Below, piece after piece: positions 1-64,000 of a stretch of DNA of 64,000 nucleotides (its first letter is position 1; each line of letters begins with the position of its first letter). The translations under genes and the position numbers were made by a program. The DNA is from Granulicella cerasi (GTDB taxonomy: Bacteria > Acidobacteriota > Terriglobia > Terriglobales > Acidobacteriaceae), in the NCBI RefSeq assembly GCF_025685575.1, contig NZ_JAGSYD010000006.1:1-64000 (forward strand), written 5' to 3'. The notes below the pieces were generated by a model that did not search any database, had not been told where the DNA came from, and was given only the letters and a program-made list of their open reading frames with translations.

Positions 1-77
1 CCGTTCGCAACCGCCACTTCAATCTGACGCAGCAGGTTCACTACCTGCTCCGCACTATGCTTCTTGCCCCTCGGCAT
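1..77 (-). CDS. IS3-family transposase OrfA, N-terminal fragment (runs off left edge)
   Basis: Minus-strand translation from ATG at 77 gives MPRGKKHSAEQVVNLLRQIE followed by VAVANG. This is the characteristic N-terminus of OrfA (helix-turn-helix) proteins of IS3-family elements, which bind the element ends and are normally joined to the OrfB integrase domain by programmed frameshifting. Only 25 codons are inside the window. The upstream sequence ACAAGGAGCTTGAT supplies a good Shine-Dalgarno (AAGGAG, about 5 nt before ATG). Identification is from remembered family N-termini; the remainder of the gene cannot be judged. Confidence 0.8.
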   Translation of the reverse strand, partial: MPRGKKHSAEQVVNLLRQIEVAVAN

Positions 78-120
78 ATCAAGCTCCTTGTACTCAGTCT
101 CTATCACTCAGACTGGTACA
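1..120 (-). mobile_element. IS3-family insertion sequence, left end (partial)
   Basis: The minus strand from position 120 begins TGTACCAGTCTGAGTGATAG, an end starting with the TG typical of IS3 elements. About 43 bp later an OrfA-type transposase starts (ATG at 77). The element interrupts the integrase at 122-967, whose reading frame enters the IS and stops within it. The rest of the IS and the other inverted repeat lie left of the window, so target duplication cannot be checked. The exact end at 120 is inferred from the TG rule and from the point where the integrase frame stops making sense. Confidence 0.75.
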
Positions 121-967
121 AAAAACGCCGGGCAGACCAGCTCTTACTCGTCTTCTTGTGCTCAAGAAGGGCATCAGAGAGGGTTTGTGTGATGGGGAGG
201 GTCGCATTGGACGCATCTGTCTTCGCAACCTTTAGCTCACCGTGCGTATACGCTCGTTTGATGGTGAGCGTTAGGTTATCGAAGTCGAAGTCACCCCATT
301 GAAGAGGGAGCACCTCTTCCACACGGAGGCCGAGAGACGCGGCGACGTAGACCATCAACGAGTATGGCTGCTGCATCGCGGCGATGAGTTTGTTTACCCC
401 CGCAATGGGCAGGATGACGATGGGCTTCTGTCGCTTAGTCACACCCTTGATACGGACTAGTTTGATGGGGTTCTCCTGTACCGGTAAGAGCCTCCAGAAC
501 ATTGCCCGGTCGATCAACTGTTTCATCAATCGCCGCGCCCGTCCCTTGCTAGAAGGTGAGAGAGGTTTACCGTCAGCACCCTTCAACTGTTTGATCCAGT
601 CCTCGACCTCTTCGGCGTGTACGTCTTTGATCTTGACTAGTTCCCAACGGGGGAAGAAGTGAACCCGGAGCATTGATTTATCTGTATCGCGAGTAGATTT
701 CGCCAGCTCGGGTAGTTGCTTGGTCATGTATTTGACCATCAACATCGACATCGTCGGGTCTGGTGTCTTGACCACCACCTGTTGTTCGTTGACCGTCTTA
801 GCGAGCGTATCGACGTGCGCCCAGATGTCCTTCTTCGCGGGGAACTCACTACAGGCAAAGGTACGTTGATACATCTTCCCCCTGACCCGATAACGCCACT
901 CCCAAACCTTCTTGCCCTTCGCCCGGTCTACCTTCCGTATACTGCCGCGTTGATATGTATCCGCCAT
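104..967 (-). pseudogene. Tyrosine-recombinase (phage-type) integrase, truncated by IS insertion
   Basis: The N-terminal 282 residues read as a site-specific tyrosine integrase: an Arm-type DNA-binding N-terminus (GSIRKVDRAKGKKVWEWRYR), a SAM-like core-binding domain (about 75-165) and the start of the catalytic domain with the first active-site arginine in SLGLRVEEVLPLQW (about 225). The last five residues (LYQSE) come from the inserted IS. The box II H-x-x-R and the nucleophilic tyrosine are missing; intact relatives are roughly 380-420 aa. The missing part should lie beyond the IS, left of the window. The gene reads away from tRNA-Gly, 127 bp distant, so this is probably the integrase end of an island that used the tRNA region as attachment site. 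It should be catalytically dead unless the IS excises. Confidence 0.85.
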
Positions 968-1094
968 TTTTGCACCCTCGACTCTCTAATACTGAGATTT
1001 GCCCCATTTCCACCCGTTTCATGCGTATAATTCGGGTGTTGTGGGGTTTTGTGGGGTTGCGCAAAACGCGTAAGTTGTTGATTGTGAATGACTT

Positions 1095-1169
1095 GCGGGA
1101 GTAGTTCAGTGGCAGAACGTCAGCTTCCCAAGCTGAATGTCGCCGGTTCGATCCCGGTCTCCCGCTCCA
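1095..1169 (+). tRNA. tRNA-Gly (anticodon CCC)
   Basis: Cloverleaf readable by eye: acceptor GCGGGAG (1095-1101) pairs with CTCCCGC (1159-1165); D-arm with AGTTCAGTGGCAGAACGT; anticodon stem TCAGC/GCTGA around the loop TTCCCAA, giving anticodon CCC; T-arm CCGGTTCGATCCCGG. Discriminator T and an encoded CCA (1167-1169) complete the 3' end. A strong hairpin terminator follows 13 bp later. The 127-bp gap between integrase and tRNA holds no gene; a TATAAT-like hexamer lies at 1026-1031. Confidence 0.97.
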
Positions 1170-1181
1170 ACGTATAAGACG

Positions 1182-1223
1182 CAACGGAAAGGGCCGCCTG
1201 ATGACAGGCGGCCCTTTCCGTTG
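1182..1223. terminator. Bidirectional hairpin terminator between tRNA-Gly and ctpA
   Basis: A perfect 19-bp stem, CAACGGAAAGGGCCGCCTG (1182-1200) with its exact complement at 1205-1223, closed by an ATGA loop. It lies after the tRNA on the plus strand and directly after the ctpA stop on the minus strand, so it can end both transcripts. There is no long U-tract on either side. Confidence 0.85.
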
Positions 1224-1234
1224 TGGAGCTGAAG

Positions 1235-2848
1235 CTAGTTGCTGGCGGTTTGCTTCGCGCCGCCCTGTTGTGTGGGCAGTTTGTGCTCGTAGAGCGCCAG
1301 TGCCTCGGGCATGTACGTCAGGGCCTTCGCGATCTGCGGGTCCCAGTCAGCGCGCACCTTCATGCCCTGCGTCTGGCCGAACTGCGCGGTGAAGAGCTCC
1401 GCCTTGATGCTCGACTTGATCCAGTCCAGGTTCGTCGCGATGTCGGCGTCCGTGTACTCGATCTTGTTTTCCTTCAGGAAGCTCTTGAAGTCATTCATGA
1501 CCGCGTCATCCACCACGAAGTCGCGCGGCACCGAGGCGTGTGTCGCCAGGTAGTGCTTGCTGTAGTTGAAGAACGCGTACTTCATCAGCAGCACGTCCTG
1601 CTGGTGATTGCTCTTCAACTCAGGAATCTTCTCGTCCGGCGTGATGCCGCCGCCGCCGTACATGGTGCGGCCGGAGTCGGTGAGCTTCACTTCCTTATTG
1701 GTGTTGTTCGCCGGTGCTGCGTCCTCGCGAATGTAGAAGTAGTCGAAGCGCGACTCGCCCGAGTAGTCACGCTGGATCAGACGACCCGACGGCGTGAAGT
1801 AGTGGTAAGTCGTCAGCGCCAGACCTGTGTTTTCGCTGATCGGGAAGACCGTCTGCACGAGGCCCTTGCCGAAGGTCGTCTCACCGACGATGAGGGCGCG
1901 GTCATGGTCCTGCAGCGCGCCGGAGAGGATCTCCGCCGCCGAAGCTGTGTTGCGGTTCACCAGGATCACGACAGGGAACTTGGCGTCCGAGCCATGCGGT
2001 GCGCGATAGACCTGGTCCGGGAACGCGCGTCCGCGCTGTGACACCACGATCTGTCCCTTCTGCAGGAACTTGTCGCTGATGTCGACGGCCATGTTGAGCA
2101 GGCCGCCGGGGTTGCCACGCAGGTCGATCAGCAGGCCCTGCGTCTCCGGACCAAACTTGTCGAGCGCGTCCTGAAACTCGCGTGCGGTCGTCTCGGAGCT
2201 AAAGCTGGCGATGTGGACGTAGCCGATGTGCGGCTTGATCTCGTATGCCAGATCGACGGTGAGGTGCGGGATCTCGTCACGGATGAGATCAAAGCTCAGC
2301 GGCTTCTCCGATCCCTCGCGCGCCATCACCACAACAACATGCGTGCCGCGCGGCCCCTTCAAAAGATTCGCGACATCCGCCGAATCCATCTTCTCGGTCG
2401 TCTTGCCATCTACCGAAAGGATCACGTCGCCCGGACGGATGCCAGCGCGATAAGAAGGCGTGCCTTCAAACGGTGCTACGACCACGATCTTCGTGCCTTG
2501 CGGCTGAATGGTCATGCCCACACCGAAGTACTTGCCGGTCTGGTCTTCGCGCATCTTCGCGTAGGCCTTCGGGTCAAAGAAGTTGGAGTGCGGGTCCAGC
2601 GTGTCCAACATGCCGGGGATGGCGCCGTCGTAAATCGCCTTGTCCACCTGGTCAGTCTTCAGCTTGTCGGCGTAGTTTGCCTCAACGATCGCGTAGGCGT
2701 CGGTGAAGCTCTTCATGGAGTCGCGCAGGTTGGACTCATCGGAGGCCGACTGCGCCGCAACGTGGCCGCCGAGCACGGAGCCGGTGACGGCGCAGGCCGA
2801 AAGAAAGATGGTGGAGGCAAAAAGAGCGCGTCGGGTGCGGCTGGGCAT
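1235..2848 (-). CDS. ctpA: S41-family C-terminal processing protease (CtpA/Prc type), exported
   Basis: 537 aa from ATG 2848. An upstream in-frame TTG at 2947 would add 33 residues ahead of a clear signal peptide (MPSRTRRALFASTIFLSACA), so the ATG is preferred. Order: signal peptide 1-33, helical region 40-100, PDZ domain about 108-185 (GVGMTI, RPGDVILSVDG), S41 core about 200-400. The catalytic serine is S303 in VNRNTASAAEI and the general-base lysine K328 in TTFGKGLVQ, so the Ser-Lys dyad is intact. The C-terminal about 120 residues form an extra domain found in many tail-specific proteases. Known members trim C-termini of periplasmic proteins or degrade them after PDZ recognition. It is divergent from the SurA-like gene at 3051, so the two exported quality-control proteins share a roughly 200-bp promoter region. 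Substrate unknown. Confidence 0.93.
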   Translation of the reverse strand: MPSRTRRALFASTIFLSACAVTGSVLGGHVAAQSASDESNLRDSMKSFTDAYAIVEANYADKLKTDQVDKAIYDGAIPGMLDTLDPHSNFFDPKAYAKMREDQTGKYFGVGMTIQPQGTKIVVVAPFEGTPSYRAGIRPGDVILSVDGKTTEKMDSADVANLLKGPRGTHVVVVMAREGSEKPLSFDLIRDEIPHLTVDLAYEIKPHIGYVHIASFSSETTAREFQDALDKFGPETQGLLIDLRGNPGGLLNMAVDISDKFLQKGQIVVSQRGRAFPDQVYRAPHGSDAKFPVVILVNRNTASAAEILSGALQDHDRALIVGETTFGKGLVQTVFPISENTGLALTTYHYFTPSGRLIQRDYSGESRFDYFYIREDAAPANNTNKEVKLTDSGRTMYGGGGITPDEKIPELKSNHQQDVLLMKYAFFNYSKHYLATHASVPRDFVVDDAVMNDFKSFLKENKIEYTDADIATNLDWIKSSIKAELFTAQFGQTQGMKVRADWDPQIAKALTYMPEALALYEHKLPTQQGGAKQTASN

Positions 2849-3050
2849 GGGGCAGCAAATCCTCAGGGAAAACGAGAGCACGGCAGAACCGTGCTGATTG
2901 GACGTAAGTATATGCGTTTCGATAGGTGCGTGCCGCGCGCTCGGCAAAACCCTCGCCTTCGCCAGCGCCTTTCCGCTACTTCTCCTCTACAATGGGAGGA
3001 AGCTGGTGACGTTGCGCCCGGAGCGCGGTCAATAATCAGCAAAGGGAAGA

Positions 3051-5057
3051 ATGACCGAGAAGCAGATGGGCGTTGTGAAAACTGGTCGTGTTCAAGTGCT
3101 GCGGGTAACGGCCACCGCATTTTTGTTAAGCTGCGCGGCTTCCGCGCTGCTGGCGCAACAGACGGGCGCTGCCTCGCGCTATCCCGTTCCCGGTTCGCAG
3201 TTTCCGACCGCACCACAGCTTCACTTGCCGAACATTCCGGCAGCCACGCCGATCACACCGAATGGCAGTGTCGTCGAAGACGTGATCGCGCGTGTGAACG
3301 ATCGCATCATCACGCGCACTGAGTACGAGCGTGCGCAGCAGAGCCTGCTGCAGGAAGCTCAGCAGCAGAACGGGTCCGCAGCTGACCTCGAAGACCGCCA
3401 GCGCAACATGCTGCGCGACATGATCGACCAGCAGATCCTGCTCTCGAAAGGCAAGGAGCTGGGAATCACCGGCGACGCCGAGGCGCTGCGCCAGCTCGAC
3501 GAACTGCGTAAGCAGAACCACCTGGACTCGATGGAAGCCTTGCAGAAGGCCGCCGAACAGCAGGGGATTTCCTTCGAAGATTTCAAGCAGTCCATCAAGG
3601 ACCGCGCCGTCTCGCAGCGTGTCGTGCAGGAAGAGGTGGGCCGCTCGATCCGCATGACCCACGGCTCCGAACAGACCTACTACGACGCGCACAAAGAAGA
3701 GTTCCGCACGCCGGAGCAGCTTCACCTCAGCGAAATCCTGATTCCGACCGCGGATAACGCGACCGATGCGCAGGTGGCTGAAGCGCAGAAGAAGGCGGAC
3801 GCCGCCGCAGCACAGCTCAAGGCGGGAGCGAATTTCGCAGAACTCGCGAAGAAGGTTTCCGGTGGTCCCACGGCTTCGGCCGGTGGCGACCTTGGCGACT
3901 TCAAGCGCGGCACGCTGGGCGATGTGCTGGAGAAGGCGACCTTTGATCTCCCGGTCGGTGGATACACCGCTCCGATCCGTACGCGTCAGGGCTTCGTGAT
4001 TCTCCGTGTGGACAGCCATCAGCAGTCGGGCATTCCTCCGTTGAAGGACGTGGAGCAGCAGGTTCAGGAAGGTATCTACATGAGCGCGCTGCAGCCTGCG
4101 CTGCGTGCATACCTGACCAAGGCCCGCGACGAAGCGTACATCGACATCAAGCCCGGCTTCGTCGATACAGGCTCGGACCGTAAGGAATCGAAGCCCACCT
4201 TCACGGCGTACGTTCCTCCCGCTCCGAAGAAGAAGGTCGTGGAGAAGCAGCGCATCGAGCAGAAGAAGCGCGAAGAAGCTGCTGCAGCGCTGCAGGCGTC
4301 GCGTGAAAAGGTTCGCGAGAAGGAACAGGCAAAGGCTGCTGAGCAGGCTCGCCGCGCAGGCAACAAGGACGTAGCGGCTCCGGTGAAGCAGAAGAAGATT
4401 CGTCGCGAGAAGGTGCGCTACGGTCAGGCCCCTCGCAACGCACTGCCGACGGGCATTGCTGCCGCAGCGGTTGAAGAGAATGCGCCGCTCTCAGGGCAGG
4501 CGCCCGGCGTAGCGATGGCTCCGACGCAGAGCAGCACGATCATCTCCTCCGGTACCGGTGGCGATATGGACAACCCGCTCGATCAGCGTCCGACGACGGA
4601 TAAGAAGTCGCGCTTCACCGATCGCGAACGTGAGGTTGAGGCGAACCGTGCCGTCAACAAGCTGAAGACCGCGAACGCTCACCTGGCGAAGCAGCCGAAG
4701 CAGGCAACTGCGCAGGAGAAGTCCGACGAGACCTATCGTGCGGAAGCTCTGGGACTGAACGGCGACACACGCAAGAAGAAGAAGAAGCGCAAGAAGGGCG
4801 ATCCGATCGAGCGCATTACAGAACGTCCGGCCAAGCAGGTGGAAGCCAGCAAGCCTGTGGTGGTTGACCCGACGGTGAACCCGAACCTCGCGGCTCCGGT
4901 TGTGAAGCCGGCTCCGAAGACCAACCCTTCGGACCAGACCACGCTGCCTCCCGCATCGCAGGGCGCGCCGAACTCTTCGCCGGTCGGCCAGCCGATCCCG
5001 AAGGTGACGTCGGCTGACCCGAATGCTCCGGCAACCACTCCGGTTCCGCCGCAGTAA
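3051..5057 (+). CDS. SurA-like periplasmic chaperone with PpiC parvulin domain and long basic/proline-rich tail
   Basis: 668 aa. ATG 3051 follows AAAGGGA. Signal peptide about 1-36, then a SurA N-terminal chaperone domain (about 74-205: VIARVNDRIITRTEYERA is the typical start) and one PPIC-type peptidyl-prolyl isomerase domain about 221-325 (LHLSEILIPT, GGDLGDFKRGTL, GFVILRVDS). SurA proteins escort outer-membrane proteins through the periplasm. From about residue 365 the protein changes into a 300-residue low-complexity tail: first Lys/Glu/Ala-rich coiled-coil-like (KKKVVEKQRIEQKKREEAAA), later Pro/Asn/Thr-rich. E. coli SurA is about 430 aa with two PPIC domains, so one-domain architecture plus tail is distinctive. 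The tail could bind cell-envelope polymers, but that is speculation. A hairpin terminator follows at 5078. Confidence 0.88.
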   Translation: MTEKQMGVVKTGRVQVLRVTATAFLLSCAASALLAQQTGAASRYPVPGSQFPTAPQLHLPNIPAATPITPNGSVVEDVIARVNDRIITRTEYERAQQSLLQEAQQQNGSAADLEDRQRNMLRDMIDQQILLSKGKELGITGDAEALRQLDELRKQNHLDSMEALQKAAEQQGISFEDFKQSIKDRAVSQRVVQEEVGRSIRMTHGSEQTYYDAHKEEFRTPEQLHLSEILIPTADNATDAQVAEAQKKADAAAAQLKAGANFAELAKKVSGGPTASAGGDLGDFKRGTLGDVLEKATFDLPVGGYTAPIRTRQGFVILRVDSHQQSGIPPLKDVEQQVQEGIYMSALQPALRAYLTKARDEAYIDIKPGFVDTGSDRKESKPTFTAYVPPAPKKKVVEKQRIEQKKREEAAAALQASREKVREKEQAKAAEQARRAGNKDVAAPVKQKKIRREKVRYGQAPRNALPTGIAAAAVEENAPLSGQAPGVAMAPTQSSTIISSGTGGDMDNPLDQRPTTDKKSRFTDREREVEANRAVNKLKTANAHLAKQPKQATAQEKSDETYRAEALGLNGDTRKKKKKRKKGDPIERITERPAKQVEASKPVVVDPTVNPNLAAPVVKPAPKTNPSDQTTLPPASQGAPNSSPVGQPIPKVTSADPNAPATTPVPPQ

Positions 5058-5077
5058 GACGTTCATCCACCACTTCG

Positions 5078-5109
5078 AACGGCCCGCCTCGTGCAGGCCG
5101 TTTGCTTTT
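5078..5109 (+). terminator. Intrinsic terminator after the SurA-like gene
   Basis: AACGGCC (5078-5084) pairs with GGCCGTT (5096-5102) over an 11-nt loop and is followed by TGCTTTT. It lies 20 bp after the stop codon of the SurA-like gene. Confidence 0.7.
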
Positions 5110-5144
5110 GCCGCACAGCCTGCGGCCTTACAATCGACCCAGCC

Positions 5145-6215
5145 ATGAAAGACTTTTTCATCAGCGACGCCGCGCGTTTTGAGAACCAGGCGATCACCAG
5201 CTACTTCGTCCTCGCCGCCATCAGCCAGCGCGACCGCAAGGGCGGCGGCACCTACCTCGCCATCACGCTCGCCGACAAAACCGGCAGCTTTGAAGCGCGC
5301 ATGTGGGACGACTTCGCCGACGTCATCGCTTCCTGCTCCGAGGGCTGCTACGTCAAAGCACAGGGAACCGTCTCGAAGTATCAGGGCAAGTTCCAGATCA
5401 CGCTGCAGAAGCTTCGCTCCGCCGCTGAATCCGAGATCGACAGCGCCGATTTCCAGCCGACGACCCAGTACGACATCGCTGAGATGGACGCCGAGCTTCG
5501 CGGGTACGTCGCCGCGTTTACCAACCAGCACCTTCAGCGGCTTGTCCTCAGCTTCCTGGACGACCCCGAAATCGGTCCGCTCTTCCGCGTCGCCCCCGCC
5601 GCCAAGCGTCTCCACCATGCGTGGATTGGCGGCCTGCTCGAACACGTCCTCTACCTTGTCCGCGTCTGCCGCGCGACCGTGCCGTTCTATCCGGAGGTCG
5701 ACCCCGACCTGCTTCTCACCGGTGCCATCCTGCACGACATGGGCAAGGTCCGGGAGCTGAGCTGGAAGACGAACTTCGGCTACACCATCGAAGGTCAGCT
5801 CATCGGCCACATCTCCATCGGCGCGAGCATGATCGCTGAAAAGATCGCCCAGCTCAACGCCGAGCCGGGAGCCGAACCGTTCCCGCTTCGCCTGCGCATC
5901 GTGCTCGAGCACATGATCCTTGCTCACCACGGCAAGCTGGAGTTCGGCTCGCCCAAGCTCCCCATGACGCCGGAGGCGCTGCTGCTCTCGACCCTCGACG
6001 ACCTCGAGGCCAAGTTCCAGACGCTTCGCAGCGAGTTCGCCGCCAGCCGCTCGGCAGGCAAGAAGGTCGACGAGACCACCGACTGGGTTCGTTCCATGGA
6101 CCGCGCGCTCTTCAACTCGCAAGCCTTCGTCGCGGAGGAAGCCGCGGCCAGCCTTCGCCCTGAGCGCACCGTCGAACCCGAGCCCGAAGCCACCATCTCG
6201 CTCTTCGACCTCTAA
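5145..6215 (+). CDS. OB-fold plus HD-domain 3'-5' exoribonuclease, YhaM-like
   Basis: 356 aa from ATG 5145; an in-frame start at 5091 would fall in the preceding terminator, so it is not used. N-terminal OB-fold nucleic-acid-binding domain (about 1-105: ISQRDRKGGGTYLAITLADK, ARMWDD, VKAQGTVSKYQGKFQITL) followed by an HD metal-dependent phosphohydrolase domain about 150-320. HD-type metal ligands are visible: HHAWIGGLLEH, ILHDMGK, GHISIG and LAHHGKLEFGSPK. This order matches B. subtilis YhaM/CbfA, which degrades RNA or single-stranded DNA from the 3' end. It stands alone between the SurA-like gene and aroC, with 43 bp to aroC. Confidence is high for the fold; the exact substrate is inferred from the family. 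Confidence 0.88.
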   Translation: MKDFFISDAARFENQAITSYFVLAAISQRDRKGGGTYLAITLADKTGSFEARMWDDFADVIASCSEGCYVKAQGTVSKYQGKFQITLQKLRSAAESEIDSADFQPTTQYDIAEMDAELRGYVAAFTNQHLQRLVLSFLDDPEIGPLFRVAPAAKRLHHAWIGGLLEHVLYLVRVCRATVPFYPEVDPDLLLTGAILHDMGKVRELSWKTNFGYTIEGQLIGHISIGASMIAEKIAQLNAEPGAEPFPLRLRIVLEHMILAHHGKLEFGSPKLPMTPEALLLSTLDDLEAKFQTLRSEFAASRSAGKKVDETTDWVRSMDRALFNSQAFVAEEAAASLRPERTVEPEPEATISLFDL

Positions 6216-6258
6216 TCGGCCCGCATCCCACCGCCTGAGCCTTTATACTTACAGGGTT

Positions 6259-7440
6259 ATGCTCAGGTTTTCGACAGCAGGAGAGAGTCACGGCGAAGCG
6301 CTCGTGGCACTGGTAAGTGGACTACCGGCCGGTGTGCCGGTCGATCAGGAGTACCTCAGCCGTGAACTGTGGCGCCGTCAGCAGGGCTACGGTCGTGGCG
6401 GCCGCATGCGCATCGAGAAGGACGCCGCGCATATCCTCTCCGGCGTGCGCCACGGTAAGACGATCGGCTCGCCGGTCGCGATGACGCTTGCGAATAACGA
6501 TTGGAAGAACTGGGAAGAAATTCTTCCGGTGAGCGAAGGTGACGCGGAGAAGCACAAGGCTGTCGCCAGCCCCCGCCCGGGTCATGCGGATCTCCCCGGT
6601 GCTCTCAAGTATGACTTCAAGGATGCACGCTATATCCTTGAAAGGGCGAGTGCTAGAGAATCTGCCGCTCGCGTGGCCTGTGGTGCTTTGGCCCAGATGC
6701 TTCTTCGCGAACTCGGCATCGAAGTCGCCAGCCATGTCATTCGCGTTGGCACGGAAGAGCTCGGCCGCGATGCCAGCTTTGAGGAGATTCGCACGATCCG
6801 CGAGCGCGAAACCGTGCTGTTGGCCTGCGTCGATCCCGAGGCGGAAGCTCGCATGAAGTCTCAGGTGGATCAGGCGCTGCGCACCGGCGATACCGTCGGC
6901 GGCGTCTTTGAGGTGGTCGTTCACGGCCTGCCTCCGGGCGTGGGCACCCACGTGAACTGGGACGAGCGCCTCGACGGCCTGCTCGCACAGGCGCTGATGA
7001 GCCTCCAGGCAGTGAAGGCGGTCGAACTCGGCCGCGGCGTCACCGCAGCCAGCACCCCCGGCTCGCAGGTTCACGACGCCATTGCTTACGCCGAAGAAGG
7101 CTCCGGCGACGGCTTCACTCGATTTACCCGTGAGCGCAACAATGCGGGTGGCATCGAAGGCGGCATCTCTAACGGTCAGGACCTCGTCGTCCGTGGATAT
7201 CTCAAGCCGATTTCCACACTGCGTCGTCCGCTTCCCAGCGTCTCCTTTGACACCCGCGAGGAGACGAAGGCCGCCTACGAACGTTCGGATGTCTGCGTGG
7301 TCCCGGCCGCGGGCGTGGCCGGGGAAGCGATGGTTGCGCTGACCGTAGCGCGCCTCGTTATCGACAAATTTGGCGGCGACAGCCTCCGCGAGTTGAAGCG
7401 CAACTTCGACAGCTACAAAGATCAGATCCGGAACTTCTAG
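6259..7440 (+). CDS. aroC: Chorismate synthase
   Basis: 393 aa, normal length for long-form AroC. Converts 5-enolpyruvylshikimate-3-phosphate to chorismate, the last shikimate-pathway step, using reduced FMN as a catalyst. Visible signatures: N-terminal STAGESHGEALVALVSGLPAG, the FMN/EPSP-binding basic segment YGRGGRMRIEKDAAHILSG, GKTIGSPVAM, SPRPGHADLPGA, the acid-base region RASARESAARVACG and RNNAGGIEGGISNG near the C-terminus. The stop codon directly abuts the def start, so it heads a tight aroC-def-fmt-rsmB cluster. aroB, another enzyme of the same pathway, lies at 20417-21541 on the opposite strand in a different cluster. Confidence 0.97.
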   Translation: MLRFSTAGESHGEALVALVSGLPAGVPVDQEYLSRELWRRQQGYGRGGRMRIEKDAAHILSGVRHGKTIGSPVAMTLANNDWKNWEEILPVSEGDAEKHKAVASPRPGHADLPGALKYDFKDARYILERASARESAARVACGALAQMLLRELGIEVASHVIRVGTEELGRDASFEEIRTIRERETVLLACVDPEAEARMKSQVDQALRTGDTVGGVFEVVVHGLPPGVGTHVNWDERLDGLLAQALMSLQAVKAVELGRGVTAASTPGSQVHDAIAYAEEGSGDGFTRFTRERNNAGGIEGGISNGQDLVVRGYLKPISTLRRPLPSVSFDTREETKAAYERSDVCVVPAAGVAGEAMVALTVARLVIDKFGGDSLRELKRNFDSYKDQIRNF

Positions 7441-8001
7441 ATGAGCGAACACGAGCCGCGCCGCCCCCACGTCCCCAAGAAGGGCGTCAAAATTCACAAG
7501 GTCGTTCTGTACCCCGACCCCGTCCTGCTGAAGGAAGCCGACCCCGTCACCGAGTTCGGCCCCGAGCTCGACCAGCTGGTTGAGGAGATGTTCGAGTCGA
7601 TGTACGTTTCGGAGGGCATCGGCCTTGCCGCGCCACAAATCGGCATTCCGAAGCAGCTGACGGTCATCGATGTCTCTTTCAAGGAGCGTCCGGAAGACAA
7701 GCTTGTGCTCGTGAATCCGGTGATCATCGAGCGCGAAGGCCGCCTGAACGAAGAGGAGGGCTGCCTGAGCCTTCCCGATATTCGTGAAAAAGTTCAACGT
7801 GCGGAGTGGGTTAAAGTCCGTGCTCAGAATACGAAAGGGGAATTCTTTGAAGTAGATGGTGAGGAGTTGCTGGCCCGTGCGATGCAGCACGAGATCGATC
7901 ATCTTCACGGCATCCTCTTCATCGATCACCTTAGCCGTCTCAAGCGCGATCTTGTCCTGCGCCGCATCAAGAAGCTGATTCGCAACGGCGACTGGAAGTA
8001 G
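7441..8001 (+). CDS. def: Peptide deformylase
   Basis: 186 aa. Removes the formyl group from the N-terminal methionine of new proteins. All three family motifs are present: GIGLAAPQIG (motif I, 59-68), EGCLSLP (motif II, metal ligand C108) and QHEIDHLHG (motif III, H150, catalytic E151, H154). ATG 7441 follows the aroC stop with no gap, implying translational coupling. It is followed 14 bp later by fmt, the enzyme that adds the formyl group, the usual def-fmt pairing. A basic N-terminal extension of about 15 residues precedes the core. Confidence 0.97.
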   Translation: MSEHEPRRPHVPKKGVKIHKVVLYPDPVLLKEADPVTEFGPELDQLVEEMFESMYVSEGIGLAAPQIGIPKQLTVIDVSFKERPEDKLVLVNPVIIEREGRLNEEEGCLSLPDIREKVQRAEWVKVRAQNTKGEFFEVDGEELLARAMQHEIDHLHGILFIDHLSRLKRDLVLRRIKKLIRNGDWK

Positions 8002-8015
8002 TACCGGAGGCGTTT

Positions 8016-8948
8016 GTGAAGCTCGTTTTCTGTGGAACCCCGCTTTTTGCCGTCCCCAGCCTGAAGGCCGTGTTGGCGGCCGGGCACGAGGTCGCCCTCG
8101 TGCTGACGCAGCCCGACAAGCCCGCCGGCCGAGGCATGGCACTGCGCCCTTCGTCGGTGAAGCAGTTCGCCCTGGAGCAGGGACTGGCGGTCGCGCAGCC
8201 GGACAAGCTGCGGAACAATGTGGAAATCGAGTCCCAACTGAGGGAAATCGCTCCCGATGCGATCTGCGTCGTCGCCTACGGCAAACTGATCCCTACCTGG
8301 ATGCTCGAATTGCCGCGCTTCGGCAACATCAACGTCCATGGATCGCTGCTGCCGAAGTACCGCGGTGCGGCACCCATCCAATGGGCGGTGGCCAACGGCG
8401 AAGCCGAGACCGGCGTGACCACGATGTTGCTCAACGAGGGCCTCGACACTGGCGACATGCTCTTGGAGCGCCGTCTGGCGATTCCGACGACCGCAACCTC
8501 CGCCGAACTTTTTCCACAGCTCTCCGAGGTCGGCGCTTCTGCCCTTGTGGAAACCCTCGCAGGGCTCGAGGCGGGGACGATCCAGCGTCAGAAGCAGGAT
8601 GACTCGGAGGCCACGCTTGCTCCGCAACTCACCCGGGAAGATGGAAATGCGAATCCTGCCGAGCGGAACGCCTTGTGTATATTCAATCGTTGGCGTGGAT
8701 TTCAGCCATGGCCCGGGGCCTACACCATGTTGCGTGGTAAGCGATTTATTTTGAAAGAATTGTCGCTTGTTTCTGAAGTAAAAGTTTCAGCAGGAACGCT
8801 TGAAGTTCGCGATGGAAAGCTGCTCATGGGCACCTCGGATGGCAGTGCGCTGGAACTGCTCGAAGTCCAACTCGAGGGCAAGCCGGCGATGCCAGGCGGG
8901 CAGTTCGCTCGCGACTTTCAGGTGAAGTCGGGTGAGCGCGTTGGCTAA
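8016..8948 (+). CDS. fmt: Methionyl-tRNA(fMet) formyltransferase
   Basis: 310 aa from GTG 8016, preceded by CCGGAGG at 5-nt spacing. Transfers the formyl group from 10-formyl-tetrahydrofolate to initiator Met-tRNA. N-terminal Rossmann-type domain with GTPLFAVPSLKAV and the folate site: N106 and H108 followed by SLLPKYRGAAPI (110-121). The C-terminal OB-like tRNA-binding domain spans about 205-310 (FNRWRGFQPWPGAYT). Its 3' end overlaps the rsmB start by 17 bp, so the two are probably co-translated. It forms a formylation/deformylation pair with def just upstream. Confidence 0.97.
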   Translation: MKLVFCGTPLFAVPSLKAVLAAGHEVALVLTQPDKPAGRGMALRPSSVKQFALEQGLAVAQPDKLRNNVEIESQLREIAPDAICVVAYGKLIPTWMLELPRFGNINVHGSLLPKYRGAAPIQWAVANGEAETGVTTMLLNEGLDTGDMLLERRLAIPTTATSAELFPQLSEVGASALVETLAGLEAGTIQRQKQDDSEATLAPQLTREDGNANPAERNALCIFNRWRGFQPWPGAYTMLRGKRFILKELSLVSEVKVSAGTLEVRDGKLLMGTSDGSALELLEVQLEGKPAMPGGQFARDFQVKSGERVG

Positions 8949-10191
8949 CGATCCTCGTCATCGCCGACCCGCTTTCCCACAGCCGCTCAAGCCTGTGAGC
9001 CCGGCTCGATGGGCCGCTTTCCGTGTGCTCGAAGCAGTGGAAAATTCGGATTCCCACTCCGACGACCTACTGCATGGGCCGCTGCTGGCCAAGCTCACAC
9101 CACAGGACACGGCACTCGCCAACGCGCTGGTCATGGGGACACTCCGCCAGCAACTCGCGCTGGAAGACCGGCTGATCCCGCTACTCGCACGGCCCGACGC
9201 GCCAATGCTTTCGCCAGTCGCCAATGCGCTTCGCCTTGGTGCATTCCAGTTGCTGCATATGGATCGGGTTCCGGCGCACGCCGCTATCAGCGAGAGCGTG
9301 GAGCTTGTCCGCCACGCCGGACACCCCGGCGCTGCCGGCTTAGTGAACGCGCTGCTGCGCAAGCTTTCCACCGAGATCGTCACCCCGCGTCGTCCGCTGG
9401 TCGAGTCCATCGACGCGATGGCGGCCCGCCTGGGACATCCCGCGTGGCTGGTGAAACGGTGGGTAGATACCTACGGCAAGGCGGCCACCGAAACGATCTG
9501 CGCTTATGATCTCGTGGAGCCTCCGGCCGGCGAGCTTTTCCCGGATGCGGCGTTCCCGATGGACGACGGCTCGCGACTGGTGGCTGAACTGACTGCGGCC
9601 GCCAAGCCTGAGGCGAAGTCGGTTTGGGACGCGTGCGCGGCGCCCGGCGGCAAGACCCTGGTGTTGGCGAACCGTCTGCCGGAGGCCAAGTTTCTTGCCA
9701 CCGATGCCAGCCCGAAGCGCCGCGAGCGTCTGGCCGATCGGCTTGACCGCGAGTTGCCGGGACGTGTTCGTACGCGTACCGCGGATGCCGCAAAGTTGCC
9801 GACCACCGAGGGACGCTTCGATCTCATCCTGATCGATGCGCCTTGCTCGGGCACCGGAACGTTGGCGCGCAACCCGGAGATCAAGTTGCGCCTTGCGGCC
9901 GAGGACATCGCTCGCCAGTCGGCCCGCCAGCGAGAAATCCTGCTTGCCGCCCTCCACCGTCTTGAACCCGGCGGACGCATCGTTTATTCGACCTGCTCGC
10001 TGGAGCCGGAGGAGAACGAGCGCGTCGTTGGCAGCCTACGCGACGTGAAGATCGTCCCTGTGGCGCCGCTGCTTATGCAGCTGAAGTTGCCGGCGGGGGA
10101 GAACCTCCTGAGCGGCGCCTTCCTGCGCACGCTTCCGGGGGTGGGGTTCGCTGGAGACGGCTTCTTCGCCGCTATTCTCGAAAAGGCTTAG
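8932..10191 (+). CDS. rsmB: 16S rRNA m5C methyltransferase RsmB/Sun (NusB domain + SAM methyltransferase)
   Basis: 419 aa from GTG 8932, inside the fmt 3' end. N-terminal NusB-like RNA-binding domain (about 25-155: ARWAAFRVLEAVE, ALANALVMGTLRQ, AHAAISESVELVR) followed by a C5-cytosine RNA methyltransferase domain. SAM-binding motif DACAAPGGKTLVLA is near 226; the catalytic/releasing cysteines lie in DAPCSGTGTLARNPEIK (about 303) and STCSLEPEENE (about 357). Family members methylate C967 of 16S rRNA. The def-fmt-rsmB order is conserved in many bacteria. The gene ends 7 bp from the convergent PASTA gene with no obvious terminator between. Confidence 0.95.
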   Translation: MSALANDPRHRRPAFPQPLKPVSPARWAAFRVLEAVENSDSHSDDLLHGPLLAKLTPQDTALANALVMGTLRQQLALEDRLIPLLARPDAPMLSPVANALRLGAFQLLHMDRVPAHAAISESVELVRHAGHPGAAGLVNALLRKLSTEIVTPRRPLVESIDAMAARLGHPAWLVKRWVDTYGKAATETICAYDLVEPPAGELFPDAAFPMDDGSRLVAELTAAAKPEAKSVWDACAAPGGKTLVLANRLPEAKFLATDASPKRRERLADRLDRELPGRVRTRTADAAKLPTTEGRFDLILIDAPCSGTGTLARNPEIKLRLAAEDIARQSARQREILLAALHRLEPGGRIVYSTCSLEPEENERVVGSLRDVKIVPVAPLLMQLKLPAGENLLSGAFLRTLPGVGFAGDGFFAAILEKA

Positions 10192-10198
10192 CCGTGGT

Positions 10199-11074
10199 TT
10201 AGTGCTCGGTGGGCGCCGTTGTGGTCACAGCGGCGGGAGCATTCACGGTCAAGTGCGAGAAGGTGAGCCTCACCACGTCACCGCGATTTGCGCGATGTCC
10301 TGACTCCGGTGACTGGCTCACGACCGGGCCTGAGGGGCCGGTGCTTTGCGCCACATCCGGCGGGGCCGCGGGACGGGCGATCGGCTCGCCTGCCGCATCC
10401 AATAACGTGCCGTTGGGACCGGGGTGGGCGCCGGGAGGAAGCGCCGTCGCTGCGATATTGGTGGTGGTCTGGCCGATGAGAGCGGTCTTCAGACCGAGCG
10501 CGGCGGCGGCCCTGTTCGCCGCGGGGTAGCTTAGGCCGACAAAGCTTGGCAACACGAACGCCGCAGACGCGCCTGATCCCGAAGAACTGAGCAGCAGGGA
10601 AATACGTGGCTGGTCAACGCCAGCGTCGGGCGGAGGAGTCTGCGCGAGCACGATGTCCGCGTCGCCGGGAGCATCGAGGTGCGCGAGCGTGCCGAGGTCA
10701 AGCTGATCGCGGCGAATCGCCATCGCGGCCGATCGCTCGGTTTTGCCGACAACGTCCGGAATCGTGACCTGCTGCGGGCCGAGGGATTCGGTGACGCGCA
10801 CCTGCCAGCCCTTGCGCACCTGTGAGCCAACCGCGGGGGCCTGCGAGAGGATGCGTCCGGTGGGAACGGTCGTCGAGTAGAACTTGTTTTCGATGGTGAG
10901 GTCGAGGCCGGCGCGCAGGGCGGCGTCCGTGGCTTCGGAGACGGTCATGCCCGAAAAGCTGGGGACGTCCGTCTCGCCGGTGTGCAGCGCGATGCGCATG
11001 GTGATGCCAGCCATGACGAGCATGGTGGCGATCATCGTCAGTGCCGTGAAGGCGATGATAAAGAGGCGCTTCAT
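10199..11074 (-). CDS. Membrane-anchored PASTA-domain protein without kinase domain
   Basis: 291 aa. A single N-terminal transmembrane segment (IIAFTALTMIATMLVMAGIT, about 5-25) followed by three PASTA repeats: about 36-100 (VPSFSGMTVSEATDAALRAG), 102-168 (IPDVVGKTERSAAMAIRRD) and 173-255 (LPSFVGLSYPAANRAAAALG). PASTA domains bind muropeptides and are best known from PrkC/StkP kinases and penicillin-binding proteins; here no kinase or transpeptidase domain is attached. The C-terminus is Pro/Thr/Ala-rich. ATG 11074 overlaps the end of the CDF transporter gene by 4 bp, so the two are probably co-transcribed. Likely a cell-wall sensing or binding protein; the partner is unknown. Confidence 0.85.
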   Translation of the reverse strand: MKRLFIIAFTALTMIATMLVMAGITMRIALHTGETDVPSFSGMTVSEATDAALRAGLDLTIENKFYSTTVPTGRILSQAPAVGSQVRKGWQVRVTESLGPQQVTIPDVVGKTERSAAMAIRRDQLDLGTLAHLDAPGDADIVLAQTPPPDAGVDQPRISLLLSSSGSGASAAFVLPSFVGLSYPAANRAAAALGLKTALIGQTTTNIAATALPPGAHPGPNGTLLDAAGEPIARPAAPPDVAQSTGPSGPVVSQSPESGHRANRGDVVRLTFSHLTVNAPAAVTTTAPTEH

Positions 11075-12555
11075 CTTGGGTCCGCAGACAAGGATATCGC
11101 GACGGGCTCTTCGTGGCAGTTGTCGGTCGCGGGCTCAGGGTGGATGAACACGCGGGTCACGTCGGGATGGTCGTGGCGGAACGCCGCTTCCAGGTCGGTG
11201 ATGACAGCGTGTACGCGGTCCATGGCCATGCCGTCGGGCAGCGTGCAGTGGCAGGAGATCTGCAGCCCGTGCGCGGCGCCGCCGTGCGAACGCGTTACGC
11301 GGATCTCGTGCACGTCGATAATGTCGCGGAACTCGCGCGCCACCTTGAGGAAATTGCGTTCCAGCGCGGCTGCCGGCGGACCGGACGCGGCTTCGTCGAT
11401 CGTCGAGGGTTCGCTCTCGATGTGCGTGAGGAGGGAACGGACCTCAGGCACGTCATGGCGAATGTCGGCTTCGAGCCTGGAGGCCACATCGTGTGCCTCG
11501 CGCAGCGTCATCGTCTCCGGCACTTCGAGGTGTTGTTCCACATGCAGGGAGCCGTCGATCTGCTGCACGGTCACGTCGTGGATGGAGAGATTGGCGCGAG
11601 CGGCGACCGCACGGACGCGGTCGAAGACAGACTCCGAGGACGCAACTGCTGCGAGCGTGGAGACGACGACGTCGGCGTCTGGCAGAAACTGCTGCACGGC
11701 ATAGCGTGCGGCCAGCGTGACCTGCTCGGCGCGCTGGAAGGTAAGGTTGCGCGGCAGGCCGAGCGTCATGTCGACGAAGTACTTCGGCCCTGAACGACGC
11801 ACGCGCAGGCGTTCGACGCTGAGCACATCGGTGATGCGCTCCAGCTCGCGGACGATGTCGCGGTGGCGCTGCTGCCGGACTTCAAGGGGCGTTGCGTCTG
11901 TCAGCGAGTCGATGGTGATGCGCGCGAGGCGCAGCGTAACGAAGAGGATGATGCCTGCCACGATGAGAGCGGCGATGGGGTCGGCGAAGTCCAGGGCGGC
12001 GATGCCGAAGCGTTGACCGATATACGAGCACGCGAGGCCGAGCATGACGGCGGACGCGGACCAGATGTCCGTACCGAAGTGGATCGCGTCGGCTTCGAGC
12101 GCTTCGGACTGATGTTCCTTAGCGGCCTTGTGGAGAGCACGCGAGCGCGTGAGGTCGACAGCGATGCTGCAGCCCAGCACGACGAACGGCCAGGGAGAAA
12201 AAGCCAGATGGAGATGATCGGGATGACGCAGGCGCGACACGGCTTCATAGGCGATCCAGCCGCAGGATCCGAGCATCAGCAGAATCTCAAACGCGGCGGA
12301 AAGATTTTCGACCTTGCCGTGACCGTAGTTGTGGTCGTCGTCGGCGGGACGGTCGGACGCCCGCACCGCCAGCAACGTCACGCCGGAAGCTACGAGATCA
12401 ATGCCAGAATGCGCGGCTTCGGAGAACATGCCGAGCGAGCCGGTGAGCACGCCTGTGACGAGCTTCAGCAGCGTGATGGCCGTGGCCGCCACCAGCGAGG
12501 CTAAGGCCGCCGCTCGTTTGGATTCGCTGGCTTCGTTCGTGGACTCGACCGTCAT
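11071..12555 (-). CDS. Cation diffusion facilitator (CDF) metal exporter with extended C-terminus
   Basis: 494 aa. Exports divalent metals such as Zn2+, Fe2+ or Mn2+ in exchange for protons. The N-terminal about 210 residues hold six membrane segments with the CDF signature: EAAHSGIDLVASGVTLLAVR, then DHNYGHGKVENLSA and, in TM5, HFGTDIWSASAVMLG. The cytoplasmic ZT_dimer domain (about 215-295) is followed by about 200 more residues that look like further copies of the same alpha-beta metal-binding fold (VQQIDGSLHVEQHLEVPETM; VTRSHGGAAHGLQISCHCTLPDG). Typical CDF proteins are about 300 aa. It overlaps the PASTA gene by 4 bp. Metal specificity cannot be read. Confidence 0.9.
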   Translation of the reverse strand: MTVESTNEASESKRAAALASLVAATAITLLKLVTGVLTGSLGMFSEAAHSGIDLVASGVTLLAVRASDRPADDDHNYGHGKVENLSAAFEILLMLGSCGWIAYEAVSRLRHPDHLHLAFSPWPFVVLGCSIAVDLTRSRALHKAAKEHQSEALEADAIHFGTDIWSASAVMLGLACSYIGQRFGIAALDFADPIAALIVAGIILFVTLRLARITIDSLTDATPLEVRQQRHRDIVRELERITDVLSVERLRVRRSGPKYFVDMTLGLPRNLTFQRAEQVTLAARYAVQQFLPDADVVVSTLAAVASSESVFDRVRAVAARANLSIHDVTVQQIDGSLHVEQHLEVPETMTLREAHDVASRLEADIRHDVPEVRSLLTHIESEPSTIDEAASGPPAAALERNFLKVAREFRDIIDVHEIRVTRSHGGAAHGLQISCHCTLPDGMAMDRVHAVITDLEAAFRHDHPDVTRVFIHPEPATDNCHEEPVAISLSADPR

Positions 12556-12652
12556 CCCTCCGAGGATACCGCGTACGGCGTCCTCCTTTCGAGGATTTCC
12601 AACCTGGGCCTCTGGTTTGCATTTGTGCGGTAGATTGCCTGATCCTCTTGCT

Positions 12653-13573
12653 ATGAAGACGAAGCGGGAAAGGATGAGCGAGGCGCGGCTGGAGCTGGCG
12701 ACGTTGATTGCGAAGCAGGTGCAGGAAGAAGGAGACTTTCCGGCGGCCGTGCCGGGGCTGCATTTGTATCGTCGGCATGAGCCTGTGGTGGGGGCGTGCC
12801 AGGTATACGAGCCGGCGTTTGCGATCGTCGCTCAAGGCGCTAAGGTCGTGGATGTCGGAGGAGAAAGCTTCCCCTTCGGCGAGGCGAGTTGTCTGCTGAC
12901 TCCGGTCCATGTGCCCGCGCTCTCGCGCATTACGCGGGCTTCACTCACGCGGCCTTATCTGGCATGCGCTGTGTTGCTGGATCTTCAGATGGCGCGTGAG
13001 CTCATGACGGAGCTTGATGTCGTGAAAGGTGACGAGCGCGGTCATGCTGTGACGGTTGGACCGATGTCGCCGGAGTTAATGGATGCCGTGCTGCGCCTGG
13101 TGCGATTGAACGAGAAGCCCGGTGACATCCCTGTGCTGGCTTCGTTATTGCAGCGCGAGATTTTGTATCGCCTGCTGACGAGCACGATGGGTGGAATGCT
13201 GCGGCAGATCGTCACGACTGGCTCGCAGAGTCATCGTGTGGCGCGTGCTGTGGAGTGGCTGCGAGTCCATTATCGCGAGCCGTTTCGTACTGACGAGTTG
13301 GCCGAGCATGCTCGCATGGGTGTGTCGACGCTGCATCATCACTTCCGCGAGATGACCGGAAGCAGCCCTCTGCAGTTTCAGAAGCAGCTGCGACTCTTCG
13401 AAGCGCGGCGGCTGATGTTGATGAACGGCATGGACGCCGCGACAGCAGCATTTGAGACCGGATATGAGAGCGCGACGCAGTTCAGCCGCGAATACCGCCG
13501 GCAGTTTGGAGCGCCGCCCCGCAGAGATGTGGTGGAGTTGATGACTGTGGGCGAACTCGCGTTGGTCAGCTGA
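12653..13573 (+). CDS. AraC-family transcriptional regulator (AraC_N cupin + HTH)
   Basis: 306 aa from ATG 12653; the long upstream in-frame extension overlaps the CDF gene and is not credible. N-terminal AraC_N/cupin-type effector domain (about 25-185: PGLHLYRRHEPVVGACQVYEP, FGEASCLLTPVHVP) and a C-terminal double helix-turn-helix (about 205-300: FRTDELAEHARMGVSTLHHHFREMTGSSPLQFQKQLRL; AFETGYESATQFSREYRRQFG). Relatives with this N-terminal type often control nearby oxidoreductase genes such as SDRs. It diverges from the CDF gene; downstream lie the minus-strand SnoaL-like and SDR genes. Target not determinable from sequence. Confidence 0.9.
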   Translation: MKTKRERMSEARLELATLIAKQVQEEGDFPAAVPGLHLYRRHEPVVGACQVYEPAFAIVAQGAKVVDVGGESFPFGEASCLLTPVHVPALSRITRASLTRPYLACAVLLDLQMARELMTELDVVKGDERGHAVTVGPMSPELMDAVLRLVRLNEKPGDIPVLASLLQREILYRLLTSTMGGMLRQIVTTGSQSHRVARAVEWLRVHYREPFRTDELAEHARMGVSTLHHHFREMTGSSPLQFQKQLRLFEARRLMLMNGMDAATAAFETGYESATQFSREYRRQFGAPPRRDVVELMTVGELALVS

Positions 13574-13692
13574 GGGCGAAGAGGCGGCGCATGCTCGAGT
13601 GATGTGATCGGACTGAGGTCCCTAAGAACTCAATCGGTAAGAGCTAACAGAGATGAAACATCAGAGGTCACGAGCCGAACTCCTCGCTATTG

Positions 13693-14085
13693 TTAACTCT
13701 CAAGAGTGACGAAGGTTTCGGTGCGGATCATCCAACCGGATGGCGCATTGCGCCACATCGCTGAATAGACGCCGGTGTAGACCACTTCTCCGGAGGGCAG
13801 TGTGGCGACCCAACGGCCATGCTCGGCGGCGAGCGAATGGTCCTCCGCGACGTGGATCGCGTCAGGCGTGCGTACGTAGGTCAGGCCGTGCTTCGGTTGG
13901 TCGAAACCCTGCTTGTACAAGCGCAGATACTCCGCGCGTGAAGCGACGAAGGTGCCGTCGCCGATGATGCCGACATAGTCCTCGGCGAGTGAAGCTCCGA
14001 CACCGGCGAGGTTGCGGCGCGCGATGGCACGATTGGAATTGTCGCGAGTACGGCGGATGGTGGCTTCGTCTGATTCTTCGTTCAC
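13693..14085 (-). CDS. SnoaL/DUF4440-like small protein
   Basis: About 130 aa using GTG 14085 (VNEESDEATIRRTRDNSNRA); the frame is open upstream to 14298, but that part looks non-coding, so the start is uncertain. The body matches the cystatin-like alpha+beta cone fold of SnoaL/DUF4440 proteins: NRAIARRNLAGVGASLAEDYVGIIGDGTFV, then LTYVRTPDAIHVAEDHSLAAEHGRWV and a C-terminal beta hairpin ending YTGVYSAMWRNAPSGWMIRTETFV. Such proteins are usually small-molecule isomerases/hydrolases or binding proteins of unknown ligand. It is transcribed in the same direction as the SDR gene ending at 14217 and might be its distal partner (131-bp gap). Confidence 0.75.
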   Translation of the reverse strand: MNEESDEATIRRTRDNSNRAIARRNLAGVGASLAEDYVGIIGDGTFVASRAEYLRLYKQGFDQPKHGLTYVRTPDAIHVAEDHSLAAEHGRWVATLPSGEVVYTGVYSAMWRNAPSGWMIRTETFVTLES

Positions 14086-14216
14086 GAGAGTTCCAGATGG
14101 CGCAGAAGTGAGTGCAACAAGGAACACCTTATCGCAAGTAACAGAACTCTGCTGGCGCGTAGGAGCGACTCGCCAGCGAGAGATCGTGTCTGCTCGCTGG
14201 CGTTCTATGTCTAAGA

Positions 14217-15014
14217 TTATGCGCGGTAACGTGGTGCTGCTTCTTTGCTGGAGAGGAACGGGTAGAGCGCGAGGCGTGCTTGCTCGTAGCGGTTCCATAC
14301 CTCTACATCGGGAAGAGCTGGGATTGTCACGAGTTCCTTCTGGTCAAAGGCGACCAGCGCCGCGTCAACGCAGTCCTCGGCGCTCATCACATTCTTCTCA
14401 GGGAGGTTATGCACCGGAAGCCCGGCGCGGTCCCAGAACTCCGTTCGTGTGGCTCCGGGGAGGACTGCCTGCACCTGTACGCCGGTGTCCTTGAGGTTCT
14501 TAAAGAGCGACTGCGTGAAGCTCAGCACGTAGGCCTTGGAGCCGCTGTAAGTCCCGTTGAGCACGTCCGGGTTGACCGCCACGACCGAAGCGATATTGAT
14601 CACCGCTCCTGCCTTCTTCGCGATGAGACTTGGGAGCACGGCAGCGGTGAGTCGAGTCAACGCAGTGACGTTGAGGAAGATCATGTTTTCAAGCTCGTCG
14701 ACGTCGGAGTCGGTAAGAGATTTCGTGCCGCCGAAGCCTGCATTGTTGACCAGGATGGAGATGGTGTCATCAGCTTTAAGCCTCGTCTCGAGCGCAAGCA
14801 ACGACGACCTGTCGGTGAGGTCGGCGGCCAATGTTTCAACTGCGATGCCGTACTCGGCGGTCAGCGTGTCGGCGATGGAAGTGAGACGCTTTGTGTCCCG
14901 AGCAATGAGTAGCAGATTGTATCCGCGCTTGGCGAAGCGATCGGCGTAGACGGCGCCAATGCCGGAGGATGCTCCTGTGATGACGACAGTGCCTTTGGAG
15001 TTTGCAGTAGACAT
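14217..15014 (-). CDS. SDR-family oxidoreductase controlled by the upstream TetR
   Basis: 265 aa from ATG 15014, preceded by AAGGTG at 7-nt spacing; a GTG three codons earlier overlaps that ribosome site and is rejected. Classical short-chain dehydrogenase: nucleotide-binding TGASSGIG, NNAGFGG, catalytic serine in INIASVVAVN, Tyr-x-x-x-Lys in YSGSKAYVLS, then PGATRTEFWDRAG. N-terminal AVYADRFAKRGYNLLLIARD closely resembles the SDR at 54347, so the two are paralogs. A TAGACCAGTCTG palindrome (15070-15081) lies 56 bp upstream and matches the site in front of the TetR gene at 15124-15711. Substrate unknown; repression by an electrophile-sensing TetR suggests a role against reactive carbonyls. 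Confidence 0.9.
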   Translation of the reverse strand: MSTANSKGTVVITGASSGIGAVYADRFAKRGYNLLLIARDTKRLTSIADTLTAEYGIAVETLAADLTDRSSLLALETRLKADDTISILVNNAGFGGTKSLTDSDVDELENMIFLNVTALTRLTAAVLPSLIAKKAGAVINIASVVAVNPDVLNGTYSGSKAYVLSFTQSLFKNLKDTGVQVQAVLPGATRTEFWDRAGLPVHNLPEKNVMSAEDCVDAALVAFDQKELVTIPALPDVEVWNRYEQARLALYPFLSSKEAAPRYRA

Positions 15015-15069
15015 GAATTTCACCTTGGTCGTTGAATTGAGCTCACATGGGAGCTACGGTGTCATAGAT

Positions 15070-15081
15070 TAGACCAGTCTG
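15070..15081. promoter_or_regulatory. Probable TetR operator upstream of the SDR gene
   Basis: TAGACCAGTCTG, an imperfect 12-bp palindrome differing at two positions from the perfect palindrome TAGACTAGTCTA at 15721-15732. It sits between the TetR stop codon and the SDR start, in promoter position for the SDR. The pairing with the second site, one in front of each gene, supports a shared repressor. NemR/AcuR-type TetR proteins are known to use TAGAC-type boxes. Confidence 0.65.
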
Positions 15082-15123
15082 TTCATGGATTCAGAAAAAT
15101 CTGCTTTGCCTCCCAATGGGTCG

Positions 15124-15711
15124 CTATGGCTTCAGCAAAACGTTGAACGTGTAGTTAAAGAAGAGTTCCAGAGGTTTGTCGCTCTGGGTGGCTTTTGCTC
15201 GGACCTGTGCACCTTCCCAGCCGTTGACGAGCAGGGCGGCCAAGTCGTCGGGTCTGACGGTCCTCGGGAGTTCCTTCGCGTCGATCGCTTCGCGAATTAT
15301 CTTCGCGAGTTCTTTCTGCCAGGCAGAGAATGCGCTTTCAAGAAGAGTGCGAATCTCTTCATTTTGGCCGCCCACCTCAAGGCTGAGGTTTCCTAGTAAG
15401 CAACCTGATATCGGTCCGCCTCGTTGACCGTATGTTGCAATGAGGTCTTTGAAGTAAGCCCGCAGCTTCTTGAGCGGAGAAAGGGAGGCGCTCTGGATAT
15501 TTCGCTCTAAGCGTTCCATCTCTCCTGTGGCATAGCGCTCGATCACCTCTATCACGAACTCATCCTTGGTGGAGAAGTGATGGTAGAAGGAGCCTTTGGG
15601 GATTTCGGCGGCTTGCAGGATCTGGTTGATGCCCGCAGCCGAGTAGCCTGCAGAGCGCAAAAGACGCAGGCCGACTTCGATCAAGCGTTCGCGTGTGGAT
15701 GGCTTGCTCAT
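15124..15711 (-). CDS. TetR/AcrR-family repressor, NemR/AcuR-like
   Basis: 195 aa. N-terminal TetR helix-turn-helix (TRERLIEVGLRLLRSAGYSAAGINQILQAAEIPKGSFYHHFSTKDEF, about 6-52) and an all-helical ligand-binding domain. C104 in GPISGCLLGNLSLEV corresponds in position and context to the redox/electrophile-sensing cysteine region of NemR-type regulators, so sensing of reactive electrophiles is plausible. The gene is upstream of and co-oriented with the SDR gene (14217-15014). A perfect palindrome overlaps its promoter region (15721-15732) and a near copy precedes the SDR, indicating autorepression plus SDR control. greB is divergent on the other side. Confidence 0.92.
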   Translation of the reverse strand: MSKPSTRERLIEVGLRLLRSAGYSAAGINQILQAAEIPKGSFYHHFSTKDEFVIEVIERYATGEMERLERNIQSASLSPLKKLRAYFKDLIATYGQRGGPISGCLLGNLSLEVGGQNEEIRTLLESAFSAWQKELAKIIREAIDAKELPRTVRPDDLAALLVNGWEGAQVRAKATQSDKPLELFFNYTFNVLLKP

Positions 15712-15720
15712 AACAAAGAA

Positions 15721-15732
15721 TAGACTAGTCTA
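15721..15732. promoter_or_regulatory. Perfect 12-bp palindrome, probable TetR autoregulatory operator
   Basis: TAGACTAGTCTA lies 9 bp upstream of the TetR start codon and 71 bp upstream of greB. Its near copy precedes the SDR gene. Position next to the start codon suggests direct autorepression; an effect on divergent greB is possible. Confidence 0.7.
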
Positions 15733-15803
15733 TCGAGCGATAGGATTCTCCTATCAGGCATGAATCAAGACGTGAGCGAACGTCACGCTGAGAGAATAGG
15801 GCC

Positions 15804-16394
15804 ATGCGAAAAGGGTTTACGAGAGAACCGAATCGAGAAGTGCCTGCGACGACAGTGCGGAACTACATTACGCCCGGTGGGCTCGAGCGGTTGAAGGCGG
15901 AGCACCAGTTTTTGCTCAACAAAGACCGTCCGGCTGTGACGGAGGCCGTGGCGTGGGCGGCGAGTCTGGGGGATCGTAGCGAGAACGCGGACTATCAATA
16001 CGCCAAGCGCAGGCTGCGACAGATCGACGGGCGGATTCGCTTTCTGTCCAAGCGCATTGAAGCTGCAGATGTGATCGACCCTGAGGCTCCGCGGTCGAAG
16101 CTGCAAGAGGCGAAGGCGTTCTTCGGTGCGACGGTGCTTTATGAAAATGCCGCTGGAGATGAGCGCGAGGTTTGCATCGTTGGCGTCGATGAAGTGGACC
16201 TTGATCGCAACCATGTAAGTTGGCAGTCGCCGATAGGACGCGCGCTTATGCGTTCGGCAGAGGGCGATCGTGTCGTGCTCGATGCTCCAGGTGGCAAGGA
16301 GAACTTGAAGGTGCTCGAGATTCGTTATGAGCGGATTGAAGTAGAGCCGTTCGTGGAGCCGATTGGCTCATACGCTTCTGCGCGCAAGCCGTAG
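15804..16394 (+). CDS. greB: Transcription elongation factor GreA/GreB family, GreB-like
   Basis: 196 aa. Stimulates RNA cleavage by backtracked RNA polymerase. After a basic N-terminal extension (about 1-22) the coiled-coil domain begins ITPGGLERLKAEHQFLLNKDRPAVTEAVAWAASLGDRSENADYQYAKRRLRQIDGRIRFL, with the acidic tip residues within GDRSENADY. The C-terminal FKBP-like domain runs about 100-180 (GATVLYENAAGDER, ISWQSPIGRAL-type segment VSWQSPIGRALMRSAEGDRV). The start with an extra basic segment and the WAASLGDRSENADYQYAK form are GreB- rather than GreA-like. It is divergent from the TetR gene and ends before a hairpin terminator at 16430. Confidence 0.9.
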   Translation: MRKGFTREPNREVPATTVRNYITPGGLERLKAEHQFLLNKDRPAVTEAVAWAASLGDRSENADYQYAKRRLRQIDGRIRFLSKRIEAADVIDPEAPRSKLQEAKAFFGATVLYENAAGDEREVCIVGVDEVDLDRNHVSWQSPIGRALMRSAEGDRVVLDAPGGKENLKVLEIRYERIEVEPFVEPIGSYASARKP

Positions 16395-16429
16395 CAGCAG
16401 GCGGAATCTTTCGTGATCGGAAACAGAAA

Positions 16430-16471
16430 GGCGCCTGAGGTCAATGCAGAACTGCATAGGACTCAGGCGCC
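16430..16471. terminator. Nested hairpin terminator between convergent greB and lipoprotein gene
   Basis: GGCGCCTGAG (16430-16439) pairs perfectly with CTCAGGCGCC (16462-16471); inside is a second small hairpin TGCAG/CTGCA (16445-16456). On the minus strand the stem is followed by TTTCTGTTTCC, so it should work best for the lipoprotein gene, with greB on the other side. Confidence 0.75.
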
Positions 16472-16485
16472 ATCTCCTGTTTGGG

Positions 16486-18402
16486 TTATGGGCGAGCTGC
16501 GACGGTACCGTTCTTCACGGAAAGCGCAATGGGAGTGGTGACCGGGCCGGCTGCGCCGATGACTTCTGTGACGGCCGACGCTGAACCGAGGTTCTGCGTG
16601 AGCCAAATGTCTCCTGATGCGTCGATGGCGATGTACTGTGGACCGGTGGCGCTGGTAAACCCAGGCACGATGCTGGCTCCCGCGCTGGTGAAGTGCTGCA
16701 GTCGACTGCCATTTCGGTAAGGCATCCAGAGTGTATTGTCGCCGTCGAAGGTCATATCGAAGCCAGGCGCGTAGCTGGTTGGAGTGATCGTGGTGACCGT
16801 GCCCGTGGAGCTAACCGAGACGAAATTCGAATTCCCGGAGGTCCAGAATCTTCCAGAGCGATCGACGCTGAATGCGAAACCTCTGCTTGCAGTAACGGGG
16901 AAGCCTGATGTCTGGGCGTACGTGCCAGCGTTCTGGCGTACGTTCGATCCTGAAAAGAGAGAGGTCCAAAGGTTCCTCGAGGAGTCGAATCGCAGAGCGT
17001 TTGTGTATGTGTCTGACGTGCCCTGCAGCGGGTAGCTGACTGAACTGATCGCCGTACCGTTGTAACTCATGCGAATGCTGTTCATGACGGAGTCGATCGA
17101 TTCTGTCGAGAAGATGTTGCCTGCACCGTCGATTGCCAAGCCGGATGCGCCTTCGATATCAAAGGGCGCAGACGAGACAGGTAAAGCGAACGGCGTGCCC
17201 GGGAGTGTCACACCCGAGGCAGAGAGTCCATGAAGAGATCCGCCGCTGCTGCTTTCCGCGGGATAGAGCGACCAGATGTTGTCTTGCAGATCGATGGCCA
17301 TGTACGTGGTGCCTCCGCCCGAGAAAGGCGAACCGGGGTACGGTACTCCGAGGGACGTCAGCTTCACGAGTGCCGCGTTGCCCTCGATGATGACGTTGCC
17401 TTGTGAGTCGATGGCGACATTGCTCGCTCCATTGTTGATGTGGGAGTCGGCGAAGGAGATCGCGACGCTGAAGTCGTTCGGCAGCGCTGTTGTGGAGCAA
17501 GGCAGGCTCGGCTGGAACGGCGCCGTGGAGCTGCTAAGTGCGCAGAGAGCACTGATGTTGGCGATCGGATTGTGCGCGATATTGATCATCGCAGTGAAGG
17601 TATCGGTAGCCGTCGGTGTCGCTGCGAAGAGGCTCTGGCAGGTCGATGATGGCGCCGCAGGAGTTGCGGTGCTGTCAGCCGTATTTTCGCAGCCGGCAAG
17701 GATGTTGCCGAGCATGTTGAGCAATGTCTGCGGCACGGTACCGTTGCCTGCGGGCGTGGTGGCCAGTGCAGAGCCAGTGCCGAGATCGGCGAGATTGCTC
17801 GCGTTGGCAAAAGCGTTCTTGATGCCGATCAGCGCAGGCGCAGTGCCGGAGCTGGAGATGTGTGTCGCGTCCGTTGCGAAACCCGCGAGAGCATAGGCCG
17901 CAGCGACTGTGGTGACTTCGTTCACGCTCACGAAAGGGACGCTCGCCAGAAAGCTGCCTGTGGTGGGGCAATCACCCAGCACGGCTGCGTTGGCAATCTC
18001 AGCGTTGTTGCCGGAGCCGGAGTCGCCGCCACGCGCGAGCACATAGACCTGCTGGCCGGGCTGGCAGGTGTAGTCACCGGTGATGGAGAAGTTGCCGTTT
18101 GCGTCAGAGCTGACGTAGGCGCCGATGCTGTCGGCCGTGCCGGTCGAGGCTGCATTGAGCAAGGACACCGAAGCATTGCTCGTGGAGGCCGCGTATCCGT
18201 TGCCGCCATAGCCGCTCTTGTTGGCTGCCAGCAGATAGACATGCGAACCCTTCACGGGTTGTTGGCCGCCGAAGACGTGCCCTTGAAGGCGAACACCTTG
18301 CGCGGGGCCTGCGGTGGCAAGGTTGCCCACGCCGCAGCCGACAAAAGAGGTGGATGCTACGAGGATAGCGAACGACGCAAGGCGAGGACGGAAAGGCAGC
18401 AT
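16486..18402 (-). CDS. Large secreted lipoprotein with NHL/SMP-30-like beta-propeller
   Basis: 638 aa from ATG 18402 (AAAGGG upstream). A lipoprotein signal peptide ends in the lipobox FVGC (Cys about 23), then a carboxypeptidase-regulatory-like beta domain ([23 protein letters not shown], about 38-140), an Ala/Thr/Ser-rich helical middle, and from about 345 repeated propeller blades with the pattern A-I-D-x-x-G-N-(I/V)-(W/F): [52 protein letters not shown]. Such proteins are very common in Terriglobia genomes and mostly uncharacterised; an extracytoplasmic binding or scaffold role is inferred. It is monocistronic, bounded by the terminator at 16430 and a 320-bp non-coding region upstream. 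Confidence 0.85.
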
Positions 18403-18722
18403 GGGGGGCCCTTTGACATGAGTTTGCTGAAGCCTGAGGTCTTCAGAGGTTTGTCTTGATGCGAACATCTTAGCCGTTAATGGTTCGAGGAATTCGTCTT
18501 ATCTGTCGCGCGAGGCTGGGATGAAATTACGACGTGCGAATCCTGCGCCTGATGAAAATATCAGCTTCATGCGATTGAGAGCTTGGTCGTAGAGGTCGAG
18601 TAAGGAGCTATTGCCGTTTGAGCGTCGAGGCTGCAAGAGGATTAGGCAAGAACTCGGCAGGAGCGGGCTAACGGTCGCGAGCGTGTGATCACTAAGCTGT
18701 CCTTCAAGGAGAACAGCGAATC
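18403..18722. other. 320-bp gap between divergent lipoprotein and SDR genes
   Basis: No gene, repeat or RNA structure recognised on either strand. It must hold promoters for both neighbours. The only clear elements are the ribosome site AAGGAG before the SDR start and a short GTGATCAC palindrome about 35 bp upstream of it. Confidence 0.6.
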
Positions 18723-19463
18723 ATGGCTGACATTCAAGGCAAGGTTGTAGTGATTACGGGCGCGAGCAGCGGCATTGGCGCGGTGACGGCGAAGGAGTTG
18801 GCGAAGCAGGGTGCGGTGGTCGTGCTCGGTGCGCGTCGCAAAGACCGGCTGGATGCTCTCGTGAGCGAGATCGAAGCCGCTGGTGGCAAGGCTCTGGCAG
18901 TGGCCTGCGATGTGGTGAAGCGTGCTGATCTTGAGGCGCTTGTGGCTGCGGGCGTGAAGGCGTTTGGGAAGATCGATGTGATCGTGAACAACGCAGGCAT
19001 CATGCCGCTGTCGCCGCTGAGCGAACTGCGCGTGGAGGAGTGGGAGCAGACGATCGACGTAAACGTGAAGGGCGTGCTGTATGGCATTGCCGCAGCGCTG
19101 CCGGTGTTTGAAAAGCAGGGCAGCGGGCACTTTGTGAATATCTCGTCCGTGGCGGGGATCCGCGCGTTTCCGATGGCGGCGGTGTACTGCGGCTCGAAGT
19201 GGGCTGTGGGGGCGATCACCGAGACGCTGCGGCAGGAGTGTGTGGGCAAGAACATTCGCACTACGGTGATTCTGCCGGGTGCGTTTGAGACTGAATTGGG
19301 CAATACGATCACGCACAAGGAAACTGCTGAGCAGATGGGGCACTTCATGCAGGTGGCGCAACCGCCGCAGGCGATCGCTGAGGCGATTGCATATGCGATC
19401 GGTCAGCCTGCTGGTGTGGCTGTGAACGAGCTAGTGGTTCGGCCCGCTGCGCAGTTTGTGTAG
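18723..19463 (+). CDS. SDR-family NADP-dependent oxidoreductase (YdfG-like)
   Basis: 246 aa; ATG 18723 follows TTCAAGGAGAACAGCGAATC. Classical SDR: TGASSGIGAVTAKELAK (cofactor glycine motif), NNAGIMPLSPLSEL, catalytic Ser in ISSVAGIRAFPMAAVYCGSKWAV with Y-C-G-S-K active-site pair, and PGAFETEL. The basic residue pattern GARRKDRL after beta-2 points to NADP. Family relatives such as YdfG reduce 3-hydroxy acids or malonic semialdehyde, but the substrate is not readable. Unlike the SDRs at 14217 and 54347 it has no adjacent regulator. A hairpin with T-rich tail follows at 19479. Confidence 0.92.
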   Translation: MADIQGKVVVITGASSGIGAVTAKELAKQGAVVVLGARRKDRLDALVSEIEAAGGKALAVACDVVKRADLEALVAAGVKAFGKIDVIVNNAGIMPLSPLSELRVEEWEQTIDVNVKGVLYGIAAALPVFEKQGSGHFVNISSVAGIRAFPMAAVYCGSKWAVGAITETLRQECVGKNIRTTVILPGAFETELGNTITHKETAEQMGHFMQVAQPPQAIAEAIAYAIGQPAGVAVNELVVRPAAQFV

Positions 19464-19478
19464 GTGCTGATGATGGGG

Positions 19479-19515
19479 GGAGGCGGCCTCTTGGGCTGCC
19501 TCCTTTCTGAGTTTT
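19479..19515 (+). terminator. Intrinsic terminator after the SDR gene
   Basis: GGAGGCGGC (19479-19487) pairs with GCTGCCTCC (19495-19503), with one G-U pair and a 7-nt loop, followed by TTTCTGAGTTTT. Confidence 0.75.
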
Positions 19516-19553
19516 GGGGCGAAGGGACGTAACTCGCTCTAGCGTTCGTGGCT

Positions 19554-19590
19554 GCCCACCCGTCCGCATGAAGCCGCGTACGGATGGGGC
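19554..19590. repeat. Dispersed palindromic repeat, family A (copy 1)
   Basis: GCCCACCCGTCCGCA, short spacer, then GCGTACGGATGGGGC. The arms are inverted complements apart from a few mismatches. Two more copies occur at 28024-28059 and 62478-62512, all intergenic. It resembles REP-type mobile palindromes. Confidence 0.85.
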
Positions 19591-19615
19591 CACCGACGGT
19601 GGTGATGTCCGTAAA

Positions 19616-19659
19616 TTTCTGCAAACCCACATCTCAAGAATCGAGATGTGGGGCACCCG
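19616..19659. repeat. Dispersed 44-bp palindromic repeat, family B (copy 1, intergenic)
   Basis: Contains CCCACATCTC and its exact complement GAGATGTGGG around a 7-nt centre AAGAATC, flanked by TTTCTGCAAA and GCACCCG. A second copy, 41 of 44 positions identical, lies inside nadA at 52474-52517. This copy ends 12 bp from the menG stop codon and could also act as its hairpin terminator. Confidence 0.85.
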
Positions 19660-19670
19660 ATCGCGGTGGT

Positions 19671-20417
19671 CTACGCCTTGGTGCCGCGGTAAAGGCCAGC
19701 GGAGTGGAGCAGGTAGCCGTCCCAGTGGGCGTCGACGAAGCCGGCTTCGGCCATGAGGGCGAGCATCTTGGGCGGGCGCGGGAAGCGGCGCACGGAGTCG
19801 GGCAGGTACTTGTAGGCCGCGCGGTCGCCGGAGATCATGCCGCCGATGAGGGGGGCGATCTGCGAGAAGTAGAGGTTGTAGGCGAGCGCCTTGGCGCCTT
19901 CGGGCTGATTAGCTTCGAGGACGCCGATGCGGCCGCCGGGCTTAAGCACGCGGGCGATCTCGCGCAGGCCAGCGGCGTAGTCGGTGAGGTTGCGGAAGCC
20001 GAAGGCCGAGGTGACGAGATCGAATGAGTTGTCGGGGAAGGGCAGGTGCATGGCGTCGCCTTCGATCCAGTCAATCGGCTCGGTGGCGTACTTGCAGCGG
20101 GCGCGGTCGAGCATCTGTGCCGAGAAATCGAGGCCGGTGAGTCGGGCTGCATTGGCAGGGCGCGCGGCTAGTAGCGCGGAGGTCTGGTCGCCGGTGCCGC
20201 AGCAGATGTCGAGGATGCGCGCGTCGGGGTTCTTCAGTACCGGCGTGAAGGCGCGGGCGGTTTTGCGCCACCAGCGGCGGTCGAGGCCCATGCTGATGAG
20301 GTGGTTCAGCAGATCGTACTTGGGCGCGATGGAGTTGAACATCGCCTGCACGTTTTGTGCGGCTTCGGCCTGGGTGCGTTCGTTGGCGGTGCGTGCGCCA
20401 GTGGTTTCGGTAGGCAT
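19671..20417 (-). CDS. menG: Demethylmenaquinone methyltransferase (UbiE/MenG family)
   Basis: 248 aa. Transfers a methyl group from SAM to demethylmenaquinone, the last step of menaquinone synthesis. Family marks: VQAMFNSIAPKYDLLNHLISMGLDRRWWR, SAM motif I in ILDICCGTGDQT (about 68), DFSAQMLDRAR, SFDLVTSAFGFRNL and LKPGGRIGVLE. The C-terminus GMISGDRAAYKYLPDSVRRFP is the UbiE/MenG signature. Its start codon shares one base with the aroB stop (TGATG), so translation is coupled to aroB. Ubiquinone genes are not seen here; the menaquinone role is inferred from probable phylum. Confidence 0.94.
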   Translation of the reverse strand: MPTETTGARTANERTQAEAAQNVQAMFNSIAPKYDLLNHLISMGLDRRWWRKTARAFTPVLKNPDARILDICCGTGDQTSALLAARPANAARLTGLDFSAQMLDRARCKYATEPIDWIEGDAMHLPFPDNSFDLVTSAFGFRNLTDYAAGLREIARVLKPGGRIGVLEANQPEGAKALAYNLYFSQIAPLIGGMISGDRAAYKYLPDSVRRFPRPPKMLALMAEAGFVDAHWDGYLLHSAGLYRGTKA

Positions 20418-21541
20418 CAGGCGTTCGCTTCGGCGAGGTCTTCGCGGGTGGGCATCTGGGCGAAGAGCTCTTCTGTGGCCACGGTGAGCTCGGCTTCGGT
20501 GACGTCGCGGACGACGGTGGCGTCGCCGATGCCGACGGGCAGGATGAAGCGGCGCGAGTCGCTGCGGTTCTTCTTGTCCTTGGCGGTGAGTGAGACGAGT
20601 TCGTGCACGTCGGCGGTGAAGGGCTTGAGCGGGCCGTAGGCGCGGACGAGGTTCGTGATGCGCTCGACCTGTGCGCTGGTGACCATGCCGCGCTTCTGCG
20701 CGATGGAGGTGGCGGCGATCATGCCCCAGGCGATGGCTTCGCCGTGGAGGAGCTGCTCGTAGCGTGTGGCGGCTTCGATGGCGTGGCCGAGCGTGTGGCC
20801 GAGGTTGAGCAACATGCGGACGCCGGTTTCGAACTCGTCTTCGGCGACGACGTTGACCTTCATCTGCACGCTGTCGGCGATGACGCGGGTGAGGGCTTCG
20901 TGATTGCCGGCGAGGATGGCGGCGGTGTGCGCCTCCATGTAGTCGAAGAGCTCGCGATCGCGGATGATGCCGGCTTTGACGGACTCCTGCAGGCCTGCGC
21001 GGAGTTCGTTTTCGGGCAGCGTGGAGAGGGTATCAATGTCGGCGAAGACGGCGAGCGGGTGGTGGAAGCTGCCGATGAGGTTCTTGCCTGCCGCGAGGTT
21101 TGCGCCGGTCTTGCCGCCGACGGAGGAGTCGATCTGCGCGAGCGCCGTGGTGGGCACCTGCACGTAGCGGATGCCACGCATGTAGATGGCGGCGAGGAAG
21201 CCGGTCATGTCGCCGAGGACGCCGCCTCCGAAGGCGATGAGGATCGAGTCGCGATCAGCGCCGTGTTCGGCAAGCTGTTCGGCGAGGGACTCGAGGGTGG
21301 AGAAGCGCTTGTACTGCTCGCCGGCGAGCACCTGCAGCACGACTGGCTGAGTGCCGCCGAAGGAGGCGAGGAAGCGCTCGGACCAGTGCGACCAGATGAC
21401 GGGCGAGGTGACGACGAAGAGCTTCGCCTTGGGCGTGGTGTGGAGCGCGGCGATGCGCTGGGCGAGGTCCGCGAGCAGGCCGGGACCGATGTGGACGGTG
21501 TAGTTGGCGGACGGCGTGCGGACTTCGATCGCGGTGGACAT
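20417..21541 (-). CDS. aroB: 3-dehydroquinate synthase
   Basis: 374 aa. Converts DAHP to 3-dehydroquinate, shikimate step two, using NAD+ and a divalent metal. Visible: [20 protein letters not shown] (NAD loop), [34 protein letters not shown] (substrate-binding lysines), metal ligands in [15 protein letters not shown] (Glu), [11 protein letters not shown] (His) and [11 protein letters not shown] (His). Coupled by a one-base stop/start overlap to menG. terC lies 45 bp upstream in the same direction, so terC-aroB-menG may be one transcript. aroC sits separately at 6259. Confidence 0.97.
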
Positions 21542-21586
21542 CTCTTCAAGGATACCGCGTGTGCCTGATGGCCGGTGCCGCGAAGA

Positions 21587-22507
21587 CTACGCTTGTTTCT
21601 GCCGGAACGCGACCGAGGTGCCGACGGTGATCGCCAGCACCACCGCGATCACGCCGAGCGAAGCCAGCGGGCCGATTTCGATCCAGTGGACGGCGAGCAT
21701 CTTTACCGCAGCGAAGGCGAGCAGTGCGGCGAGGCCGTAGTGCATGAAGCGGAGGCTCTTCAGCATCGCGGCGAGCAGCACGTAAAGCGAGCGGAGACCC
21801 ATCACAGCCATGATGTTTGAGGTGTAGGCGATGAAGGGAATGCGCGTGATCGAGAGCACCGCGGGGATCGAGTCGAGCGCGAAGACGACGTCGGTGAGTT
21901 CCACGGCGATGAGCGCGAGCAGGAGCGTGGTGGGCATCCATACGAGCTTGCCGCCTACTGTTTCGCGGGCTGAGAACGTGTCTGTGCGCGGCGAGACAGG
22001 GTGAACCCGAGTGAGCCAGCGGAGCCACGTGGGCTGGCTGACTTCATTACCCTCAGAGTCGTCCTCGGGTTTCAGGAGCTTGACGGCGGCAGCGAGAAGA
22101 AGCGCGCCGAAGACGTATTCGACCCAATGGAAGCGCGCGAGCAGCGAGAGACCGCCGGCGATGAACGCGCCGCGCATGACGATGGCTCCGGCGACGCCCC
22201 AGAAGAGGACTTTGGGCTGGCGGTCTTCAGGAATGGTGAAGGTCTTGAAGAGCAGCAGGAAGACGAAGAGGTTATCGACGGAGAGCGCTTCCTCGATGGC
22301 CCAGCTCGCAACGTATTCGGTGGCGTGCGCGTGGCCGTACAGCGGTAGCAGAATGGCTGCGAGCGCGAGCGCGGCGACGGTCCAGAGTACTGTGGCCCAG
22401 ACGGCCTTGCGGTGCGGGTCGGGGAACAGGCGGTGCAAGCCGAACTCGGCCAGCATCAGCGCGACGACGGCGACGTGGAACCAGAGCCAGTGGGAGATAG
22501 GAGTCAC
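21587..22507 (-). CDS. TerC-family integral membrane protein
   Basis: 306 aa with about nine hydrophobic segments. Matches TerC/Alx: WAIEEALSVDNLFVFLLLFKTF in the first half, LFWGVAGAIVMRGAFIAGGLSLLARFHWVEYVFGALLLAAAVKLL, and VELTDVVFALDSIPAVLSITRIPFIAYTSNIMAVMGLRSLYVLL. The paired acidic motifs (SVDN and ALDS) within membrane segments are the conserved metal-site candidates. Members export Mn2+ or metallate secreted proteins; tellurite resistance is the historical label. No manganese riboswitch (yybP-ykoY) pattern was recognised in the short upstream region. Lies directly upstream of aroB. Confidence 0.93.
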   Translation of the reverse strand: MTPISHWLWFHVAVVALMLAEFGLHRLFPDPHRKAVWATVLWTVAALALAAILLPLYGHAHATEYVASWAIEEALSVDNLFVFLLLFKTFTIPEDRQPKVLFWGVAGAIVMRGAFIAGGLSLLARFHWVEYVFGALLLAAAVKLLKPEDDSEGNEVSQPTWLRWLTRVHPVSPRTDTFSARETVGGKLVWMPTTLLLALIAVELTDVVFALDSIPAVLSITRIPFIAYTSNIMAVMGLRSLYVLLAAMLKSLRFMHYGLAALLAFAAVKMLAVHWIEIGPLASLGVIAVVLAITVGTSVAFRQKQA

Positions 22508-22649
22508 TCGGAAGAATTGTACGGTGTAACAGGTTAGAGTTTCGCGAGTTCGCTGCGACGGCGAAGGTTGACATCAGTGTGTCAGGGTCGAGGTATCCAG
22601 AGTGCCAGATGGGCCTTCCAGTATGTCAGCGAGCGAAGATGTAACTTCG

Positions 22650-23066
22650 TCAGAAGAGGCGTTTGCGCTTCTTGGCGATGGTGCCTGCCGACCAGAGCGC
22701 GAGGCCGATGAGCACTGGCTGGAAGAAGAGGCGCCCGAAGCGTTTCTTGTCGGTGTCGAGGCCGAAGGCGTTACGGCGTTCGGTGTACTGCGCGAGGTTG
22801 CCGGGAAAGATCGCAGCGAAGAAGCCTGCGGCCGCACAGCCTGCGAGCGGACGAAGTTTTTCGGGCGCAAGTGCGAGCGCCGTGCCCAGGGCGATTTCGC
22901 CAACGCCAGAGGCGAGCACGACCGCATCGGTGTCAAAGGGCATCCACGGCGGAACCTGGTTCTTGAACTCCTCGCGCGCGACAGTGAGATGCGTAATGCC
23001 GGCTCCGGCGAGGGCTGCGCCCATGGCGATGCGGGTGATGTCCTGCGCGGTAGTGGTTCGCGACAT
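22650..23066 (-). CDS. DoxX-like small membrane protein
   Basis: 138 aa, four hydrophobic segments. Typical DoxX features: IAMGAALAGAGITHLTVAREEFKNQVPPWMPF near the N-terminus, then VVLASGVGEIALGTALAL, LAGCAAAGFFAAIFPGNLAQYTERRNAFG and a last membrane segment ending in KKRKRLF. Function of the family is poorly defined; some members associate with thiosulfate or redox systems. The start ATG 23066 has AGGAG at 8-nt spacing, but that Shine-Dalgarno lies in the 3' arm of the hairpin 23074-23103 that ends the M28 peptidase transcript, so expression may be coupled to the folding state. A 142-bp gap separates it from terC. Confidence 0.82.
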   Translation of the reverse strand: MSRTTTAQDITRIAMGAALAGAGITHLTVAREEFKNQVPPWMPFDTDAVVLASGVGEIALGTALALAPEKLRPLAGCAAAGFFAAIFPGNLAQYTERRNAFGLDTDKKRFGRLFFQPVLIGLALWSAGTIAKKRKRLF

Positions 23067-23068
23067 AG

Positions 23069-23103
23069 AAAAAACTCCTGAAACCCGGTGGGGCTTCAGG
23101 AGT
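23069..23103 (-). terminator. Terminator/attenuator hairpin overlapping the DoxX ribosome-binding site
   Basis: On the minus strand ACTCCTGAA (23103-23095) pairs with TTCAGGAGT (23082-23074), inner CCC/GGG pairs add stability, and a run of six T follows. It is a textbook intrinsic terminator for the M28 gene. The 3' arm contains AGGAG, 8 nt before the ATG of the DoxX gene, so the hairpin would hide that ribosome site. Confidence 0.85.
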
Positions 23104-23132
23104 TAGAAACAATCGTTGCTGCTGGGGATGCT

Positions 23133-24059
23133 TTAGTGCTGGTCGATGAGCTTCACGAGTTCAACGAAAAGATCAGCAGAGGTCTGGAGTGAAGCTACGG
23201 AGAGCTTGTCGATCGTGTCCTTCGCGGTGTGGTGGAAGGCGTAGTCGCCACGGTTCTGCTCGTAGGGGCCGTACTCGTAGCAGATGACGTCCAGCACCGG
23301 CACACCACGCTGCTTGAAGGGGATGTGATCGTCTTCGATCGTCATCTCGTTGGCGAAAACGGACGAGCTGTGGCCGGTGGTCTTTGCAGCCTTCGCCAGC
23401 AGGTCCAGCAGCCAGGGGGTCGAGTTGCCTTCGCGGTCGATGTTCATGCTCTTCCAGCCGAGCATGTCAGCGACGACGAAGGCTTTGATCTTGCCGATCG
23501 TTCCATCGCCGGACCACTTTGCTGCGAGGTGGCGCACGCCGTACAGCGAATCGCTCGGCACCATGCCTTCCTTGCCAACGGCTTCTTCGCCGTCGTCGAA
23601 CACCAGCCAAACGCTATAGCCCTGCGGCGGATGCGTACGGTAGTAGTCGCCGAGTGCGATGAGCAGTGCAGTGGTGCAGGCACCGTCGTTAGCGCCGACG
23701 AAGCCGATGCTCTGCAGCGGATAGTTGGTCTCGTAGTGAGAGGCCAGTACGATCACGCCGTCCTTCTTGCCCGGGAATTTGGCGATGTAATTCGTCATCG
23801 GCTGCATGCCGACGGGGGTGTGTGCGGTGAACTTATCGACGACGAGATTGCCCTTGGAAGCCTCCGTCGCAAAGTGGTCGCGGATGAATTTCTCTGCGGC
23901 TTCGTGTCCGGGCGTGCCGATCGCACGATGCGGCGCGGCGGCGAGGTATTGCTTCGTCAGGTCCATCACCTTCGCGCCAGACACAGGATGTCCCTGTGCC
24001 GAGGCGAGTGTGGTGGTGGTCAGTGCGAGAGCAGCAGCGAGGGTGCGAAGTAGGTTCAT
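23133..24059 (-). CDS. Exported M28-family peptidase / glutaminyl-peptide cyclotransferase-like protein
   Basis: 308 aa, signal peptide about 1-22 (ALALTTTTLASAQG). Zinc-site pattern of the M28/QC fold: ASHYETNYPLQSIGFVGANDGACTTALLIALG (first metal Asp), WLVFDDGEEAVGKEGMVPSDSLYG (acidic catalytic Glu), ADMLGWKSMNIDREGNSTPWLL, EDDHIPFKQRGVPVLDVI and a final metal His in YAFHHTAKDTIDKL. The DSLYGVRHLAAKW and IEDDHIPF segments are closer to glutaminyl cyclases, which form N-terminal pyroglutamate, than to general aminopeptidases. Either activity is possible; the fold and metal site are clear. It is followed by the hairpin at 23069-23103. tatC ends 9 bp upstream of its start, so it may be part of the tat transcript. 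Confidence 0.88.
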   Translation of the reverse strand: MNLLRTLAAALALTTTTLASAQGHPVSGAKVMDLTKQYLAAAPHRAIGTPGHEAAEKFIRDHFATEASKGNLVVDKFTAHTPVGMQPMTNYIAKFPGKKDGVIVLASHYETNYPLQSIGFVGANDGACTTALLIALGDYYRTHPPQGYSVWLVFDDGEEAVGKEGMVPSDSLYGVRHLAAKWSGDGTIGKIKAFVVADMLGWKSMNIDREGNSTPWLLDLLAKAAKTTGHSSSVFANEMTIEDDHIPFKQRGVPVLDVICYEYGPYEQNRGDYAFHHTAKDTIDKLSVASLQTSADLFVELVKLIDQH

Positions 24060-24068
24060 GGTCTTGGG

Positions 24069-24968
24069 CTAGCGCTTCCTGCTGGTGTGTTGAATGAAGT
24101 GGATGATCGCGTCATGTGCGTGGAGAGGTTTGACGAACCACAGCGCAGCGGCGATGGCAGCGACCGCGAGGATCGCCCAGCCGATCATTCTCCAGCGCGC
24201 GCGGGCGTCGGTGTCTGCGTGGACGAAGTACGCCACGAACACCCCGAGGAAGTAGAGCACCAGCATCGGCGTGGCGAAGAGACACATGCCGATGGGATCG
24301 GGCGTGGGGCAGATGATCGCGGCGATCAGGAAGATCGCCAGCACGGCGTAGCGGAAGTGTTTGAGCAGGAACTGCGCGTTGACGATGCCGAAGAGCGACA
24401 GGAAGAAGATCAGGATCGGCATTTCGAACGTCGCGCCGAGGCCGAGGATCACTGCGAGGAAGAACCCTGTGTAGTCCTCAATCGTAATCATGTGATTGAG
24501 GTTGTGGCCCATCTCCAGAATGAGCACCTTCATGGCTCCGGGCAGCACCCAGCGATAGCCGAACCATGCGCCTGCGAGGAAGAGGCCAATGGTGGTGAAC
24601 ATGAAGGGCCAGACGTACTTCTTCTCGTGCGCATACATGCCGGGCGAGATGAAGAGCCAGATCTGGTACAGGATGAACGGGCTGGCGAGGATCGCACCGA
24701 CGACGATCGAGGCTTTGATCTGCAGGTTCAGCGCATCGGTGGGATGCGTCATCGTCATCTGCTGCCCGATGTCCAGCAGCGGCTTCTGCAGAAAGTCGAT
24801 GATGCGGTTGTGGAAGCAATAGGCGATGATGACGCCGACGAGGAGATAGGCAAGCGCCCAGAGGATGCGGTTGCGCAGCTCCTCGAGGTGCTGCATCAGG
24901 CTCATGCCGGGGAGGTCAGCGCGGTCCTTGACGGCGTTGCGGGCGCGGTCGAGCACGTCCTCAGCCAT
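24069..24968 (-). CDS. tatC: Sec-independent translocase subunit TatC
   Basis: 299 aa, six membrane segments. Core receptor of the twin-arginine pathway, which exports folded proteins. N-terminal MSLMQHLEELRNRILWALAYLLVGVII is the hallmark, followed by ASIVVGAILASPFILYQIWLFISPGMYAHEKKYVWPF, FEMPILIFFLSLFGIV and ICPTPDPIGMCLFATPMLVLYFLGVFVAY. The C-terminus is longer than E. coli TatC, with a seventh hydrophobic stretch (MIGWAILAVAAIAAALWFV). Overlaps tatB by 8 bp. A likely Tat substrate in this window is the phosphoesterase at 41601 (SRRRFLAG). Confidence 0.96.
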   Translation of the reverse strand: MAEDVLDRARNAVKDRADLPGMSLMQHLEELRNRILWALAYLLVGVIIAYCFHNRIIDFLQKPLLDIGQQMTMTHPTDALNLQIKASIVVGAILASPFILYQIWLFISPGMYAHEKKYVWPFMFTTIGLFLAGAWFGYRWVLPGAMKVLILEMGHNLNHMITIEDYTGFFLAVILGLGATFEMPILIFFLSLFGIVNAQFLLKHFRYAVLAIFLIAAIICPTPDPIGMCLFATPMLVLYFLGVFVAYFVHADTDARARWRMIGWAILAVAAIAAALWFVKPLHAHDAIIHFIQHTSRKR

Positions 24969-25485
24969 GGTGGTTCTCCTTGTTCTCGTCGGCGACGGGG
25001 ATGGAGTCGATAAGGCCGCCGAGAGGGTCGGAGGATGCGGTCGTGGCGCGAGGCGAGCGTCCCTGCGGAAGCCCGGTGGCGGGCGGCATCAGGTTCAACT
25101 CGCCGGAAGAGGCGATGGGAAGAGGTTCGGTGGGCGCTTCCGCGGGTGCTGGTTCGGGCAGCGCTTCCACAGGCGTGGCCGCTTCCATCGAGCGCTCGGG
25201 GGAGTCGAGCGTGAGGTAACGCGACTCCGTGGACTCCGCAGGCTTGGGTTCGTCAAGAGCGGGCGTGGCGGGCGCTGCGGCTTCCATGGCGGAAATCTTC
25301 CTGTCGCGCTCGGCCTGCTCGCTGGAGCGAAGTTCGTCTTCCATCTGCATCTTGAAGTCGTTGGACGCGCGGCGGAATTCGCCAACCCATTTGCCGAGTT
25401 CGCGGGCGAGCTTGGGCAGGCGCTTCGGGCCGAAGAGCAGCAGCGCCAGCACGAAGATGAAGATGTTGTCAGAAAAACTGGGCAT
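24961..25485 (-). CDS. tatB: Sec-independent translocase subunit TatB/TatA
   Basis: 174 aa. A single N-terminal membrane helix followed by an amphipathic helix: SDNIFIFVLALLLFGPKRLPKLARELGKWVGEFRRASNDFKMQMEDEL. The G-P-K-R-L-P turn is TatB-like, and the long Ala/Glu/Pro-rich cytoplasmic tail (about 70-174) also fits TatB more than TatA. Some bacteria use a single bifunctional TatA/B protein, which cannot be excluded. It overlaps tatC by 8 bp and opens the transcript; the preceding 113-bp gap separates it from the divergent lipoprotein at 25599. Confidence 0.9.
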   Translation of the reverse strand: MPSFSDNIFIFVLALLLFGPKRLPKLARELGKWVGEFRRASNDFKMQMEDELRSSEQAERDRKISAMEAAAPATPALDEPKPAESTESRYLTLDSPERSMEAATPVEALPEPAPAEAPTEPLPIASSGELNLMPPATGLPQGRSPRATTASSDPLGGLIDSIPVADENKENHHG

Positions 25486-25598
25486 ACAGCGTTAGATGAT
25501 AACGGCTCGCGGTGTTGCGCGTCAGACATAACAAAAGGCTGCGACAATAGATCGACGGATTTACGCGGAAAATCGCGCAGCAGGGAGCGTCTGGGTTG

Positions 25599-26741
25599 AT
25601 GAATTGGCGAGCGGTTGTGAGCAGGGTGGCAGCGCTGAGCGTGTTGGCGGTGGTGCCGGCTTTTGTGGGATGCGGGGCTTTCTTCCAGTGCGAAGGCAAG
25701 GCAAGCTGCACCACATCGACGAGCACGACCTCGAACGTGATCTTCGCGGGCAATAGCTACTCCGGCAGCACCTACCTGGACGCCTACGGCAATACGACGG
25801 GCACGCTGGCCAAGGTGTCTGGCGCACCATTTTCGCTTTCCTACACGCCGACGGCGATGGTCGTTCGCAGCGGCAACGGCTACTTGTATGTAGCGGGTAC
25901 GAACGGCAATATCTACTCCTACGTGCTGAGTTCTGCCGGTGTGCCCAGCAGCGGCACGGCCCAGTACACGCAGAATTACAGCCAGGTGGACCTAGCGATT
26001 TCGCCGGATGGCAACTGGCTCTTCTCGGTAGACAGCTCTACGTCGACTTCGCCGGAGTTGTACGTATACAGCTTCGGAACGAGCGGCGCTCTGTCGCTGA
26101 CGGCCGCGATTCCGCTGACGGATTCGACCGGGTATACGATCGTGCCGAAGCAGATTCGCGTCTCGCCGGACAATACTTACGTGGCGGTAGCGATGGGCTC
26201 GGGCGGCGTGGAGGTCTTTCCGTTCACGACCTCCAGCGGCACGCTCGGTAACCCGAATTATGTGAATACGCAGTCTTCTGCAGATGGCGATAACGCAATT
26301 ACGTGGGATGGCAGCCACAATCTTTACATCGCGCGCTCGACGAATGCGACGACGTATTCGGTGTTGGTGTACGCCGCCGCATCGAACACGGTGACGACTT
26401 CCGTGCCTTCGACCTACCTAACGGGCACGAGCCCGTCTGCGCTGGCGTTCTCTTCGGGTTACGGCTACTTGTACGCGGCGAACAAGGGCGACAGCACGAT
26501 CTCGATCTTCTCGCAGTCGAGCGGTGCGCTCACGAGCGTGGGCACCGTGAATGCGCCGTCGTCGGTTTCGTCACTGACGCTGGACAAGAGCACCAGCTAC
26601 CTGGTGGCCTCGGGTTACAACTCGAGCGCGGGGCTGGAGGTCTTCCTGATCGGTTCGAGCGGCGGATTGACCCTGCAGTCGACGACCGAGTCCACGGGCA
26701 CCAGTACTTCCATTGCACCTGCGCTTGCGGCAACCCACTAG
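25599..26741 (+). CDS. Lactonase-like seven-bladed beta-propeller lipoprotein
   Basis: 380 aa from ATG 25599, directly after an in-frame TTG. Lipoprotein signal peptide with lipobox AFVGC and another Cys pair shortly after. The body shows repeated propeller strands of the 6-phosphogluconolactonase/YncE type: YLYVAGTNGNIYSYVLSSAG, VDLAISPDGNWLFSVDSS, KQIRVSPDNTYVAVAMGSGGVEVFPF, ALAFSSGYGYLYAANKGDSTISIFSQSSGALTSVGTV. Proteins of this type in Acidobacteria are numerous and uncharacterised. Catalytic residues of a true lactonase were not identified. It diverges from tatB; the SH3 lipoprotein gene follows after 57 bp. Confidence 0.82.
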   Translation: MNWRAVVSRVAALSVLAVVPAFVGCGAFFQCEGKASCTTSTSTTSNVIFAGNSYSGSTYLDAYGNTTGTLAKVSGAPFSLSYTPTAMVVRSGNGYLYVAGTNGNIYSYVLSSAGVPSSGTAQYTQNYSQVDLAISPDGNWLFSVDSSTSTSPELYVYSFGTSGALSLTAAIPLTDSTGYTIVPKQIRVSPDNTYVAVAMGSGGVEVFPFTTSSGTLGNPNYVNTQSSADGDNAITWDGSHNLYIARSTNATTYSVLVYAAASNTVTTSVPSTYLTGTSPSALAFSSGYGYLYAANKGDSTISIFSQSSGALTSVGTVNAPSSVSSLTLDKSTSYLVASGYNSSAGLEVFLIGSSGGLTLQSTTESTGTSTSIAPALAATH

Positions 26742-26798
26742 CGACGGGCGCCATCCTGCACAATAGAGATGAGCGCGATGTGGCGCAGGAGGCGTTAG

Positions 26799-27962
26799 TT
26801 GCGGGCAGTGCGGTGGCATAGCAAAGCGGTGGTAGTACTGGGTCTGGCGTCGTCGATCATGCTCGGCGGATGCTCGCGTTTTCGCAAGCACAGCGGACCC
26901 TCCAAGTACGTTTACGTCACAGCCAAAGAAGCTACGCTGCGCGATCGCATCGCTGCGGTGTCCAACCGCACGGGCGTGGTGCAGAACGGCGAGAAGCTGA
27001 CGGTGCTCGAGCACCAGCGCCGCTTCATCAAGGTGCAGGCGCCGAGCGGCATCGTGGGCTGGCTGGATGAGAAGCTCACCGCAGATCAGGCGCTCATGGA
27101 CACCTTTGATGAGCTCAAACAGCAGCATCTGAACGATGCTGTTGTCGCCAAGGCCGTGACTCGCGATGAAGCGGTGCTGCACATCGCGCCGGGCCGGTCG
27201 ACCGAACATTTTTTCCGCTTGAATGAAGGCGACACGATGAGCCTGATTCAGCGTGCGACGGTGGTGAAGCCGCTACCGCCGGGGCAGGCGCCTCCGCATG
27301 TTGATCCGAGCGATCCCACGTCCCCGATTGCTCCGCCGACGATGGAAGACTGGTGGCTGGTGCGCGACAGCAAGGGGCAGACCGGCTGGATCTACTCGCG
27401 TCTGATCGATGTCAGCGAGCCGGACGCGCTGGCGCGCTACGCCGAAGGGCAGCGCATCGTGGGTGCCTATGTGCTGGCGACGGTGAACGATCCGGAATCA
27501 GGCGTGATGAACAACGGCGTCACGGTGACGGAGATTCCCGAGTACGTGACCGTGCTTGCACCGTACAAAGCGGGGCTGCCGTATGACTTTGATCAGGTGC
27601 GCGTCTTCACCTGGAACCACAACAAACATCGTTATGAGACCGCGTTCCGCGAGAAGAACATCGAAGGCTATCTACCGGTGGTCGTGACCAAGGGCAAGGA
27701 CCCGTACGGCAAGTCCGCGATGGCGGCGATGGAGCTTCCGATCTTCAAATACCACACGCTGGCAGCGGATTCGCCCGCGCCTGTGCCTGATCCGAAGACA
27801 GGCATTGTGAAGCCGGGCAAGCTGATCGAGAAGACGTATCGCCTGGAAGAGACGACCGTACGTCGGATTCTGCCGCCGAACACGCAGAAGCCTGACGAAG
27901 CGCACCCTGTGGTGGAAGAGAAGAAGGACAAGAAAGCCAAGGCTGGCAGAAAGCGGCGGTAG
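26799..27962 (+). CDS. Lipoprotein with tandem bacterial SH3-like domains
   Basis: 387 aa from TTG 26799; AGGAGG at 6-nt spacing (26787-26792) fixes this unusual start. Lipobox LGGC after the hydrophobic stretch VVVLGLASSIM. Two SH3b-like regions: about 35-95 (YVYVTAKEATLRDRIAAVSNRTGVVQNGEKLTVLEHQRRFIKVQAPSGIVGWLDEKL) and about 120-210 (EAVLHIAPGRSTEHFFRLNEGDTM ... WWLVRDSKGQTGWIYSRLIDV). The C-terminal half (210-387) is an unknown domain ending in a Lys-rich tail. SH3b domains typically bind peptidoglycan, so an envelope-associated role is inferred. A perfect 13-bp terminator hairpin follows. Confidence 0.85.
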   Translation: MRAVRWHSKAVVVLGLASSIMLGGCSRFRKHSGPSKYVYVTAKEATLRDRIAAVSNRTGVVQNGEKLTVLEHQRRFIKVQAPSGIVGWLDEKLTADQALMDTFDELKQQHLNDAVVAKAVTRDEAVLHIAPGRSTEHFFRLNEGDTMSLIQRATVVKPLPPGQAPPHVDPSDPTSPIAPPTMEDWWLVRDSKGQTGWIYSRLIDVSEPDALARYAEGQRIVGAYVLATVNDPESGVMNNGVTVTEIPEYVTVLAPYKAGLPYDFDQVRVFTWNHNKHRYETAFREKNIEGYLPVVVTKGKDPYGKSAMAAMELPIFKYHTLAADSPAPVPDPKTGIVKPGKLIEKTYRLEETTVRRILPPNTQKPDEAHPVVEEKKDKKAKAGRKRR

Positions 27963-27979
27963 GTTTTTGTGGAATGTGA

Positions 27980-28008
27980 AAGGCGCTCATCGTGGATGAG
28001 CGCCTTTC
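27980..28008 (+). terminator. Intrinsic terminator after the SH3 lipoprotein gene
   Basis: AAAGGCGCTCATC (27980-27992), GTG loop, and its exact complement GATGAGCGCCTTT (27996-28008). Confidence 0.85.
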
Positions 28009-28023
28009 GCCTTGCGGGGAGAG

Positions 28024-28059
28024 GCCCACCCGTCCGCAATCTGCGCGTACGGATGGGGC
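28024..28059. repeat. Dispersed palindromic repeat, family A (copy 2)
   Basis: GCCCACCCGTCCGCA, spacer, GCGTACGGATGGGGC, nearly identical to 19554-19590. It is followed 30 bp later by the heptamer array at 28090-28124. Confidence 0.85.
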
Positions 28060-28089
28060 AGCCAGAGATTCGTGGCTCGTAGTTTCGTT

Positions 28090-28124
28090 CGAGTGATGAG
28101 CCGTGAGTTGCGAGTAATGAGTTA
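28090..28124. repeat. Heptamer-period tandem repeat (5 units)
   Basis: CGAGTGA-TGAGCCG-TGAGTTG-CGAGTAA-TGAGTTA: five degenerate 7-bp units with common core GAG. The last unit provides the stop codon of the minus-strand aminotransferase. Similar period-7 arrays occur at 50024-50051 and 62571-62612. Confidence 0.7.
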
Positions 28125-29312
28125 GGCGTAGAAGCGGCGGATGCCTTCAACGACCGTGGCGACTTCGTCGTCACGCAGCTCAGGATAGATGGGCAACGCG
28201 AGGACCTCTTCGGCGGCCTTTTCGCTGTGTGGGAAGTCGCCGCGCTTGTAGCCGAGCGAGGCGAGCGACTCCTGTAGATGCAGCGGTAGCGGATAGTAAA
28301 CTTCGCTGCCGATCTGCAGCGAAGCAAGGTGCGCGCGCAGATCATCGCGGCGCGGTGCGCGGATGACGTACTGGTGAAAGACGTGTTCCGCGCGCGGATC
28401 GGTGTAGGGAAGCACGATGCCGGTCGTCACGCTATCGCTGACCAGTCCTGCGGCGGTGAAGGCCTCGGCATAGAGCGCCGCGATCTCACGGCGACGCGCG
28501 TTGCCAGCCTCCACATAGCGCAGGCGCACGCTGAGCGCGGCCGCCTGCAGCGAGTCAATACGTGAGTTCCAGCCAACCTCATCGTGGAAGTAGCGCTTCC
28601 TCATGCCATGCGCGCGGAGCATGGTCGCACGCTCAGCGGTAGCGGCGTCATGCGTGGTGACCATGCCTGCGTCGCCCATCGCGGCGAGGTTCTTGGTGGG
28701 GTAGAAGCTGAAGGCCGCGGCATCGCCGAGCGAGCCGGCCTGCACGCCGTTCCACTTTGCTCCGAAGGCCTGTGCCGCGTCTTCAACGATCACCGCGCCG
28801 TGTTGCGTGGCGAGCGTGGTGAAGGCGTCCATGTCCGCGCACTGGCCGTAAAGGTGCACCGGCATGATCGCCGCGACCTGCGCGCCGCTCGCCGTGTGGT
28901 GGCGTTCGATGGCTTCGGCCGTGGCTGTCGCGGAAAGGTTGAAGGTGAGGGGATCGATGTCGGCGAGTACCGGCACACCGCCTGCGCGCAGAATGCTGCT
29001 GACCGTGGCGAAGAAGCTGAAGGGCGTCGTGACGACGGCCTGCTGGCCGCGCTCGGCCACTCCTTCTTCGCCGCCGACCTCAAGCGCCGCGAGCGCGAGC
29101 CAGAGCGCATCGGTTCCGCTCGCGCAACCCACTGCGTGTTCCACCTCGAGCGAAGCGGCGGCCGAGGCCTCAAACTGCTGCACTGCAGGGCCCAGGATGA
29201 ATCGCTGCGTGTCTGCGACTTCGATAAGAGCGGCGAGGAGTTCTTCGCGGTGCGCCTGGTATTCGCGGCTGAAATCCAGCAGAGGAACGGGGCTGAGTGC
29301 GGAATCTGACAT
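28122..29312 (-). CDS. DegT/DnrJ/EryC1/StrS-family PLP aminotransferase
   Basis: 396 aa. Typical sugar aminotransferase: [112 protein letters not shown] and the PLP lysine in [19 protein letters not shown]. The C-terminal half carries [40 protein letters not shown], as in WecE/DesV-type enzymes acting on nucleotide-linked 3- or 4-keto sugars. No other sugar-nucleotide gene is adjacent, so the pathway is unknown. It diverges from hfq, with a 195-bp gap holding both promoters. Confidence 0.93.
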
Positions 29313-29507
29313 CGTCCTTATCCTAAACGTCGTGGGACGCGTCTTATAGACTGGCGGCGGTATAGCGAAGACTTATTTGCTCATCGCGCTGCTTGCGGGT
29401 TAGGCTGTAGCCCTGCACGTCTGGGTAGGCGAGCTCTGCGCTCGGCAAACCTTTTCTGCAATAAGTTGTTTCACCAAGAGCAACAACGAAATCAGGAGAT
29501 CGGCACA

Positions 29508-29789
29508 ATGGACCCCAAGCCGGCACAAAATATTCAGGACACCTTCCTGAACACCGTCCGTAAGGACAAGAGCCCCATCACGATTTATCTCGTCAGTGGC
29601 GTAAAGCTAACCGGCAAGATTCGTTCTTTCGACAAGTACTCGGTACTGCTCGAAAACAATGCCCAGGAACAACTCATCTTCAAGCATGCGATCTCGACGG
29701 TCGTAAACATGCGCAACCACGGAAGCGATTCGCGTCCGCATGGTGAATCGCGCGTGTCGCATGCTCCGGCAGCGCAGCCGGTCGAGTAA
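29508..29789 (+). CDS. hfq: RNA chaperone Hfq
   Basis: 93 aa from ATG 29508 with CAGGAGA upstream. Sm1 motif [40 protein letters not shown] and Sm2 motif [12 protein letters not shown] are both intact, including the proximal-site segment F-K-H-A (E. coli Y-K-H-A). The ring-forming RNA chaperone pairs small RNAs with mRNAs. The 25-residue C-terminal tail is Ser/His/Arg-rich and likely disordered. It is followed after 27 bp by hflX, the same order as in Proteobacteria. Confidence 0.96.
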
Positions 29790-29816
29790 CGCTGCGCGCA
29801 GGTCGCACGACGCAGA

Positions 29817-31292
29817 TTGGCTGACTACAACACATCGCATCACCCCGGCGCCAACCGCCTGAAACGTTCTGCCGAGCAGGAGCGCGAGCTTCTGCGTCGC
29901 AGACAAGAGGCGATTGGCGAGCGGGCTGTGCTCGTCTGCGTGGACTTCTCCGCAGGACGCCCGAAGCTGTCGCCGGTGGCGTCTGCAGCACGTGCGTCTG
30001 CGGCAATCGATGCGGCTGGGCAGGGCGGCGTGGAGCATGTGCAGCCGCCGGCCGCTGATCTCGACTTCGAAGCATCGCTTGCAGAGTTTCAGGAACTGGC
30101 TCGCTCGGCCGGTGCGACCATCGCGGCGGTCGTGCTGCAGCATCGCGCCAAGCCTGATCCCGCCACGCTCGTCGGAGGCGGTAAGCTCGACGAGATCGTT
30201 GCGACGGTGGAGTCGACCGGCGCGTCGCTCGTGCTGTTTGATCACGACCTCTCGCCTTCGCAGGCGCGCAACGTGGAAGCACGATTGCCGGTCACGGTCA
30301 TCGACCGCACGCAGTTGATCCTCGACATCTTCGCTCGCCACGCTCGCACGCGTGAAGGCATGTTGCAGGTGGAGCTTGCGCAGCTCGAGTACTCACTGCC
30401 GCGCATCGGCGGCAAGGGCAAGAGCATGTCGCAGACCGGCGGCGGCATCGGCACGCGCGGTCCGGGCGAAACGCAGCTTGAAACCGACAAGCGAAAGATT
30501 CGCGGACGCGTCGATCGCATCAAGCAGCAGCTTGAGGCGGTGCGACGGATTCGACGGCAGCAGCGCGGACGCCGCGAGGCCGTGCCTGTACCGACGGTCG
30601 CGCTGGTCGGCTACACGAACGCGGGCAAGTCGACGCTCTTCAATGCGATCACCGGTGCCGAGGTGCTGGCCTCGGAGCGCATGTTCGCCACGCTTGATCC
30701 GAAGCTGCGACAGCTGACGTTGCCTTCGCGTCGCAAGGTGCTGCTGTCGGATACGGTAGGGTTCCTGCGGCATCTGCCTCATGCGCTGGTGACGAGCTTC
30801 CGCGCGACGCTGGAGGAAGTCGAGCGCGCCGAGCTGCTCGTCCATGTGCGTGATGCTGCTTCGCCGACGCTTGAGGAGCAGAAAGCGCAGGTGGAGATCG
30901 TATTGAACGAACTGGGCGTAGGCGACAAGCCGACGATCCAGGTGCTGAACAAGATCGATTTGCTTGGTCCCGAGTCACGCATCTTCGGGCCGGGAGAGAT
31001 TCCTGTATCGGCGTTGAGCGGCGAGGGTCTGGCCGATCTGCTGAAGCATATCGATGCAGCTCTTACGGCCGATCCGCTTGCAGAAATTCGTTTCCGGATC
31101 CCGCAAGCTGAAGGGCGCGTGATCGCTGCTCTAGAGCGTGGGGCGAACATCTCGCGCCAGAAGTTCGAAGGCAACCTCACCTACTTCACCGCGCACGGAC
31201 CGAGTTCACTGCTTGAGCGCTATCGGAAGTTCTGGGTGAGGGAAGAGGCTACACAGCCTGCTGATGCTGACGCAGATCCCCTTCGAGGATGA
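29817..31292 (+). CDS. hflX: Ribosome-splitting GTPase HflX
   Basis: 491 aa from TTG 29817 ([10 protein letters not shown]...). N-terminal HflX nucleotide-binding domain ([68 protein letters not shown]), glycine-rich linker [22 protein letters not shown], then the GTPase domain with G1 [10 protein letters not shown]3 [12 protein letters not shown]4 NKID and G5-like VSALSG. HflX recycles stalled ribosomes under heat or antibiotic stress. Cotranscribed with hfq. The N-terminal about 90 residues are longer than in E. coli. No clear Shine-Dalgarno was seen before the TTG, so the start is the least certain part. Confidence 0.94.
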
Positions 31293-31307
31293 CAAAGCGC
31301 TGCGAGA

Positions 31308-31446
31308 TAGTCGGATTTGGCGGCAGAAATAATACAGGCCGCCTGATCCTGGGGAGCGGAGGTGGAGTCCCCGGATCACGCGGCCTGCACGACCCGGAAC
31401 GGGTCTCGGCTGGTGGAACAAGTGTACCCCCGGTGGTTCGTCCGAC
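31308..31446 (+). ncRNA. Candidate structured RNA between hflX and the ATP synthase operon
   Basis: The 418-bp gap 31293-31710 has no gene. Its first third folds strongly: long hairpin CAGGCCGC-TGATCC-GGGGA (31335-31355) against TCCCC-GGATCA-GCGGCCTG (31368-31387), then GACCCG/CGGGTC with a GAA loop (31391-31405), and a possible closing helix GTCGGA (31310) with TCCGAC (31441). No match to remembered SRP, tmRNA, RNase P or 6S consensus was found. It might be a small RNA, an operon leader or just the hflX terminator region. Strand is uncertain; on the minus strand the long hairpin is followed by TATTATTTCTG. Confidence 0.45.
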
Positions 31447-31509
31447 GAGCAAATAATTCGTGAATTTCGATGATCGGAGAGGTGAATTCGATCAGATGAT
31501 CGTTTGTCT

Positions 31510-31553
31510 CGTTCGCCGATCTATTACCGATCACCGTAATCGGTAAACGAACG
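31510..31553 (+). promoter_or_regulatory. Stem-loop in the ATP synthase operon upstream region
   Basis: TTACCGAT (31524-31531) and ATCGGTAA (31539-31546) form a perfect 8-bp inverted repeat around a 7-nt centre, and outer arms CGTTCG (31510) and CGAACG (31548) also pair. It is 158 bp before the first atp start codon. It could be an mRNA leader structure or a DNA-binding site. Confidence 0.45.
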
Positions 31554-31710
31554 CGCATTTTGACTTTCCGCAGTCAGCTTTGCTACAAGTGACAAGTACC
31601 AAAGGCAGGTTTTCTGTCGTTGGTGCCGGTTGGTCGCACTCCGTTTCAAGGATGGCCGACTGTGAAGGTGATCGCAACTCGGTCCCTACCTGTTCTACCC
31701 TGAAAAACAC

Positions 31711-32172
31711 ATGGATATTTTGAATCAACTTGGCGGTCTTGTGCTTGGTTCCTTGCCAACCGCCATCCTGTTTGTTTTGTTGGTCGTGGCTTATCAGTTG
31801 CTGGTGAATCGGCCGCTGAAGAAGACGCTGGCTGAGCGCAGTGCCCGCACGACGGGCGCGATGGATCAGGCTCGTGCAGCGATCGCTGCGGCGGAAGCCG
31901 AGACGGCTGCCTTCGAGTCCAAGCTGCGCGCTGCGCGTGCAGAGATTCTGGCGGAGCGCGAAGCGAAGCTGCAGAAGCTGCAGTCCGAGAAGGATGCTGC
32001 GCTGAACGAAGCGCGCACGATCGCTCAGGACCGCGTCCGCGTCGCCAAGAACGAGATCGAAGCTTCGGCTGTGGTTGCTCGCCAGCAGATCGAGCAGGCT
32101 GCCGATCAGCTTTCCGAGCAGATCCTCCGCGCAGTGCTGCCGCAGGGCGCGTCGTTCACGGAGGCCCGCTAA
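31711..32172 (+). CDS. atpF': ATP synthase F0 subunit b' (first b-type subunit)
   Basis: 153 aa. One N-terminal membrane helix (SLPTAILFVLLVVAYQLLV, about 14-32) followed by a long uninterrupted charged helix (SARTTGAMDQARAAIAAAEAETAAFESKLRAARAEILAEREAKLQKL), the stator stalk form of b subunits. It forms the peripheral stalk holding F1 against rotation, presumably as a heterodimer with the next gene product. First gene of the operon; its stop overlaps the next start by one base (TAATG). No subunit a (atpB) or c (atpE) gene precedes it. No obvious Shine-Dalgarno is visible. Confidence 0.93.
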   Translation: MDILNQLGGLVLGSLPTAILFVLLVVAYQLLVNRPLKKTLAERSARTTGAMDQARAAIAAAEAETAAFESKLRAARAEILAEREAKLQKLQSEKDAALNEARTIAQDRVRVAKNEIEASAVVARQQIEQAADQLSEQILRAVLPQGASFTEAR

Positions 32173-32884
32173 TGGCAAACCTTTCCAAGAAGCTGATGAT
32201 GGCTGCGATGGCGCTGGTGCTCTTTGCTCCGGCGTCTGTGGCTCCTCGTGCGTTCGCGCAGGAAGCCTCGCAGGGCATCTCCGTTCCGTCCTCCTCGCCG
32301 ATGGCGAAGGTTCCTGAGAAGAAGCAGGAAGTGAAGGACGAAGACGAAGAATTCCGTCACTCGCCGATGGTGCAGAAGATGGGCAAGGCGCTCGGCATGA
32401 ACGTCGAGCAGGCTGCGACCGCCTTCACAGTGCTGAACTTCGTGCTGCTGGCTTTTGCTGTGGGTTTTGGTCTGCTGAAAATTCTGCCCAAGACCTTCCG
32501 CGAGCGTTCGTCGAACATTCAGAAGCAGCTCGTCGATGCGCGCACCGCAACGGAAGAGGCGACGGCTCGCCTCAACTCGGTGGAAGAGCGTCTTGCCAAG
32601 TTGGACACGCAGATCGCTGACTACCGCACACAGGCCAAGGCTGACTCCGAGCGCGACGAACAGCGCATCAAGCAGTCGGTGGAAGACGAGAAGGTCAAGA
32701 TCGTCGCCGCAGCTGAGAGCGAGATCCACAACGCGACCGCGATGGCTCGCCGCGAGATCCAGAAGTACGCTGCAGAGCTTGCTGTCGAGCAGGCAGCGCG
32801 CAAGCTGGTGGTGACCGCTGAAACGGACCGCCTGCTGGTGGAAAGCTTCGCGAACAAGCTGGGTGGAAAGGGAGGCGCAAACTA

Positions 32885-32885
<1 letters not shown>
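32172..32885 (+). CDS. atpF: ATP synthase F0 subunit b with extra N-terminal hydrophobic segment
   Basis: 237 aa, longer than usual (about 155-170). The first about 35 residues read like a signal peptide (KKLMMAAMALVLFAPASVAPRAFAQ), followed by a Pro/Lys/Glu-rich linker (35-75), the true stalk anchor helix (AATAFTVLNFVLLAFAVGFGLLKIL, about 80-105) and a long coiled-coil helix to the C-terminus. The extension would place a cleaved or double-anchored N-terminus outside the membrane. It shares a one-base overlap with both neighbours, indicating tight coupling. Pairs with the b' subunit upstream. Confidence 0.93.
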
Positions 32886-35028
<2,143 letters not shown>

Positions 35029-35046
35029 GCGAGAAGCTGACAGAGA

Positions 35047-37605
<2,559 letters not shown>

Positions 37606-37608
37606 GCA

Positions 37609-38040
37609 ATGGCAGACGCAACCAACAACTCGGGCCTGATGCAGGTGCGCATTGTCACGCCAGATCGAGTCGTTTTCGACTCGACGGCGTCGGCGGTGGA
37701 GCTTCCCGCGCTGACCGGCTACATGGAGGCGCTCTATGGCGCGGCTCCGTTGCTGGCCGAGCTTGGCGCTGGTGAAGTCCGCCTCCACGGTGGTGCGTCC
37801 GGCGAGCAGACCTTCTTTGTGGCCTGGGGTTTCGTCGAGGTCCTGCCGGAGCGCGTCACTATCCTCGCGGAGACTGCGCTGCATCCGGAAGAGATCGACG
37901 TCAACGCCGCGAAGGCTGAACTCCAGGAAGCTCATGAGCTCTGGAACCAGGCTGGCGACGATGGTGAGAAGTACGACGAAGCCAACACGGACGCTCGCGT
38001 GGCAGAAGAGAAGATCGCTTCGGCACAGCACAAGAACTAA
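37609..38040 (+). CDS. atpC: ATP synthase F1 subunit epsilon
   Basis: 143 aa. N-terminal beta-sandwich: MQVRIVTPDRVVFDSTASAVELPALTGYMEALYGAAPLLAELGAGEVRLHGG, with the usual GEMGVLPGHAPL-type loop replaced by TGYMEALYGAAPLL. C-terminal two-helix domain from about 95 (HPEEIDVNAAKAELQEAHELWNQAGDDGEKYDEANTDARVAEEKIASAQ), which in other bacteria inhibits ATP hydrolysis. Last gene of the operon, ended by a strong terminator at 38059. Confidence 0.95.
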   Translation: MADATNNSGLMQVRIVTPDRVVFDSTASAVELPALTGYMEALYGAAPLLAELGAGEVRLHGGASGEQTFFVAWGFVEVLPERVTILAETALHPEEIDVNAAKAELQEAHELWNQAGDDGEKYDEANTDARVAEEKIASAQHKN

Positions 38041-38058
38041 TGCTGTCTCAACAATGGA

Positions 38059-38086
38059 AACGCCCCAGCTTTCGCTGGGGCGTTTT
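38059..38086. terminator. Terminator of the ATP synthase operon (shared with convergent protease gene)
   Basis: AACGCCCCAGC (38059-38069), TTTC loop, exact complement GCTGGGGCGTT (38074-38084), then TT on the plus strand. The convergent minus-strand aspartic-protease gene ends 22 bp away and can use the same hairpin. Confidence 0.9.
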
Positions 38087-38107
38087 GTGTTGTTCGGAGA
38101 ACGGGCT

Positions 38108-39739
38108 CTAGTAAGGCGAGCTCTTCGCCTTGGCGATAGGGATGGCCAGCACGAGCGAGTCGCGGTAGTCGATGGAAATGACAAGCTTCTGCAGAGTGCT
38201 GAAGCCGATGAGGCCAGATATGTTCACGCCGCCACTTGTCTCTAACTGATAGAGGGGCAGCGCGGGGACGTGCATGTATTGGTCGCGAACATGGGCGAAA
38301 GTGAGTGTGTAGTCGCCAGTATCCATAGATTCGCTCTTGCCGCTTAGGCCCACGACGGTCCTGCCTCCTGCCTCCACATTGGTAGCTTCGCGGGCCGCGT
38401 CGATGGAGATAACGCCTTGCGCGGAGGCTCCGGTATCCATGATGAACAGGCGCGCTGGGTGTTCATTCACGCTCGTCGGAAAAAGCAGCAGATGATGCTG
38501 TCGATATACGGGTGTCCACGTCGCGAACTGCGGTGGTGTGTAGCGATTGCGCGGCGTGGCGGGCTCGCGGTAGCCGAAGGTGGGAAGTGACGTGTTCTCT
38601 GCGGACTCGCCGGGGAGAGGCGGCAAGGGGGAGAGGCGCAATTGATGATGGTTGGCGTCGAGTGTCACGACCCAGGGAGCGAAGACGTCTGTGCCGATGA
38701 GGCCGTCCTGATGGAGTCGTTCGGAACGCATGATGTGAACCATGCAATTTTCGAACTCGAGAGCGCCGATGCGCAGTTTCTCAACGTGCGCAGTGTCTTC
38801 GGCCATGTTGCCGTCGCTTCCAACCCCAAACGTGGAGACGCGTGCTTCAGAGACAAGCCCGACAGCCTTTGCGAGGCGCTGGCTTATCGTAATGCCGGAC
38901 GCCCCCGTGTCGATTTGTAGCGTTGCCGGCTTATCGTTGAAGCTCATGTTCAGGCCGATCGAGAGTCCTGCATAGGTCATCGCTAGACCGACGTCGACCA
39001 TCGGGATCGTGGTTTTCTCGACGGGATGTGTGATGTGGCACGAACCCTTGCTGTAGCTCTGCGTCACGGCGAGGTCATGTTCTGCGGCGGCGCGATCTTT
39101 GGGGCTAAGATCGGTGCGTGCGAGATAGCGAATAGTGCGGTCAGTGATCTCGCTGGCAGAGAGGGAGTTGGCTTCGAACTCCTTCCAGGCTTTGGTGATG
39201 GTCGGATCGTTCGGCGCGAGTTGATGTGCGACGCGAAGTTGTTTCTGTTCGCTGACGTGTTGCTCGTTGAGATGGTTATAGCGAGCGATGTCGAAGTGAA
39301 TGCGGGCTGAGCAGGGATCAAGCTTCAACGCGGTTTCATACGCTGCGATGGCAAGGCTGATCTCCCCTCGCGAGAAGTGCGCCCACCCTACAAGCTCATT
39401 CAGGATCGCGCTTTGCGGGTATCGCTTCAGAGCTGCTTCCGCGTCAGTTAGAGCTCTGCGATATTGACGGCTGAAGATCCCTGCGCGAAGCAAGTCGCTT
39501 TGCGCTTTGACGAAGTCCGCTTCGGGAGCGGTGTCTGCCGAGAGGGCATCAGCGTTCTTCCGTGCGAGGTCGTAGGCTTCCTGAGCCTTCTTGTCTTTGA
39601 TGAGTTGCTGTACTGCGGTGAGATGTTCTTCCGGCTGGATGGTGCACGCGGTCTGGGCTTTCAGGCGCGCGGTGGTCAGCGTAGCCGTAAGAATAAAGAC
39701 GCTGGCGCGGAGGATGCGGTGGGGCAAAAAACTCAGCAA
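38108..39739 (-). CDS. Exported TPR protein with two retropepsin-like aspartic-protease domains (paralog 1)
   Basis: 543 aa; signal peptide about 1-29. TPR-like helical repeats cover about 36-200 (SAILNELVGWAHFSRGEISLAIAAYETALKLDP is a clear unit). Two aspartic-protease-like domains follow: the first with IDTGASGITIS (276-285) and QDGLIGTDVF (about 345), the second with MDTGASAQGVIS (434-445) and NISGLIGFSTLQKLVISIDYR near the C-terminus. In retropepsin-type enzymes two D-T/S-G halves form one active site, usually as a dimer; here two complete DTGA-containing halves are on one chain and could pair intramolecularly. Substrates unknown. The same architecture occurs at 42592-44229, on the same strand. 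Confidence 0.85.
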   Translation of the reverse strand: MLSFLPHRILRASVFILTATLTTARLKAQTACTIQPEEHLTAVQQLIKDKKAQEAYDLARKNADALSADTAPEADFVKAQSDLLRAGIFSRQYRRALTDAEAALKRYPQSAILNELVGWAHFSRGEISLAIAAYETALKLDPCSARIHFDIARYNHLNEQHVSEQKQLRVAHQLAPNDPTITKAWKEFEANSLSASEITDRTIRYLARTDLSPKDRAAAEHDLAVTQSYSKGSCHITHPVEKTTIPMVDVGLAMTYAGLSIGLNMSFNDKPATLQIDTGASGITISQRLAKAVGLVSEARVSTFGVGSDGNMAEDTAHVEKLRIGALEFENCMVHIMRSERLHQDGLIGTDVFAPWVVTLDANHHQLRLSPLPPLPGESAENTSLPTFGYREPATPRNRYTPPQFATWTPVYRQHHLLLFPTSVNEHPARLFIMDTGASAQGVISIDAAREATNVEAGGRTVVGLSGKSESMDTGDYTLTFAHVRDQYMHVPALPLYQLETSGGVNISGLIGFSTLQKLVISIDYRDSLVLAIPIAKAKSSPY

Positions 39740-39850
39740 AGCCGAAGGTCCTGAGATATCGCTGATGCGATGGAGTGATTGGGTTCTTCGATCCTACGGC
39801 ATAGTTGCCGCGTGAGAAAGCGCAGATCTCGATGAGCTGCTCTGCGAACA

Positions 39851-39900
39851 AAAAAATGACGCAGGCTGCTTCGCGATGGAGGTGCGAAGAAGCCTGCGTC
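39851..39900 (-). terminator. Intrinsic terminator of the GH39 gene
   Basis: On the minus strand GACGCAGGCT (39900-39891) pairs with AGCCTGCGTC (39867-39858); an inner CTTCGC/GCGAAG helix follows after one mismatch. A T-rich run (ATTTTTTTG) comes next, the usual U-tract. Confidence 0.88.
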
Positions 39901-39918
39901 CCATGGAGACGACCTTGT

Positions 39919-41478
39919 TTACCGTGGCGCGATCGTGACGAGCACTAACGCGTTCGGTGTGAGCTTGAGGGTGAGTTTGCCGTTGGAGAGCTTGGCGCGC
40001 TCGGGGGCGGGAAGTGCGGTCTCGGCGTTCAGCTTGGTGACCTGCGCTTCGGTGGGATAGTCCGGCGCGCCGATGGCCCAGAACTTCGGCAGCACGTTAC
40101 CGTGCGTGGCGTCCACGCGCTCGATTGTCAGGCTTGCATTGGGAGCGACACCCTTCAGGTCGAGCTCGATGGTCTTCTCGGGGCCGTGGATGCCGGCGTC
40201 GGCCTTCGTGCGGCCTTCGCTGTCCACTTCGTTCTTCTCGTTGGCGGCGTCGGGATCGACGATGTTCCATGCGGCGATGACGAGCGAACCGTCGGCGCGG
40301 CGCGTGATGATCGCGTCGTCCGAGGTGGAGGCGATGCGCTTCTCGCCGAGCTTATGCAGCAGCGCGTAGTCGTAGAACGCCGGCTTGTTGATGCCCCACT
40401 TGCCGCGAATGCCGAACTGTCCGCTCATGGGGTGGAGGATGGGGCCGCCTTCTTCGAAAACATCGGAGAAGGTCCACCAGCTCATCTCGTCCACGAAGCC
40501 ATCGCACTGGCGGATGGTGTTGGCCAGTCCGGGGCCGGTGAAGATGGTGTCGCGCGAGTTGTTCTGGCCCTGCACGCTCCACTCGGTCCAGAAGAGGGGA
40601 ACGTTAGGCATGGCGGAGGCCTTGATCTGGTCGTGCACCTTGGCGATGGCCTTGCAGACGCGCTCGTCCTTCGGCATGTCCATCGTCTTGTCGAAGTAGT
40701 CTTCGGTGGAGTCGTCCGCGTAGCCGTGGGTGGAGACGAAGTCTACCGGCGCATGGTTCGCGTTCATGTAGGCGATGAACTCGGGGATCCAATGCGCGGA
40801 GGAGGTGGCCGGCCCGCCGACGCGGAGGCGCGGGCTGACGGACTTCAGCGTCTTCGCCGTGTTGGCGTAGAACTCGAAGTAGGTCTTCTGCTGCGGAACG
40901 CCGATCCAGAAGTCCAGATTCGGTTCATTCCACACTTCGAAGTACCACTGCGAGACTTCGTCGATGCCGTGGCGCTCGATCATGTGCTGTGCGAACGCGC
41001 GCATGAAGTCGTTCCAGCGCGCCATGCTCTTGGGGCCGGAGACGTTCTGCTTGTACCAGAAGGCGTGGAGGGCGTCGGGGTTGTAGGCGAGTGCTTTCGG
41101 CATGAAGCTGAGCTCGACGAGCGGGCGCACGTGGCGCTTCAGCAGGCCGTCGTAGATCTCGTCCACGGTGGACCAGTTGTAGTGCGGCTTGCCGTCGATG
41201 TCTTCGGTGTAAACGCCGTTCTCGTCGTGGAAGATTCCGTGGAAGCGGGCGTATTCGAAGCCCGTGACTTCGTGCACGGCTTCCAGGTCTTTGCGATAGG
41301 GCTCGCGCAGCGCGAGGTGCGCGCGGCCGGAGCCGAAGACGTGTTCCCAGAAGTGCGGGAAGGGCGTCGTCGCGGCGTTGGCATCGACGGCGATGTGTTC
41401 TGTCGGCGTTTGTTGAGCAGCAAGTGGAAGCGTGGCGCAAAGTAGCGCAGTTGAGAGCAATCGTTTGCCTAAAGGCAT
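39919..41478 (-). CDS. Secreted glycoside hydrolase family 39 (beta-xylosidase type)
   Basis: 519 aa; signal peptide about 1-22 (LLSTALLCATLPLAAQ). TIM-barrel glycosidase of clan GH-A: acid/base glutamate E185 in FEVWNEPNLDFW and nucleophile E299 in PLFWTEWSVQ. Other GH39 marks: FWEHVFGSGRAHLALR near the N-terminus, FEYARFHGIFHDENGVY, DFVSTHGYA and SWWTFSDVFEEGGP. A C-terminal beta-sandwich (about 400-519) completes the usual architecture. Family activities are beta-xylosidase and alpha-iduronidase; xylan degradation is the more likely role in a soil bacterium. It is single, between the two aspartic-protease paralogs, divergent from the phosphoesterase at 41601. Confidence 0.9.
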   Translation of the reverse strand: MPLGKRLLSTALLCATLPLAAQQTPTEHIAVDANAATTPFPHFWEHVFGSGRAHLALREPYRKDLEAVHEVTGFEYARFHGIFHDENGVYTEDIDGKPHYNWSTVDEIYDGLLKRHVRPLVELSFMPKALAYNPDALHAFWYKQNVSGPKSMARWNDFMRAFAQHMIERHGIDEVSQWYFEVWNEPNLDFWIGVPQQKTYFEFYANTAKTLKSVSPRLRVGGPATSSAHWIPEFIAYMNANHAPVDFVSTHGYADDSTEDYFDKTMDMPKDERVCKAIAKVHDQIKASAMPNVPLFWTEWSVQGQNNSRDTIFTGPGLANTIRQCDGFVDEMSWWTFSDVFEEGGPILHPMSGQFGIRGKWGINKPAFYDYALLHKLGEKRIASTSDDAIITRRADGSLVIAAWNIVDPDAANEKNEVDSEGRTKADAGIHGPEKTIELDLKGVAPNASLTIERVDATHGNVLPKFWAIGAPDYPTEAQVTKLNAETALPAPERAKLSNGKLTLKLTPNALVLVTIAPR

Positions 41479-41600
41479 AAAAGGAGGTCTCCTCAGGTGT
41501 CGGCAACACAGTACACGATTTGATGGACAATGCGCCAGTGCATCGCAAAGCGACTGTGATTTTCAAATGCTGTTCACATCGCATGGATAGAGTGCAGAGC

Positions 41601-42545
41601 ATGGACTCCTTTGCTCGCTCTCTTTCGCGCCGCCGTTTTCTGGCGGGTGCTGGCGCTGCCGCATCCGTTGCCGCACTCTCGCCTTCGCTCGCCGTCGCCG
41701 CCACGGCGAAGAAGCATGAAGATTTCAACTTCGTGTTTCTGACGGACACGCACATTGAGCCGGAGTTGAATGCTTCGCAGGGCTGCTCCATGGCGTTCAG
41801 GCAGATGAGCAAGGAGCATGCGGACTTCGCGTTGCAGGGTGGCGACCATGTGTTCGATTCGCTGGGCGTACCGACGACGCGCTCGCTGGCTTTGTTTGAT
41901 CTGTATGAGAAGACGCAGCAGGACCTGGGGCTGAAGACGTATCACACGATCGGCAACCACGATGTGATCGGCGTATACGCGAAGAGCGGCGTGGCGCTAA
42001 ACGATCCGTTGTTCGGCAAGAAGTACTATGCCGACCACATCAGCCCGCTGTACTACAGCTTCGATCACAAGGGCGTGCACTTTGTCGTGCTGGACTCGAT
42101 CGGCATCACGGCGGACCGCCATTACGAAGGACGCATCGATGATGCGCAGATTGCGTGGCTGGCGAAGGACCTCGCCGCGCAGGGCAGCGAGAAGCCGGTG
42201 ATCGTGAGCACGCATATCCCGCTGGTGACGGCGATGGAATGCTACGTCGAGCCCGACAAGAAGCCGTCGGTGCACTCGGGGCCGATTGTGAACTCGAAGG
42301 ACGTGATTCAACTCTTCGAGGGCCACAACGTGATCGGTGTGCTGCAAGGCCATACGCACATCAACGAGCAGGTGACCTGGCATGGCGTGCCGTACGTGAC
42401 CTCAGGCGCTGTGAGCGGCAACTGGTGGCACGGAACGCACATGGGAGCGCCGGAAGGTTACACCATGGTCAGCGTGCGCAACGGCAATATGGAGACGCGT
42501 TACGAGACGTACGGCTTCAAGTCCGTGGACCCGAAGAATACGTAA
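41601..42545 (+). CDS. Tat-exported calcineurin-like metallophosphoesterase
   Basis: 314 aa from ATG 41601; an ATG at 41583 would add six residues. The N-terminus has a twin-arginine signal, SLSRRRFLAGAGAAASVAAL, so it should be exported folded, via TatBC (24069-25485). Metallophosphoesterase motifs in order: FLTDTHIEP (D-x-H), GGDHVFD (G-D), GNHDVIG (G-N-H-D), VSTHIPL (H) and LQGHTHINEQ (G-H-x-H). These form a two-metal site. Close relatives include purple-acid-phosphatase-like and 3',5'-cyclic-AMP phosphodiesterase-like enzymes; the substrate cannot be read. Divergent from the GH39 gene; terminated at 42549. Confidence 0.9.
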   Translation: MDSFARSLSRRRFLAGAGAAASVAALSPSLAVAATAKKHEDFNFVFLTDTHIEPELNASQGCSMAFRQMSKEHADFALQGGDHVFDSLGVPTTRSLALFDLYEKTQQDLGLKTYHTIGNHDVIGVYAKSGVALNDPLFGKKYYADHISPLYYSFDHKGVHFVVLDSIGITADRHYEGRIDDAQIAWLAKDLAAQGSEKPVIVSTHIPLVTAMECYVEPDKKPSVHSGPIVNSKDVIQLFEGHNVIGVLQGHTHINEQVTWHGVPYVTSGAVSGNWWHGTHMGAPEGYTMVSVRNGNMETRYETYGFKSVDPKNT

Positions 42546-42548
42546 GCA

Positions 42549-42577
42549 GAAAGCGTCGCCATCATGGCGACGCTTTC
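42549..42577. terminator. Hairpin terminator between phosphoesterase and second aspartic-protease gene
   Basis: GAAAGCGTCGCC (42549-42560), ATCAT loop, exact complement GGCGACGCTTTC (42566-42577). It lies between two convergent genes, so it can serve both. Confidence 0.85.
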
Positions 42578-42591
42578 GTCCTGCGCAGTTC

Positions 42592-44229
42592 TTAGAAGCG
42601 AACGATGTCGTGGTTGGGATCGTAGTTCAGCTTGACCATGTTGTCGCGGTAGTCGATGGTGATGGTGAGGCGTTGCAGCGTCGGCAATCCGAAGAGGCCG
42701 TCGGTTTCAAAGCCGATGTTGTGCGAGAGAGACTTGTTATCGAGCACGAAGTACTCGGCACCGGGCAGGATCAGGTTGGCGACGCGCATGGCCGAGTAGT
42801 CCGACTCCCACACCTTCTTGACCTTTCCGGAGAGTCCGGTGAACTCCACGTCCGAGCCATGCAGCTTGCCGATTTCCTTGGCCATTGCCGGCGAGATGTT
42901 GGTCGCGCTCGCGCCCGTGTCCATGATCAGATAGTGATCGCGATCGCTCAGCTTGTTCTTCTTGTCGACCCAGGTGGAGGGCAACAGGATGTCGTGACCG
43001 ATGCGCGCCACGGGGATGAAGCCCTTCAACTCAGGGGCGTTCACATACGCGTCCTGCGGGTGATAGGTGTCTTCGCTGGCTTCCGGGTTCGCGGTTTCGA
43101 GCTTCGTATCCTGATTGGCTTCGTTGGGGCGCTTCGGCAGGGGAGCAAGCCGCAGCGTCGCGTTCGGGTAGTCGAGAGTGACGAGCCAGTTCTGGAAAAC
43201 GTCCATGCCGATCAGGCCATCGATGGACATGTGGCTCTTCTTGTCGTCATAGACTTCGACCATGCAGTCTTCGAACTGCACATCGCCGATGCGGATCGTC
43301 TTGACGTGGGTGAGGTAGGAGTCCGCGGAGCCCTCGTCGCCAACGCCTTCCACCGTGCGCTGAATCTCAGGCTTGAGGCCGAGGGAGTGAGCGGCCTCTT
43401 TCGTCAGGAGAATACCCGACGCTCCGGTGTCGATCTGCATGCGGCGACGTTTGCCGTTGAGCGAAACGTCGAGGCCATAGGCGATGGGATGTCTCGAGTC
43501 ACCGAACATCGGTGCCATGGCCGCCTTCGCGGTCTCTGAAGTCGAGGTGATGTGGCACTCGTTGACGTGCCTCGCCTTGAGGTGCTCCGCGATGTTGTTA
43601 AAGCTCGCCTTCTCGTCCTCGGCCAGTGAGTTCGGGCCCGTGAGGTACTTCTCCAGTTCCTCGAGGCGCTTCTTCCGAGGTTGATAGAACATCCAATCGC
43701 GGTGGATCAACTCATCGTGTGGGCTGAGCCGGGCGGCCAGGTCGAGTTGGTGAGCGGCGGTAGCGTAGAACGCTCGCAGCTCAGCGACATTTGCCAAGGC
43801 CGCATGAGCCCTGGCGTCGCAGGGGTTTTGCATGACGGCCTTATTGGCGATGCGCTGCGCCTCATCGGCGTTTCCGGCCCGGTAGTACATCTCCGATTGC
43901 GCTACGAGGGATAGAGAGTTGTCCGGAAACTTCTTCAGCATCGCGTCGGACGCGGCGCGTGCTTCGGGCACCATGTCTTCGCCGATGTAGGCGCGCACCA
44001 GGCCGAGATGATCTTCGATGTTGGAGGCATCCTTAGCGATGGCTGCCTGATAAAGCAACTCCGCATCTTTGTAGCGATGCGAGGAGATCATCGTTTCGCC
44101 CTCGGTCGGCTCTGCAGTGATGACTGCACACGACCTTCGGACGGGAGCCTGAGCATGGAGGCTGGAGGGATTCAGGGAAAGCGACAACAATGACGCGACC
44201 GACAGCGCAGCGAGGGAAAAGGTCTTCAT
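42592..44229 (-). CDS. Exported TPR protein with two retropepsin-like aspartic-protease domains (paralog 2)
   Basis: 545 aa; signal peptide about 1-27. TPR-like helices at about 40-190 (GETMISSHRYKDAELLYQAAIAKDASNIEDHLGLVRAYIGE; EMYYRAGNADEAQRIANKAVMQNPCDARAHAALANVAELR). Two aspartic-protease domains: IDTGASGILLT (266-276) with SIDGLIGMDVFQNWLVTLDY (about 335), and MDTGASATNISP (436-447) with ETDGLFGLPTLQRLTITIDYRDNMVKL at the C-terminus. The same domain order, spacing and closing motif as the protein at 38108-39739 show they are paralogs, and both are exported. The GH39 and phosphoesterase genes lie between them. A role in regulated envelope proteolysis is possible, but no substrate is known. 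Confidence 0.85.
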   Translation of the reverse strand: MKTFSLAALSVASLLSLSLNPSSLHAQAPVRRSCAVITAEPTEGETMISSHRYKDAELLYQAAIAKDASNIEDHLGLVRAYIGEDMVPEARAASDAMLKKFPDNSLSLVAQSEMYYRAGNADEAQRIANKAVMQNPCDARAHAALANVAELRAFYATAAHQLDLAARLSPHDELIHRDWMFYQPRKKRLEELEKYLTGPNSLAEDEKASFNNIAEHLKARHVNECHITSTSETAKAAMAPMFGDSRHPIAYGLDVSLNGKRRRMQIDTGASGILLTKEAAHSLGLKPEIQRTVEGVGDEGSADSYLTHVKTIRIGDVQFEDCMVEVYDDKKSHMSIDGLIGMDVFQNWLVTLDYPNATLRLAPLPKRPNEANQDTKLETANPEASEDTYHPQDAYVNAPELKGFIPVARIGHDILLPSTWVDKKNKLSDRDHYLIMDTGASATNISPAMAKEIGKLHGSDVEFTGLSGKVKKVWESDYSAMRVANLILPGAEYFVLDNKSLSHNIGFETDGLFGLPTLQRLTITIDYRDNMVKLNYDPNHDIVRF

Positions 44230-44275
44230 GGAGGTTTAGGAAGACTCTACGCGATGTACTTCGTCGCGGCAAGAC

Positions 44276-45115
44276 TTAGAGCGTCTTGTTGGTGGACTTA
44301 GCAGTCCTCTGATTCAATCGCTTGCGCATGGTGGCGATGGCCTCCGGGCTTTGGTCGATCAGCAGGTAGCGGCGTCCGTGCTTCTCGGCCGCGACGCCGG
44401 TGGTGCCGGAGCCTGCGAAGAAGTCGAGCACGAGATCGCCCGGGTTCGAGTGCACCTTGATGATGCGCTCGAGGATGCCGAGCGGCTTCTGCGTAGGGTA
44501 GCCGGTCTTCTCTTTCCCGGTGGGGGAGACGATGGTGTGCCACCAGACGTCCGTTGGAGTCTTGCCGCGCGCGGCCTTCTCTTTGCCGACGAGCTTCGGC
44601 GCCATGTAGGGTATGCGGTCGGCAGCGGCGAGGTTGAAGGTGTAGTGGGTCGGGTGCTTGGTGTACCAGAAGATCGTGTCGTGCTTGGTGGGCCAGCGTT
44701 TGCTCGGGCGCGCGCCGTAGTCATAGGCCCAGATGATTTCGTTCTGGAAGCAGTCGCGGCCGAAGACTTCGTCGAGCATCACTTTGCAGTAGTGGCTCTC
44801 TCGCGGGTCGATGTGCAGGAAGAGCGAGCCCTGCGCGGTGAGGATACGGCGGGCCTCTTCAACGCGTGGACGCAGGAAGCCGATGTAGTCGTCAAAGTCG
44901 TCCTCATAACGAGGATGGTCGCCGGTGGATTCGATGCGGTATCGGCGGCCGCCAAAGGCCACGCGCTCGCTGGAATCATCGCGAACGGCCTTCATGCGGC
45001 GACGCTTCTGCACCATGCCGGTGTTGAAGGGCGGGTCGATGTACATGAGCTCGACGGACTCGGACGCGAGCTGGCGCAGGGCGCGGAGATTTTCGCTTTT
45101 GAGGATCTTGTTCAC
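44276..45115 (-). CDS. Solitary DNA methyltransferase, beta class (N4-cytosine/N6-adenine)
   Basis: 279 aa. Catalytic motif IV D-P-P-F (27-30, IDPPFNTG) comes before the SAM motif I FAGSGTTG (233-240), the permuted beta-class order found in CcrM and MboII-type enzymes. Motifs in between include HIDPRESHYCKVMLDEVFG and PTQKPLGILERIIKVHSNPGDLVLDF. The short region between them supplies target recognition. D-P-P-F is seen in both N6-adenine and N4-cytosine enzymes, so the modified base is uncertain. No restriction endonuclease is adjacent, so it looks like an orphan methyltransferase with a regulatory or protective role. Divergent from maoC. Confidence 0.9.
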   Translation of the reverse strand: MNKILKSENLRALRQLASESVELMYIDPPFNTGMVQKRRRMKAVRDDSSERVAFGGRRYRIESTGDHPRYEDDFDDYIGFLRPRVEEARRILTAQGSLFLHIDPRESHYCKVMLDEVFGRDCFQNEIIWAYDYGARPSKRWPTKHDTIFWYTKHPTHYTFNLAAADRIPYMAPKLVGKEKAARGKTPTDVWWHTIVSPTGKEKTGYPTQKPLGILERIIKVHSNPGDLVLDFFAGSGTTGVAAEKHGRRYLLIDQSPEAIATMRKRLNQRTAKSTNKTL

Positions 45116-45252
45116 GGTCGCGTGTCGTGTTTGAGTTTAAGCTGTTGCTTCGCCCGACACGAAGCGAAAGAGTGCGCGATCATCGGACGTGATGCGCGAC
45201 GATCGCACCGGCATCGGAATAGACTGGCTCCCACAACGGAGGAGGGCACTGG

Positions 45253-45714
45253 ATGGACACCCTGAAAGAGCTGTACTTTGAAGACCTGTACCCCGGCATG
45301 ACGTTCACCTCGCCACGCACGTATAAGGTGACGGCTGAAGAGATCAAGCAATTCGCTGAGCAGTACGATCCGCAACCGTTCCACCTGGACGAAGCTGCGG
45401 GCGAGAGCTCCTTCTTCAAGGGCCTGGCGGCCTCGGGATGGCTTACCGCAGCGATCGTCATGCGCTTGCGCGTGGAGTCGATCAAGATTGCTGGCGGCAT
45501 CATCGGCGCCGGCGTGGAAGAGATGCGCTGGCTGCTGCCGGTGCGCCCCGATGATGTGTTGCGCACGGAGAGCGAGTTGCTGTCGACGCGCCACTCTCAG
45601 TCGCGACCGACGTTTGGCATTGTGCGTTCGCGGACGACGGTTTACAACCAGCGCGAAGAGGTAGTCATGCGCTCGATTGTGAACTTCCTCGCGCCGCTGC
45701 GTGGAGCGAAGTAA
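45253..45714 (+). CDS. MaoC-family hot-dog dehydratase
   Basis: 153 aa; ATG 45253 follows ACGGAGGAGGGCACTGG. Single hot-dog domain with the hydratase-2 motif: YDPQPFHLDEAAGESSFFKGLAASGWLTAAIVMRL, where Asp and His of D-P-Q-P-F-H are the catalytic pair of (R)-specific enoyl-CoA hydratases. GAGVEEMRWLLPVRPDDVLRTESELLSTRHSQSRP and the closing strand are also typical. It probably hydrates short enoyl-CoA or a related thioester; the acyl chain is unknown. Monocistronic, with a terminator at 45732. Confidence 0.92.
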   Translation: MDTLKELYFEDLYPGMTFTSPRTYKVTAEEIKQFAEQYDPQPFHLDEAAGESSFFKGLAASGWLTAAIVMRLRVESIKIAGGIIGAGVEEMRWLLPVRPDDVLRTESELLSTRHSQSRPTFGIVRSRTTVYNQREEVVMRSIVNFLAPLRGAK

Positions 45715-45731
45715 CCGACGGGAATTCAAAG

Positions 45732-45762
45732 AAGCGGCGCCGGAGACGGTGCCGCTTTCTGT
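45732..45762 (+). terminator. Intrinsic terminator after the MaoC gene
   Basis: AAGCGGCGCCG (45732-45742), GAGA loop, CGGTGCCGCTT (45747-45757), with one G-U pair, then TCTGTT. Confidence 0.8.
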
Positions 45763-45941
45763 TGCAGCCCGTATGTCAGCGGATGAGTTTTCAGCGAGTA
45801 AGTCGTAGCGTGGCGATGATTCAGTTTCGTCATGCGCGAAACGCGAATCGCCTACGGGGATGACAAACAAAACTCGCGCCATCGCATGACGGCGCGGGGC
45901 TGATTGTCACAGTGCCGAGCGGTATTCTGAAAGCCGTGAAG

Positions 45942-46955
45942 ATGTCGGTACTAGCTTCGGGATCCAAGGGCAACTGCTCGATCATCAGCGCGGCGGGAAC
46001 GTCGGTGCTGGTGGACGCGGGGCTGAGCTGCCGCGAGATTCTGAAGCGCATGGCGATGGTTGGGGAAGACCCCGCTCGCCTCGATGCCATCCTGATCACG
46101 CACGAGCATCTGGACCATGTTGCGGGGCTTTCAGTGCTGGCGCGACGGCTGAAGATCCCGGTGTTCTTCACCGAGGCGACGCATCGCGCATGGATGCGCA
46201 TGGTGCGTCCGCGACAGACGATGACGTACGCGCAATGGCTGGCGAAGATTCAGAGCGAGAAGGAGCAGCGCGAGGCTGCGGCGATCGCTCAACACGCTCC
46301 GGCACACACGGTGCTGGCGGACGAAGCGATCGTTGAAGAGAGCATTGCGGCGGAGGACGCTGAAGCGCTCGAAACGTTGATCGCTGCGGCGACCGAAGCC
46401 GAGTGCGAGCCCGCTGAAGCCGCCAAAGATAAGCCCGATCCCGCGTTTCTGCCTGCGGTGGAGTACTTCCAGGCCGGCCAGCCGTTCCGCATCGGCTCGC
46501 TGGAGGTGAACCCCTTCACGATCCCGCATGACGCCGCGGATCCGTGCGGCTTTGTGTTTCATGCGACGACGGAAACGATTCGGATGGCGATTGCGACGGA
46601 CCTGGGCTATATGCCGCCGAACGTGAAGCTTGCGCTGAAGAACGTCGACGTGATGTTGCTGGAGTCGAACCACGACCTCGAGATGCTGAAGGACGGCCCG
46701 TATCCATGGAGCGTGAAGCAGCGCGTGCTCTCGCGCGTGGGGCATCTGTCGAACGACGCCACAGCGGAGTATCTGCTGCGCGACTACGACGGCGGAGCGC
46801 ATACGATCGTGCTGGGACACCTGAGCGAGTCCAATAATCTGCCCGAACTGGCGCGCATCGCCGCCGAACGCGCGCTGGGAAATCGCCTGAGCCTGCTTGG
46901 AAACCGCGTCGTTCTGGCCGCGCAGCACGAGCCGATCGAGCCGATCCAGCTATAG
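45942..46955 (+). CDS. Metallo-beta-lactamase-fold hydrolase, WalJ/YycJ-like, with internal insertion
   Basis: 337 aa from ATG 45942; a GTG two codons earlier is an equal candidate. The opening MSVLASGSKGNCSIISAAGTSVLVDAGLSCREI and the metal motif ITHEHLDHVAGL are typical of YycJ/WalJ, which acts as a double-strand DNA exonuclease. Further marks: FTIPHDAADPCGFVF, DLGYMPPNVKLALKNVDVMLLESNHD, GHLSNDATAEYLL and LGHLSESNNLPELA. Between the second strand pair a roughly 75-residue Ala/Glu-rich insertion (about 85-165) is not present in typical members of about 260 aa. The catalytic core on both sides of it is intact. Role inferred from family. Confidence 0.85.
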   Translation: MSVLASGSKGNCSIISAAGTSVLVDAGLSCREILKRMAMVGEDPARLDAILITHEHLDHVAGLSVLARRLKIPVFFTEATHRAWMRMVRPRQTMTYAQWLAKIQSEKEQREAAAIAQHAPAHTVLADEAIVEESIAAEDAEALETLIAAATEAECEPAEAAKDKPDPAFLPAVEYFQAGQPFRIGSLEVNPFTIPHDAADPCGFVFHATTETIRMAIATDLGYMPPNVKLALKNVDVMLLESNHDLEMLKDGPYPWSVKQRVLSRVGHLSNDATAEYLLRDYDGGAHTIVLGHLSESNNLPELARIAAERALGNRLSLLGNRVVLAAQHEPIEPIQL

Positions 46956-47026
46956 CGTTCGCAGCACCGCCGGCAATTGCGGCTTTCGTTCCCCGTGAGC
47001 ATCTAGTAAACTAGGTAGAACGATCC

Positions 47027-47545
47027 ATGCCGACAAATTCTGCTAATTCGCGCCAGACCTGCACCGACCCCGTAGTTGGTGCCATCCTGAGCGGATGGCG
47101 TTATGACATCTCGCAGATTCCGGCGGATCTTCGCGTCGATTACGAAGCGCATCTGGCGGAGTGCTCGCACTGCCGCCGCAAGCAGCGCCTGCATCGCACG
47201 GTGGATGTACTGCTGATGGCCGCGACCACGCTGTCGTTTGTGGCGTTTTTGCTGGCCGCGGTGGTCCTGCGCCGGTTGGAAGCGTATCGGCATATCGCTG
47301 CCGTGCATCTGAAGCTGCATCCGGAGGAGTCGGCTGGACTGCTGGCCCGTCTGCCTGCGAGCGTGACTATCGGCCTTGAAGCCGTGGCGATCGCGGGTGT
47401 GGTGGTTTCGCTGCTGCTCTGGGGCCTTGTCGCTATGGCAACGCCGATGGGCGGCATGGTTTCGGCCGCTTTGCGCCAGCGGATGCGTCCTGCAGATGCG
47501 GTTTCCAGCGAAGATCGTGTCGATCGCAAGATTGACGCCGCGTAA
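47027..47545 (+). CDS. Membrane protein with N-terminal H-x3-C-x2-C zinc-finger-like motif
   Basis: 172 aa. The N-terminal about 55 residues contain HLAECSHCRRKQRLHR, the H-x3-C-x2-C spacing of zinc-binding anti-sigma (zf-HC2) domains. Two membrane segments follow: VDVLLMAATTLSFVAFLLAAVVL (about 60-82) and VTIGLEAVAIAGVVVSLLLWGLVAMATPMGG (about 113-143), with a short charged C-terminus. No sigma factor gene is adjacent, so the anti-sigma idea is weak. The rhomboid protease gene follows after 33 bp in the same direction. Function unknown; an N-terminal Cys-His metal site on the cytoplasmic side is what is visible. Confidence 0.75.
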   Translation: MPTNSANSRQTCTDPVVGAILSGWRYDISQIPADLRVDYEAHLAECSHCRRKQRLHRTVDVLLMAATTLSFVAFLLAAVVLRRLEAYRHIAAVHLKLHPEESAGLLARLPASVTIGLEAVAIAGVVVSLLLWGLVAMATPMGGMVSAALRQRMRPADAVSSEDRVDRKIDAA

Positions 47546-47578
47546 ACTGGTCTAGACAATCACTCTGGACCGGTAGAT

Positions 47579-48478
47579 TTGAACTCCACGCAAGAACTCG
47601 AATTTGCCCATACTCATCCTGTACTGAGCGAGGGCGAAGTTGTGCCTGCGGAGCAGGCTGCCGAGCGTCCTGACTCCTGGTGGAGCTATCCGGCGACGTA
47701 CACGCTACTGGCGGTGAATCTGATTGTCTTTGCGGCGATGCTGCCGGGCAGTCCGCTATCCACGGCATTCTTCCACCATGACTGGCTGCGCGTTTTCACC
47801 GCACAGTTTGATGGAGCATCCCTGGTCCGCTTCGGCGGTTGCGACAGTGAGTATGTGCTCGCGGGCCAGTGGTGGCGTTTGCTCACGGCCTGCTTCGTGC
47901 ACGGCACGACCCTGCACATCCTGCTGAATCTGTGGTGTCTCTGGAACCTGGGGCTCTTCGGTGAGCGTTTGCTGGGGCGCTACGGCCTGGTGGCTGTTTA
48001 TGCGCTGACAGGCATCGCCGGGAACCTGTTGTCGATCGCTCTGGGCGTGTTGGCGAAGACGCCGACGCTGATCGTCGGTGCGTCTGGCGCGGTGTTTGGC
48101 ATCGCCGGCATTCTGATTGTGCTGCTTTCAAACCGTGGACTCGCGCGCGATGGCGTGCCGTGGAGCGAGATTCGAAGCTTGCGTGCGCAGGTAGGGCTGT
48201 TTGCCGTGGCGAACCTTGTGCTGGGCTGGGGATCGGACCTCGTGCCGATGCTCTCGCCGCGCACGCTGCGGTTGCTACACATCAACGTGGAGGATGCACC
48301 TCGCGTGGGGAACTCGGCGCACCTGGGCGGTTTCTTATGTGGTCTGCTGCTGGGATGGCCGCTCTTCAGCCGCATGATCGTCGGCAAAGAACCCTACCGC
48401 GCCCGGCAGCGTGTCACCTTCGCTGCCGCGTTGCTGGGGCTGTCGATGATTGGCTACGCGCTGTCCAAGTTCGCGTAG
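47579..48478 (+). CDS. Rhomboid-family intramembrane serine protease
   Basis: 299 aa from TTG 47579, the only start that keeps the N-terminus in front of the first membrane helix; no clear ribosome site was seen. Catalytic Ser169 in GASGAVFG and His248 in NSAHLGGFLCGLLLG form the dyad; H113 and N117 in THLHILLNLW-type segment TTLHILLN match the oxyanion residues. A cytoplasmic N-terminal tail of about 35 residues and a loop WWRLLTACFVHG typical of rhomboids precede the core. Cleaves membrane-anchored proteins within or near the bilayer. Its substrate may be the membrane protein encoded just upstream, but this is only a proximity argument. Terminator at 48498. Confidence 0.92.
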   Translation: MNSTQELEFAHTHPVLSEGEVVPAEQAAERPDSWWSYPATYTLLAVNLIVFAAMLPGSPLSTAFFHHDWLRVFTAQFDGASLVRFGGCDSEYVLAGQWWRLLTACFVHGTTLHILLNLWCLWNLGLFGERLLGRYGLVAVYALTGIAGNLLSIALGVLAKTPTLIVGASGAVFGIAGILIVLLSNRGLARDGVPWSEIRSLRAQVGLFAVANLVLGWGSDLVPMLSPRTLRLLHINVEDAPRVGNSAHLGGFLCGLLLGWPLFSRMIVGKEPYRARQRVTFAAALLGLSMIGYALSKFA

Positions 48479-48497
48479 ATCGCCAAGCCACAAATCA

Positions 48498-48525
48498 CAA
48501 AGGCCGCTCGTGAGAGCGGCCTTTG
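48498..48525. terminator. Bidirectional terminator between rhomboid and XRE genes
   Basis: CAAAGGCCGCTC (48498-48509), GTGA loop, exact complement GAGCGGCCTTTG (48514-48525). The two genes are convergent and end 20 and 19 bp away, so it can serve both. Confidence 0.88.
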
Positions 48526-48543
48526 TCGTACCCGGGCTGAAAT

Positions 48544-48963
48544 CTAGAAAACGGTGGAGGCCGTAGCCGCGAACTTGCGCACCATGGCGAGCAGTAGGCG
48601 GCGATCGCTCTCCGTCAGGTTGGCGGAGTAGCGCTGCACCTGGGTGAGGAAGCGGATGTCGTCGGCGGAGAGCGACGTACCGGGGACATCCTTGATGGGA
48701 GCCTCGGCAAAGAAGTGGCTGAGTGGCAGGTCGAGCGCGCCGGCGATCTTCTGCAGCGTCTCGAGTGAAGGCACGGTGTGGCCGTTTTCTACGCGCGAAA
48801 GGTAGCAGCGCAACAACCCGGTGCGCTTCTCGATGTCGCCCTGCGACATGCCCTTTTGCAGACGAAAACCACGGATCGTCGTACCGATATTGATCGGTGC
48901 CGGGGAGGCGTTGTCAACGGGGGCTGCGGACTCAACCGGCAGCGCTGTGTGCATATGTGCCAT
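48544..48963 (-). CDS. XRE-family transcriptional regulator
   Basis: 139 aa from ATG 48963; a longer reading from 49119 adds a low-complexity stretch overlapping nadC promoter-side sequence and is not preferred. The helix-turn-helix is clear: IGTTIRGFRLQKGMSQGDIEKRTGLLRCYLSRVENGHTVPSLETLQKIAGALDLPLSHFF (about 30-88). The C-terminal about 45 residues (LSADDIRFLTQVQRYSANLTESDRRLLLAMVRKFAA) are a small helical dimerisation-type segment. It has no metabolite-binding cupin domain. It lies downstream of the nad operon in the same orientation, with a 183-bp gap; targets unknown. Confidence 0.88.
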   Translation of the reverse strand: MAHMHTALPVESAAPVDNASPAPINIGTTIRGFRLQKGMSQGDIEKRTGLLRCYLSRVENGHTVPSLETLQKIAGALDLPLSHFFAEAPIKDVPGTSLSADDIRFLTQVQRYSANLTESDRRLLLAMVRKFAATASTVF

Positions 48964-49145
48964 TAGCCGTAAAGTAACTAGCGCTGGAACCGGGCGCAAG
49001 GGAAATGTGCGCGAAGTGCGCGGTTGTTCGTACCTTCGAAGATTCGTGGCGAGCGGTGCACTCGTGTCGAGCAGGGTTCCAAACCAATGGATACAGGGGT
49101 TTGGAGCATGTCGTTCCAAAAGCCGCGTTCCGCACGCGATGTCCG

Positions 49146-50009
49146 TTACGCGACGTCGAGGCCGAGATCGAGAGCGCGGACCGAGTGCGTGAGAGCGCCG
49201 ACGGAGATGATGTCCACGCCTGCGGCAGCGAGTTCGGGGATGCGTTCGAGGGTGATACCGCCCGAAGCCTCGATGAGGACGCTGGGAGCCAGTTTGCGGG
49301 CCAGCGCGGAGCCTTCGCGAAGCTGGTCGAGGCTGAAGTTGTCGAGCATGAGGGTGTTCACGACGCCGGAGGCGAGCACGGGCTCGATCTGGTCGATGCG
49401 GTCGACCTCGACCTCGATGTGCGTGGTGTGCGGCAGTGCGCGCGCGGCCTCGCGGAGGGCTTCGGTAAGCGGGCGCTGTCCATTCTGCGTGAGCACGGCG
49501 AGGTGGTTGTCCTTGAGCATGACGGCGTCGGAGAGCGAGAAGCGGTGGTTGTGGCCGCCGCCGCAGCGCACGGCGTAACGCTCGAGCTGGCGCAGGCCGG
49601 GCGTCGTCTTGCGGGTATCGGTAATGCGGGTCGAGGTGCCTGCCGTCGCGGCGACGTACTTCGCGGTCTGCGTGGCGATGCCGGAGAGGCGCTGCGCGAA
49701 GTTGAGGGCGACGCGCTCAGCCTGCAGGATGGCGCGTGCGGGGCCCTCGACGGTTGCGAGAACGGTGCCCTTGGTGAAGTGCTCGCCGTCGTGGACACGG
49801 AAGATGGTGGTGATGGCGCCCGAGGTGAGGTCCATCGCGGTCGCGAAGAGGGCTTCGCCGCAGAGCACGCCGTCTTCGCGGGCGGTGAGCTGCGCGGTCA
49901 TCGTGGCGTCGGCGGGGACGAAGGTCTGCGCGCTCAGGTCGCCCCAGGGGGCGTCTTCAGCGAGGGCGGCGGCGACGAGGGATTCGACGAGAGCGGAGGC
50001 GGGCTTCAT
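49146..50009 (-). CDS. nadC: Nicotinate-nucleotide pyrophosphorylase (carboxylating)
   Basis: 287 aa. Converts quinolinate and PRPP to nicotinate mononucleotide, the third step of de novo NAD synthesis. Motifs: EDAPWGDLSAQTFVPADA (N-terminal swapped domain), LNFAQRLSGIATQTAKYV, TRITDTRKTTPGLRQLERYAVRCGGGHNHRFSLSDAVMLKDNHL, EVEVDRIDQIEPVL and ASGGITLERIPELAAAGVDIISVGALTHS. All the quinolinate-contact Arg and Lys positions in the T-R-K-T and H-N-H-R segments are present. Last of nadA-nadB-nadC; a 110-bp repeat-bearing spacer separates it from nadB. Confidence 0.96.
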   Translation of the reverse strand: MKPASALVESLVAAALAEDAPWGDLSAQTFVPADATMTAQLTAREDGVLCGEALFATAMDLTSGAITTIFRVHDGEHFTKGTVLATVEGPARAILQAERVALNFAQRLSGIATQTAKYVAATAGTSTRITDTRKTTPGLRQLERYAVRCGGGHNHRFSLSDAVMLKDNHLAVLTQNGQRPLTEALREAARALPHTTHIEVEVDRIDQIEPVLASGVVNTLMLDNFSLDQLREGSALARKLAPSVLIEASGGITLERIPELAAAGVDIISVGALTHSVRALDLGLDVA

Positions 50010-50023
50010 GGTTCTTCCAGAGA

Positions 50024-50108
50024 TCAGGTGGTCAGTGTTCAGTTGTCAGGAATACACCGGAATGCCAGTGATCCAGAGTCCAGCTGTCCAGAGTCCGGCT
50101 GTCCAGAG
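50024..50108. repeat. Short-period tandem repeats in the nadB-nadC spacer
   Basis: Four degenerate heptamers TCAGGTG-GTCAGTG-TTCAGTT-GTCAGGA (50024-50051), then a 15-bp unit (ATCCAGAGTCCAGCT, GTCCAGAGTCCGGCT, partial GTCCAGAG) at 50071-50108. Both parts are built on a roughly 7-bp period, like the arrays at 28090 and 62571. Confidence 0.75.
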
Positions 50109-50146
50109 CAAACCCTCTCCTAGCGCGTGGCGAAGAGAGGGTTTGC
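50108..50146 (-). promoter_or_regulatory. Stem-loop spanning the nadB stop codon
   Basis: GCAAACCCTCTC (50108-50119) pairs perfectly with GAGAGGGTTTGC (50135-50146); the 15-nt loop holds the nadB stop codon. There is no U-tract, so it may be an mRNA processing or stability element or a weak attenuator before nadC rather than a full terminator. Confidence 0.5.
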
Positions 50147-51739
50147 GGGGATGCGGACTGGTGTGGAGCGGTCGGCGTAAACCAGCGAGCGCGCCCATGC
50201 AGGGTTGGGGTTCGGGAAGTCGTTGCGGAAGTGGCCCCCGCGGCTTTCGGTGCGGGCGAGCGCGGCCGTGGTGACGAGGCGCGCGAGCAGGTGCAGGTTC
50301 GCGGTCTCGCGGTCGGCGATGCTGCGGACTTCAACGCGTGTGGACTTCAGCTCCGCAAGCGCGGTGGTGAGGTCTTCGGCGTTGCGCTCGATACCTGCGG
50401 CGTTCCACATGAGCGACTGGATGCCACGGCGGTCGATCGTACGCTCTGCGGCGTAGGGCGGAGCCAGCGCACGGACTTCGTTGGCGTCGAACTCGGCGGG
50501 GGCGTCGAGAGAGGCGCTAGGCGCGATGTGTTCGCCGAGGAAGAGGCCGGCGCAACGCCAGGCGTAGACGAGGCTTTCGAGCAGCGAGTTCGAGGCGAGG
50601 CGATTGGCTCCGTGAACGCCGGTGCAGGCGGTTTCACCTACGGCGAAGAGCCGTGGCACAGAGGTTCGGCCGTACAGATCGGTGCGTACGCCACCCATCC
50701 AGTAGTGCGCGGCGGGGGTGACGGGGATCGGCTCGCGCGACCAGTCCATGCCGCGACGGCGCACGGCGGCGTCGATGGAGGGGAAGCGCGTGCGGAGGAA
50801 CTCCTCGACTTCGGGCTGCGACGAACCGCCGAGGCGCGTGGCGTCGAGCATCACGGGTGCGCCGTTCTGCGCGGCCATCTGCATAGCGATGCCGCGAGCG
50901 ACGATGTCGCGCGGGGCGAGCTCGGCGCCCGGGTGGACGGCCTGCATGAAGCGGCGACCATGTGCGTCGAGCAGCACGGCACCTTCGCCGCGCACGGCTT
51001 CGGAGATGAGGAAGGTGTCGGCGTGCGCGAGCGCGGTCGGGTGGAACTGGTAGAACTCGACGTCGGCGACCTCGGCTCCAGCGCGGAAGGCCGCTGCGGT
51101 GCCGTCGCCCGTGGCGACCGAGGGGTTCGTGGTGTGGAGGTAGAGCTGTCCGGCGCCGCCAGAGGCGAGAATCACCGCGTCCGAGGTGAACATGCGTGAG
51201 CGCTCTTGTTTCCCGTTTTGGGGGCGGTCGATGAGGTGCAGGCCGATGCACTGGTCGTTACGTGTGAGGATGTCGGCGACGAAGGTGTGCTCGAGCACGG
51301 TGATCGCCTTGTTCGAGCACACCGCGTGGACGAGCGCCATCTCGATGGAGAGGCCGGTGGAGTCGCCGCCTGCGTGTAGCACGCGCGGGTAAGAGTGCGC
51401 GGCTTCGAGGCCCTTAGCGAGTTCGCCGTTGCGCTTGTCGAACTGCACACCGAAGCGGATGAGGTCCTGAATTCGCTCCGGGCCTTCTTCGCAGAGGACG
51501 CGAACGGCAGCTGGATCGCAGAGGCCTGCGCCTGCGTTGAGCGTGTCGATGATGTGGTTCTCGACGTTGTCGTCTTCGAACATGACGGCAGCGATGCCGC
51601 CCTGCGCCCAGCGTGTGTTGGACTCGGCGAGCTCGTTCTTGGTGACGAGCGTGACATCGTGCTGCTTGGACAAGCGCAGTGCGGCGATGAGGCCCGCGAT
51701 GCCGCTTCCTACCACCGCTACGTGAAGGCGTTGGCTCAT
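50120..51739 (-). CDS. nadB: L-aspartate oxidase
   Basis: 539 aa. FAD enzyme that oxidises L-aspartate to iminoaspartate, the first step of de novo NAD synthesis. N-terminal dinucleotide motif VAVVGSGIAGLIAALRLS, then ESNTRWAQGGIAAVMFEDDNVENHIIDTLNAGAGL, the substrate region HSYPRVLHAGGDSTGLSIEMALV, ILASGGAGQLYLHTTNPSVATGDGTAAAFRAGAEVADVEFYQFHPTAL, RGEGAVLLDAHGRRFM and TAAHYWMGGVRTDLYGRTSVPRLFAVGETACTGVHGANRLASNSLLESLVYAWR. All are typical. Overlaps nadA by 4 bp (ATGA), so coupled translation is likely with the quinolinate synthase that consumes its unstable product. Confidence 0.97.
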   Translation of the reverse strand: MSQRLHVAVVGSGIAGLIAALRLSKQHDVTLVTKNELAESNTRWAQGGIAAVMFEDDNVENHIIDTLNAGAGLCDPAAVRVLCEEGPERIQDLIRFGVQFDKRNGELAKGLEAAHSYPRVLHAGGDSTGLSIEMALVHAVCSNKAITVLEHTFVADILTRNDQCIGLHLIDRPQNGKQERSRMFTSDAVILASGGAGQLYLHTTNPSVATGDGTAAAFRAGAEVADVEFYQFHPTALAHADTFLISEAVRGEGAVLLDAHGRRFMQAVHPGAELAPRDIVARGIAMQMAAQNGAPVMLDATRLGGSSQPEVEEFLRTRFPSIDAAVRRRGMDWSREPIPVTPAAHYWMGGVRTDLYGRTSVPRLFAVGETACTGVHGANRLASNSLLESLVYAWRCAGLFLGEHIAPSASLDAPAEFDANEVRALAPPYAAERTIDRRGIQSLMWNAAGIERNAEDLTTALAELKSTRVEVRSIADRETANLHLLARLVTTAALARTESRGGHFRNDFPNPNPAWARSLVYADRSTPVRIPANPLFATR

Positions 51740-53061
51740 GCTGCGCTCACAGGCTTTCCGGGGGCGAGGGCCAACATGCGTTCGAGCGCGATGCGCGCGT
51801 CGCTGGTGGTGGCTTCGTCAACCGTGATGCGGTTGAGGACTTCGCCGCGCTCGAAGGCTTCGAGCACCCACGCGAGATAGCTGGGGTGGATGCGGTACAT
51901 CGTCGAGCAGGGGCAGACGATGGAGTCGAGGCAGAAGATCGTCTTGTCCGGGTGGTCGTTCGCGAGGCGCTGCACGAGGTTGATCTCGGTGCCGATGGCG
52001 AAGATGCTGCCTGCGGGCGCGGCTTCGATGGCCTTGCGGATGTAGTCGGTGGAGCCGTTTTCGTCAGAGGCTTCGACGACCTCGAGCGTGCACTCGGGGT
52101 GCACGATGACTCGCACACCGGGATGGCGCTGGCGGGCCATGGCGATCTGCTCGACGGAGAAGCGTTTGTGTACGGAGCAGAAGCCGTGCCAGAGGATGAC
52201 CTTACTGTCACGAAGAGCCTGCTCGGTGTTGCCGCCGAGGTCCACTTCGGGCTTCCAGAGCGGCATCTGATCGAGCGAGATGCCCATGGCCTTGGCGGTA
52301 TTGCGGCCGAGGTGTTGATCGGGGAAGAAGAGCACGCGCTGGCCGCGGGCGAAGGCCCACTCCAGCACGGAGCGCGCGTTCGACGAGGTGCAGACCACGC
52401 CGCCGTGGCGTCCGCAGAAGGCCTTGAGCGCGGCCGAGGAGTTCATGTAGGTGACGGGGATGACCGGCTGGAGTTTCTGCGAACCCACATCTCCAGAATC
52501 GAGATGTGGGGTACCCGGATCCGAGGCGAACAACGCGGTCAGCTCTTCCCAGCAATCTTCGACGGCGTCGAGGTCGGCCATGTCGGCCATCGAGCAGCCT
52601 GCGGCGAGGTTCGGCAGGATGACGGCCTGGTTCGGCCCGGAGAGCATGTCGGCGGTTTCTGCCATGAAGTGGACGCCGCAGAAGACGATGGCTTCGGCAT
52701 TCGGCGTCTTCTTGGTGGCCTGCGCGAGCTGAAAGCTGTCGCCCACGAAGTCGGCATACTTCACGACTTCATCGCGCTGATAAAAATGGCCGAGGATGAC
52801 GAGACGCTCGCCGAGCGCGGCCTTGGCGGCGCGGATGCGGAGGTCGAGCTCTTCGCGCGAGGCCTGACGATACTCTGCGGGAAGAACGCCTTGCCTGGGC
52901 GCATCCGACGGGAGCGGATCGTCGATAGAAGCGCCGGGACCGTAGCTGTGGTCGGCGTCGTGCAGCCAGGGGTTGTCGTCGAGGGCTGCGGAACAAGTGC
53001 TGCCGGCTCCTGCCTGTTCACCAATCTGAATCAGGTGGATCGTTTCTGGTACTGAAGGCAC
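51736..53061 (-). CDS. nadA: Quinolinate synthase with an inserted repeat-derived peptide
   Basis: 441 aa. [4Fe-4S] enzyme condensing iminoaspartate with dihydroxyacetone phosphate to quinolinate. Cluster cysteines visible: C156 in NLAAGCSMADMA, C224 in GGVVCTSSNA and one in CLDSIVCPCSTMYR (about 383). Other marks: LGHFYQRDEVVKYADFVGDSFQLAQ, IVFCGVHFMAETADML, IPVTYMNSSAALKAFCGRHGG, FFPDQHLGRNTA, HPEC. Between CWEELTALFA and PVIPVTYMNSS there are about 18 extra residues (SDPGTPHLDSGDVGSQKLQ). Their DNA is a copy of the 44-bp repeat at 19616, still in frame. An N-terminal extension of about 60 residues precedes the core. First gene of the operon. Confidence 0.96.
   Translation of the reverse strand: MPSVPETIHLIQIGEQAGAGSTCSAALDDNPWLHDADHSYGPGASIDDPLPSDAPRQGVLPAEYRQASREELDLRIRAAKAALGERLVILGHFYQRDEVVKYADFVGDSFQLAQATKKTPNAEAIVFCGVHFMAETADMLSGPNQAVILPNLAAGCSMADMADLDAVEDCWEELTALFASDPGTPHLDSGDVGSQKLQPVIPVTYMNSSAALKAFCGRHGGVVCTSSNARSVLEWAFARGQRVLFFPDQHLGRNTAKAMGISLDQMPLWKPEVDLGGNTEQALRDSKVILWHGFCSVHKRFSVEQIAMARQRHPGVRVIVHPECTLEVVEASDENGSTDYIRKAIEAAPAGSIFAIGTEINLVQRLANDHPDKTIFCLDSIVCPCSTMYRIHPSYLAWVLEAFERGEVLNRITVDEATTSDARIALERMLALAPGKPVSAA
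52474..52517. repeat. Dispersed 44-bp palindromic repeat, family B (copy 2, inside nadA)
   Basis: 41 of 44 positions identical to 19616-19659, including CCCACATCTC and its complement GAGATGTGGG around CAGAATC. It encodes roughly residues 182-196 of NadA in frame. The reading frame is open through the whole element. Confidence 0.88.
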
Positions 53062-53223
53062 TGCGGACTCCTGTAAGCCATGCGTCGGCTGCGTAGGCTC
53101 TCAACGTTGGATGAGCCGCGCGCGGGGAAAGACGCTGTCTTTTAGGATACGCTTTTCGTACTGCCGAGCGGGTGATTCAGCGGATCCAGTGCGGCGAAAT
53201 CGTCTGAGGCCAGAAGACGCTCG

Positions 53224-53547
53224 TTAATGCGGAATCGCTACGATTTGGCGCAGGAGTTCTTCGGGGACAGGTTCATCTGACTTACGGTTGAAATGACGAA
53301 TATTCATGCCTCCATCTTGGAAGCTGTAGAACTCGTAATGATCCGAACATACTCCGACTTCGTTCTCAGTCCAGATCAAGCAGATGGTGGGGTTATAGCC
53401 CCTGTCGACTTGCGCTGGAGAAGCAAAAAACTGGCAAGCCTTGATAAGGTTGCGGCTATTGTCTATCACTGCTTGCTCGAATTCCTCTTCCTCGATCAGT
53501 GCCGACAGCTTCTCTTCAATCTCGATCCAACCAGACGTCTCAGCCAT
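53224..53547 (-). CDS. Hypothetical small acidic protein
   Basis: 107 aa, no family recognised. The N-terminus is acidic and helical (IEIEEKLSALIEEEEFEQAVIDNSRNLIKACQFF); the second half is likely beta-rich (YNPTICLIWTENEVGVCSDHYEFYSFQDGGMNIRHFNR), ending PVPEELLRQIVAIPH. Two cysteines, no signal peptide or membrane segment. Codon and base use is less GC-rich than its neighbours, which hints at recent acquisition. It lies between nadA and the TetR gene, all on the minus strand, with gaps of 162 and 24 bp. The regular composition supports a real gene, but it could also be a fragment. Confidence 0.6.
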   Translation of the reverse strand: MAETSGWIEIEEKLSALIEEEEFEQAVIDNSRNLIKACQFFASPAQVDRGYNPTICLIWTENEVGVCSDHYEFYSFQDGGMNIRHFNRKSDEPVPEELLRQIVAIPH

Positions 53548-53571
53548 AGCGAGAAGTGTATCGAGTGTTGG

Positions 53572-54204
53572 CTACGAGTGCTTGCCGGGCCATGCGGTCA
53601 TCGCTAATTCGATGACGCGGTTGAGGTCCTTCGGGGCGGCGCCGTTGGCGGCTTGCACGGAGAGGCCGGTGACGACGGAGCTGAAGTATTCCGCGAGCGC
53701 GGCGGTGTTGGTGTCAACGGGGAGTTCGCCTTTGCGCTTTCCGCGATCAAGCCGCTGCTTCAACATGCGCGTCGCCTCGCGCTGCATGGCGGAGAGTTCG
53801 GCGCGCAGGGCCGCAGTGTCGGCGCTGCCGGTGAGTGCGCCCTGCACGAGGAAGCAGACCTGCGGCTCTTCGCCTTTGGGCTGAAGGCCGCGTGCGAGCA
53901 GCAGGCAGGCCTCGACGGCTTCGCGCGCTGTCGGCTGGTCGAGCGCCTCCTTGTAGATGGCAATGGACTCCTCGGCGTACATCACCATCGCCTGGCGGAA
54001 AAGCTCGATTTTGTCGCCAAAGGTGGCGTAGAGCGTCGGTTTGCTCATGCCGGTGGCCTCGGTGAGGTCGGTGTAGGAGGTGCCGTCGAAACCGTGCTTC
54101 CAAAAGAGCAGCAGCACGGCGCGCAGGGCGGTTTCGCGGTCGAAGCCGCGAGGGCGACCGGGGCCGCGCTTTTCCTCTGCCGGTGTTGATGCGGTCGATC
54201 GCAT
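53572..54204 (-). CDS. TetR/AcrR-family repressor of the adjacent SDR
   Basis: 210 aa. A basic, disordered N-terminus (about 1-20, KRGPGRPRGFD) precedes the TetR helix-turn-helix (ETALRAVLLLFWKHGFDGTSYTDLTEATGMSKPTLYATFGDKIELFRQAM, about 24-74) and a helical ligand domain with C-terminal TetR_C-type helices. It is not closely similar to the TetR at 15124, but the arrangement is the same: it diverges from an SDR gene (54347). Two palindromic sites of the form TAYCGARCGGTA lie in the 142-bp gap, one near each gene, and probably bind it. The ligand is unknown. Confidence 0.92.
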   Translation of the reverse strand: MRSTASTPAEEKRGPGRPRGFDRETALRAVLLLFWKHGFDGTSYTDLTEATGMSKPTLYATFGDKIELFRQAMVMYAEESIAIYKEALDQPTAREAVEACLLLARGLQPKGEEPQVCFLVQGALTGSADTAALRAELSAMQREATRMLKQRLDRGKRKGELPVDTNTAALAEYFSSVVTGLSVQAANGAAPKDLNRVIELAMTAWPGKHS

Positions 54205-54244
54205 AAAGATCAGATGCTCGATGATGGCATGTGGATCAATTACC

Positions 54245-54256
54245 TATCGAACGGTA
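54245..54256. promoter_or_regulatory. Probable TetR operator, TetR-proximal
   Basis: TATCGAACGGTA, a 12-bp imperfect palindrome 40 bp upstream of the TetR start codon, differing at two positions from the site at 54294-54305. Confidence 0.6.
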
Positions 54257-54293
54257 AATTTATCTGAATCGCGGACGCACTGTGTACATCTTT

Positions 54294-54305
54294 TACCGAG
54301 CGGTA
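54294..54305. promoter_or_regulatory. Probable TetR operator, SDR-proximal
   Basis: TACCGAGCGGTA, with TACCG and CGGTA as exact inverted arms, 41 bp before the SDR start. With 54245-54256 it forms a pair with 49-bp spacing, compatible with a repressor controlling both divergent genes. Confidence 0.65.
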
Positions 54306-54346
54306 GGAAATTAGCCTTTCGCAAATTCTGGAAGTGGAGGATGTTG

Positions 54347-55153
54347 ATGAGCGAGATGAAGCGTAGCGCGTTGGGTGTGGCGGTAGTGACGGGAGCGTCG
54401 TCGGGTTTGGGCAAGGTGTATGCGGATCGCCTGGCGCAGCGCGGATACGATCTGTTGCTGGTGGCGCGTCGTGGCGATCGCCTGAAGGCGATCGGAGCGG
54501 AGATTGAGGCGAAGCATGGCGTGAATGTGGAGTCGTTTGTCGCTGACCTTAGCGACGCTGCGGGGATCGAGGCAACGGCGAAGCGGCTTGCCGGTGATGC
54601 GTCGATCACGCTGCTGGTGAACAACGCGGGTACATCGAATATTGAGCCGGTAGCGGAGGTTTCGGCGACGACGCTGACGAAGATGATCACGCTGAATGTG
54701 ACGTCGCTGACGCTGCTTACGCAGGCTGTGTTGCCTGGGTTCCTCGCGCGCAACGCGGGCACGATCATCAACATTGGCTCGGTTGTCAGCTTTGCGGGAT
54801 ATGCGATGGTGCCGGTGTACGGCGGCACGAAGGCGTACGTGATGAACTTCACGCAGGCGCTGAAGCAGCAGATTGCAGAAAGCGCGGTTCGCTTGCAATA
54901 TGTGGCTCCATCGGGCACGGTTTCGGAGATCTGGGATGTGATGGGGCTGCCGAAGGAAGCGTTAGGCGACATGCCGCTGATGGACACGGACGAATGCGTG
55001 GACGCGGCGCTCGCGGGTTTGGATGCGGGCGAGTTCATTACCGCGCCGAGTGTGCACCACGCGGAGCTGGTGAAAGCATTCGAGGAAACCTCGATGAAGC
55101 TCCTGATGGCTTCGCAGGTGAGCACGTCGGCGCAGCGGTACCGCGTGAAGTAG
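54347..55153 (+). CDS. SDR-family oxidoreductase, paralog of the SDR at 14217
   Basis: 268 aa from ATG 54347, with GGAGG at 6-nt spacing; an ATG two codons earlier overlaps that ribosome site. Classical SDR: VVTGASSGLGKVYADRLAQRGYDLLLVARRGDRL, NNAGTSNIEPV, INIGSVVSFAGYAMVPVYGGTKAYVMNFTQAL (catalytic Ser, Tyr and Lys) and YVAPSGTVSEIWDVMGLPKE. The N-terminal 40 residues and the motif K-A-Y-V-x-(N/S)-F-T-Q are shared with the protein at 14217-15014, so the two SDRs are paralogs. Each is paired with a TetR gene. It probably reduces a carbonyl compound recognised by its regulator; substrate unknown. Confidence 0.92.
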   Translation: MSEMKRSALGVAVVTGASSGLGKVYADRLAQRGYDLLLVARRGDRLKAIGAEIEAKHGVNVESFVADLSDAAGIEATAKRLAGDASITLLVNNAGTSNIEPVAEVSATTLTKMITLNVTSLTLLTQAVLPGFLARNAGTIINIGSVVSFAGYAMVPVYGGTKAYVMNFTQALKQQIAESAVRLQYVAPSGTVSEIWDVMGLPKEALGDMPLMDTDECVDAALAGLDAGEFITAPSVHHAELVKAFEETSMKLLMASQVSTSAQRYRVK

Positions 55154-55298
55154 GGCCTATCTGCGAAGCGAGGCCGTTTGATCGCGCCCTGGAGAGCATC
55201 AGCCCCGCTATCGCATCAATGTTGCTCGTGTGACGGGCCGGCGGTATCCGGTCTCTCCGTCGGGCTTCAGAAAGCGTTTTCTCTGCGGGCGTAAAAGC

Positions 55299-55331
55299 AA
55301 TTTGCCGATCCCTTGAAGGGATCGGCAAATT
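55299..55331. terminator. Hairpin terminator after the decarboxylase gene
   Basis: AATTTGCCGATCCCTT (55299-55314), one G, then the exact complement AAGGGATCGGCAAATT (55316-55331). On the minus strand it is 19 bp after the decarboxylase stop and is followed by GCTTTTACG. The SDR gene on the plus strand ends 145 bp before it. Confidence 0.8.
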
Positions 55332-55350
55332 AATGCTGTGTCGCGGAGTA

Positions 55351-57759
55351 TCACTCGGTCGAGCGACGGACCGGGCGGCTGGGCAGGCGATTGGCTTCGA
55401 TCGTCTCCGTCGTCTCGGTCTTGCGCTTCGTCGGCTTCTTTGCGGGCTTGTCGTCTTCGATGACCGCGCGCATCCAGTAGCTGCCGTCTTCTTCGACCTC
55501 GATGCCGTGGACTTCGCGTTCGAAGCCGGGGAAGCGCTTGCCGAACTCCTCCATCGCGAGGATGAGTTGCATCACCGGTGACTTCGGTCCGCCGAAGCGT
55601 TCGCCGGGCATAGACATCGGGATTCCCGGCGGGTAGGGCACGAGCATCACGGCGGCGATGCGGCCGGCCATTTCACTGAACGGGACGCGTTCGGTTTCGT
55701 GGCGGACGAGCTTCTGGTAGGTCTGCGCGGGCGTGAGGACGGGGTCGAAGTCTTCGTCGCAGGCTGCGTTGACGAGGCCTGCGAGGTTCAGCTCGATCAT
55801 CGCCTCGTGCATCTCGTCGGAGAGTTCCTTGAGCGAGAGGTTGCGGTAGCGGTGCGGGAACTTCTGCACGAGCTCGGGCAGCGCTTCGTCGAGCATCGCG
55901 TCGGTGTCGTAGAGGCGTTTGAACTCGAAGAGGTTTTCAAGCAGCGAGCCCCACTTGCCCTTCGAGGTGCCGATGGAGAAGAGCACGAGCACGGTGTAGT
56001 CGCCGGTGCGGGCGATTTCTACGTGGCGGCTGTCGAGGAACTCCGTGAGGATGGCGCCGGGGATGCCCCAGTCGCCCATGACGCCCTGTGCGTTGACGCC
56101 GGGCGTGAGGATGGTCACCTTCGCCGGGTCCAACATGCAGTAATCGTCGGGTGAGTCGAGGCCGGTGAAGCCGTGCCATTCGTCGTCGCCCTTCACGAGC
56201 CAGCAGGAGGGCTCGGTGGCGAGCAGTTCGTCCTCGGCATCCTCGAAGAGGATGCTCTCGCCGGTGGCGGGGTCGATGACGTGCTCGGGCTGATAGACGT
56301 CGAAGAACCACGTGGGGCCGTTGTCGGTTTCGAGCAGCAGGCGGCGCGCGACGGAGCTCATGGCCTGGCGGAAGCTGATCGCGTCGGCCAGGGTTTCGTC
56401 CATGAGGGTGGGTCCGGCGGGCTCGTCCATCATGGCAGCGGCGACGTCCAGCGAGGCGATGAGCGGATAGAACGGCGAGGTGGTGCCGTGCATCATGAAG
56501 GCTTCGTTGAACTGGTGGAAGTCAAGCGGGTCGGTGTCTGAAAGCTTGACGTGCACCATCGAACCCATCGAGAACGCCGCGAGCATCTTGTGCGTGGACT
56601 GCACGGAGAAGAGCGTCGGGCGGTTCTCCATCTCTTCGGGCACGCCCATGGCGTAGCGCGAACGATAGATGGGGTGGAACTTCGCGTAGGCGTACCAGGC
56701 TTCGTCGAAGTGCACGCGGTGCACAGAGTCACGGAGCTGCTCAACGACCTGATCGACGTTGTAGCAGAGGCCGTCGTAGGTGGAGTTCGTGATGACCGCG
56801 TAGGTGGGCTGCTGCGAGTGCGCGCCGGGAGCAAACGGGCTGCGCTTGATCAGCTCCTGCACGGACTCCGGCGTGAAGCGCTTGAGCGGCACGAGGCCGA
56901 TCATGCCGTAGCCGTTGCGCGTGGGCTTGAAGTAGACGGGGCGCGCGCCGGTGACGGTGAGCGAGTGACAGATGCTCTTGTGGCAGTTCGCGTCGGCGAG
57001 GACGATGTCGTCCTGCGCGATGACGCCGTGGCCGACGATCTGGTTCGAGGTGCTCGAGCCGCCGAGGACGTAGAAGGTCCAGTCGGCGCCGAAGATGCGC
57101 GCGGCGTTGCGCTCCGAGTCGCCCGGAGGCCCGATGTGGTCGAGCCACGAGCCGAGCGGTGCAGACGAGATGCCGAGATCGGAGCGGAGAAGGTTCTCGC
57201 CGAAGAAGCGGTGGAACTCCTGCCCGACGGGGTGCTTGAGGAACGCGACGCCGCCCATGTGGCCGGGCGCGTCCCAGCTGTAGGCGGACTGGTCGTTGTA
57301 CTTCACAAGTTCGCGGAAGTACGGCGGCAGAAGCTGCTCGTGGTAACGCTCGATGGCGGTGTCGAGACGCGAGGCGATGAAGGCCGGCGTGTCGCCGAAG
57401 AGGTGGATGTACTCGTGGACCTGCTTGACGACTTCGAGCGGAAGCTCGGAGACGAGGGTGCGGTCGGCGATGAGGAAGATCGGCACCTTCTTGTTGCGGT
57501 GACGCACGCCGCGGATGATGTCGAGCGCGGCGCGTTCTTCAAACTGCGAGTTGGTCTCGAGGTCCCAGTCGAGCAGGATGGCCGAGTAGCTGGGGTCGGA
57601 GTTGACGAGCGAAATGCCGTCTTCGGGCGAGGTGGTACGGACGACCTCGTAGCCTTCGTCGCCGATGGCGTCGACGAGACGCTCCATGGCACGATCGGAG
57701 ACCGAATCGGTACGGCCAACTTCACTTGCAATCAACAAAACCCAACGCTTGTCGCTCAT
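55351..57759 (-). CDS. Orn/Lys/Arg decarboxylase, biodegradative type
   Basis: 802 aa. PLP enzyme of the AdiA/CadA/SpeC fold. N-terminal receiver-like wing domain about 1-135 (WVLLIASEVGR, AILLDWDLETNSQFEERAALDIIRGVRHRNKKVPIFLIADR). PLP core 155-600: SAYSWDAPGHMGGVAFLKHPVGQEFHRFFGENLLRSDLG, FYVLGGSSTSNQIV, LADANCHKSICHSLTVTGARPVYFKPTRNGYG, VHFDEAWYAYAKFHP (351-365) and the Schiff-base lysine K391 in SVQSTHKMLAAFS. C-terminal domain 600-750. Substrate among arginine, lysine and ornithine is not clear; length and the wing are nearest to AdiA/CadA, used for acid resistance, which fits the likely habitat of Acidobacteria. No cognate antiporter is adjacent. Ends before a strong hairpin. Confidence 0.93.
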   Translation of the reverse strand: MSDKRWVLLIASEVGRTDSVSDRAMERLVDAIGDEGYEVVRTTSPEDGISLVNSDPSYSAILLDWDLETNSQFEERAALDIIRGVRHRNKKVPIFLIADRTLVSELPLEVVKQVHEYIHLFGDTPAFIASRLDTAIERYHEQLLPPYFRELVKYNDQSAYSWDAPGHMGGVAFLKHPVGQEFHRFFGENLLRSDLGISSAPLGSWLDHIGPPGDSERNAARIFGADWTFYVLGGSSTSNQIVGHGVIAQDDIVLADANCHKSICHSLTVTGARPVYFKPTRNGYGMIGLVPLKRFTPESVQELIKRSPFAPGAHSQQPTYAVITNSTYDGLCYNVDQVVEQLRDSVHRVHFDEAWYAYAKFHPIYRSRYAMGVPEEMENRPTLFSVQSTHKMLAAFSMGSMVHVKLSDTDPLDFHQFNEAFMMHGTTSPFYPLIASLDVAAAMMDEPAGPTLMDETLADAISFRQAMSSVARRLLLETDNGPTWFFDVYQPEHVIDPATGESILFEDAEDELLATEPSCWLVKGDDEWHGFTGLDSPDDYCMLDPAKVTILTPGVNAQGVMGDWGIPGAILTEFLDSRHVEIARTGDYTVLVLFSIGTSKGKWGSLLENLFEFKRLYDTDAMLDEALPELVQKFPHRYRNLSLKELSDEMHEAMIELNLAGLVNAACDEDFDPVLTPAQTYQKLVRHETERVPFSEMAGRIAAVMLVPYPPGIPMSMPGERFGGPKSPVMQLILAMEEFGKRFPGFEREVHGIEVEEDGSYWMRAVIEDDKPAKKPTKRKTETTETIEANRLPSRPVRRSTE

Positions 57760-57886
57760 CGACTACCACCCTTGCAGGAACAGGTTGTGCGCGCTCAGAT
57801 TCAAGTGCGCACAAAGAGTAATGGTATCGCGGATGCGTGACGGGCGTGTGAGGGAACGAGACCGGAGGCACCCGGTTCGTGGCTAA

Positions 57887-58504
57887 CTACAGGTTCGCGG
57901 CGGTGTTGATGGCTTCGTCGAAGGTGGCGAGGAAGGTTTCGCGGGGGACTTCGCCGAGGTCGACGACTTTGCTGCCGCCGCCGGCGATGAACGTCACGTC
58001 CTCGATGCCGATGACCTTCAGGATCAGCCTCAGGTAGAGCGTGGCGATGTCGCGGTCGCGGATCGGCGAGCCCTCGGTGTAGACGCCGCCGGAGGCCATG
58101 AGCACCGTGGTCTTTTTGCCGCGCACGAGGCCTTCGCCCGTGGCTCCGAGCGTGCGGCCCTTGCGGACGATGTGGTCGATGTAGGACTTCAGGTTGGCGG
58201 GGATGTTGTAGTTGTAGACCGGCGTGCTGATGGCGATGTGGTCGGCGGCGAGCAGCTCGTCGACGAGTGTATTGGAGAGCTTGAGGACGTCGGTCATCTC
58301 GGGCGTATGGCGCTCGAGCGGCGTGAGGCTCGCGCCAAGCCATGGCAGATTTATGTACGGCAGGTCGGCTGCGGCGATGTCGCGCTCGACGACGGTGCCA
58401 TCAGGGTGCGCGGTTTGCCACGCGGTGGTGAAGCGGCTGGCGAGGTTGCGGGAGATCGAATATTCGGCGCGCGGGCTGGCCTGAATGAGGAGGAGTTGCG
58501 GCAT
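57887..58504 (-). CDS. azoR: FMN-dependent NADH-azoreductase
   Basis: 205 aa from ATG 58504. The frame is open to 59092, but that part is antisense to the HxlR gene and not credible. Flavodoxin-like fold: [48 protein letters not shown], then [64 protein letters not shown]. The P-V-Y-N-Y-N-I-P-x-x-L-K segment is the AzoR FMN-binding signature. These enzymes reduce azo dyes, quinones and other electrophiles using NADH. It diverges from an HxlR regulator gene, a common arrangement; the 105-bp gap carries a quasi-palindrome (58578-58596). Confidence 0.93.
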
Positions 58505-58577
58505 AGGGAGTCTTCTTTCTCGCGCAGGAGGTGGGCCAGAAGGGCACGAACATCCTGTGCGTAACGGTAGTATGGTG

Positions 58578-58596
58578 TGTGGGGAATTCCTCCACA
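58578..58596. promoter_or_regulatory. Quasi-palindrome, candidate HxlR operator
   Basis: TGTGGGGAATTCCTCCACA has a perfect core GGAATTCC flanked by TGTGG and CCACA, with one extra base in the right arm. It lies between divergent azoR and HxlR genes, 14 bp before the preferred HxlR start codon. Confidence 0.5.
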
Positions 58597-58609
58597 AGAA
58601 GGCACTTTC

Positions 58610-58987
58610 TTGAGCGAAACGAACATTTCTGTGCCTCTGGCGCCGCTGCCGCCGAGGAGTTGCAAGGGCCTGACGGATGTACTGGCGAGCGTCGGCGACA
58701 AGTGGACGATCCGTGTTGTGGGCGAGTTGGCGCGCGGTTCGCTGCGCTACAACGAGCTGCAGCGGCGCGTCGGCGGCATCTCGCAGCGGATGTTGACGCT
58801 GACCCTGAAGCGGCTTGAGGTAGATGGAATTGTGACGAGGACGCTGTTTCCGAGCGTACCGCCGCGGGTGGACTACGAGTTGACGGAGTTGGGCCAGACG
58901 CTGCGCGCGGCGCTGCTGCCGCTCTCGCAATGGGCGGCGAAAAATCGGCAGGCGATTGAGGCGAACCGCGAGCGCGCCGGCAAATAA
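58610..58987 (+). CDS. HxlR-family transcriptional regulator
   Basis: 125 aa from TTG 58610, preceded by AAGAAGG at 7-nt spacing. An ATG at 58577 has no ribosome site and would place the operator-like palindrome inside the gene. Winged-helix HxlR domain: [81 protein letters not shown], with the usual N-terminal cysteine (HypR/QorR type) just before the first helix, used for thiol redox sensing in several members. It is divergent from azoR, which it probably represses until electrophiles appear. Confidence 0.9.
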
Positions 58988-59022
58988 CCCGGCCGTTTGG
59001 GCCGAAGGTTTGAGTGGAGAGT

Positions 59023-59541
59023 ATGAAGAGATTTGTTGTAGCTGTGTTGTGTCTGGGGCTGTTTGTGGCGCTGTTTCCGGTTTCTTTTGCAATCGCAGGG
59101 CGGTATGTGTTTACGCGCCCGTTTGATCCGAAGAGCACCGCGCCGTTGTTGCTCGTGTGCGGCGACCACGTGGAGACGGTGCCGTGGGCGGCGCTGGAGC
59201 ACAGCGCGCCGACGGGTGCGGGCTGCAGTTTTCAGGTGACTCCGGAGCGACAGAAGTGGGTGGAGGAGCAGACACGCAAGATGCAGCTACCGGGCGAGGC
59301 AAGCTGGGTGATCTCGGTGAAGCAGCTTGGCGAGCAGCACCAGCGGGTGGATCTCTACACCATGGGCGACGGCGAGGCGGGGATGATCTACGAGGTGGAT
59401 CACGGCAAGGTGACGCCGCTCCGCACGCGCAAGATCGGCCCGGTCGGGACGATGGTGGTGCTGGTGATCAACGTGCTGCTGTGGCTGGTAGTGTGCTTCG
59501 GTGTGGCGGGGGTGTTGGGGATGCGGGAGACGCACGTATAA
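59023..59541 (+). CDS. Hypothetical membrane protein with two hydrophobic segments
   Basis: 172 aa from ATG 59023 (GGAG just upstream; a GTG three codons earlier overlaps it). An N-terminal hydrophobic segment ([22 protein letters not shown]) and a C-terminal one ([28 protein letters not shown]) flank a soluble middle domain of about 100 residues with two cysteines ([26 protein letters not shown]). No family recognised. The middle part probably faces outside the membrane. It follows the HxlR gene after 35 bp and might be cotranscribed. Base composition resembles the core genome, unlike the DUF262 gene that comes next. Confidence 0.7.
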
Positions 59542-59620
59542 GCGCTAGAGACGACAAGCCGACTTATCAGTACAGAGGCAATCGTAGGTATACTTGTAAC
59601 GCAATCCAGCTGAGGTTCAG

Positions 59621-61519
59621 ATGCAAATTACGTTCGACCGAAAAACGGTAAATACTTGTCTACAGCAAAAGTTTGTCCTGCCGACATACCAGAGGGATTA
59701 CAAATGGGAATATAAGCATCTCGAGGATCTCCTAAACGATGTCCAAGAAGCATTCCTCTCGGCGCGAAAGCCAGGCGACGGAAGACGGGACGTTCTCGGG
59801 TATGAACCTTATTTTCTCGGCACGATAATTACGACTCCAGTCGAAAAGGGTGGCAAGGCCATTGTAGATGGCCAGCAGCGGATAACGACGTTAAGCATGC
59901 TCCTGTGCTGGGCTCAACGCTTCTCGCGCAAGTCACCGGATTCTGGCATCTCATCGCTAGAACAGCCGATCAGGAGGCGGGTCGCAGGTGAAAGTGAGTT
60001 CAATCTAGATATGGATGCACCTCGGAAGAAGCTCTTCGAGTTGCTCATCGACGGACCGCTTGACATCGACGATTTAGCAGCCAACGTGGATTCAATTCCG
60101 AACAAAGATTCTGGAACGCTGCAACTCTGGGAGCTCTTTCAAAAAATTGATGTCCTAATGGCAAACGAAATCATCGACACTACATTACTACCGCAATTCT
60201 TTGACTATCTAACCGAATGCGTCTACCTCTTCGAAATCGGTGTTCCCCGAGAGCAGGACGGTCATAAGGTTTTCGTGACCATGAATGATCGCGGACTAAA
60301 GCTCAGCCCGATAGATCTACTGAAGGGATTTTTGCTATCTAGCATCCATAACGACGGAGACAACCGTAAAGCTCATGAGATCTGGACCAAGTCCATGAAG
60401 AAACTCAAGGATTTGGGCAGTGACGAAGATTCTAACTTCTTCAAGACGTGGATTCGATCTAAATATGCCAAAACCATCCGCGGCAAGAAGAGCGGCGATT
60501 CTCCGGGAGACTTTGAGGTAGTGGGCGATAGTTATCATAGGTGGCTTATGGATCGCAAAGAAGAAGTGCCCCTCTCCAACAGTGACGACTTCTCAAATTT
60601 AATTACGGAATCATTACCCTACTACGTAGACTTGTACGTTCAGATAAAGCTTGCGGAGCGCACAGCAACCGACGACCTGCCACACGTTTATTACAACGGA
60701 GCGCGGGGTTTAACACTTCAAGCCATGGTGATACTGAGTTCTGTCAGGAAAGACGATACTCAGACGGTTGCAGCGAAGAAGATTAGAGCGATTAGCTTCT
60801 ACTTGGATTATCTCGCTACCGTTCGCATATTGAACGGCAAAGAGAACACATATGACAACATTCGCGACATCATTTTCGACGTTGCCAAGCAAGTACGGGA
60901 CCTGCCGCTAACCGATCTGAAATCTAAGCTCCATCAGCTTATCGTCGCCGAAAAAGACCAGTTGGACTCAATCAAGCTTGCTACTTATGACAAATTGAAG
61001 CGCCAAGATCTGCTTCATCTCCTGTCGCGTCTGACCAATGAACTTGAAGAGAGTATGGAATTAGGAACAGCAGTTGGCTTTGCCGCGTACATTGACAGAA
61101 CGAAGAATGACAAAACGTTTGACGTAGAACATCTCTTGCCGAACGCTTTTGAAAAGGTCAATGAAGAGCTGAAAGCCGCGAGCAGATTACCTTTTACATC
61201 CAAATCAGAATTTGAGACTGTTCGAAATTCGATAGGCGGCCTCATCCTGCTTCCACGCGGAAGAAATCGTTCTATGAAAGACATGGATTACACGATGAAG
61301 CTGGCCCGGTATTCTAATGAGAATATTCTCGCTCAGACTCTCACTCAGTCCTTCTATCTGAACCAGCCCAACTGGACAAAGTTTTCGCAGACGAGCGGAG
61401 TATCCTGTGACCATATCCCGATTGCGGACGCGGCGGCAATCGCACTCCGGAGCGAGTTCTACTTTGCTCTTGCTAAGCAAATTTGGGGTGTTGACCAACT
61501 GGAAGAATGCTTCAACTGA
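59621..61519 (+). CDS. DUF262-DUF1524 fusion, GmrSD-like type IV restriction protein
   Basis: 632 aa. The DUF262 (GmrS/ParB-like NTPase) N-terminal part shows PTYQRDYKWE (21-30) and the diagnostic IVDGQQRITTL (81-91), then FVTMNDRGLKLSPIDLLKGFLLS. The C-terminal DUF1524 nuclease (HNH-type) has FDVEHLLPNAF with H504-L-L-P507, and SIGGLILLPRGRNRSMKDM, which corresponds to the N-x-L-x-L-L segment of GmrD. Family members cleave DNA carrying modified cytosines, defending against phage. Here both activities are on one chain. The gene is visibly richer in A/T and uses different codons from its neighbours, a sign of horizontal transfer. No partner gene survives; a tiny frame (61519-61596) is coupled to its stop. 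Confidence 0.85.
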   Translation: MQITFDRKTVNTCLQQKFVLPTYQRDYKWEYKHLEDLLNDVQEAFLSARKPGDGRRDVLGYEPYFLGTIITTPVEKGGKAIVDGQQRITTLSMLLCWAQRFSRKSPDSGISSLEQPIRRRVAGESEFNLDMDAPRKKLFELLIDGPLDIDDLAANVDSIPNKDSGTLQLWELFQKIDVLMANEIIDTTLLPQFFDYLTECVYLFEIGVPREQDGHKVFVTMNDRGLKLSPIDLLKGFLLSSIHNDGDNRKAHEIWTKSMKKLKDLGSDEDSNFFKTWIRSKYAKTIRGKKSGDSPGDFEVVGDSYHRWLMDRKEEVPLSNSDDFSNLITESLPYYVDLYVQIKLAERTATDDLPHVYYNGARGLTLQAMVILSSVRKDDTQTVAAKKIRAISFYLDYLATVRILNGKENTYDNIRDIIFDVAKQVRDLPLTDLKSKLHQLIVAEKDQLDSIKLATYDKLKRQDLLHLLSRLTNELEESMELGTAVGFAAYIDRTKNDKTFDVEHLLPNAFEKVNEELKAASRLPFTSKSEFETVRNSIGGLILLPRGRNRSMKDMDYTMKLARYSNENILAQTLTQSFYLNQPNWTKFSQTSGVSCDHIPIADAAAIALRSEFYFALAKQIWGVDQLEECFN

Positions 61520-61596
61520 TGGTTAGAGAAGCTTCGATCCGCAAGGCGGTTGATGACTTCAAGGTCGATGCGCTCACCGAGCGAGATCTGAACTGA
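61519..61596 (+). CDS. Translationally coupled 25-codon ORF after the DUF262 gene, possible gene remnant
   Basis: ATG 61519 overlaps the preceding stop (TGATG) and encodes 25 residues, MVREASIRKAVDDFKVDALT then ERDLN, before TGA. The peptide is hydrophilic and helical and resembles the start of a larger protein cut short. It could be the leftover of a second defence gene or simply chance. No family was recognised. Confidence 0.35.
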   Translation: MVREASIRKAVDDFKVDALTERDLN

Positions 61597-61617
61597 TCTC
61601 AGGGCATTAGTACTGAC

Positions 61618-61652
61618 AAACGCCGTTCTCGTCACTTATGAGAACGGCGTTT
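61618..61652. terminator. Hairpin terminator between DUF262 gene and fabG
   Basis: AAACGCCGTTCTC (61618-61630) pairs perfectly with GAGAACGGCGTTT (61640-61652) over a 9-nt loop. The convergent fabG gene ends 4 bp from it, so both transcripts can stop here. Confidence 0.88.
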
Positions 61653-61656
61653 CGTC

Positions 61657-62403
61657 TTACCCCATGTACATGCCGCCGTTGACGTCGAGGGTGTGGCCGG
61701 TGATGTAGCCGGCGTTGTCGCTGGCGAGGAAGGTGACGGCGGCGGCGATGTCGGAGTCGGCGCCGTAGCGGGCCAGCGGGATCTGCGAGAGGATGCCGGT
61801 CTTCTGGTCGTCGGTGAGGACGTGGGTCATCGGGGTTTCGATGAAGCCCGGGGCGACCGCGTTCACCGTGATGCCGCGCGAGGCGAACTCGCGGGCGAAG
61901 GACTTCGTCATGCCGATCATGCCGGCCTTCGAAGCGGAGTAGTTGACCTGACCGGCGGCGCCGGTTTCGCCCACCACAGAGGTGATGTTGATGATGCGGC
62001 CCCAGCGGTTCTTCATCATGGCCGAGATGACGGCCTGCGTGAGCAGGAAGGCGCCAGTGAGATTGGTGTTGAGCACGTCGTTGAAGTCGGCGAGCTTCAT
62101 GCGGAGGGCGAGGCCGTCCTTGGTGATGCCGGCGTTGTTGACGAGGATGTGGACGGTGCCGAGGTCGGCGATGATCTGCTTGGCGGCGGCCTTGATGGAG
62201 TCTTCGCTGGCGACGTCGAGCGCGTAGGCGCGGGCGGTGCCACCGGCGGCGGCGATCTCTGCGGCAACGTCGGCGAGCTTGGCTTCGCTGCGCGCGGCGA
62301 GCGCTACGGTCGCGCCCTGGGCTGCGAGGTCGAGCGCGATGGCGCGGCCAATGCCTTGCGAGGCTCCGGTGACGAGGGCGACTTTGCCAGCGAGATGGCT
62401 CAT
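61657..62403 (-). CDS. fabG: 3-oxoacyl-[acyl-carrier-protein] reductase
   Basis: 248 aa from ATG 62403; a longer open frame to 62514 runs into the family A repeat and is rejected. NADPH-dependent second step of the fatty-acid elongation cycle. FabG signatures: VALVTGASQGIGRAIALDLA, VHILVNNAGITKDGLALRM, ITSVVGETGAAGQVNYSASKAGMIGMTKSFAREFASRGITVNAVAPGFIETPMT and DNAGYITGHTLDVNGGMYM. The Ser-Tyr-Lys triad is complete and the closing G-x-x-L-x-V-N-G-G-M is typical for FabG rather than other SDRs. No other fab gene is adjacent in the window. Confidence 0.95.
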   Translation of the reverse strand: MSHLAGKVALVTGASQGIGRAIALDLAAQGATVALAARSEAKLADVAAEIAAAGGTARAYALDVASEDSIKAAAKQIIADLGTVHILVNNAGITKDGLALRMKLADFNDVLNTNLTGAFLLTQAVISAMMKNRWGRIINITSVVGETGAAGQVNYSASKAGMIGMTKSFAREFASRGITVNAVAPGFIETPMTHVLTDDQKTGILSQIPLARYGADSDIAAAVTFLASDNAGYITGHTLDVNGGMYMG

Positions 62404-62477
62404 TTGTAGAACTCCTGAATGAATGTGTACTTGGGTATTAGACCACTTGCTGCCGGTGCTGTGCGGGCGGGAGTGCT

Positions 62478-62512
62478 GCCCACCCGTCCGCAAGTGCGCG
62501 TCCGGATGGGGC
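62478..62512. repeat. Dispersed palindromic repeat, family A (copy 3)
   Basis: GCCCACCCGTCCGCA, spacer, GCGTCCGGATGGGGC. The right arm has C where copies 1 and 2 have A, and this restores more of the pairing. Followed by the heptamer array 59 bp later, as for copy 2. Confidence 0.85.
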
Positions 62513-62570
62513 ACCCGAGAGGGTTGGGTAAGGTCGCCGCTGTAAGACCTTGTGTGATCGCCGTGTTTGC

Positions 62571-62612
62571 TTCGAGTTTCGAGTTTCGAGTTGTGGGTTG
62601 TGAGGTTTGAGT
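62571..62612. repeat. Heptamer-period tandem repeat (6 units)
   Basis: TTCGAGT three times exactly, then TGTGGGT, TGTGAGG and TTTGAGT: six consecutive 7-bp units. Similar to the array at 28090-28124. Confidence 0.85.
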
Positions 62613-62718
62613 CGGGTTGGAATAGCGCTCTGAGATGTCGCTCGTAGCTGGGTGATTTTGGGCGGTGGAAAAATCGGTCGGGGGTGCTTGGGTAAAGGCG
62701 ATATCCTTTCTGTCAGTC

Positions 62719-64000
62719 ATGCCCGACAACGAATTCGACGAACTCTCCTCCCCCGAAAACTCGACCGACGTTTACGCCATCTACGGCGCAGAACCCGAAG
62801 TGCTCGCGTATGCGATGGCGAAGTATTCGCGCTCGGCGTTGACGATGCGCGAGTCGCTGGCGGAGATCAGCTCGCAGCGCGCGGAGCAGTTTCTCAACAC
62901 CTTCTACTTCCAGTACGGGCATCGCTCGATTGCCGACCTCGCGCACATTCCGTTTGCGATCGAAAGGCTGTCGATGCTCGCGGCGATTGCGCTGGTGGAC
63001 GAGTCTCGCTGGGATGGGCAGGAGCGCTCGACACGCTATCAGGACTTCCGCCGCTCGGGCTGGTATACGCCGAAGTTGCAGGGCGAAGAGCGTGCGCGTT
63101 ACACCGCGTCGATTGAGGCGTTGTTCAAGTCTTACGATGAGCTGAGCCTTGGCATGTTTGATGCACTGGCGAAGGCGTTGCCGAAGCCTGAGGAGATGCG
63201 CGAGGACCAGTACAAGCGCACGCTGAAGGCGCGAGCGTTTGACGTGGCGCGGTACTTGTTGCCGCTCTCGACGAACACGTCGCTGGGGCAGATTGTGAAC
63301 GCTCGCACGCTGGAGACGCAGGTGTCGCGTCTGTTGTCGAGCCGCCTGGCTGAGGTGCGCGAGTTGGGGCAGAAGCTGCGTTCGGCGGCAAGCTCGCCGG
63401 CGTGGAACGTGCAGCGTGATCGTCTGGAGCAGATGGCGGGCGAGGGCATTGTGCCGCAGGAAGCGACGACGGAGATTCTGAAGGACCTGATGCCCGAGGT
63501 GCGTGTCGCTCCGACGCTGGTGAAGTATGCGGAGCCGAACCAGTATCAGATGGAGTCGCGCAGTGAGCTGCGCCAGGCGGCGAAGGAGTTGATGGGCGAT
63601 CAGCCGATCTACGGCGCGCCGCTGGTGGACCTGCTGGACGATGACGAGGACATGGAGGTCGAGATCGCGACCTCGCTGCTGTATCCGTATTGCCACTACT
63701 CGTACCGCCAGTTGCGCGGCACGGTGGGCGCGATCGGCGAGAAGCGGCGCAACGAGATTATTCATCTGGCGGCGCGGCATCGTGGCAAGCATGATGAGTT
63801 GCTGCGCGGCTTCCAGTCGGGCGATGGGTTCCGCTTCGACATTCTGATGGACATTGGCGGCTTCCGCGACATGCATCGCCACCGTCGCTGCGTGCAGTTG
63901 ATTCAGGATTTCACGGACCTGCATGGCTACGAAGAGCCGGTGTGCCCGGGGCAGCCGACGCTGGAAGAAGCAGGGCTGGCGGCGGCGTACAAGCAGTCGA
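62719..64000 (+). CDS. ThyX-like (FAD-dependent thymidylate synthase family) duplicated protein, 3' end outside window
   Basis: 427 codons from ATG 62719 remain open to the window end. The first half has the ThyX-type helix and motif: LNTFYFQYGHRSIADLAHIPFAIERLSMLAAIALVDESRW, then QERSTRYQDFRRSGWYTP (matches the distal E-x-S-x-R-Y part of the ThyX signature). After a helical linker (about 150-310) a second copy starts: IATSLLYPYCHYSYRQLRG, then GFRFDILMDIGGFRDMHRHRRCVQLIQDF, which keeps the R-H-R part. Canonical ThyX is about 220-250 aa with both parts in one motif. Here each half keeps only one part, so the active site may form between the halves, or the protein may have another function. 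It is divergent from fabG. Confidence 0.8.
   Translation, partial: MPDNEFDELSSPENSTDVYAIYGAEPEVLAYAMAKYSRSALTMRESLAEISSQRAEQFLNTFYFQYGHRSIADLAHIPFAIERLSMLAAIALVDESRWDGQERSTRYQDFRRSGWYTPKLQGEERARYTASIEALFKSYDELSLGMFDALAKALPKPEEMREDQYKRTLKARAFDVARYLLPLSTNTSLGQIVNARTLETQVSRLLSSRLAEVRELGQKLRSAASSPAWNVQRDRLEQMAGEGIVPQEATTEILKDLMPEVRVAPTLVKYAEPNQYQMESRSELRQAAKELMGDQPIYGAPLVDLLDDDEDMEVEIATSLLYPYCHYSYRQLRGTVGAIGEKRRNEIIHLAARHRGKHDELLRGFQSGDGFRFDILMDIGGFRDMHRHRRCVQLIQDFTDLHGYEEPVCPGQPTLEEAGLAAAYKQS

Follow-up and report, generated by a model that had tools for sequence, protein, structure and literature searches.

A REP element linked to a RAYT transposase has very probably entered the quinolinate synthase gene nadA of Granulicella cerasi since this lineage diverged from the closest relatives sequenced, and survives there as an in-frame protein loop. 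REP elements are hairpin repeats that are normally intergenic and tied to a domesticated transposase, and this locus, with clear empty sites in relatives, illustrates the conversion of selfish DNA into protein within an enzyme that is probably essential. Relative to a preliminary description of the window (the whole 64,000-nt stretch of G. cerasi DNA analysed here), the RAYT link, the absence of an in-frame stop from the nadA copy, and the genic copies in clpB and in related genomes are new.

A REP element in frame within nadA

The nadA gene is followed by nadB-like and nadC-like ORFs, and a second copy of its repeat lies elsewhere in the window, between two convergent ORFs:

51736..53061, minus strand: nadA, quinolinate synthase of the long type, 441 aa, stop-free throughout (PF02445, E 6e-100; NF006884, 760 bits vs a cut-off of 691)
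50120..51739, minus strand: nadB-like ORF, L-aspartate oxidase, named by sequence reading rather than family search
49146..50009, minus strand: nadC-like ORF, nicotinate-nucleotide pyrophosphorylase, named in the same way
52475..52517, minus strand: in-frame REP element of 43 nt within nadA, encoding residues 182-196 (BLAST and covariance model)
52484..52510, minus strand: perfect 10-bp stem with the 7-nt loop GATTCTG, within the nadA element
19617..19659, minus strand: intergenic copy of the nadA REP
18723-19463, plus strand: SDR-like ORF (named by reading), flanking the intergenic copy
19671-20417, minus strand: UbiE/MenG-like ORF (named by reading), flanking the intergenic copy
19555..19588, minus strand: copy of a second REP family, adjoining the intergenic copy and identical here to the repeat beside the contig-5 RAYT

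BLAST and the coordinates bear out the preliminary description of a palindromic repeat lying in frame inside nadA, 41/44 identical to an intergenic copy and encoding about 15 residues (182-196): against the host genome, the nadA copy aligns with the intergenic copy (19616-19659) over 44 bases at 93% identity. Both window copies retain the perfect 10-bp stem, and the nadA copy is a singlet, not paired with an inverted copy. Its head reads GGGTACCCCA on the nadA sense strand, the head of the family being GGGTGCCCCA. The hairpin pattern occurs twice in the window vs never in 100 shuffles, and a covariance model run on the window without filters returned the same two copies (E 7e-15 and 2e-13), with the next distinct site at E 0.046. 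One more hairpin with the GGGTGCCCCA head, assigned by eye to the second REP family, lies just upstream of a fabG-like ORF (62474-62517, minus strand) and is a weak match to the model (E 0.046).

With its RNA stem intact and a 64-nt fold of -22.6 kcal/mol, the nadA hairpin could regulate at the RNA level, for instance by slowing or attenuating translation of the nad transcript. We consider such a role very unlikely and rejected it on the ordinary fold score (z -1.17, with 23/200 shuffles folding as well); moreover, the stem arrives with the repeat itself, and the relatives read all lack it. A known RNA family was likewise rejected, as Rfam at gathering thresholds recovered only tRNA in the window.

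An abundant repeat family associated with a RAYT

The nadA element is a REP element by copy number, structure, arrangement, and transposase linkage. A perfect-stem pattern was found at 13 places in the 4.08-Mb host genome and one allowing stem variants at 87, with none in a reversed control, while the covariance model gave at least 149 matches at E<=1 and at least 144 at E<=0.01, in at least 148 distinct places (the best 150 candidates were scored in whole-genome model searches). The possibility that the repeat occurs nowhere else in the genome thus falls away. At 42-44 nt with a 10-bp stem, the copies have a size suited to a REP, slightly above the 20-40 bp palindrome range. In 22 chosen copies, pairing holds in 98.2% of stem cells, with both-sided changes at three pairs. 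Their covariation score (0.223) was reached by 0/500 shuffles, although two of five covariation measures were unexceptional: the number of pairs with both-sided changes was equalled in 45/500 shuffles, and the number of pair types in 216/500. Among the best 150 candidates, 44 pairs of neighbouring matches lie less than 400 bp apart, 33 of them inverted with heads outward (one being a single palindrome matched on both strands), and 31 of these 33 are spaced 63-143 bp. This paired, inverted organization is that of REPIN/BIME elements, including the head-out layout described for REPINs. Contig 1, which makes up 1.30 of the 4.08 Mb, holds at least 101 of the 149 host matches, with 61 between 190 and 535 kb. 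Across a sample of the family, the strict pattern was detected in 59/150 genomes and 35/79 genera.

Four Y1_Tnp genes were found in the host. One of them, a 168-aa RAYT on contig 1 located after an infC-like ORF (NF047646 REP_Tyr_transpos, 109 bits vs a cut-off of 80), sits between inverted copies of the nadA repeat family, a context which suggests that this RAYT moved the repeat. The contig-5 gene adjoins a different hairpin with the same GGGTGCCCCA head, and no such repeat was found within the loci of the other two. In 30 RAYT loci from the genus (about 3 kb each), the exact GGGTGCCCCA repeat was present in 19, only a one-base head variant in 3, and neither in 8. In one of the RAYT loci (L174:1337-1431), two tandem partial REP copies about 31 bp apart precede the complete copy located ahead of the RAYT gene. 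In place of a GTAG or CGTC tag, the nadA family and other hairpins near RAYTs of the genus have the head GGGTGCCCCA; the nadA family was therefore not filed with either type, and we infer that this head may play the part that GTAG has elsewhere. The family thereby provides RAYT/REP pairs with different hairpin cores, useful for understanding how RAYTs recognize their repeats.

Empty sites in relatives

Rather than being conserved in NadA of distant phyla, the insert is absent from all 121 other NadA loci with a readable loop, including the two nearest NadA genes (genomes G021 and G022). These loci derive from 128, after setting aside the host gene and six with an unreadable loop (L062-L066, L068); they were drawn from part of the NadA matches listed, and some genes are counted twice. 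At the DNA level, the same nadA stretch measures 159 nt in the host vs 129 nt in 10/10 chosen relatives, a difference of +30 nt in which about 42 nt in the host stand in place of about 12 nt. The nadA event was therefore not a clean 43-bp insertion: with about 12 nt of the relatives' loop missing, a replacement or later indels are needed. The preliminary view that known NadA proteins have only a short loop here holds for distant NadAs such as those of Firmicutes; in the clade's long type, the loop already has about 10 residues, and the net gain is 10 rather than 15.

One alternative is a native NadA loop whose likeness to the repeat is coincidental or convergent; in its favor, the loop of this NadA type is already variable in length at this very place. 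The 41/44 identity to an intergenic copy and the perfect 10-bp stem, unmatched in 100 shuffles, speak against it, and we rejected it on the empty sites in the nearest relatives as extremely improbable. Combined with the abundance of the repeat in the genome, these sites uphold the earlier proposal that the peptide derives from an inserted repeat.

A route independent of the RAYT, such as template switching, repair at microhomologies, or gene conversion among repeat copies, could have brought the element in, and both the net change of +30 rather than +43 and the junction CCGGATGCC of relative G023 (L048), close to the element's CGGGTGCC, are compatible with such a route. We see this as a real but lesser possibility, given that in the host genome a RAYT is flanked by inverted copies of this family. 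Neither pattern nor model searches found a copy of the repeat in the genomes of G021 (84% complete) and G022; G021 gave no RAYT match, and that of G022 adjoins a different REP family. In the preferred scenario, the 43-bp REP would be a non-autonomous hairpin, presumably spread by the RAYT (TnpA-REP) of the same genome, a copy of which would have entered nadA after the split from the nearest sequenced relatives and replaced about 12 nt of an already variable loop. The insert would then have survived because it is in frame, stop-free, and probably disordered.

Avoidance of an in-frame stop

Among the seven copies that have this stem core and this length, the nadA copy included, six carry a T in place of the last loop G of the nadA copy, giving an in-frame TGA; the nadA copy is the exception. 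More generally, 27/35 host copies of 43 nt contain a stop in the nadA frame, so that most of them, copied unchanged, would have cut NadA short. The stop-free loop would have arisen before or with the nadA insertion, and since three other 43-nt matches also show GG at this place in the loop (one out of register), the donor copy may already have carried the stop-avoiding G.

Predicted effect on NadA

A genome search returned a single NadA match in the host, and all cysteines invariant in 33 NadA sequences are kept in it. An AlphaFold2 model built on an alignment of these 33 sequences (mean pLDDT 84.0, pTM 0.84) places residues 186-194 below pLDDT 50 and without structure, between a helix (164-178) and a strand (198-205). 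Low pLDDT is expected here, as the other rows of the alignment do not cover the insert, and values below 50 also extend over most of the first 52 residues. Taken together, the single nadA found, the nadB- and nadC-like ORFs after it, the invariant cysteines, and the loop predicted to be unstructured make it plausible that the insert is tolerated, and the model is compatible with a harmless loop.

Genic copies in the host and related genomes

Copies in coding frame were identified with a dicodon model using stricter thresholds, which replaced a first test that separated right from wrong frames poorly; the resulting genic counts are lower bounds. Across the host genome, only 2/149 copies among the best 150 candidates are in coding frame, namely those in nadA and in the gene for ClpB (the same count in three versions of the test), vs 1039/2000 random positions in the same loci. 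The extragenic preference of REP elements is thus evident in the host, and weaker in relatives, where 27/130 copies are coding in four further genomes: 4/43 in G001 (random positions, 980/2000), 8/30 in G010 (876/2000), 13/43 in G011 (986/2000), and 2/14 in G023 (482/2000). The G001 set comes from regions around its 37 strict pattern matches and not from a whole-genome model search. Looser thresholds gave 14/30 for G010, 21/43 for G011, and 2/14 for G023. As random positions in the same loci of all these genomes pass the test at 24-52%, the host strongly avoids genes, and G010 and G011 do so much less.

The covariance model supports 24/29 genic copies at E <1e-4 (G001 values coming from a 79-kb search), the five weaker ones being L351, L362, L385, L410, and the host ClpB copy. 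A Pfam domain was detected in 23/25 genic-copy ORFs scanned. Genic hosts include, by Pfam, an amino-acid permease, FtsQ, a nickel insertion protein, RecO, and LigD, and, by domain content, AlaRS, ProRS, PheRS beta, SecA, UvrD, MutL, TsaD, UroD, EutC, ClpB, and Ham1. In some ORFs the REP is within the domain match, in others between or beyond domains. In 5/5 proteins tried (UroD, TsaD, Ham1, EutC, and AlaRS), the best alignment to solved structures has a gap or break where the REP peptide lies; in the second UroD alignment, the peptide is aligned ungapped, with gaps on either side. Related genomes with this repeat type in many housekeeping genes make tolerance, frame choice, and site choice measurable.

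In the host ClpB, the copy is located in the linker ahead of the second ATPase domain, a linker 10 residues shorter in G021 and G022. It scores weakly (E 0.0015) and can be read as the subtype that flanks the RAYT, one of its arms being altered. REP-headed sequence also occurs in the same linker in three other species of the genus, G001, G006 (twice), and G023, in both orientations and with more than one hairpin type. Overall, ClpB linkers were read in 25 genomes (leaving aside G012, G015, and G020, whose linker the pattern did not read): 4 have a REP head, 14 the short 58-59-aa form, and the remaining 7 are 65-100 aa long without a recognized head, indicating that this linker also grows by other means.

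Comparison with known intragenic repeats

Palindromic repeats surviving in coding DNA had been described as rarely documented outside Rickettsia; this does not stand, as the main text of PMC3733652 (2013) reports REPs inside genes of several non-rickettsial bacteria, including O. terrae, Thauera, Thioalkalivibrio, X. oryzae, and S. maltophilia. In that text, the intragenic REPs are of the GTAG and CGTC types, the former linked to RAYTs; most copies are intergenic, and repair, replication, and tRNA-synthetase genes are prominent among the hosts, which include UvrA, UvrD/Rep helicase, and RecBCD. UvrD and tRNA synthetases recur among the genic hosts found here, whereas the nadA family has the head GGGTGCCCCA in place of those tags. 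The same main text covers acidobacterial TIRYT transposases, one of them from G. mallensis, as well as a single repeated TIR family in K. versatilis, and does not contain the words nadA and quinolinate. Elsewhere, Granulicella aggregans appears in a table row of PMC12306157, and a passage of PMC6006769 places one TnpA-Y1 protein class partly in Acidobacteria.

Dispersed hairpins, inverted pairs, and a tyrosine transposase beside the hairpins are shared with the RAYT/REP/REPIN systems as presented in parts of PMC2817692 and PMC3116915, although the classical systems carry the GTAG tetranucleotide, which the nadA family lacks. Rickettsia palindromic elements, some features of which are quoted in PMC3733652, are also palindromes read as peptide insertions in proteins. 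Unlike them, the element described here is 43 nt long, belongs to free-living relatives, and is accompanied by a RAYT; the likeness drawn here is one of working. A literature search covering main article texts found no published description of a GGGTGCCCCA-headed family inside genes or of its coding share. Hence, intragenic REPs are known as a kind, and what is new, within that search, is the GGGTGCCCCA-headed family, of which a large part is coding in some genomes.

Reading frame of the genic copies

A single frame, the GAP frame (GAPHLDSEMW type), is used by 19/29 genic copies (18 computed, and L369:1001 by inspection), with P ~1e-7 if five open frames were equally used, a value to be read with the copies being non-independent and the frame singled out after the data were seen. 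When translated, consensus hairpins are stop-free in five of six frames. Together with the entry into a probably essential enzyme and the repeated insertion into the ClpB linker, these open frames and the GAP-frame bias could mean that the sequence of the element is shaped by coding compatibility. It is conceivable, though we lean against this whole reading, that the RAYT/REP system is a recurrent source of new protein loops in Granulicella-like Acidobacteriota.

Distribution of the long NadA type

Outside Acidobacteriota, relatives of the long-type NadA are mainly actinobacterial, at about 65-71% identity, and many other genomes of the family have a NadA type at 50-58%. Judging from these identities, the long type of the genus may possibly have been acquired by horizontal transfer. 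Finally, one record labelled Vibrio cholerae strain 35D (L111) encodes a NadA close to those of Arthrobacter, and is probably mislabelled or contaminated.
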